A stretch of DNA of 26,051 nucleotides from positions 1 to 26,051 of the IMG/VR virus record IMGVR_UViG_3300020474_000091. One strand, 5' to 3'. Made by a program: the position numbers and the translations under genes. The stretch is from a virus. Below, piece by piece: positions 1-26,051 of the stretch; the stretch's first letter is position 1; every line of letters begins with the position of its first letter. The notes beneath the pieces are model-generated. The model did no database searches and had not been told where the DNA came from. It saw only the letters and a list, made by a program, of their open reading frames with translations.

Positions 1-368
1 GCTTTATCTTTGTATCCAATATCATCCTCATTTACTTTCTCCTTAGCATCTAAAAATAATTGTTTAGCAGAACCTGGATCTGGATGTCTCTGTTTTAATT
101 GTATGAGTTGATCATAGAGGTAGTCACCATCGTCTCTCAATGCTGTCCAAAAAATATATAATGGTTTATATAAATCATTGACCCATATAGACAAATTAGG
201 ATAACGTTTAGTAACCTCTATAGCAACACTACCGCCACCTAAAAATGGTTCACGATATTCTTTTGCCTGGGAAAGGTCTGGGAGGAATCGGAACAGGTTT
301 GCTAGTGCCCTGCTCTTTCCCCCTGGATATCGTAGTGGTGTTTTCAGTGACTTGAGAGTTCGGGGCAT
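1..368 (-). CDS. dam: D12-class DNA N6-adenine methyltransferase (Dam-like), 3' part outside window
   Basis: Translating the minus strand from the ATG at 368 gives an open frame that runs off the window edge, about 122 codons. It begins MPRTLKSLKTPLRYPGGKSR and soon carries YREPFLGGGSVAIEV. These are motif X (YPGGKS) and the AdoMet-binding motif I (EPFLGGGS) of D12-class adenine methylases such as Dam and T4 Dam. A further stretch, WVNDLYKPLYIFWTALRDD, fits the conserved block after motif I. The catalytic DPPY motif would lie beyond the window. The product should transfer a methyl group from S-adenosylmethionine to adenine in DNA, perhaps protecting phage DNA from host nucleases. The first 119 nt overlap the end of the upstream small ORF in another frame. 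No good ribosome binding site precedes the ATG; a TTG about 18 nt upstream in frame is an alternative. The family call is strong, the target site is unknown. Confidence 0.85.
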   Translation of the reverse strand, partial: MPRTLKSLKTPLRYPGGKSRALANLFRFLPDLSQAKEYREPFLGGGSVAIEVTKRYPNLSIWVNDLYKPLYIFWTALRDDGDYLYDQLIQLKQRHPDPGSAKQLFLDAKEKVNEDDIGYKDK

Positions 369-522
369 TGTACTTAAGATATTCAAAAAAGGTCATTTTT
401 AATTCCTTCTGAGTCATACCGCAATGGTCTGCGGCATTTGGTAAATTCATTTTAGCATGAAAAAGTGCTTCGTGTGCTTCTTTAACATTTTCTGGTGTTG
501 TTTTATTCCTCTTCTTCAACAC
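250..522 (-). CDS. Small conserved phage protein, function unknown, 3' end overlaps dam
   Basis: The frame is open to an ATG at 564, but that start lies deep inside the preceding gene. A GTG at 522 is preferred because GAGGAG sits 7 nt upstream at 530-535, giving 90 residues beginning MLKKRNKTTPENVKEAHEAL. An adjacent TTG at 519 is also possible. The first ~55 residues (KEAHEALFHAKMNLPNAADH, then CGMTQKELKMTFFEYLKY) look helical and could form a helix-turn-helix, but no family is recognised with certainty. The last ~35 residues are low complexity, rich in T, P and K, and are encoded where the methyltransferase frame is clearly constrained. They may be a read-on tail acquired when dam arrived downstream. 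The gene sits between gp44 and where gp62 is expected in T4, but it does not resemble gp62. Confidence 0.6.
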   Translation of the reverse strand: MLKKRNKTTPENVKEAHEALFHAKMNLPNAADHCGMTQKELKMTFFEYLKYNAPNSQVTENTTTISRGKEQGTSKPVPIPPRPFPGKRIS

Positions 523-691
523 TCTCCAACTCCTCAATAGCATCAACTGGTACCTCATTACCATCTATACTATACCAGTGTTGTGGTATACCTATGCTAT
601 CTTTTCTTACACCTAGGTATGCTAGGTCACTAAAGGTATGCTCACGTAGCATTGCCTGTAAACGATAGTGTATTAGTTCAGATTTTTTCAT
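503..691 (-). CDS. Small acidic conserved phage protein, function unknown
   Basis: 62 residues starting MKKSELIHYRLQAMLREHTF. The start overlaps the stop of gp44 in an ATGA junction, so translation is probably coupled to the clamp loader gene. The N-terminal half is basic and helical. The middle carries PQHWYSIDG, and the C-terminus is a run of glutamates (ELESVEEEE). It contains no motif I can assign to a family. In T4 the gene after gp44 is gp62, the other clamp loader subunit, but this protein is far too short and unlike it. Reality of the gene is well supported by the overlap and by the absence of other coding options; its role is unknown. Confidence 0.7.
   Translation of the reverse strand: MKKSELIHYRLQAMLREHTFSDLAYLGVRKDSIGIPQHWYSIDGNEVPVDAIEELESVEEEE
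530..535 (-). promoter_or_regulatory. Ribosome binding site deciding the GTG start at 522
   Basis: GAGGAG on the minus strand, 7 nt upstream of the GTG at 522, inside the end of the 62-residue gene. It supports the GTG over the ATG at 564. Confidence 0.5.
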
Positions 692-1644
692 ACCTTAGTT
701 TTCCATTCAACTCCATCTAACATAATCTCTGTGAGACATGCTAGAGTATTAATTTCTTGATCTGCAACAAACTGAATTTGATATTGATACTTAGCAATAA
801 TCAATACACAGTTAGGGACACTAGCATTACTAGCGTGTTGATATAGAACATCGTAGATCTTTCTCATCACCATGTAAGGATCGTGATCCATGTTCTGAGT
901 TACCCAAGACTTTACTGTAGAATAGTTACGATCTTTCATCGCTCTAATCAGTTCATCAATATTAATGTCTGCAATGTCTATAAGAATACCTGCATCAATC
1001 TCACCAGAAGATGCAAATCTTTGTGCTTCATTTAAAAGACGTCTCCAGTCTGGATAATATCTTCTAATAAGTTTAGCAATAATTTTATCTTCATACTTAA
1101 TTGATTCCTCAGTAAGGATATCACGGATACGATAGAAGAACTGTTCTTGTAGTTTCTCTTTATGAGAAGGTTTGATTGTAAAGTCAACTACTGTACAACG
1201 TGACTTTATAGGATCAATCAATTTGTTAATAAAGTTGCAAGTAAATATAAACCTGCAATTCAGATGATACTCCTCAATCGCTGCTCTAAGAATCATCTGA
1301 ACATCATAGGTCATGTTGTCTGCTTCATCTAGAATAACCACTTTATGAGCAGCACTAGAAGTTAATGAGATGCTAGTAGCAAACTGTTTAACTTTAGTTC
1401 TAATAGTGTCTATCGAACGACCTTCATCAGACCCATTTATAAGGAGGTAGGAGGCACCTATTTGATCACATAGGGCACGAGCAACTGTTGTCTTCCCAAC
1501 ACCTGCAGGACCACTTAGAAGGAGGTTAGGTATCTCCCCCTGATCAAGAAAACCCTGGAAAGATTTTTTAGATCCATCAGGGAGAATACAATCTTCAATT
1601 TTACTTGGGCGGTATTTCTCCACCCAAAGAAAGTTTCTCTTCAT
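688..1644 (-). CDS. 44: gp44 clamp loader ATPase subunit
   Basis: 318 residues, matching T4 gp44 (319) in length. This AAA+ ATPase forms the clamp loader with gp62 and opens and loads the gp45 sliding clamp at primer-template junctions. Visible motifs are WVEKYRPSKIEDCILP at the N-terminus, typical of RFC/gp44 proteins, Walker A GPAGVGKT at residues 45-52, Walker B VVILDEAD at 102-109, sensor 1 FTCN around 134-137, and the SRC motif with the trans-acting arginine at 148-150. The start ATG overlaps the gp45 stop (TAATG), which suggests translational coupling in the clamp and loader operon. All key residues appear intact. Confidence 0.95.
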   Translation of the reverse strand: MKRNFLWVEKYRPSKIEDCILPDGSKKSFQGFLDQGEIPNLLLSGPAGVGKTTVARALCDQIGASYLLINGSDEGRSIDTIRTKVKQFATSISLTSSAAHKVVILDEADNMTYDVQMILRAAIEEYHLNCRFIFTCNFINKLIDPIKSRCTVVDFTIKPSHKEKLQEQFFYRIRDILTEESIKYEDKIIAKLIRRYYPDWRRLLNEAQRFASSGEIDAGILIDIADINIDELIRAMKDRNYSTVKSWVTQNMDHDPYMVMRKIYDVLYQHASNASVPNCVLIIAKYQYQIQFVADQEINTLACLTEIMLDGVEWKTKV

Positions 1645-2363
1645 TACTTAGGTTCCAGTGCGATAAAATATTTCAAGTGTAAGTCTGGTGATGGACCAAC
1701 AACTGTCCACTCACTCAACAATTGCTCAGAAACTTTAACATGATAGTCGTGGTTTCTAGCAACACGTAGGTTTTCTGTATTAAGAGTTAAATCAAAATCA
1801 TCTGTCGCTTCCCCATTATGGAAATCCATCCAGAATGTGTTACTGGTTTCGTTCTCACTATCAACACCATGTACAGTAACCTTTCCATTACGAGATCTGA
1901 ATAGAACCTCAGGAAGATTAAACTTAGCGAGAGCATCACGCAAGTTCTTTAGATCACTTTGATCAATAGTAAATGATATATTTGAACCAGGGAATTTTAC
2001 TTCTTTCTCAGGAGCAACTTTCAAAGTAATCTGAGGATCACTGAAGTAATACCTAATAGAAAGATTACCACCTTTAATGGTTACGTAATCATTATTCTCA
2101 AAATGTAATGTTGGATAGTTTCCATCTCTTGCACAAATACCGATTGCAGAAATAAACTCAGAGAGATCATAGATAGCAAAATCCTGAGGGATGTATTCCT
2201 CAGAAATATATTCTCCAAGAATGTTTTCTGCGTTAGCAATAGTACGGATTAGGTTACCTTTCTTAAAAACAATCGAAGAATTAATAGTTGAGAAGTTTAC
2301 CAGTATTTGATAAGTCTCCTCAGAAATAGTTAAAGTGCTCATCTTCGTAGCAATAGCGGTCAT
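1644..2363 (-). CDS. 45: gp45 sliding clamp
   Basis: 239 residues; T4 gp45 has 228. It is the trimeric processivity clamp of the phage polymerase and, in T4, also the mobile activator of late transcription together with gp55 and gp33. The N-terminal LTISEETYQILVNFSTINSS aligns by eye with T4 gp45 (DTTALLKNFATINSG), the DFAIYDLSEFISAI segment with the T4 DVAIYDLNGFLG segment, and the end KYFIALEPK with NYVVALEAD. An internal ATG at 2342 would begin MSTLTISEE, closer to the T4 N-terminus, and may be the true start. Neither start has a strong ribosome binding site. It lies directly before gp44, as in T4. Confidence 0.93.
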   Translation of the reverse strand: MTAIATKMSTLTISEETYQILVNFSTINSSIVFKKGNLIRTIANAENILGEYISEEYIPQDFAIYDLSEFISAIGICARDGNYPTLHFENNDYVTIKGGNLSIRYYFSDPQITLKVAPEKEVKFPGSNISFTIDQSDLKNLRDALAKFNLPEVLFRSRNGKVTVHGVDSENETSNTFWMDFHNGEATDDFDLTLNTENLRVARNHDYHVKVSEQLLSEWTVVGPSPDLHLKYFIALEPK

Positions 2364-2369
2364 AATAAA

Positions 2370-2669
2370 TTAGTCTTCTTGTGCTGCAAAAGTTGCTGCA
2401 GCATAGTTTGCTTCATCCCTTGTATGGAAGTGCATTAGTAATATTCCATAGTGTAGCACCTTTAAAAGGTCTTGTCTAGCACTTCCCTTCTTATCGTAAC
2501 GTGAAGCGTATTTTAGAATGTTACTTCTGCAAAATGCTTTAGCATCACCACACGCATCAATTACATCGAGCGTTTGAAGTTTATCAGTTGAGTAGTGTTC
2601 AGAATAAGTATGTTGAATGTAATGATCTAACTCCTCTAGGAATTTGTCTTCACGGTATTTAAAACTCAT
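2370..2669 (-). CDS. DUF3310-like small protein
   Basis: 99 residues. The segment TLDVIDACGDAKAFCRSNIL, then KYASRYDKKGSARQDLLKVLHYG, follows the DUF3310 pattern (x-E/D-x-I-D-x-x..., a helix ending in KYxxRxxxKG, then EDLxKxxxY), a small helical domain found in many phages and of unproven function. The start ATG directly follows the stop of the upstream 56-residue gene (TAAATG), and the stop lies 6 nt before gp45, so it is part of the clamp operon. The position suggests a role in replication or nucleotide metabolism, but that is inference only. Confidence 0.7.
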   Translation of the reverse strand: MSFKYREDKFLEELDHYIQHTYSEHYSTDKLQTLDVIDACGDAKAFCRSNILKYASRYDKKGSARQDLLKVLHYGILLMHFHTRDEANYAAATFAAQED

Positions 2670-2840
2670 TTAACGCTCGTAGATATACTCGATATTATCA
2701 TGGTAGCACGTAAAATCCTTTCCGTCAATAGACCTCATAAAAAGTTCAGAAGCGTTACCACCAATAATTTTAGCGGTTCGGACGTGGGTCCCTCGTAGTA
2801 ATACGATACGACCCATCATTCCTTTAACGTGACTAAGCAT
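2670..2840 (-). CDS. Small basic conserved protein (56 aa), function unknown
   Basis: Read from the DNA: ATG at 2840 opens a frame of 56 codons beginning MLSHVKGMMGRIVLLRGTHV and ending IEYIYER, stop TAA at 2670-2672. The ATG lies within the last codons of the CobS-like gene (8-nt overlap). AGGAGG at 2850-2855 stands 9 nt upstream, which favours this start over the ATG pair at 2816-2819. The stop abuts the ATG of the next gene. The composition suggests a small beta-rich fold (VLLRGTHVRTAKIIGG, LFMRSIDGKDF), but no family is identified. It fills an otherwise unexplained 163-nt gap between two real genes in a tightly packed genome. Confidence 0.7.
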   Translation of the reverse strand: MLSHVKGMMGRIVLLRGTHVRTAKIIGGNASELFMRSIDGKDFTCYHDNIEYIYER

Positions 2841-3927
2841 CTACAGACTCCTCCTTATCTAAGTCAACTCCTGCATCAATCTTATCATACAATTCAATGA
2901 AGGATTGCTTAGTCTCATCATCAAATCTATTGACGCAAACCTTGATTGACTTCATACGGTCATTCCAGATAGCGTATGCTCTCATGATGTGTACAAGTCT
3001 ACGTGTACTGATGACTTCATCAATACCACCGTCTTTGAATGTTCTACGGATAATGTCTGCCCAGTTAGCAAGATTTTCACAGAACTCTTTGTCTTTCTTA
3101 CCAACAGTAGAGGCAACTTTCTCAAGAATCTTTTGCTCTGTCTTAGGAGTAGGATACTCTTGCTCGAATGTTAAAGCAAATCTCTCAAGGAATGCTTCGT
3201 TCAATACATTAGTACCGATGAATCTACCATCGTCGCTACCTTTACCTTTAGTATTTGCAGTAGCAATTATATTGAATCCTGGAGCAGGTTGTACGTACCT
3301 ACCAATCTTCTTAAGGAATATACCTTTACCTTCAAGAATAGATTGTAAACATAAGATTTTGTTTGATGCTAGGTCAACCTCATCTAAAAGGAGGATAGCT
3401 CCCCTCTCAAGAGCTTCGACCACAGGTCCATTGTGCCAAACAGTTTCGCCATTAACAAGGCGGAAACCACCAATAAGATCATCTTCGTCGGTTTCAATGG
3501 TAATGTTTACACGTATTAGTTCTCTATTTAGAGTTGCGCATGCCTGTTCAACGGAGAATGTTTTACCGTTTCCAGATAAACCAGTGATGAATGTAGGGTA
3601 GAAGATTTTGGATTGAAGTATCTTCTTTACATCAGTGAAGTTACCGAAAGGAACATAGTTCGCATCTTTATCAGGAACTAAGTTTTGCTGAATAGCAGGG
3701 ATAGCAGCAGGTGCTTGATAAGTCTGTTCAAGTTTTTCTTGAATAGTTAGATTCCACTTACCAATACCTTGTTTGTATTTTTTAAGTCTTTTCTTTACTG
3801 TAGCAAGAGAACAGTTGAAGTGCTCAGATGCCTCAAATAAAGCTTTTGTGTTTACCTCAGTACCGACCTTATCAGAAAGGTATGTAACTAAGTCTTCGGT
3901 TGTAACGGGAACGGGTTCAAAAGGCAT
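2833..3927 (-). CDS. cobS: CobS-like AAA+ ATPase (MoxR/cobaltochelatase small-subunit type)
   Basis: 364 residues. The N-terminal ~60 residues include a possible helix-turn-helix (LFEASEHFNCSLATVKKRLK). The AAA+ core follows: Walker A GLSGNGKT at 116-123, Walker B ILLLDEVD at 178-185, sensor 1 within IIATANTKGKGSDDGRF, the second-region LNEAFLERF with an arginine at 249, and sensor 2 ISTRRLV near 306-312. This layout matches CobS, the ATPase of aerobic cobaltochelatase, and the cyanophage gene usually named cobS. It lies directly downstream of the CobT-like VWA gene, mirroring the CobS/CobT and MoxR/VWA pairing seen in bacteria. No CobN-like chelatase subunit is present here. It may help a host CobN insert cobalt into a corrin ring, or it may be a general AAA+/VWA remodelling machine. 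The ATPase call is firm, the cobalamin role is inference from family. Confidence 0.88.
   Translation of the reverse strand: MPFEPVPVTTEDLVTYLSDKVGTEVNTKALFEASEHFNCSLATVKKRLKKYKQGIGKWNLTIQEKLEQTYQAPAAIPAIQQNLVPDKDANYVPFGNFTDVKKILQSKIFYPTFITGLSGNGKTFSVEQACATLNRELIRVNITIETDEDDLIGGFRLVNGETVWHNGPVVEALERGAILLLDEVDLASNKILCLQSILEGKGIFLKKIGRYVQPAPGFNIIATANTKGKGSDDGRFIGTNVLNEAFLERFALTFEQEYPTPKTEQKILEKVASTVGKKDKEFCENLANWADIIRRTFKDGGIDEVISTRRLVHIMRAYAIWNDRMKSIKVCVNRFDDETKQSFIELYDKIDAGVDLDKEESVDA
2850..2855 (-). promoter_or_regulatory. Strong ribosome binding site for the 56-residue gene
   Basis: AGGAGG on the minus strand, 9 nt before the ATG at 2840, located within the 3' end of the CobS-like coding region. 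It indicates coupled translation and decides the longer start. Confidence 0.6.
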
Positions 3928-3941
3928 GGGTCTTGTTTTGT

Positions 3942-3971
3942 TTTGTATGAATTAAGTATAGAATAGAATGG
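3942..3971 (-). promoter_or_regulatory. Possible sigma70-like promoter for the CobS-like gene
   Basis: On the minus strand TATACT lies about 25 nt upstream of the start region, with TCGCCA 17 nt before it, a weak -35 that falls inside the hairpin stem and loop. The -10 is good and the -35 poor, so this is only tentative. Confidence 0.25.
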
Positions 3972-3987
3972 GGTCGTTGGCGACCCC
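3970..3987 (-). terminator. GC-rich hairpin between CobT-like and CobS-like genes
   Basis: Perfect 7-bp stem GGGGTCG/CGACCCC with a 4-nt loop, followed on the minus strand by ATTCTATTCTATACTT. The tail is only moderately U-rich, so it may be a weak or partial terminator, an RNA-stabilising 3' end, or a processing site between the two genes. Confidence 0.5.
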
Positions 3988-3993
3988 TTGTGT

Positions 3994-4011
3994 ACCAGTT
4001 TGTGAACTGGT
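3994..4011 (-). terminator. Second hairpin immediately after the CobT-like stop
   Basis: Perfect 7-bp stem ACCAGTT/AACTGGT with a 4-nt loop, starting at the stop codon. No U-run follows. Together with the next hairpin it forms a tandem stem-loop pair in the 83-nt gap between the two genes. Confidence 0.4.
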
Positions 4012-6254
4012 TATGCAACATACTCTACAAATGAACTGAGAAGTTTTTTGTTGGTAGATTTGTTACCTAACATCTTCTTGAATGCTCTAGAGATCTCTCC
4101 CTTCTTAGCACCTGCTTCAACATTAAATTCAGTATCTGTAGTTAAAGAATTGTTAGAGATAGCATAGAGAGCATTGTATCCTTTAGGGTTAGGGATGATT
4201 GCAGACTTCTCTTTTCTCCATTGTTTCTGGACTTTAGGATAGTCATCCCAGTCTGCAAATCTACCAACAAACTGCTGAAGAGAACCACCTGCAAGAATAC
4301 GAAATCCGATAACATTAACACTAGGATTACGATCACGAACCTGCTGAATAAAAATGTTAGTAGCATTATCATAATCAAATCCAGAATACATGCGACCAGT
4401 TGTACGATCACGAAGGACTTGATTCCAATCAACACGACGTGCAACAATCTTACTATCTTCATCTTCTCTTTGAATCTCTTGACCATATGCACTAGCACAT
4501 GCATCACCATCAGATAGAATGCATACATTTACTTTCTGTAAATCATTCTCACTTTTGAACTGAGGGATGATGTAATTTAACATTACGATTGCTTCATTCA
4601 AAGGAGTACCAGATAGACCAACACCGAATGTATTTGGATATCCAGTGTGGAATCTGTAAGTAGATGCCTCACGGAAAAGATTTCTGCACTGCATATCATA
4701 CTCACGAGCGTTAGAACGAGATGAAACAAAATTCATTAAGTGAAAGTGATTTGGGTCAAGATAGATCTCATTCTTTTTAATATCTTCATGACGTTCAGTA
4801 TAGTAACTATAGTTGAAGTGAAGTTCTTCCTGTTTAGAAGTATCATTTTCCATTGCTCTCTTAGCAGCATACCACTCATTAGTAAAGGCATATACTTCAA
4901 ATGGAATTTGAACTTTCTTACAGAATGCAGTAAGATTTAAAACTTGTTTAACTGTAGCAAGTAATTCATTCGCCATGGAACCAGACCAATCAAGAATGAA
5001 AAGTAAACCATGATTCTTACCGTCAGGAAGAACAGTTACTTTTTTGAAAAGATCTTCGTTGTATCTGTAAGTGTGTAACTTTGCAGTATCAAGAACACCA
5101 GTTTTAGATTGACCAGAACGAGCATATGCATCAGCAGATTTCTTACACTCAAACTCTTTAACAAGATAGTTTACTTCTTTCTGAGATTGTTTTTTGAAAT
5201 TGCGGAAGTTATTATCTACTTCTTCATATCTTTCAGCAGATACTGCCTGCTCAGTAATCCAATCGTGAAGTACTTTCCAATCAACTATGTGATTATCTAC
5301 GTTAACTTTCTCAGGAATCTCAACATAAACTGGATCTCTTTTTTGACGTGTAGATAACTCTTCTGTTGATTCATCAAAAGAACGTTGAGTTCTAGATGTC
5401 TCTCCACCTTCTCCACCAGAACCATCATCATCCATAAGGTTACCATCCTCATCATACCAATCATCAGTAACATCTTCTAAGTCAACACCTGATGATTTGA
5501 ACTGTCCTGATGCAGATGCACCACCGCCACCACCTACTTGAGCAGTAGGATTTGGTTGATCTTCTTCACTAGACTCTTCTGAATCATTGCCTGCTGATTC
5601 TATAGATTGTCCACTAGCAGCACCCTCAGGTTGAATCTCATCAGGGTCAACTGATACTGGAATCTCCATAACAGATTCTTGTTGTGCTTTACTGAATTCA
5701 AAAACGTCAGTAGCAATCTGTATAACTTCTTCAAAAGTTTCAGCAAGGTCAGTACGAGCAACAAATAATTTCTCTTCAATAGAGAATGGAATCATTGCAC
5801 TAGCACCAATCTTGAAGTGAAGATTGATACGGTCAATCAAACTGAAATCAGATATATCTTCATTCTCAACACCAAAGAAATCTCTACTATTTAATTCTTG
5901 ATAACCACCATTAAAAGACTTGCGAAGACCTGGAAACTTACGCTTCATAAGTTTCTCAATACGAGCATCTTCGATAACATTGATATAATCCTTAGGGCAA
6001 TTCTCTAGAGAATAAATCCAGTCTTCGTTAGGAGTGAATAGAGCATGTCCTACCTCATGACCTACGAGCATATCGTATACAGTTCCAGAAGCATTGTCCC
6101 ACATAGGAAGAGTCAAGACACGACGATCTACATCAAAGGATGCTGTAGGGGTTTGCCTGTGCTCAACGATAAGATTCTCTGTAGCGAGGAGACGAGCAAG
6201 ATTGCCTTTGATTTCTGGTTGATTTGTATGCATGACTCTTTGTGTGTTATGCAT
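4011..6254 (-). CDS. cobT: CobT-like protein: HExxH metalloprotease-like domain plus VWA domain
   Basis: 747 residues. Near the N-terminus LVGHEVGHALF (HExxH at 66-70) is followed by INVIEDARIEKLMKRKFPG, where a glutamate at 95 or 100 could be the third metal ligand; the latter segment also resembles the CobT family. A long acidic, glycine- and serine-rich linker (about 204-283) leads to a VWA domain with a complete MIDAS: DWSGSM at 422-427, T550 in LSGTPL and D582 in ILSDGDA. This matches the CobT-like protein of T4-like cyanophages annotated as a peptidase or cobalamin gene. With the AAA+ ATPase just downstream it should form an ATPase/VWA complex. An alternative start is the ATG at 6233 (MHTNQPEIKG). 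The domains are clear. Proteolytic activity and the cobalamin link are unproven. Confidence 0.88.
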   Translation of the reverse strand: MHNTQRVMHTNQPEIKGNLARLLATENLIVEHRQTPTASFDVDRRVLTLPMWDNASGTVYDMLVGHEVGHALFTPNEDWIYSLENCPKDYINVIEDARIEKLMKRKFPGLRKSFNGGYQELNSRDFFGVENEDISDFSLIDRINLHFKIGASAMIPFSIEEKLFVARTDLAETFEEVIQIATDVFEFSKAQQESVMEIPVSVDPDEIQPEGAASGQSIESAGNDSEESSEEDQPNPTAQVGGGGGASASGQFKSSGVDLEDVTDDWYDEDGNLMDDDGSGGEGGETSRTQRSFDESTEELSTRQKRDPVYVEIPEKVNVDNHIVDWKVLHDWITEQAVSAERYEEVDNNFRNFKKQSQKEVNYLVKEFECKKSADAYARSGQSKTGVLDTAKLHTYRYNEDLFKKVTVLPDGKNHGLLFILDWSGSMANELLATVKQVLNLTAFCKKVQIPFEVYAFTNEWYAAKRAMENDTSKQEELHFNYSYYTERHEDIKKNEIYLDPNHFHLMNFVSSRSNAREYDMQCRNLFREASTYRFHTGYPNTFGVGLSGTPLNEAIVMLNYIIPQFKSENDLQKVNVCILSDGDACASAYGQEIQREDEDSKIVARRVDWNQVLRDRTTGRMYSGFDYDNATNIFIQQVRDRNPSVNVIGFRILAGGSLQQFVGRFADWDDYPKVQKQWRKEKSAIIPNPKGYNALYAISNNSLTTDTEFNVEAGAKKGEISRAFKKMLGNKSTNKKLLSSFVEYVA

Positions 6255-6259
6255 CTATT

Positions 6260-6285
6260 GTACACGTAAATTTGACTCTGTGTAC
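6260..6285. repeat. Inverted repeat upstream of the CobT-like gene
   Basis: GTACAC at 6260-6265 and GTGTAC at 6280-6285 form a 6-bp inverted repeat spaced by 14 nt in the 48-nt gap before the CobT-like gene. On the minus strand the proximal half is part of GTGTACAATAG, in which TACAAT could act as a -10. An operator is possible; chance is not excluded. Confidence 0.25.
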
Positions 6286-6302
6286 CACTATAGGACCAGT
6301 TT

Positions 6303-6935
6303 CTAAAGTGTCACATTGCCTGCTAAACTAATTCTAGGTTTATCAGTTGAATAATATGGATGCACTCCATGGTAGATCCTTGCGGGGAATAGTATCATAC
6401 GTCCATTATCTCGATAGTCAATCTCAATATTTTGACAATATGTATGTCCAGAATGTGACGGATGGATAAAATAAAAACATCCTGGGTATGGTTGATTGGA
6501 AGATGCGACTCTATAATCTTTTCTTTCTTCCTCTAAAGAGTATGGTATATCATGAAAAATAACCCAACTGTATATACCCTGATGATTATGTGGTGGATTG
6601 TACATATACTTTTCAGTCACGTTAACCCACATAGTATCTAAACTAAGAGAATCAAAATTATACTTCGGTCTAATAATTTTTTCAACCTCATGTTCATACT
6701 CATCAGTTTGTTCTTTATGAGTATCCTTATAAGTCTTTACTAGTTCTGAAATTATAGGACCTAGAAGTGGTGTTGCCTCAGGCAATAACCAGTTGTCTGT
6801 TTGTATACCAGATAAGTTTGTCTTCTTTGTTCTATCAGCAGACCAGATTAATTTATCTAATGTCTCTCTAGTTCCTGTTGGTAATGTTGTATGTACATAC
6901 CCTGATGAGAAAAAGGGAGAGAAATTAATATTCAT
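6303..6935 (-). CDS. 2OG-Fe(II) oxygenase-like protein
   Basis: 210 residues. The C-terminal half carries NPPHNHQGIYSWVIF (H116 and H118), then FPARIYHGVHPYYSTDKPR (H189 and R201) and ISLAGN. This is the arrangement of the putative 2OG-Fe(II) oxygenase family common in marine cyanophages (PF13759 type): the N-terminal histidine motif and distal histidine bind iron, and the arginine binds 2-oxoglutarate. The substrate is unknown; tail or structural protein hydroxylation and DNA repair have both been proposed for such phage enzymes. The start overlaps the gp46 stop by 11 nt. There is no clear ribosome binding site, so translation may depend on coupling. Confidence 0.75.
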   Translation of the reverse strand: MNINFSPFFSSGYVHTTLPTGTRETLDKLIWSADRTKKTNLSGIQTDNWLLPEATPLLGPIISELVKTYKDTHKEQTDEYEHEVEKIIRPKYNFDSLSLDTMWVNVTEKYMYNPPHNHQGIYSWVIFHDIPYSLEEERKDYRVASSNQPYPGCFYFIHPSHSGHTYCQNIEIDYRDNGRMILFPARIYHGVHPYYSTDKPRISLAGNVTL

Positions 6936-8640
6936 GGAGAGTACTAAAGTTCTTTGGTTTCTCTACAACTAGAGTTCTCTCAAACTTATCACTCATAGAT
7001 TCTTTATGTGAGATAACGAACACATTTGTGCGGTCATCAAAATTTCTCAAGATCCATCCTAACTCAGATGTACCTGATTGATCGAGAGATCCATCAAAGA
7101 TCTCGTCTAAGATAAGTAGGTTAGTATCGACACTATTCTTAAGCTTAGCGATAGCACGCCAAGTAAGCAGAAGAGCAATATCAATTCTTGCTTTCTCTCC
7201 TTCACTAAACGACTCATACGAAAAGACATCACGGTATCTAGACTTAATAGTTTCCTCAAAGTTCTCATCTAAAGTAAAATTAACATAAAACTCCATGTTA
7301 CCAAGGAAATGACCTATCATCTTATTCATAGTAGGAAGATAAGTCTTTATAATTCTAGTCTTAATTCCACTATCTTTCAACAGTTTTGATGCAACACTTA
7401 ACGTATCTTTATCTTTTCTTGTTTCCTCTAGTTCTATAGACAAACTTTTCTTTTCAGTCACAAGAGTTTTTAGTTTATTATACTCTTCTTTTGCATCAGC
7501 ATTGTCTTTAGTTAAATCATCTATCTCTGTATTAATATCAGTTATAGTTTTTCTGATAGAAGTTAGTTCATAGTTCGTTTGATTTACACTAGTGTTTAAG
7601 TCACTAATCTCTGTAGACAATTCAGTAAACTTTTCTACCCTAGACTGTTCTTCTTCAATAGCAGTATTGAGATCATCAAATCCTAATTGTAATTCTTGTA
7701 TTTTATCTTTACCACTAGCAATCTTCTCTTCTCTAAAACTGTCTTCAAGTGTTTGTGTGCATGTAGGACACACATGATTATCTTCAAAAAACTTATGTTC
7801 CTTCTTAACTGAATTAAGTTTATGTGTTAACTTCATCAAGTATGTGTTCAACTTATTGAGTTTTTTATTAGACTGTTTATAGTCCAACATTTCTTCATTA
7901 AGTCTCAATATTTGTTGTGTTAGGTCTGTAATAATATCAGTGTTGTCTGTTTCCTTTTGCTGATATTCAAGGATTTTTTGCTTCTTCCTGTCAATTTCTT
8001 CCTTGTCTCTCTTCTCCAGATTTAACATATGTCCTTTCTGGATATTAATTTTATTCTTAACTAGTTCTAACTGATAGTCAACATCTCTAAGTTCTTCATT
8101 ATTAATCTTTACCTTTGCTCTAAGGTTATCATTCATTGTAGAGAAAATTTGAATGTCTAGAATGTCTTCAATAATTTCTCTTCGTTGTCCTAAGGGCATT
8201 CGCATGAAGGGAACGAATGTTGAAGCACCTAAGATAACAACCTGAGTAAATGATTTGAAGTTCATCTTCAAAACATTCTTTTCAAAATTCTTTTGTTGAT
8301 CCATAACAGTTGCTTCTTGATTAAACAACTGTCCATTCAATTTGATCTCAAACATGTTTGGTTTGATAGCACGCATCACATGGTAGTCATTTCTACCAAT
8401 AGAAAACTCAACCTCAACAACAGTATCTTTCTCATTGATACTATTAATTAAAGATGATTTACTAATCTTACGAAAAGGTTTTCCAAACAGCGCAAAAGTA
8501 AGAGCATCTAAAATAGTACTCTTACCTGCTCCGTTACTACCAACTATTAAATTTGTTTTTGCAACTCGTAGTTCAATTTCAGAGAAGGTGTTTCCTGTAG
8601 AGAGGAAATTCTTCCATCGAACTTTTTCAAACGTAATCAT
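6925..8640 (-). CDS. 46: gp46 recombination endonuclease subunit (Rad50/SbcC-like)
   Basis: 571 residues; T4 gp46 has 560. With gp47 it forms the Mre11/Rad50-type complex that resects DNA ends for recombination-dependent replication and degrades host DNA. Walker A GSNGAGKST lies at about 34-42. Long coiled coils flank a zinc hook CPTC at 291-294. The ABC signature FSEGEKARIDIALLLTWR starts near 478, and Walker B NLLILDEIFDGSLD is near 507-520. The C-terminal VISHKES carries the H-loop. The start overlaps the stop of the 88-residue gene (ATGA). All functional motifs are intact. Confidence 0.95.
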   Translation of the reverse strand: MITFEKVRWKNFLSTGNTFSEIELRVAKTNLIVGSNGAGKSTILDALTFALFGKPFRKISKSSLINSINEKDTVVEVEFSIGRNDYHVMRAIKPNMFEIKLNGQLFNQEATVMDQQKNFEKNVLKMNFKSFTQVVILGASTFVPFMRMPLGQRREIIEDILDIQIFSTMNDNLRAKVKINNEELRDVDYQLELVKNKINIQKGHMLNLEKRDKEEIDRKKQKILEYQQKETDNTDIITDLTQQILRLNEEMLDYKQSNKKLNKLNTYLMKLTHKLNSVKKEHKFFEDNHVCPTCTQTLEDSFREEKIASGKDKIQELQLGFDDLNTAIEEEQSRVEKFTELSTEISDLNTSVNQTNYELTSIRKTITDINTEIDDLTKDNADAKEEYNKLKTLVTEKKSLSIELEETRKDKDTLSVASKLLKDSGIKTRIIKTYLPTMNKMIGHFLGNMEFYVNFTLDENFEETIKSRYRDVFSYESFSEGEKARIDIALLLTWRAIAKLKNSVDTNLLILDEIFDGSLDQSGTSELGWILRNFDDRTNVFVISHKESMSDKFERTLVVEKPKNFSTLHEY

Positions 8641-8903
8641 AAAATATGAGGAGGAATAATCAAATCGTCATCTGAGAACACCACGTAATCGTGTCCCATA
8701 TGCTTACATGCTGTCATTATAGCATCTTTATCGATCTCTACAACATCCAATTCTGGAGCCATAGGATCTGTACATTCGTCTATCAGATAAACATAGCGTT
8801 CAGCATCTTCTTCTTGCTCAAACATTGGAACAACTTGGCGTTCTGCAATGTTAGCAAGAGAGAAGACCTGTTCTGGTTTGCCCGTTAGAGTAAGAATGTA
8901 CAT
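8637..8903 (-). CDS. DUF3110-like protein between gp47 and gp46
   Basis: 88 residues starting MYILTLTGKPEQVFSLANIA. The pattern VVPMFEQEEDAERYVYLID followed by VVEIDKDAIMTACKHMG, ending in a Y-x-V-x-x-x-D segment, fits the DUF3110 family of cyanobacterial and cyanophage proteins (hydrophobic N-terminus, then MFEDEDDAxRYA, then a V-x-x-ID-x-x-x-I-x-x-x-C helix). The function of the family is not known. It lies between the two subunits of the gp46/gp47 nuclease with an ATGA overlap to gp46 and a 3-nt gap from gp47, so it should be co-translated with them. Confidence 0.65.
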   Translation of the reverse strand: MYILTLTGKPEQVFSLANIAERQVVPMFEQEEDAERYVYLIDECTDPMAPELDVVEIDKDAIMTACKHMGHDYVVFSDDDLIIPPHIL

Positions 8904-8906
8904 TCG

Positions 8907-9947
8907 TCATGTTACCTCACATGACTCTATGTATAAAGTCTGCATCAATTTCTTTAGGTCAGACTTGTCTACAGATACGTCAACTTCGTCAATATATTCA
9001 TTGAGTAATGTTAATGTATCCTTCACATCAATGTCTGCGTCTTCATCTATGTCTGCATCGAGTAGAGTTTCAATAATTTTAACATCATGAACCCCTTCGC
9101 GGTACAGTCTATCAATAAATGAATCAAACTGTGAGTACTTTCTCTTTTCTTCGACAATGAGTTTGACGAATGAACTCTTATAAGGAGTTACATCCACTTT
9201 ATCATAGTCAGTATCTACATCGTTGTAGTAGATTTTATGAAAGATCTCATATGGATTCTTAATCCACTTTAATGTATCTGCCTCTGTATCGTAGATATGA
9301 AATCCACGAGGATCTTTATAGTCATTCCAGTAGATCTGATATGGATTACCAAGATACTGAATATTACCATGCTTTGATTTGTGATGGTAATGACCAGTCC
9401 AGACACGATTGAATCTATGAAATAGATTTCTATCCATACCATGATCCATCATAAGACCAGGAGTCATCTCAAATCCAGCAAGTTCTAGATGACCTGCACA
9501 TATATCTGCGTTACTAGTCTCAAGTAACTTGGTAACATTCTTTTGATTTTCCTTATTAATCCAAGGAAGCATAAGAAAATTTTTACTGCCCAGTTTAATT
9601 TCTGTTGCTTCAGCATAAACAGTAAAGTTTTCGTACTTATCTAAAAGAAGTTCTGGTGAATTAATTTTATTAGTGTTCTTATAATATGTACAGTGATTAC
9701 CAAGAATCATATGGACTTTATAATCCTTCAATCGTGAGAAATAATTTTCTGTAATTCTATTGTAAGTATTAAAGTCAATCGTTTTCCTGTTATCAAAGGT
9801 ATCACCAAGATCCATAACAGTATCTACACCCTCTTTTTCTAAAGTGGGGAAGAATATATTATCATAAAACTTTTGAAAGAATTCCCAGAATGCTGGGTTT
9901 CCTTTACGTGCATCTAAATGTTGATCTGTAATTACAGCAATTTTCAT
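8907..9947 (-). CDS. 47: gp47 recombination endonuclease subunit (Mre11/SbcD-like)
   Basis: 346 residues; T4 gp47 has 339. It is the calcineurin-like phosphoesterase subunit of the gp46/gp47 complex. Metal-binding motifs appear in order: DQH (D8, H10), GDTFDN (D49), GNH (N84, H85), GHLEL (H153) and GHYHH (H186, H188). The C-terminal third is acidic and probably binds gp46. The start ATG directly follows the stop of the upstream 77-residue gene. All phosphoesterase motifs are intact, so the nuclease is likely active. Confidence 0.95.
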   Translation of the reverse strand: MKIAVITDQHLDARKGNPAFWEFFQKFYDNIFFPTLEKEGVDTVMDLGDTFDNRKTIDFNTYNRITENYFSRLKDYKVHMILGNHCTYYKNTNKINSPELLLDKYENFTVYAEATEIKLGSKNFLMLPWINKENQKNVTKLLETSNADICAGHLELAGFEMTPGLMMDHGMDRNLFHRFNRVWTGHYHHKSKHGNIQYLGNPYQIYWNDYKDPRGFHIYDTEADTLKWIKNPYEIFHKIYYNDVDTDYDKVDVTPYKSSFVKLIVEEKRKYSQFDSFIDRLYREGVHDVKIIETLLDADIDEDADIDVKDTLTLLNEYIDEVDVSVDKSDLKKLMQTLYIESCEVT

Positions 9948-10181
9948 TTATTGCCCCACCCATCCGTCATACGAATCAGAGAGTCTAGAGTCCGTCCAGT
10001 TGGTTGATTGACTTTCCAAGTTGAATCTCGACATTTTAATACAAGTGTCTCTCGAATATGAGGTGAGGATTCCCTTACCATCCTGATCGTAGCTAGTCCA
10101 CGTTCCAGAGCGTTGTACCTCGACACGGAATCTTCCTCCGCTAGTTTCAAACCATTCATAAGTTTCGTAATCTCCACTCAT
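9948..10181 (-). CDS. Small conserved phage protein (77 aa), function unknown
   Basis: 77 residues starting MSGDYETYEWFETSGGRFRV, rich in W, Y, S and D and probably beta-stranded. The start overlaps the stop of the 49-residue gene in an ATGA junction and the stop abuts the gp47 start. A second frame of equal length (9944-10177) covers the same DNA; this one is preferred because both of its ends fit the neighbouring genes exactly. No family is recognised. Confidence 0.65.
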   Translation of the reverse strand: MSGDYETYEWFETSGGRFRVEVQRSGTWTSYDQDGKGILTSYSRDTCIKMSRFNLESQSTNWTDSRLSDSYDGWVGQ

Positions 10182-10327
10182 CGTTTTAATTCTTCTTGTG
10201 TTCTATTGTAAATAACGATGCGTTCATTTTCAATAGTGAATTCTAGCACGTCATCGTAATCCCACATGAGTTCTTCATACAATGTATTAAGTCTTCTCAT
10301 GTCTTCATATAATCCACCGTCACTCAT
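10178..10327 (-). CDS. Micro-gene (49 aa) between gp55 and the 77-residue gene
   Basis: Read from the DNA: ATG at 10327, stop TGA at 10178-10180, 49 residues beginning MSDGGLYEDMRRLNTLYEEL and ending RTQEELKR. The start overlaps the gp55 stop (ATGA) and the stop overlaps the next start (ATGA). It is acidic, with a helical first half and a beta-like ENERIVIYN segment. The two overlaps make it very likely real, filling a 142-nt gap between longer genes. Function unknown; its position suggests co-expression with the late sigma factor. Confidence 0.75.
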   Translation of the reverse strand: MSDGGLYEDMRRLNTLYEELMWDYDDVLEFTIENERIVIYNRTQEELKR

Positions 10328-10803
10328 CTGTTCATCCTGATCTCGATGTTCTCTTTAATGGTATTCATCTCAGCAGAACCTGAGGTACCACCACTATCAT
10401 CGATTTGCATAACAGTTGACGCATCAGAATGATCTAGAATTTTTTGTTTAATTTCTAATTGCTTCTTCTCTTTCTGTATGCGGCGCAGAAAAGCGTAGTA
10501 AATAATTTGGGTAAAGTATGCAAAGGGGTTCTTAGACTTCTCAGGATCGAAATTATCGATGTACTGTAAGCAGTTCTCAATACCATCACATATCATATCT
10601 TCCCTAAAAGGGTAGTTAACGAAATTTGGTTTGTAAGAAAGGTGAGTTGCAATCTTTAAAAAGCAGTCCCCAACATAATTACTCACCCTAGGTTTGGGTT
10701 TATCATGTTCCTTAGCGTAAGCAACCCTCTCCCTATAAGAAGTCATTGCTTCCAATAGTTCTTTGTTGTTCACATAGTATTCGGTGTTCTTACGCCTGAC
10801 CAT
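10324..10803 (-). CDS. 55: gp55 late-transcription sigma factor
   Basis: 159 residues; T4 gp55 has 185. It directs host RNA polymerase to TATAAATA-type late promoters and works with the gp45 clamp. The segment DMICDGIENCLQYIDNFDPE, followed by KNPFAYFTQIIYYAFLRRIQKEKK, corresponds to sigma region 2 (core binding and -10 recognition). No region 4 is visible, as expected for gp55, which does not read a -35. AAAGG lies a few bases upstream of the start. It is the first gene after a 119-nt gap containing a sigma70-like promoter, so it is probably expressed by the unmodified or early host polymerase before late genes. Confidence 0.93.
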   Translation of the reverse strand: MVRRKNTEYYVNNKELLEAMTSYRERVAYAKEHDKPKPRVSNYVGDCFLKIATHLSYKPNFVNYPFREDMICDGIENCLQYIDNFDPEKSKNPFAYFTQIIYYAFLRRIQKEKKQLEIKQKILDHSDASTVMQIDDSGGTSGSAEMNTIKENIEIRMNR

Positions 10804-10825
10804 ATATTACCTTTTGCATATCTGT

Positions 10826-10854
10826 ATACTACCACAAAAAGAAACTTCTTGCAA
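10826..10854 (-). promoter_or_regulatory. Sigma70-like promoter reading into gp55
   Basis: On the minus strand TTGCAA (10849-10854), a 17-nt spacer and TAGTAT (10826-10831). The predicted transcript would start near 10819, about 16 nt before the gp55 ATG, leaving room for AAAGG. Position, spacing and hexamers agree. Confidence 0.6.
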
Positions 10855-10861
10855 TAGGGGC

Positions 10862-10890
10862 TTGACGGATCCTCATAAACTTAGTACAAT
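10862..10890 (+). promoter_or_regulatory. Near-consensus sigma70 promoter on the plus strand, antisense to the genes
   Basis: TTGACG (10862-10867), a 17-nt spacer and TACAAT (10885-10890). It points away from gp55, towards the 3' ends of the 138-residue gene and uvsW, so any RNA would be antisense. AACCTTGTGAAGGTT, a 6-bp stem-loop, begins immediately downstream. No plus-strand gene is evident. Confidence 0.45.
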
Positions 10891-10905
10891 AACCTTGTGA
10901 AGGTT
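10891..10905. other. Stem-loop in the gap upstream of gp55
   Basis: AACCTT/AAGGTT with a 3-nt loop. A second small stem-loop, GTAGC/GCTAC, spans the stop codon of the 138-residue gene (about 10916-10928). Neither has a U-run, so neither is a classic terminator. Confidence 0.35.
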
Positions 10906-10922
10906 CAAAGGAAGGTAGTAGC

Positions 10923-11339
10923 TTAGCTACCCTTGTAGATCTTCTCTAACATTTTTCTCGTTTGATCTACTGATCCAACGTACCCAGGTAGTATTTTTTC
11001 TGGGTTACCATTCTTACCTTCGTTCTGATGTTGTGCTAAAGACTTTGCTTTCTTGTCTTCAGATAAACACTTTAAGTAAAAGTTCTCTATCTTCTTATCA
11101 CACTGACTCATTGTAAGAATATGATTCCTTGGTAATAGGAATAAATCTTCAAATGTAGAATGTAACCACTCTGATAGAGTGAATCCATTTATATTCATAT
11201 CAGCTTTTCTTCTAGATACATGCTCTACTAGCATGGGTTCGCTAACTAAACAAGTATCTTCTTCAGGCATGTAACAGACTTTACATATAATCTCTTCACC
11301 TGATATTAACTTTATAGTAGCGTAAAATTCGTCTTCCAT
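10923..11339 (-). CDS. Conserved phage protein, possible Sm-like N-terminal fold
   Basis: 138 residues. The N-terminal ATIKLISGEEIICKVCYMPE followed by DTCLVSEPMLVEHV resembles a small Sm-like beta barrel (strand, GEE turn, strand, then a D-x-x-x-L-x-x-P segment). The C-terminal part is helical and charged, ending SVDQTRKMLEKIYKG. The start lies 4 nt after the uvsW stop with TGAGGA close upstream, so it belongs to the uvsY-uvsW operon. RNA binding would be a natural guess for an Sm-like fold, but it rests only on pattern similarity. Confidence 0.6.
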   Translation of the reverse strand: MEDEFYATIKLISGEEIICKVCYMPEEDTCLVSEPMLVEHVSRRKADMNINGFTLSEWLHSTFEDLFLLPRNHILTMSQCDKKIENFYLKCLSEDKKAKSLAQHQNEGKNGNPEKILPGYVGSVDQTRKMLEKIYKGS

Positions 11340-11343
11340 ATCC

Positions 11344-12798
11344 TCATCGTAGGTTTACTTTTATAACTTCGTATTTAAAATTTTCAGATTGATAGATATT
11401 GACTCTTTCGTTTAAATGTTTAAGAGTGTAATTTCTACCATTAATATCGTCAGCGATATCGTATAAGGTTGCTATGTCTTTGCCTTCACCTTTCCTAAGT
11501 ACTCTTCCAATTGACTGGAGGTTCCTGATTCTTGACTTACTAGGTGAAGCAAATATAATATTGTGTAATCGCTTGATGTTGATACCAGTGGAGAATGTAC
11601 CATAGGATGCAATAATAATTGCATTGTCTTCAGTCTCAGTGAGTTGTCTAACCTCTTCTCGGTCCTCGACATCTGTTCCACCGTGAACAAAGAATACTTT
11701 CCTTCGCTCATCTACAGTACTATTTATTAAATCATGCAACGGTTCGCCATGTTTTTCGATATAATTGAATAGGACAAGGGTGTTACCTTCAATGTCTGCT
11801 ACTAAATTTTTAATCAAGTTGTTTCTTCCTCTGTGTTGTACAAGGAAATCAATCTCATCTTGATATGATTCAAAGTATTGTGGAGTATGATTACACAACA
11901 ATATCTTGATTCTAAATTTTGATAGGTAACCTGACTTGATTAATTCGTCAGTTTTGGTAACCTGTTTACAGGATCCAAACAATCCTTCTAACACCCACTT
12001 GTGTGTTTTGCTACCGTCGAGAGTACCAGTAAAACCAAATCTATATTTTGCATTATGAAGTTTAGTCATAATGCCTGTAAGGGATTTGGATTTAAAAAGG
12101 TGTGCTTCGTCTCCAATCACACAATCAATATCGTCAAAATATCTCTTAGGAAACTTATAGATAGATTGCCATGTTGAAATTATGACTGACTTCTCGGTAC
12201 TTTTATCTTTACCACTGTAGATCTTATGAACGAATTCATCCGCCGCCCATCCATACTCTTTGAAGTCATTCACCATTTGCTCTACCAAAGAAGTAGTAGG
12301 CACGATGATGAGCGTTTTCTTGTTGGTGGCGCAATAGTATCTGACGAGGGAATAGATCATCAAACTCTTACCGCTGCCCGTAGGGGAAAGAAGTAATTTA
12401 CGATTGTGTTTAAGTGCCTCGTAGACTGCCTCGTATTGATATTGGCGAGGTTCAACATGACTGATCTTATCCATAAAGATTTTAACTCCCTCTAAGGAGA
12501 CAAATCCATTGGTATCACTAGCATCACCATACCAATCATTCTTTTCATACGCTACAGTATACGCTCTTTCTCCTGCCCACTCAAATAAATGGTCTAGTAA
12601 ACCTCCATACAACTCACCATTCGCAGGAGAATATAAGCGAATCATTCCGTCCCAGTATTTGTATCTGGGATTTCTTTTTAGAAACTTTGCTTCTGGTACT
12701 TCAAATGAAAAGTAATCAGACAACTCATGATGAATATGAGCTGCTCCAGCAACAGTGACGTATACCTCATTCTTTTTTTTAATTACGATGTCGGTCAT
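11344..12798 (-). CDS. uvsW: UvsW RNA/DNA helicase
   Basis: 484 residues; T4 UvsW is 503. This superfamily 2 helicase unwinds R-loops and branched DNA, and in T4 drives the switch from origin-dependent to recombination-dependent replication. The N-terminal ~110 residues (PEAKFLKRNPRYKYWDGMIR) match the UvsW DNA-binding domain. Helicase motifs follow: I SPTGSGKS at 138-145, II GDEAH at 229-233, III FTGTL at 256-260 and VI QSIGRVLRKG near 425. The start overlaps the uvsY stop (TAATG), the same gene pair as in T4. Confidence 0.95.
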   Translation of the reverse strand: MTDIVIKKKNEVYVTVAGAAHIHHELSDYFSFEVPEAKFLKRNPRYKYWDGMIRLYSPANGELYGGLLDHLFEWAGERAYTVAYEKNDWYGDASDTNGFVSLEGVKIFMDKISHVEPRQYQYEAVYEALKHNRKLLLSPTGSGKSLMIYSLVRYYCATNKKTLIIVPTTSLVEQMVNDFKEYGWAADEFVHKIYSGKDKSTEKSVIISTWQSIYKFPKRYFDDIDCVIGDEAHLFKSKSLTGIMTKLHNAKYRFGFTGTLDGSKTHKWVLEGLFGSCKQVTKTDELIKSGYLSKFRIKILLCNHTPQYFESYQDEIDFLVQHRGRNNLIKNLVADIEGNTLVLFNYIEKHGEPLHDLINSTVDERRKVFFVHGGTDVEDREEVRQLTETEDNAIIIASYGTFSTGINIKRLHNIIFASPSKSRIRNLQSIGRVLRKGEGKDIATLYDIADDINGRNYTLKHLNERVNIYQSENFKYEVIKVNLR

Positions 12799-13274
12799 TA
12801 GTCACTACCGTTTATGAATTTCTCCCATTGAATAGCAGAGTTAATCTGAAATCCACGACTGGAGATTTGTTTCATTACTTGATCTAAGAAATAAAGCATC
12901 TGATTAATATAAGTAATCTTTGCTTCCATGTTAATAATATCTTCATCAGACTCGAGATAAACTCTCATTTTTTCTGATGTTTTGATGCTGGTACCAAATG
13001 GTTTCTCTGCATAAGTCTTGGCGTCAGCTTCTCCACCGTAATATTCTCTTTTCTTTCTCACCAATTGTCTCGATTGAAACTCTAGTGATGTCTTTATTTC
13101 TGTTAGATCAGTGTAATGGTTTAAATATTTATTGTGTTGGAAAGGAATTTCAAGAGCTAACTGACCAAGATCTGTGGTGTATTGTTTGTTCTTGAATTGA
13201 AAATCTACTTCAGAGTCTTCTGCCCAATCAGCACGGATTTTATCAAAGCGATTACGAAGTGAATCAAAGTTCAT
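12798..13274 (-). CDS. uvsY: UvsY recombination mediator
   Basis: 158 residues; T4 UvsY has 137. UvsY loads the UvsX recombinase on gp32-coated single-stranded DNA. The identification rests on its place directly before uvsW, its size and its helical, charged make-up (LTEIKTSLEFQSRQLVRKKR, with a lysine/arginine-rich middle), plus the segment EKMRVYLESDEDIINMEAKI, typical of cyanophage UvsY. The ATG overlaps the 3' end of gp3 by 11 nt and the stop overlaps uvsW. No catalytic motif is expected. Confidence 0.85.
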   Translation of the reverse strand: MNFDSLRNRFDKIRADWAEDSEVDFQFKNKQYTTDLGQLALEIPFQHNKYLNHYTDLTEIKTSLEFQSRQLVRKKREYYGGEADAKTYAEKPFGTSIKTSEKMRVYLESDEDIINMEAKITYINQMLYFLDQVMKQISSRGFQINSAIQWEKFINGSD

Positions 13275-13785
13275 TAAGGTTTTTATCAGTTATCATATAG
13301 TTGTGATACTTGAATACAACGTTTGCTGTAAAGTATTCTTGATCAGTCAAGGTAGCATCAAAGGGAATTGAAGTAAGTGAGATAGGAAATAGACTCCTAA
13401 ACACTGCTGCTATTTTAACCTGATAGTTTGATGTAGTAATTAGTAACCTACCATCACTATACTCAGGTTCTGATGGTACAACAGTGGTATCAGCACCATC
13501 ATTACCATTCCTTCTAATCCATTTCTGAATAGAATTGTAGTTTTTTAAATCCTCATCAATAATAAACTGCACATTAAAATCACCAAAGGTTACTCCTCCA
13601 CCAGGAATGATGGGTACGGAACGAAACCTTGTAGGGACTTCTGTTACAGGCATTGCTATCTCTGGAACATTTGCTTGATTACAGAAAAAATCTACACCAT
13701 CAAACAACTCGAGTTCTAATTTAAACCCGAGTGGAGATAGGTAGTTTCTATTATTAAGTTGTGATTTGTACCAGTCGGCAGACAT
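13264..13785 (-). CDS. 3: gp3 tail completion and sheath stabilizer protein
   Basis: 173 residues; T4 gp3 has 176. In T4 it caps the tail tube and stabilises the sheath after it reaches full length. The start MSADWYKSQLNNRNYLSPLG, then FKLELELFDGVDFFCNQANVP, is typical of cyanophage gp3. The N-terminal half (NQANVPEIAMPVTEVPTRFR) also resembles tail-tube-like proteins such as gp19, in keeping with the shared fold of tube and terminator proteins. It lies downstream of gp23 and directly before uvsY, the usual cyanophage order. An ACTAAATA sequence upstream could be a late promoter. Confidence 0.88.
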   Translation of the reverse strand: MSADWYKSQLNNRNYLSPLGFKLELELFDGVDFFCNQANVPEIAMPVTEVPTRFRSVPIIPGGGVTFGDFNVQFIIDEDLKNYNSIQKWIRRNGNDGADTTVVPSEPEYSDGRLLITTSNYQVKIAAVFRSLFPISLTSIPFDATLTDQEYFTANVVFKYHNYMITDKNLNEL

Positions 13786-13805
13786 GTCAACTTACCAAGC
13801 TATAA

Positions 13806-13928
13806 CTATTTAGTCTTGTTTTTTTCGTCTAGTTTTTTTAAAAATTCTTCATCAGGAGTAAAGATGATAGGACCTTGCGCTATCACCTCTTGCAATTCTG
13901 CTAATATTTCTTTGTCTTCATCATTCAT
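13806..13928 (-). CDS. Micro-gene (40 aa), acidic, upstream of gp3
   Basis: Read from the DNA: ATG at 13928 overlaps the preceding stop in an ATGA junction; stop TAG at 13806-13808. The product has 40 residues, beginning MNDEDKEILAELQEVIAQGP and ending LDEKNKTK. It is charged and probably helical, with a central PIIFTPDEEF segment. No family is recognised. The exact overlap and the fill of the gap before gp3 argue that it is real. Confidence 0.65.
   Translation of the reverse strand: MNDEDKEILAELQEVIAQGPIIFTPDEEFLKKLDEKNKTK
13807..13814 (-). promoter_or_regulatory. Late-promoter-like ACTAAATA before gp3
   Basis: Minus-strand ACTAAATA, 21 nt upstream of the gp3 ATG and overlapping the stop of the 40-residue gene. 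It differs from the T4 late consensus TATAAATA in its first letters. Two other structural-gene boundaries carry the same core CTAAATA. Confidence 0.35.
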
Positions 13929-14083
13929 TTGTTTCTAAGAATGTTAGTTACCAACCTATCTGCGCAAGAGTATATTCTATCATTGTTAGAACCATTACCA
14001 AACTCCTTGAACAAGATTGATAATACTTCTGTCCTTATACTCATAAGTTCATCACTGTAATTAGAATCGAATGTTGAGTTCAT
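13925..14083 (-). CDS. Small conserved phage protein (52 aa), function unknown
   Basis: The frame is open back to a TTG at 14188, but the preferred start is the ATG at 14083, which overlaps the stop of the upstream micro-gene (TAATG). The 52-residue product starts MNSTFDSNYSDELMSIRTEV and contains LSILFKEFGNGSNNDRIYSC followed by ADRLV, a pattern I associate with short cyanophage proteins but cannot name. It contains one cysteine and no membrane segment. The stop overlaps the next start by ATGA, so three small genes run as a coupled chain after the gp23 terminator. Confidence 0.6.
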   Translation of the reverse strand: MNSTFDSNYSDELMSIRTEVLSILFKEFGNGSNNDRIYSCADRLVTNILRNK

Positions 14084-14202
14084 TAGGTTTTCTTGGGTTC
14101 GTGTTCTTTTACCTTTGACCATACCATGTTGTAGTATTGACCTGAGGTATTTTTCGCTTTTTGCATTTGCTCTAGTATAGAGGACCAAATCAAATATTGC
14201 AT
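14083..14202 (-). CDS. Micro-gene (39 aa) after the gp23 terminator
   Basis: Read from the DNA: ATG at 14202, stop TAA at 14083-14085, 39 residues beginning MQYLIWSSILEQMQKAKNTS and ending EHEPKKT. Its stop overlaps the ATG of the next gene (TAATG). An extended -10 promoter ends only about 13 nt upstream, so the transcript leader would be very short. No family is recognised, and the competing TTG-started frame over the same DNA cannot be fully excluded. Confidence 0.45.
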   Translation of the reverse strand: MQYLIWSSILEQMQKAKNTSGQYYNMVWSKVKEHEPKKT

Positions 14203-14214
14203 GTTGCTTTTCAT

Positions 14215-14244
14215 ATTATAACAGATAATGAACTATAATGTATA
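14215..14244 (-). promoter_or_regulatory. Extended -10 promoter after gp23
   Basis: Minus-strand TGTTATAAT (14215-14223) is a perfect extended -10, with a weak -35 TATACA (14239-14244) 18 nt upstream. It directly follows the gp23 terminator and would start a new transcript near 14208 for the small genes and possibly gp3. Confidence 0.55.
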
Positions 14245-14253
14245 TATGTAGAC

Positions 14254-14280
14254 AAAAAAAAGGGGTCCAGTTAGGACCCC
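14254..14280 (-). terminator. Intrinsic terminator after gp23
   Basis: On the minus strand GGGGTCC, a 5-nt loop and GGACCCC, followed by eight T residues. It starts 22 nt after the gp23 stop and is a textbook rho-independent terminator. It would insulate highly expressed capsid transcription from the genes beyond. Confidence 0.92.
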
Positions 14281-14302
14281 ATAACATTGTACATGTAAAG
14301 AT

Positions 14303-15709
14303 TTACATTAGGTTTGTAACCTGTGTACGTCTGTAGTACATGTTAGCGTTAGCAGATAGAGTTTCTCCATCAGGAGTTCCACTGTATACACCGTTAGTTG
14401 TAACGAATGGGTTTGATACCATACCGTAACGTGTTTTGAAACCAATCTTAGGTTGGAATGTGCTTGGGTCTATTGAACGAACCATTTGTAAAGGAACGTA
14501 TGGGCAATAGAACAGTCCAGCGTCATAAGGAGAAGTACCCTTGTAACCTACGACATAGAAGTGCTTGTCGCTTAGGTTAGCAGCATATGGGTCAACGTAA
14601 ACCTTGATGCGTCCGTTGATTGTACCAACTAGAAGATTTCCAGTATCATCAACTTCACCGATGGAAGGTCCACCAGCACCAGTTAAACCAGAACTATAGT
14701 CAAGTACACCAGCCATTGCTAGAGCACTAGCAACGTCAGCAGAACACATTAAGAAGTTACCCTTTCCTCTACGAGTCTCTTGAGCGATTGCGTTTGCATC
14801 TCTTTCAATCTGGAAAAGTAGTCCTTTGAATTTCTCAACTGACCATCTACCATTTGAGTCAACGTCTAGGTCAAATACACCAGAAGTAGCAACGTTATTT
14901 GCTGCACCTTTCTTAGCAACTTGATAAACAGTTCTAACAACTTCTCTGTTGATCTCAGCAAGAACTTCAGAAGATAGGATGTTAGCAAGTTCCTGCTCTG
15001 CATCCAATCCATGAATTGCTTTCAAGTCTTGAGCAAGTTCTAAGGTGTATTCTGCTTTCAAAGCTCTGGACTTAGCAGTCACAGAAGTCTTCTCAATGCT
15101 GAATGACATTTCGCGGAACAATCTACTTGCTTCGCCCATTTTTTCAAGGTCTTCACGAGCCATACCCTGTGCCTTTTCATAGGTTCCAGGAGAAGCATCG
15201 TTAAGTAGTGCAGGGTTGTTACCCTCAGAATCACCACCAACACCAGCACCTGTTCTAGGTGTGTATGCACCAGCAGATGCATCGTGTGCAGCAGAGAATC
15301 CTGTATCTGGTTCGTTGAAGAGTGCCTCTTCTCCGCCCTGATTCTCGTATCTAGATCTCATTGCAAAGATCAATCCAGTAGGTCCAGACATAGGTTGAAC
15401 ACCACAGATATCATATGCAACTAGGTTAGGCATTGAACGTCTAATTAGACTGATCAACACTGGGTCGAAACCAGCAAGTCCAGCTGTATTAGCGTTACCG
15501 AGTGCAGATCCTGCAGGAGACACTGTAGATGCCCCTAGAGAGTTAACTGCTACCTCGTTAATCATTCCACGCTCTTCGCGTAGAAATCTTTCTTGGTTTT
15601 CTAACAGTACAGCAGTAACACTTTTTCTATAATTGTCTTTGATGGCAGAAGTGCCTTCATGACCTAGAACAGGTGCCCACTTTTCCGTTAGTTGTTTAGC
15701 ATTAAACAT
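14303..15709 (-). CDS. 23: gp23 major capsid protein
   Basis: 468 residues; T4 gp23 is 521. It builds the hexamers of the prohead and is cleaved by gp21 during maturation. The N-terminal MFNAKQLTEKWAPVLGHEG and the FDPVLISLIRRSMPNLVAYD segment are hallmarks of gp23. The C-terminal ends in MYYRRTQVTNLM. Possible gp21 cleavage sites of the (L/I)xE type lie near the N-terminus, such as I50-N51-E52 in GMINEVAV, and would match the T4 propeptide in position. AGAGGA is placed 9 nt before the ATG. The gene follows gp22 and ends at a strong terminator. Confidence 0.97.
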   Translation of the reverse strand: MFNAKQLTEKWAPVLGHEGTSAIKDNYRKSVTAVLLENQERFLREERGMINEVAVNSLGASTVSPAGSALGNANTAGLAGFDPVLISLIRRSMPNLVAYDICGVQPMSGPTGLIFAMRSRYENQGGEEALFNEPDTGFSAAHDASAGAYTPRTGAGVGGDSEGNNPALLNDASPGTYEKAQGMAREDLEKMGEASRLFREMSFSIEKTSVTAKSRALKAEYTLELAQDLKAIHGLDAEQELANILSSEVLAEINREVVRTVYQVAKKGAANNVATSGVFDLDVDSNGRWSVEKFKGLLFQIERDANAIAQETRRGKGNFLMCSADVASALAMAGVLDYSSGLTGAGGPSIGEVDDTGNLLVGTINGRIKVYVDPYAANLSDKHFYVVGYKGTSPYDAGLFYCPYVPLQMVRSIDPSTFQPKIGFKTRYGMVSNPFVTTNGVYSGTPDGETLSANANMYYRRTQVTNLM

Positions 15710-15747
15710 TTGTTTAAGTCCTCTTTTGGAAAATTAGTATGTTTCTA

Positions 15748-16908
15748 TTATTCAGACCAGCGAGCCATAGCATTGATGTATGCCGCCATTGCTGGGGATA
15801 CTGCTGCGTCTTCGACTGGAGTTTCTTCATTCTCTTCTCTCACGACTGGTGCGTTGGGGAAGTAGCTCTCTTTAAGTGCTTTAACTTTCTTTGTGTATTC
15901 CTCTTCGGATACAAAGTCAACACCCTCAGCGAGAGTAGCGAGTTTATCTTTCTGAGTATCTACTAGACCTTCGCTAATATTATTAACGATGACTTTCTTA
16001 GCAGACTCATTAAGACGGGTTTGAAGTTTCACATTGGACTTGACCTGTTCGTCGAGTCTTTCTTCCATTTCACGAATTGTATCAGCCATACCTTCTACCG
16101 CATCGACTTTATCATCGGGGATAGAAATGTAGTGCTCTTCAAAGAGATTTTTTAGACCTGCGATAAAGTCTTCAGTAATCTCATTCCTGATTCCACGGTC
16201 AACTGCAACCTGATTAGATTCCATCCATTGACCGATGGCGTAGTTCACAGTACCATTAACTTCCTCTGAAAGCTCTGCTTTAGCAGCAGTTACTTGCTTC
16301 TCGAGTTCGTTAGCAAAGTGTTCTACAAGCTTGTCGTACTCTTCTGATAGTTTTGCTTTGATAGCAGCCTCGAAGATAGTCTTCGCTTTCGTAGCAAACT
16401 CTTCAGTGAGTTCGGTTCCTTCTAATAGTGCCTTAACGTCGTCAGATACGTCAACGCTTTCATACGATGGTTTGATAGGATATGTTACATCAGGACCTTT
16501 ACTTGTTCCGTATGAAACATCAGTACCAATAGAAGGAGTGGTACCTTGGTCGCCTGCATCATTAATGTTAGATGTTTGAGCAGTTCCATCACTTTGTGCT
16601 GCCTTAGCACCAACAGGAGCAGCAGCTTTAGATCCAGGATTGTCTTCACCTTCATCGTTACCATCTGGTAGCGGACCACCATTATCAGTAACTGACTGAC
16701 CTGAAGGTGCAACCTCTGTACCTACGGAAGGTTGAGGATCTGAACCGCCCTTAGCACGGTTAGGTTCACCACTAATGCCACCACTTGGAGCAGCGGGATT
16801 TGCTGGTAATACAGAAGCTGTTACAGTAGGCATTGGGTCGCCTTCTGCAAGGGTTACCTTTTGCTCACTAACGAACTCCGCGAACTTTTCGTTTAATACA
16901 TCTGACAT
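15748..16908 (-). CDS. 22: gp22 prohead core scaffold protein
   Basis: 386 residues, longer than T4 gp22 (269). It is the main internal scaffold, degraded by gp21 when the head matures. The C-terminal two thirds is acidic and helical, probably coiled coil (FEAAIKAKLSEEYDKLVEHF; REMEERLDEQVKSNVKLQTR), and ends INAMARWSE. The N-terminal ~140 residues are low complexity, rich in G, P, A, S and D. Such a long disordered head region explains the extra length. GAGGAT lies 8 nt upstream of the ATG and a late-promoter-like sequence lies before that. Position between gp21 and gp23 is the T4 order. Confidence 0.9.
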   Translation of the reverse strand: MSDVLNEKFAEFVSEQKVTLAEGDPMPTVTASVLPANPAAPSGGISGEPNRAKGGSDPQPSVGTEVAPSGQSVTDNGGPLPDGNDEGEDNPGSKAAAPVGAKAAQSDGTAQTSNINDAGDQGTTPSIGTDVSYGTSKGPDVTYPIKPSYESVDVSDDVKALLEGTELTEEFATKAKTIFEAAIKAKLSEEYDKLVEHFANELEKQVTAAKAELSEEVNGTVNYAIGQWMESNQVAVDRGIRNEITEDFIAGLKNLFEEHYISIPDDKVDAVEGMADTIREMEERLDEQVKSNVKLQTRLNESAKKVIVNNISEGLVDTQKDKLATLAEGVDFVSEEEYTKKVKALKESYFPNAPVVREENEETPVEDAAVSPAMAAYINAMARWSE

Positions 16909-16948
16909 TTGAGTTTATCCTCGTGTTTCGTATGAATAGTCTATAGTT

Positions 16949-16956
16949 TATTTATT
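16949..16956 (-). promoter_or_regulatory. Late-promoter-like AATAAATA before gp22
   Basis: Minus-strand AATAAATA, one mismatch from the T4 late consensus, 40 nt upstream of the gp22 ATG. The predicted start would leave a leader that includes the GAGGAT ribosome binding site. It probably drives high late expression of gp22 and gp23. Confidence 0.6.
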
Positions 16957-16959
16957 AAA

Positions 16960-17604
16960 TTACAATCCTGAAAGGAAATCACCAAAGACTTTGAGGGTTC
17001 TTTCCTCTAGGTCTGCACGGGTGCTATCATTCATGTAACTCTGGTATTTAGCAACTTTTGTCTCCTTTAAGATACCGTTGTTCCATACCCATTCTTTTCC
17101 TTCCATGATACCATTAACAAATGCATCAGGCGCGGAAGGATCTGCTACTATATCAGCAGCAGTTGCAAGCATGAAGTCATCCATAACAACATTACAGTCT
17201 TCACGCTTGTCGATGCTTCCCATTCCACGAGAGGAAACACCTAATTGAACTCCCTCTCCTAAAAGAGACTTAGCAATCTTACCCATTGGTGTATCAAGTA
17301 TTTGTGCTTTACCAACGAAGTTATTACCTTCTGCTTTAAGTGAGCAAATTCTATGTGATACTCTATCGAGATTCACAGTAGGACCATCAGGGTGACCTAA
17401 CTCGCCAAGAGCACGTTTAGTTTTAATGTACTCTTCGTTGTAACGATTGACTTCTTTTTCAAGAACGCCAAACGGATACATGCGACCATTACGGTTTTTT
17501 AATTCCGACTGAAGAAAAACACCTTCAATGTATAACTTTTTGTCGTCACCTTTTCCTTCGGTGACTAGTTTTACATCTTCAATTTGTTCCGTTATCAGTT
17601 TCAT
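16960..17604 (-). CDS. 21: gp21 prohead core protease
   Basis: 214 residues from the ATG at 17604; T4 gp21 is 212. It is the herpesvirus-type serine protease that cleaves gp22, gp23 and other prohead proteins after (L/I)xE. The start MKLITEQIEDVKLVTEGK is preferred over an upstream ATG at 17631 because AGAGGA lies 8 nt before it. The gp21-like segment ELGHPDGPTVNLDRVSH carries the catalytic histidine near 71, and GVSSRGMGS carries the serine near 124-125. The start overlaps the preceding gp67-like gene by 26 nt. Catalytic residues look intact. Confidence 0.94.
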   Translation of the reverse strand: MKLITEQIEDVKLVTEGKGDDKKLYIEGVFLQSELKNRNGRMYPFGVLEKEVNRYNEEYIKTKRALGELGHPDGPTVNLDRVSHRICSLKAEGNNFVGKAQILDTPMGKIAKSLLGEGVQLGVSSRGMGSIDKREDCNVVMDDFMLATAADIVADPSAPDAFVNGIMEGKEWVWNNGILKETKVAKYQSYMNDSTRADLEERTLKVFGDFLSGL

Positions 17605-17788
17605 TTGGTAGTTCCTCTGCTGGTTCGTCAAAATAGGATTTTGCTACAATCTGTTTGTATGACGCCATAGCGTCTGCTGCTTTTGAAAACAACATATCGT
17701 TAATAGCGTTGATTGCATCTGCTCTGTTACCGTTCTCGATTTTATCGACAACGTTCATAACTTCGCTTTCTGGGTTAGATTGTTCCAT
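17579..17788 (-). CDS. gp67-like prohead core protein
   Basis: 69 residues starting MEQSNPESEVMNVVDKIENG, with an acidic C-terminus (FDEPAEELPNETDNGTN) and an alanine-rich helix between. In T4 the small acidic core proteins gp67 and gp68 lie between the portal and gp21; this gene has the gp67 position and size (T4 gp67 is 80 residues). Sequence alone does not prove homology, and no gp68-like gene is present, as usual in cyanophages. It ends 26 nt inside gp21. Confidence 0.65.
   Translation of the reverse strand: MEQSNPESEVMNVVDKIENGNRADAINAINDMLFSKAADAMASYKQIVAKSYFDEPAEELPNETDNGTN
17613..17618 (-). promoter_or_regulatory. Ribosome binding site for gp21
   Basis: AGAGGA on the minus strand, 8 nt upstream of the ATG at 17604 and inside the gp67-like gene. 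It decides the gp21 start. Confidence 0.65.
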
Positions 17789-17799
17789 AACTTGTAGAA

Positions 17800-19482
17800 T
17801 TATTTAGCATTACTAGAGGTTTTAGAGGGCGCGGGTTTTAATTTCGCCTGCTCTTTTGATGCCTCAAGGGATCTTTCGTGTGCATCATCTGCCTGTTGTG
17901 CAGAGATTTCTGGTTGATATGCAGAATTTTGACGGTCCATCATATCAAATGTATTAAGGTCCGCAGGATCTGCAACTATTCCAGCATCGATCTCTTTAGA
18001 CATTAACTTATCCTGTTCCTTAATATCTTCATCCTTGTGTCCAAGAACGGATCTACGAATGTAATCAACAGAATAATATTTACCGACATAAGGATCCATC
18101 TGTGTGACTAGATTTATCCTTGAAGTCTCCATCTCAAGTTCTTTCAACTCATTGAAATGATTATCATGGATATAGTCATATTGAATATGCTCCGCCATCT
18201 CATCCCAATCTTCAGGAGCGATGACTCCCTTCAGGATAAGTTGAGTCTTAAGAGTATCATGGAATATTCCACTAAATCTCTTACGCAGTCTTCCAATAAA
18301 CTTACTAAACTTAAGTTCATCTCTAAGAACTTCAGTAGTCTTACCAAGATTGAATCCTTTATTATCATCAGTAAGACGAGATGGAGGTAGGTTTAAACTG
18401 TTGTAAAGTTTCTTTTTAAAATACTCTACATCCTTGAGTTCACCTAGGTTTTGTCCACCTGGTAAAGTTGTAATCTCTGTTCCGCGACCACCTTCTCTAC
18501 GAGGTAACCAGAAGTCCTCTAGCATACTCATGTGTTTCTTATCGTCACGAATCTCACCAGTAGCAGCATCGTAAACTAACTTGTTACGATAACGATTCAT
18601 AACGTCGCGAAGGTATTGTTCTGCCTTAACTTTAGGTAAGTTACCTACGTCAATGTAGAATATTCTACGCTCTGGTGCTCTTGATAATCTGTATATAACA
18701 AGAGCATCCTCAATCATTCTTAATTGATTGAGTGACTTGATTCCTTTATGTAAGAAACTTAGATGCATTCTCTTGTTCATATCCTGAAGACCAGAATGAA
18801 CATATGTTATTGCATCATGAGCAATTTTAATTCCTTCGTTACCAGCAAAATCAGTACCACCAATCATTGCTGTTTGTCTACCGTAACCTTTTGGGTTGAA
18901 GATATAATAATCTACATAGTCACCCCATTCATGTTCTAGAGCAGTACCACGGATAGCAGTAGGATCTGCATCTGCTTTTTTAATTTTTTGTCTAACCCTT
19001 CTAATTTTCAAAGGATCAATATAACGAAGTTCTAAAATTCCTCTCTTAGGATCATTTAGATCTATCACCTTGTGGTAATAAGTTCTTCCATCAACATACC
19101 AGTTACGGATAAGTTCATGTGCTTTCATATCAAAACCGAGCAAGCGTTTGATGTAATCAAACTCTTCTCGGATACGCTTCTTAACTGAAGCTCCAACCTG
19201 TAAATTGGTTAGATCAATATTTACGCATGTATCAGTGGCGTCACTAACAACAAACTCATTAACAATATCATCAACTGCAGAGTCACACTCTGGATGTAAA
19301 GACATATCTCTATATCTTTTAATGAGATCGTATTCGTTTCTTGCTTGAGCATCCGTCTCAACATACGTCCCAAAGTAACCACCAGCTGCGACGTTTACTC
19401 CGTCATCAGCATTAGGCGGGACAGGAGATTGACCCCTGCCCTTGTCTTTGCGGTTAATTTGAAATCCGAATAATTGACTCAT
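17800..19482 (-). CDS. 20: gp20 portal vertex protein
   Basis: 560 residues; T4 gp20 is 524. It forms the dodecameric ring through which DNA is packaged by gp17 and to which the tail attaches. Recognisable portions are RNEYDLIKRYRDMSLHPECD (with DSAVDDIVNE following), the central APERRIFYIDVGNLPKVKAE, YFKKKLYNSLNLPPSRL and the RDELKFSKFIGRLRKRFSGI block, all typical of T4-type portals and used as the classic cyanophage marker gene. The C-terminus is a polar, disordered tail. A perfect TATAAATA precedes it. No clear ribosome binding site is present; a 12-bp palindrome occupies that place. Confidence 0.96.
   Translation of the reverse strand: MSQLFGFQINRKDKGRGQSPVPPNADDGVNVAAGGYFGTYVETDAQARNEYDLIKRYRDMSLHPECDSAVDDIVNEFVVSDATDTCVNIDLTNLQVGASVKKRIREEFDYIKRLLGFDMKAHELIRNWYVDGRTYYHKVIDLNDPKRGILELRYIDPLKIRRVRQKIKKADADPTAIRGTALEHEWGDYVDYYIFNPKGYGRQTAMIGGTDFAGNEGIKIAHDAITYVHSGLQDMNKRMHLSFLHKGIKSLNQLRMIEDALVIYRLSRAPERRIFYIDVGNLPKVKAEQYLRDVMNRYRNKLVYDAATGEIRDDKKHMSMLEDFWLPRREGGRGTEITTLPGGQNLGELKDVEYFKKKLYNSLNLPPSRLTDDNKGFNLGKTTEVLRDELKFSKFIGRLRKRFSGIFHDTLKTQLILKGVIAPEDWDEMAEHIQYDYIHDNHFNELKELEMETSRINLVTQMDPYVGKYYSVDYIRRSVLGHKDEDIKEQDKLMSKEIDAGIVADPADLNTFDMMDRQNSAYQPEISAQQADDAHERSLEASKEQAKLKPAPSKTSSNAK
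17801..17808 (-). promoter_or_regulatory. Late-promoter-like GCTAAATA before the gp67-like gene
   Basis: Minus-strand GCTAAATA, 12 nt upstream of the ATG at 17788 and overlapping the gp20 stop. The leader would be very short. This is a weak call. Confidence 0.25.
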
Positions 19483-19483
19483 T

Positions 19484-19495
19484 GTGTAATTACAC
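19484..19495. repeat. Perfect 12-bp palindrome just upstream of the gp20 start
   Basis: GTGTAATTACAC, a perfect palindrome, ends 2 nt before the gp20 ATG, where a Shine-Dalgarno sequence would be expected. It could be a protein binding site or chance. Confidence 0.4.
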
Positions 19496-19511
19496 TATAT
19501 CTCAACTATTC

Positions 19512-19519
19512 TATTTATA
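19512..19519 (-). promoter_or_regulatory. T4-type late promoter TATAAATA before gp20
   Basis: Minus-strand TATAAATA, an exact match to the T4 late -10 element recognised by gp55, 30 nt upstream of the gp20 ATG. It lies between gp19 and gp20, consistent with late transcription of head genes. Confidence 0.75.
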
Positions 19520-19529
19520 CGCTCAGAAA

Positions 19530-20132
19530 TTAGTCGTCTACTGAGATAGATGGTGGACTTGTTTCTGCTGCTCCTCCTGCTTCTGCTGTCCAGTATGATA
19601 ACTGGAATTCAACTGTAAATTCAGAGACCTGATCATTGCTATCATATGCAAGATCAATCTGAGAAATATTAGTTGGGAAGCAATGCCAGAGTTTGTACTC
19701 TCTGACTATACTACCGTTATCAGTTGCATCTTTTTCTAGTTGCTTAACTAGTAGATGGGACATGTAACCTTGTCCACTGGTCTCAGGTGTGAATAGTGAA
19801 GACTTATTACCAGCATGTGAATTTATTTCACCCATCCATTCTTCCATGAAAGCACGAATTCTCATGTCTTCATCGTTGACGAATGTTGCAGTCCAAGTGT
19901 CGAATGTACGATCACCTGCAATCTTTACAGTTCTTCCTCTGAAGGGAACTTCGATAACACCCAAGTTGGATGCTGGGAGTGCTGCAGACTTACAAAGGAT
20001 GTTAGTAAGATCAACGTCTGTACCACCCTTGGCGAGTGTTCCTGGAAACTCAAAGTTAACCACGAACATATTAGGCTTAACGCCTTGCCTGATTCTCTGC
20101 AGAAACTCATTTACATTAGAGTTAATAGCCAT
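19530..20132 (-). CDS. 19: gp19 tail tube protein
   Basis: 200 residues; T4 gp19 is 163. Stacked hexamers of gp19 form the inner tail tube. The N-terminus NVNEFLQRIRQGVKPNMFVV, FEFPGT, the segment CKSAALPASNLGVIEVPFRG, then RTVKIAGDRTFDTWTATFVN, and YKLWHCFPTNIS are the standard gp19 signature. The final ~20 residues (GGAAETSPPSISVDD) form a short polar tail that may be surface exposed. AAAGGA lies upstream of the ATG. The gene follows gp18 as in T4. Confidence 0.95.
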   Translation of the reverse strand: MAINSNVNEFLQRIRQGVKPNMFVVNFEFPGTLAKGGTDVDLTNILCKSAALPASNLGVIEVPFRGRTVKIAGDRTFDTWTATFVNDEDMRIRAFMEEWMGEINSHAGNKSSLFTPETSGQGYMSHLLVKQLEKDATDNGSIVREYKLWHCFPTNISQIDLAYDSNDQVSEFTVEFQLSYWTAEAGGAAETSPPSISVDD

Positions 20133-20159
20133 TGTTTTTTCCTTTAGTTAAATGAATTA

Positions 20160-22631
20160 TCAAGCTTGTCCGACTACTTCACTGAAAGAAACTCCAGATC
20201 TAGTAGCAACAAAGGACAGGGTGATGTAATTGATTGAGCGTGTTGGTTTAACAAATACTTCAGCAACAAACTCATTTCTATCAATTACAGATGATGTGTT
20301 GTTTGATTCATCACAAACAACTAGGTAGTCAGTGATACCTCTTCTTGCCTGAACCTCAGTGAGGTAGGAAGAAAGAGCATTGGTGAAACCAAGTCTTGTG
20401 GTCTCATCATTTTGCTCAAAGAGCACACCCTTAGCAAGTGATTCTGCTCTCTCCTCAATATTGATGAAGAGACGACGAACGTTAATTCTGTCGAATGCAG
20501 ATGGTGAAGACAGTGCAGTCTTATCACCAAAGAGTGTGATACCTTGACCAGGGAAAGAAACAATAGGATTGATTCTTGCTTGATAAAGTTCGTCTCTATC
20601 TGCAGCAGTTGGATTAAATGCAAGTTTAATTGCATTACGTACTCCACCTCTTGCTAATCCAGCAGGTGAGAACCAATCGTCAAGAGTCGCAGAAGTAGAA
20701 ACACATAGACCAGCAACGTCTCCGTTACATGGGATGTATCTGTACTTATCGTTGAAACGATCGTAGAAGTACTTGAATCCACTGTCTAGAACTGTGTAAG
20801 AACTAGATGCTATAGCAGAGAAGAAACCAATTGTGTTAGATTTCTGCTGTGTTCTTGATAGAGTCACAGTACCAGAAACCTGATTCTCTTTGAATGGAGA
20901 TAAGAAAGCGATTGCATCTTTTCTTAAACCAGCAACTGTTGCACAGTATGCTGCCTTAGTCTTAGCATTTGCTTCTGTTCCACTAGGAATTCCTCCACCC
21001 ATTAAGATGAAGTCGATGTTTGTGCTCTCCTTATCATTGAATAGATCTAAACCTGATTCAAATTCTCCGTTAGTGTAATCATAGTCATCAGTACCACCTG
21101 TTAGAGTAGTCTTAACTACGCCACTAAGTTTCATCCACATTGTTCCACTAGAAGGAGATGCAGAACCCCAAGCAGTACCTGCCTGAGTTGTAGAAGGTGC
21201 GTGTGCTTGTGTTACAGCAGATCCAGCGTAGATAAAGTCAGAAAGAAGTTCTAACTGGTCTACGTAGTATGCTGATCCACCTTCACCATTTTTACCATCT
21301 GTTAGTTTAGAAAGGTAAGTCATTCTTTCAACGATGCTTCCTTTACTACCAGATACAGATCCATCTCTGTCTACAACAGCGATGTGTACTTCATCATAGT
21401 AAACGCCTTTATCAGCAGCGAATGCAGAAGTACCAGGACGAGGACCGATAGCAGAAAGACGTGTCTCGCCACTTCCTGCAGCACTCTCTTGTCCATCAAT
21501 ATTAGTGTTTGTCCACCAGTCGTATGCCTCTGTGATATTGATTGTAGTATCCTGAACTGTAGAAACAGTTAGAGTACCAGATGCACCACCAGACTGTGTG
21601 ACTGTTACGGTATCATTTGCTTGGTAAAGTGTACCACCTACAGCAGATGTAACTCCAGTGATAGGACCAGAAACTCCACCAGTAGGTATAGTGAATGTTG
21701 CGTTAGCACCAGCACCTGTGATTGTGATCACATCGCCTTCTGCATAGTTTGCGTCACCAGCAACGTTGATCGCTACACTATCAACTACACCACCAGTAGC
21801 AGTGAAGTCAACAGTTAGACCAGCACCAGATCCAGAAGATGTTGTTGCAACTGCAGTTCCTGTTGCTCCGTATCCAGAACCACCAGCAGTGATAGAACCG
21901 AGAGTTCCAACTGTACCAGTAGAAACTGTGATGTTAACTGTTAAACCAGATCCATTACCACCTGTTGTCGCTAAACCACTACCAGATGAGTATCCAGTTC
22001 CAGCAGTTGCTATAGCAAGAGTTGCTGCTACACCAGTATCAGGAGTGTCTAGGGTGTCTGTTGTAGTTAGCACATTTGCTGGATCATCAAGGATAACAGC
22101 AGCAGTGTATGAACTTGCGTTCCAACCAAGAACTTCTGCTGTCTTACCACCTGAAAATGTTAAGTTAGTACCAGCAACCATTCCTGCAGGAATAGATGAA
22201 AGTGTTATGTATTGGTCTGCACCACGGTCAGCAACAACAACGTCTAATGCGTTACCATGTGTACCAGCGGTTTTTGCTGCGAATTTCCATGCAGGATTAC
22301 TTCCTTTAACTCTGGAAGAGTAATCTGTTTGGTTTTCGATAATTGCTGCTGCGCCTGAATTGACTGCTCCAGTCTTTGCGCGAACAACTGCTAGACGACC
22401 ACCATAGTTCAGGAACTCAGATGCTACGAAGAAATCGTCTGCATTTGAATCACCTGGGGTGCCGAATGTTTCTAATAATTCTCTCTGTGAAGAGATCGTG
22501 ATGACTTCATTAATCGGACCCTTCTGGAAAGTTGAAACAATCGCAGCAGAAACTGCTGAAGAGTTTACAACAGTACCAGCGGTAAGGTCGCGTTCTTTAA
22601 TGACTACACCAGGCGAGATTTGACTTGCCAT
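20160..22631 (-). CDS. 18: gp18 contractile tail sheath protein with inserted repeat region
   Basis: 823 residues against 659 in T4. The N-terminal SPGVVIKERDLTAGTVVNSS, FQKGPINEVITISSQRELLE and FFVASEFLNYGGRLAVVRA, and the C-terminal regions LFINIEERAESLAKGVLFEQ and YITLSFVATRSGVSF, are typical of T4-type sheath. Between them, roughly residues 203-360, lies a glycine-, threonine- and serine-rich region of about four imperfect ~40-residue beta-type units. It is probably displayed on the sheath surface. AGGAG lies 6 nt before the ATG, preceded by a late-promoter-like sequence. Contraction of this protein drives tube penetration of the host envelope. Confidence 0.95.
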   Translation of the reverse strand: MASQISPGVVIKERDLTAGTVVNSSAVSAAIVSTFQKGPINEVITISSQRELLETFGTPGDSNADDFFVASEFLNYGGRLAVVRAKTGAVNSGAAAIIENQTDYSSRVKGSNPAWKFAAKTAGTHGNALDVVVADRGADQYITLSSIPAGMVAGTNLTFSGGKTAEVLGWNASSYTAAVILDDPANVLTTTDTLDTPDTGVAATLAIATAGTGYSSGSGLATTGGNGSGLTVNITVSTGTVGTLGSITAGGSGYGATGTAVATTSSGSGAGLTVDFTATGGVVDSVAINVAGDANYAEGDVITITGAGANATFTIPTGGVSGPITGVTSAVGGTLYQANDTVTVTQSGGASGTLTVSTVQDTTINITEAYDWWTNTNIDGQESAAGSGETRLSAIGPRPGTSAFAADKGVYYDEVHIAVVDRDGSVSGSKGSIVERMTYLSKLTDGKNGEGGSAYYVDQLELLSDFIYAGSAVTQAHAPSTTQAGTAWGSASPSSGTMWMKLSGVVKTTLTGGTDDYDYTNGEFESGLDLFNDKESTNIDFILMGGGIPSGTEANAKTKAAYCATVAGLRKDAIAFLSPFKENQVSGTVTLSRTQQKSNTIGFFSAIASSSYTVLDSGFKYFYDRFNDKYRYIPCNGDVAGLCVSTSATLDDWFSPAGLARGGVRNAIKLAFNPTAADRDELYQARINPIVSFPGQGITLFGDKTALSSPSAFDRINVRRLFINIEERAESLAKGVLFEQNDETTRLGFTNALSSYLTEVQARRGITDYLVVCDESNNTSSVIDRNEFVAEVFVKPTRSINYITLSFVATRSGVSFSEVVGQA
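21552..22025 (-). repeat. Four degenerate ~40-residue beta repeats coded within gp18
   Basis: Successive units contain AGTGYSSGSG...GLTVNITVSTG, AGGSGYGATG...GLTVDFTATGG, AGDANYAEGD...ATFTIPTGG and VGGTLYQAND...GTLTVSTVQ. Each has a glycine turn, an aromatic residue, a T/V strand and a GLTV- or FTI-like strand. The DNA copies are too diverged to be direct repeats. Confidence 0.7.
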
Positions 22632-22669
22632 GTTTTTCTCCTGAAAAAGTACCCAAATTTGTCTACAGT

Positions 22670-22677
22670 TATTTATT
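22670..22677 (-). promoter_or_regulatory. Late-promoter-like AATAAATA before gp18
   Basis: Minus-strand AATAAATA, one mismatch from the T4 late consensus, 38 nt upstream of the gp18 ATG within an 86-nt gap. The predicted leader contains the AGGAG ribosome binding site. Confidence 0.65.
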
Positions 22678-22717
22678 ATTTTGGATGCTTCAGTCGGGGA
22701 AACAATGCATGAACACT

Positions 22718-22948
22718 TTACCAGTCTGGATATAACCAGTCTTCACCTTTACGCTTATTCTTTCTATATGCTGTAATCCTTTTTACCGTACAGTCTTTAC
22801 ATTCATAGGAATACCCAGAGGGCATTCTTCTCTTTTGCTTCCTTATAAGATAGAAATCTTCAATTAAAACCTTTTGTTGACCACATGTCCTGCATCGTCT
22901 TTCTTTGAATAAAAGATGTTCCAGACTGAACTGATCCCCAATATCCAT
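22718..22948 (-). CDS. Small zinc-motif protein downstream of gp17
   Basis: 76 residues from the ATG at 22948, which overlaps the gp17 stop (TAATG). A longer frame to 22999 exists but would lie inside gp17. Two CxxC pairs (CRTC near 22-25 and CKDC near 50-53) separated by a basic loop form a zinc-ribbon-like motif of the kind found ahead of phage HNH or endonuclease VII domains. The HNH catalytic core itself is missing. It is basic, ending RKNKRKGEDWLYPDW, so nucleic-acid binding is likely. A packaging accessory role is suggested by its place after terminase, but this is inference. Confidence 0.65.
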   Translation of the reverse strand: MDIGDQFSLEHLLFKERRCRTCGQQKVLIEDFYLIRKQKRRMPSGYSYECKDCTVKRITAYRKNKRKGEDWLYPDW

Positions 22949-24606
22949 TAGTAGTTCCACATATAACCAACTTCTTCTTGCTTGTCGCCATATTCCCACA
23001 GGTTTCCATCTGCGTCAAGGAAGGTATCATCACCCAACCCATCATCAACAAACCCAAAGGGAGCCATGTCTTGCTCAATTTGATTACGTTGTTCTTCATA
23101 TATCCTCCTACGAACATCTTGATCAGTCATTTCTTTGAAGTAATCTTGCATGACTAACCATGCAAACAATACCATACACATAACAAGGTCATCATGATAT
23201 CCCTCGTCTGCTTCCCACGCCTGTTTCTTTTGTACAAACGTGGTAAGTTCTTGGAAGATATGGAAATCATTAAACAATAACTTATCTTCTTCAACAATTG
23301 CTTTTAGATTAGCACAACCTATCTTCTTCACAGTCACACTCATCTTAACACCTAGTTGAGTCTTGTTTCCTGAAAACCCTTGACCAACCACTTGACCTGC
23401 TCTACCACGCATTGCACACATGAGAATGTTAGGATACTCAAGATCGTAGTTAAGAGTTGTAGCAATAGAGTCTCCAATATCATTTACTTCAACTAAGATA
23501 TATGGATTATTATATTCTTTTGCTACTCTAAAAATTACCGAGGGAAACAATACAGGCTTAATCTCATTATTTCTATATTTTGCAACGATCGTATACGGAA
23601 GCGTGGTGATATCAAACACGATGAAAGCACTATAGTCGCCACCGATTCCTCGGGCAACATCCACAGTAATGATATATTCGTGATCTTTTTCTGCTCGTGT
23701 AAAAACGTCAAGTCCTGCATTGCTACTAATGGGGTCTGCGAAAGGTATAAGTTGTAGTTTTGCTGGACTGATTAAAGTATCAGCAGAACCAAGGAAGTCA
23801 CATTCAAATTCTTGTGCGAACTGTCTGGGTGACGTGTTTTTAATTGTCTCCTCTTTCCATTTAGCATCTCTACCTGGAACTTGTGACCAATGTACTTCGT
23901 TTGTAACATAATTATTTTTATCACGTCTAGCATCCTCCCACATCTTGTAGAAGTGATTCATACCGTTAGGTGTAGATATAACAATTACTTTCGTTGACTT
24001 ACCAGAAGTAATAGTAGGATAAACAGAGGCAAAGAATTGCTCCGCAACATGGTTTGGAACGAAAGCGAATTCGTCGAGGAAGAGGATATTGAATGACATG
24101 CCTCGGACAGCACTTGCAGACGTAGAAGCAGCCAGTATCTTTGATCCATTCTCTAACTCCACATTACCTTTATTCCACACCAGTATACCATGCTGCATCC
24201 ACTTGGGCAAATTCTCATATGCTAACTGAAGACGACCAAGTAGTTCCCTTGCGGTAGATGCTTTGTTAGCCAGAATACCAATGTTAACACTGTCGTAGAA
24301 GATAGCATAATACAGCAAGTAAGCAACAACAGTGGTTGATTTGCCAGTTTGTCGAGGAAGTTTTGCAATGTTAAACCTATTGTTATGGAAATCTTTTAAA
24401 ATCTTTTTTTGAAAATCATACATGTTGAAAGGCACTAGACCTTCATCAAGAGAAATGATTTTTATATAATGAGTAGCAAAGTATATTGGATCGTTTTTAC
24501 ATTTAACCCATTCATTTATTTGCTTCTTTGTGAATTGGATCTGCGTACCCGCTTTTTTCAGATTCGGGTTACCCAGATATATTTCGTTTGTAGACACAAC
24601 GATCAC
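22948..24606 (-). CDS. 17: gp17 terminase large subunit
   Basis: 552 residues; T4 gp17 is 610. It is the packaging motor: an N-terminal ATPase pumps DNA through the portal and a C-terminal RNase H-like nuclease cuts concatemers. Walker A PRQTGKST is at about 84-91, Walker B ILFLDEFAF near 174-182 and the coupling motif VISTPNG near 209-215. Nuclease acidic residues lie in TVDVARGIGGDYS (D316), ILVEVND (E373) and GYHDDLVM (D472). The start given is GTG at 24606; a second GTG lies three codons later, and no ribosome binding site favours either. It follows pebS with a 15-nt gap. gp16 is not seen here. Confidence 0.96.
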   Translation of the reverse strand: MIVVSTNEIYLGNPNLKKAGTQIQFTKKQINEWVKCKNDPIYFATHYIKIISLDEGLVPFNMYDFQKKILKDFHNNRFNIAKLPRQTGKSTTVVAYLLYYAIFYDSVNIGILANKASTARELLGRLQLAYENLPKWMQHGILVWNKGNVELENGSKILAASTSASAVRGMSFNILFLDEFAFVPNHVAEQFFASVYPTITSGKSTKVIVISTPNGMNHFYKMWEDARRDKNNYVTNEVHWSQVPGRDAKWKEETIKNTSPRQFAQEFECDFLGSADTLISPAKLQLIPFADPISSNAGLDVFTRAEKDHEYIITVDVARGIGGDYSAFIVFDITTLPYTIVAKYRNNEIKPVLFPSVIFRVAKEYNNPYILVEVNDIGDSIATTLNYDLEYPNILMCAMRGRAGQVVGQGFSGNKTQLGVKMSVTVKKIGCANLKAIVEEDKLLFNDFHIFQELTTFVQKKQAWEADEGYHDDLVMCMVLFAWLVMQDYFKEMTDQDVRRRIYEEQRNQIEQDMAPFGFVDDGLGDDTFLDADGNLWEYGDKQEEVGYMWNY

Positions 24607-24618
24607 TAGTAGTAATAC

Positions 24619-24626
24619 TATTTAGA
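24619..24626 (-). promoter_or_regulatory. Late-promoter-like TCTAAATA before gp17
   Basis: Minus-strand TCTAAATA overlapping the pebS stop region, 12 nt upstream of the assigned gp17 start. It shares the CTAAATA core seen before gp3 and the gp67-like gene. Confidence 0.3.
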
Positions 24627-25263
24627 TAGCATAAGGAAAGAAGAATTCATCCATCATAAGGTTTGCATTATCCTTACCAAAATTACTAGACATATATCCT
24701 AAGATAGGATCTAGTTTTTTCATGTAAGTATCAAAGTCTTGATAGAAATTTATATCTTCTCCAGTAGGTTGTGCTTCATAAACCATCTTACGATAGGTTT
24801 CAAGGTATTGTTTAAAATCAGGTAGATACTGATCAACTTCATCGAAGGTGCAATACCTCACAAAAATATTCTCTGAAAAATGATTACCCATCTCAAAGAA
24901 ACGATAGTCTCTATCAGCTTTAGGTAAACCATCCACAGAGAATACATGTCCTTCTACTGGATGCTGAAAATCAAATACTATGATGACTTTCTTTTCAAAG
25001 AACCCCATGAGATCCATACCAAAACAGGGAAGATTATGTCCTGTCTTGGGATAGATTACATTGTTGTAGATATTTGATTTATCATTTTGAATATCTACTT
25101 GTCTTGATTTTATAAAATGTGGAGCAGTAAAAATGTCTGCTGTTAAAGTAAGATCATTCTTACCTTTCCATTCACACCATCGTGAATCAAATTTAAACTC
25201 AGGGAAAACTTCATCAAGAACTTTTTTATAATTAACCCAGAGATCAACTGTATTTATCATCAT
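24622..25263 (-). CDS. pebS: Phycoerythrobilin synthase (ferredoxin-dependent bilin reductase)
   Basis: 213 residues. PebS is a phage enzyme that reduces biliverdin IXa to phycoerythrobilin in two two-electron steps using ferredoxin, a job that cyanobacteria divide between PebA and PebB. The diagnostic segments are present: YPKTGHNLPCFGMDLMGF, KKVIIVFDFQHPVEGHVFSV, FFEMGNHFSENIFVRYC and DTYMKKLDPILGYM. Two aspartates, D84 in GMDLM and D185 in KKLDP, match by position the catalytic D105 and D206 of phage P-SSM2 PebS. The start overlaps the 33-residue gene by 20 nt; the second ATG (25260) is an equal alternative. No ribosome binding site is seen. The biliverdin-forming heme oxygenase is not in this window. 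It probably supports host light harvesting or redox during infection. Confidence 0.92.
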   Translation of the reverse strand: MMINTVDLWVNYKKVLDEVFPEFKFDSRWCEWKGKNDLTLTADIFTAPHFIKSRQVDIQNDKSNIYNNVIYPKTGHNLPCFGMDLMGFFEKKVIIVFDFQHPVEGHVFSVDGLPKADRDYRFFEMGNHFSENIFVRYCTFDEVDQYLPDFKQYLETYRKMVYEAQPTGEDINFYQDFDTYMKKLDPILGYMSSNFGKDNANLMMDEFFFPYAI

Positions 25264-25345
25264 AAGTTAGTATAGCATATATCACAAAACTCACTGCTAC
25301 TATGAGAATGAATACCATAATATTTACGCTATGTACTACAGGCAT
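25244..25345 (-). CDS. Single-pass membrane micro-protein (33 aa)
   Basis: Read from the DNA: ATG at 25345, TGA at 25244-25246, 33 residues starting MPVVHSVNIMVFILIVAVSF and ending LTYDDKYS. A hydrophobic stretch of about 19 residues predicts one transmembrane helix. The ATG directly follows the stop of the signal-peptide gene (TAAATG), and the 3' end overlaps the pebS start by 20 nt. Function unknown; the coupling to pebS suggests co-expression. Confidence 0.65.
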   Translation of the reverse strand: MPVVHSVNIMVFILIVAVSFVIYAILTYDDKYS

Positions 25346-25660
25346 TTATTTCTTCTTCTGTAGTTTTTCTACTACTGTCGATGCCTGCATGGGTGCAATA
25401 TCATTTAATCCGTTAGCATCAAACCAAGGTGCTTCTTCCCATGAGAAACCTTCACCAAAAGTATTATCAGGAGCCATCACATACCAATGACATTTAGCAT
25501 CAGGTATATCAACAGCACATACTGCCCAGTCATCTGCCCACTGAGGAACTTGTACATACATTACTGGTAAATGATTTGCACCAGCAATACTTGGTAATCC
25601 TATTAAGACTCCCCATACCAAAGTCAATACAAACCCTATAGTAGCTAACTTACGTTTCAT
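25346..25660 (-). CDS. Small exported or membrane-anchored protein, function unknown
   Basis: 104 residues. A basic start (MKRKLATIG) followed by a hydrophobic segment (FVLTLVWGVLIGLPSIAGA) forms a signal peptide or N-terminal anchor, possibly cleaved after AGA. The mature part is rich in W, D and P (VPQWADDWAVCAVDIPDAKC, then HWYV) with two cysteines that could form a disulfide outside the cytoplasm. The C-terminus is basic (VEKLQKKK). It overlaps the 27-residue gene by ATGA. I do not recognise the family. Export to the periplasm suggests interaction with the host envelope or thylakoid, by inference. Confidence 0.7.
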   Translation of the reverse strand: MKRKLATIGFVLTLVWGVLIGLPSIAGANHLPVMYVQVPQWADDWAVCAVDIPDAKCHWYVMAPDNTFGEGFSWEEAPWFDANGLNDIAPMQASTVVEKLQKKK

Positions 25661-25740
25661 TTTTTAAACACCCCTAGTTTTGTTAAAAGATAAAGTGCTA
25701 GTACTGTCCAAAAGACAACTTCTAATCCAATGTTATTCAT
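25657..25740 (-). CDS. Single-pass membrane micro-protein (27 aa)
   Basis: Read from the DNA: ATG at 25740, TGA at 25657-25659, 27 residues starting MNNIGLEVVFWTVLALYLLT and ending in GVFKK. The central hydrophobic stretch predicts one transmembrane helix with a basic cytoplasmic end. The start is 2 nt after the stop of the cupin-like gene and the stop overlaps the next ATG (ATGA). The tight fit between two genes supports it despite its size. Confidence 0.6.
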   Translation of the reverse strand: MNNIGLEVVFWTVLALYLLTKLGVFKK

Positions 25741-25742
25741 AA

Positions 25743-26051
25743 TTATTCCCCCACTGAATGTATCACAGGATTTACATTCCTTAGTATATTATATAGATCC
25801 CTACATTCAGCGGTAGATACTGGATAGAACTCAGCACTAGGATCAAACCCATCATATCTCTTTGCCTGATTAATTACTATTGATCCATCAGGTCCTGAGA
25901 CTGACCTATGAAATGTATTACGTGGTATAACTAAACCACCACTATGTCTATTGAGATGTACTATATGATATTGATTCTTCCAATCTCTATTGACTAACTC
26001 AAAGGTTCTCTCTCCCTGTACCACTCTGTTACAGTCGTCTTGAAAACTATG
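25743..26051 (-). CDS. Cupin-like protein (WxcM/FdtA type), 5' end outside window
   Basis: The frame is open to the window edge; the in-frame GTG at 26024 is not needed as a start. The visible 102 codons contain HSFQDDCNRVVQGERTFEL, IVHLNRHSGGLVIPRNTFHR and a further beta-rich stretch (GSIVINQAKRYDG), resembling the C-terminal half of small cupin sugar 3,4-ketoisomerases (WxcM, FdtA). Members isomerise dTDP-linked keto sugars; phage copies could modify host polysaccharide or phage glycans. The N-terminal half and the upstream context are missing, so substrate cannot be judged. The end GE(stop) is followed by the 27-residue membrane gene. Confidence 0.6.
   Translation of the reverse strand, partial: HSFQDDCNRVVQGERTFELVNRDWKNQYHIVHLNRHSGGLVIPRNTFHRSVSGPDGSIVINQAKRYDGFDPSAEFYPVSTAECRDLYNILRNVNPVIHSVGE

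Follow-up and report, generated by a model that had tools for sequence, protein, structure and literature searches.

A CobS/MoxR-type AAA+ ATPase and a VWA protein with a zincin-like N-terminal domain in a T4-like cyanophage: probably a machine that processes or remodels proteins, and not a vitamin B12 enzyme

The window analyzed here, a stretch of 26,051 nt, is a fragment of a T4-like cyanophage (a virus of ocean cyanobacteria) and carries on its minus strand a gene for a 747-aa protein (4011..6254), zincin-like at its N-terminus and VWA at its C-terminus, followed by the gene for a 364-aa CobS/MoxR-type AAA+ ATPase (2833..3927; PHROG 249; PF07728, E 6e-20). A sequence-only reading had reported both ORFs as direct neighbors; they were recovered at the same positions and strand and do lie side by side, with the VWA gene first on the coding strand, the AAA+ gene second and 83 nt between them. 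This gap contains a terminator-like hairpin GGGGTCGCCAACGACCCC (3970..3987, minus strand), which is a consensus match only. The 747-aa protein matches the PHROG 459 profile over residues 11-747 (E 2.7e-268), a cyanophage core family long annotated as 'peptidase' and equivalent to cyanophage T4-GC 146, which is listed among conserved cyanophage genes whose function is unknown (PMC2984593). Pfam (searched to E up to 1), NCBIfam and PADLOC assigned the VWA protein to no family, and direct sequence searches of the PDB returned no match. The same genes, in the same order and with the same neighbors, occur in cyanomyoviruses as T4-GC 146 (S-PM2_119, PHROG 459) and CobS (T4-GC 150); nothing essential differs in the window, which holds one more member of this pair.

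The N-terminal domain (residues 12-198; 5661..6221, minus strand) is predicted by AF2 (pLDDT 90.2, pTM 0.86) and Foldseek to adopt a minigluzincin-like fold. Its best PDB matches are zincins, namely selecase (prob 0.98), abylysin (0.91) and jannalysin (0.85), followed by ArdC, IrrE/PprI, M61 and Wss1, with E-values that are weak throughout (best 0.096), and outside the PDB the domain matches other viral CobT/VWA proteins significantly. In the model, HEVGH (residues 66-70; 6045..6059, minus strand) sits in helix 57-73, and EDARIE (residues 95-100; 5955..5972, minus strand) sits in the next helix, 88-106; this order of sheet, active-site helix and glutamate helix fits the zincin fold, at PDB match E-values of at least 0.096. 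H66 and H70 are the predicted zinc ligands and E67 the predicted general base, and for the third ligand, which the sequence-only reading had left to be found, the model offers E95 in the following helix as a candidate.

HEVGH, EDARIE and a full VWA MIDAS had been recognized from the sequence, and all were located and found conserved among 94 non-redundant homologs. A HExxH arises by chance in 2.3% of shuffles of the 747-aa protein, so the motif alone is weak evidence, but the invariance of seven site residues (H66, E67, H70, E95, D96, R98 and E100, each 94/94, down to 33% identity) is not chance. The gluzincin signature, HExxH with a conserved downstream Glu, is thus present in 94/94, and E95, D96 and R98 are also kept in two Chloroflexota sequences. 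Loss of these residues across homologs, which would have counted against the earlier proposal, is seen in two other phage lineages, ANB28 and nickie, where HExxH is gone, suggesting that catalysis is dispensable in some lineages; it is never lost within the cyanophage set. Judged from conservation and the structure model, the N-domain appears to carry a functional zinc-protease site.

An acidic/Gly-rich linker (residues 201-283; 5406..5654, minus strand), predicted to be disordered (pLDDT below 50), separates the N-domain from the VWA domain (residues 403-650; 4305..5048, minus strand), which is NorD- and Rea1/MDN1-like by Foldseek (9qh6_G, E 3.3e-6; 9qhe_G; 9qhg_G; 6qt8). The best PDB matches of the VWA domain are NorD in NorQD complexes, at a low sequence identity of about 10%, and the MIDAS domains of Rea1 and MDN1 are within the top nine. 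Of the MIDAS residues, D422, S424 and S426 lie in DWSGSM (residues 422-427; 4974..4991), T550 at 4605-4607 and D582 at 4509-4511, all on the minus strand and invariant in the 94 sequences. The VWA domains of NorD and midasin dock on AAA+ rings. An insertion in the phage VWA domain (residues about 461-545; 4620..4874, minus strand) is, from its position and the NorD precedent, a candidate AAA+ pore finger (PMC13036017).

The AAA+ protein has an AAA_5 domain, belongs to the CobS/MoxR/midasin/NorQ clade and keeps all catalytic residues. As had been read from the sequence, its Walker A (GLSGNGKT; 3559..3582), Walker B (GAILLLDEVD, core LLLDE; 3373..3402) and sensor 1 (IIATANTKGKG, core ATANTKGKG; 3238..3270) are intact, and these, the arginine finger region (NEAFLERF, core FLERF; 3178..3201; all minus strand) and sensor 2 (STRR) are essentially invariant in 119 sequences. 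Its PDB relatives are midasin, CobS and NorQ, with midasin scoring highest (E 5e-50) and the CobS structure 9ujv at E 3e-24. In midasin (Rea1/MDN1), a single giant eukaryotic chain combines several AAA+ modules with a MIDAS domain; we know of no zincin domain in it.

The combination of HExxH-VWA protein and AAA+ ATPase is not peculiar to this phage: it is part of the cyanophage core and common to other phages, plasmids and Chloroflexota. In 140 of 148 loci the VWA gene has the AAA+ gene downstream of it, and in 4/4 further Chloroflexota loci an AAA+ gene adjoins the HExxH-VWA gene. HExxH is present in the Chloroflexota matches having a complete N-domain. For the cyanophage P-HM2, transcript timing was looked for and not found. 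Adjacent AAA+ and MIDAS-VWA genes, the arrangement by which MoxR AAA+/VWA pairs are recognized, are also found on E. coli phage-plasmids, the pair being plasmid-borne in 219 of 5426 E. coli genomes, and HExxH-VWA genes are also carried on IncC plasmids. In the E. coli K-12 phage PhiR41_1, the motif reads HEVAH. These genes usually adjoin DNA replication or recombination genes (gp44/gp45/gp46/gp47/gp55 in cyanophages; dnaE in SSU5-like, Rhizobium, nickie and Acinetobacter elements; DNA polymerase and primase in T5S1; ssb-bet-exo on an IncC plasmid), which bears only weakly on function. Staphylococcus phage phiSA039 and Microbacterium phage Pumpernickel gave AAA+ matches and were not accepted as members, as no VWA or HExxH was found in the neighboring ORFs checked.

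Our data point to a machine that probably processes or remodels proteins, and not to a B12 enzyme. More specifically, we give about an even chance to an AAA+-VWA remodelling machine of the MoxR/CobS type, in which the VWA partner bears a gluzincin-type zinc domain at its N-terminus. On the model of NorQ/NorD, which share a MoxR-type ring and an architecture of N-domain, long linker and VWA domain, an AAA+ hexamer would grip the VWA domain through the insertion held in its pore, and each ATP cycle would turn or pull the VWA domain. With a target protein held at the MIDAS, the pull would travel along the long acidic linker to the N-domain, where H66, H70 and E95 would hold a zinc ion and E67 would activate water, so that the remodelled target is cut. 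The target would probably belong to the phage DNA replication, recombination or late-transcription programme. The earlier proposal of a metalloprotease or metal-insertion machine is supported in part, the site being kept in 94/94 and the N-domain being predicted to be minigluzincin-like.

Cobaltochelatase CobS and CobT have the same layout, an AAA+ protein plus a protein of N-domain, acidic linker and VWA domain, and differ in that CobT acts with CobN. Direct hhalign comparison of the VWA protein with CobT is weak (E 0.007-0.019), and no PF06213 or PF11775 (CobT) match was found in Pfam at E up to 1; by hhalign, the N-domain and VWA domain are homologous to CobT only via bridging phage sequences, which connect the two N-domains (E 2.6e-10 and 4.5e-7). 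CobT is a distant homolog, so that the names 'CobT-like' and 'HExxH metallopeptidase' do not exclude each other. HExxH, which the sequence-only reading did not know from cellular CobT, is absent there (0/24 true CobT); one CobT (L177) has AYALR at the aligned positions, and the Glu of EDxRIE is shared (EQARVE). Given the link through the bridging phages, CobT looks like a distant family member whose zinc site eroded, and this evolutionary connection suggests a former protease domain in its N-domain. A FastTree built from the short N-domain was unrooted and mostly weakly supported, and the loss of the zinc site was therefore not dated from it.

It has been proposed that viral cobST uses host CobN, the 'peptidase' label being a mis-annotation (Liu et al., 2021; PMC8651126), so that the pair would be a cobaltochelatase motor raising cobalamin for host B12-dependent enzymes. 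The distant homology to CobT is consistent with this, as is the match of the AAA+ protein to CobS (9ujv, above; TIGR01650, E 1.8e-21), but the 76.7 bits of the latter do not reach the curated cut-off of 558.6, the CobT families give no match, and cyanophages keep the HExxH that CobT is missing. Cyanobiaceae would offer a partner, with CobT in 0/61 and CobN/ChlH in 59/61 hosts, mostly in two copies, and hijacking of host CobN is possible in cyanobacteria; it cannot be the general role of the pair, which also occurs on CobN-less elements and in E. coli, whose control genome, among the named controls, had no CobN family match. CobN was likewise absent from the 15 phage genomes searched, and the reported lack of a CobN-like gene held in the window's relatives (PF02514 in 0/8 whole phage genomes). 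We consider a viral CobST fairly unlikely, and the occurrence of the pair where no CobN was found (E. coli phage-plasmids) favors the earlier view of a role other than, or beyond, that of a cobalamin enzyme.

It also seems unlikely that the HExxH/E site binds metal without cutting, the machine loading metal into a target enzyme. NorD provides the closest PDB matches of the VWA domain and NorQD inserts iron into nitric oxide reductase by a twisting mechanism (PMC13036017), but E67, needed for hydrolysis and not for binding the metal, shows the same invariance as the ligands. A role in virion assembly and maturation, as put forward for jumbo phages in which a MoxR-vWA pair includes a metallopeptidase at the N-terminus (Iyer et al., 2021; PMC7824862), is improbable. 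A MoxR-vWA pair is needed for the tail of the Acidianus two-tailed virus (precedent in PMC7824862), and the jumbo-phage Atu_ph07 proteins (ASV44729/ASV44728; PMC7824862) embody the same idea, a MoxR ATPase and a vWA partner with a metallopeptidase-like N-domain, but their motif is HQILH and comparison detected no homology to the PHROG 459 family. The neighbors of the cyanophage pair are replication genes, and the family is also found on conjugative plasmids and in Chloroflexota. T4-like phages do process their virion proteins. Among cyanophage core genes, however, only T4-GC 15 and 190, and not GC 146 or 150, are named as virion proteins determined by experiment (PMC3037559). It is very improbable that the zinc-like site is a leftover that serves structure or regulation without catalysis. 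The site is lost in ANB28, nickie and CobT while the rest of the protein stays, but the family diverges (many members are 33-45% identical) and yet keeps the site strictly invariant, which argues for selection on catalysis.

As a cyanophage 'auxiliary metabolic gene' for vitamin B12, cobS is cited often, and essentially every marine cyanomyovirus has the gene for its partner; should that partner prove to be an active metalloprotease instead of CobT, the B12 interpretation of a core gene in abundant ocean viruses would need revision. The presence of the family on E. coli phage-plasmids makes its role testable in E. coli, where no CobN was seen. More tentatively, a wide and so far unrecognized family of ATP-driven zinc-metalloprotease machines may serve phages, phage-plasmids and conjugative plasmids in DNA replication and recombination, in which case CobT would have arisen from this family by zinc-site loss and most members on mobile elements would be wrongly labelled 'CobT/porphyrin biosynthesis'.

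The window is part of a T4-like cyanophage genome, in which gp44, gp45, gp46, gp47, gp55, UvsW and head and tail genes can be recognised from the ORFs and from the same gene order in annotated relatives. Between the gp46 and gp45 regions, on the minus strand, lies the gene for the 747-aa VWA protein (4011-6254), followed 83 nt downstream on the same strand by that of a 364-aa AAA+ ATPase (2833-3927), and the motifs that the sequence-only reading had ascribed to the two proteins were all found in these ORFs. Two inverted repeats between the genes (3970-4024), a terminator-like hairpin and CCAGTTCACAAACTGG, the latter reaching into the 3' end of the VWA gene, were also seen, and transcription of the AAA+ gene may start separately. 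A 210-aa ORF beside the pair (6303-6935) resembles a 2OG-Fe(II) oxygenase by the look of its sequence.

No Pfam, NCBIfam or PADLOC model hits the VWA protein, but it belongs over its full length to PHROG 459, 'peptidase' (E 2.7e-268). A tblastn search gave 463 phage records with this gene, cyanomyoviruses almost without exception, and in 450 of them the match spans 80% or more of the protein; among the records listed, 'peptidase' is the usual label, others being 'midasin', 'ribosome assembly protein' or hypothetical. That the pair exists is thus no new finding: the same gene, S-PM2_119, appears in a list of conserved cyanophage genes of unknown function (PMC2984593), and cobS counts among the cyanophage core genes (PMC3037559). 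Of the 148 loci that extend far enough to show it, 140 have the AAA+ gene downstream of its VWA partner; the eight exceptions include L160, L163 and L170 (AAA+ upstream) and L155 (AAA+ on the opposite strand). Synechococcus phage S-SKS1 has a 'peptidase' ORF and a CobS-like gene split into two ORFs, both unannotated in its record; the AAA+ gene may contain a frameshift. Cyanophage-type pairs also occur on phage-genome-sized contigs in assemblies of a Prochlorococcus single cell (189 kb) and Nonlabens xiamenensis (188 kb), the AAA+ protein of the latter flavobacterium being 73% identical to that of the window. In Pseudoalteromonas phage vB_Psh_XG4 (L058:5917-8156), the VWA and HExxH parts are separate neighbouring ORFs, in the order VWA, zincin part, AAA+ gene, the last divided into two ORFs that additional sequence separates.

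An HExxH motif arises in 2.3% of shuffled versions of the VWA protein. H66, E67, H70, E95, D96, R98 and E100 are invariant in 94 non-redundant homologues with identity down to 33%, and the MIDAS residues likewise. Adding two Chloroflexota and more remote T4-like sequences left all of the first seven but E100 invariant, which points to E95 as the predicted third zinc ligand. The full-length model (pLDDT 82.8, pTM 0.79) runs from an N-domain (17-196) through a disordered linker (201-283) and a long helix (340-379) to the VWA fold and a C-terminal helix. In the N-domain (pLDDT 90.2 when predicted alone), three short strands, the HExxH helix and a glutamate helix are modelled in the element order of minigluzincins. 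Nearly all of its top Foldseek matches in the PDB are zincin structures (ArdC, selecase, abylysin and jannalysin, with IrrE/PprI, M61 and Wss1 lower), with probabilities up to 0.98 and weak E-values (best 0.096). Among viral models, the significant matches are other 'CobT' and 'VWFA' proteins of phages and haloarchaeal viruses, and SprT, IrrE and M48 proteins rank lower. Among PDB entries, the full model best matches the VWA domain of NorD as seen in NorQD complexes (E 3.3e-6), and the MIDAS domains of Rea1 and MDN1 also rank within the top nine; in NorQD the pore of the ATPase takes up a finger of the VWA domain, and linker twisting and stretching have been proposed (PMC13036017).

Direct profile comparison of the VWA protein with CobT was weak, and seven VWA proteins beside CobS-like ATPases in unrelated phages served as a bridge. 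The cyanophage N-domain matched the bridge with E 2.6e-10 in 169 columns, and the bridge matched that of CobT with E 4.5e-7 in 115 columns; for the VWA domains the corresponding E-values were 1.2e-6 and 1e-43, and reversed and mismatched controls gave 0.06-0.63. The HExxH was suspected to be foreign to cellular CobT, and 0/24 alphaproteobacterial CobT proteins have one; in the bridge alignment HEVAH stands opposite AYALR of a CobT and EDVFIE opposite EQARVE. The expectation that the site would be kept across homologues held in all 94, and failed in bridge phages ANB28 (REVST) and nickie (SEISK), the motif being kept in 5/7 bridge proteins. The simplest reading of these alignments would be that CobT is one of several family members with an eroded zinc site. 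The published description of the cyanophage gene as a CobT 'mistakenly annotated as a peptidase' (PMC8651126) is half right: the homology is correct, yet the cyanophage protein has a peptidase-type site absent from CobT.

As for a cobaltochelatase role, the pair is not accompanied by CobN (0/15 phage genomes tested), as the sequence-only reading had noted for the window. CobN/ChlH-family proteins are present in 59/61 marine Synechococcus/Prochlorococcus relatives and CobT in 0/61, so that hijack of host CobN is possible there. The AAA+ protein falls below the CobS equivalog cut-off (76.7 vs 558.6). A CobN-dependent role cannot be the general function of the family, because an E. coli control genome gave no CobN-family hit, yet E. 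coli phage-plasmids (e.g. L201:3374-6813) carry the pair, in 219/5426 complete E. coli genomes and always on plasmids; these members are labelled 'cobaltochelatase CobT-related protein'. Virion assembly, proposed by Iyer et al. for a jumbo-phage MoxR-vWA pair with an N-terminal metallopeptidase (PMC7824862), is improbable here, as their Atu_ph07 example has no detectable relation to this HExxH-VWA family, and PMC3037559 names just two cyanophage core proteins as virion components identified by proteomics, neither of them from the pair.

The family extends to Chloroflexota (10/121 genomes), where hits with a complete N-domain have the HExxH and where L170, L171 and four more loci have an AAA+ gene next to the HExxH-VWA gene, and to IncC and Acinetobacter plasmids (HEAAH, HEVAH). 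With the related HEVAH protein of E. coli phage PhiR41_1 as tblastn query, 1774 plasmid records matched, about half predicted conjugative. On IncC plasmid pIMP-PH114 (L231:5001-6797, L233:7038-8006) the HExxH-VWA protein (HEAAH, LEDCRIE) lies behind ssb-bet-exo and DUF3150, and the nearest annotated AAA+ gene is ~5 kb upstream, not adjacent. DNA replication and recombination neighbours recur: the clamp, clamp loader and gp46/47 in cyanophages, dnaE in SSU5-like, Rhizobium, Pseudomonas and Acinetobacter elements, and ssb-bet-exo on the IncC plasmid. Most likely, the two proteins would form an AAA+-VWA machine that remodels a putative protein target, with a predicted zinc-binding, catalytically active gluzincin domain on the VWA partner, and its action plausibly lies in phage DNA metabolism.
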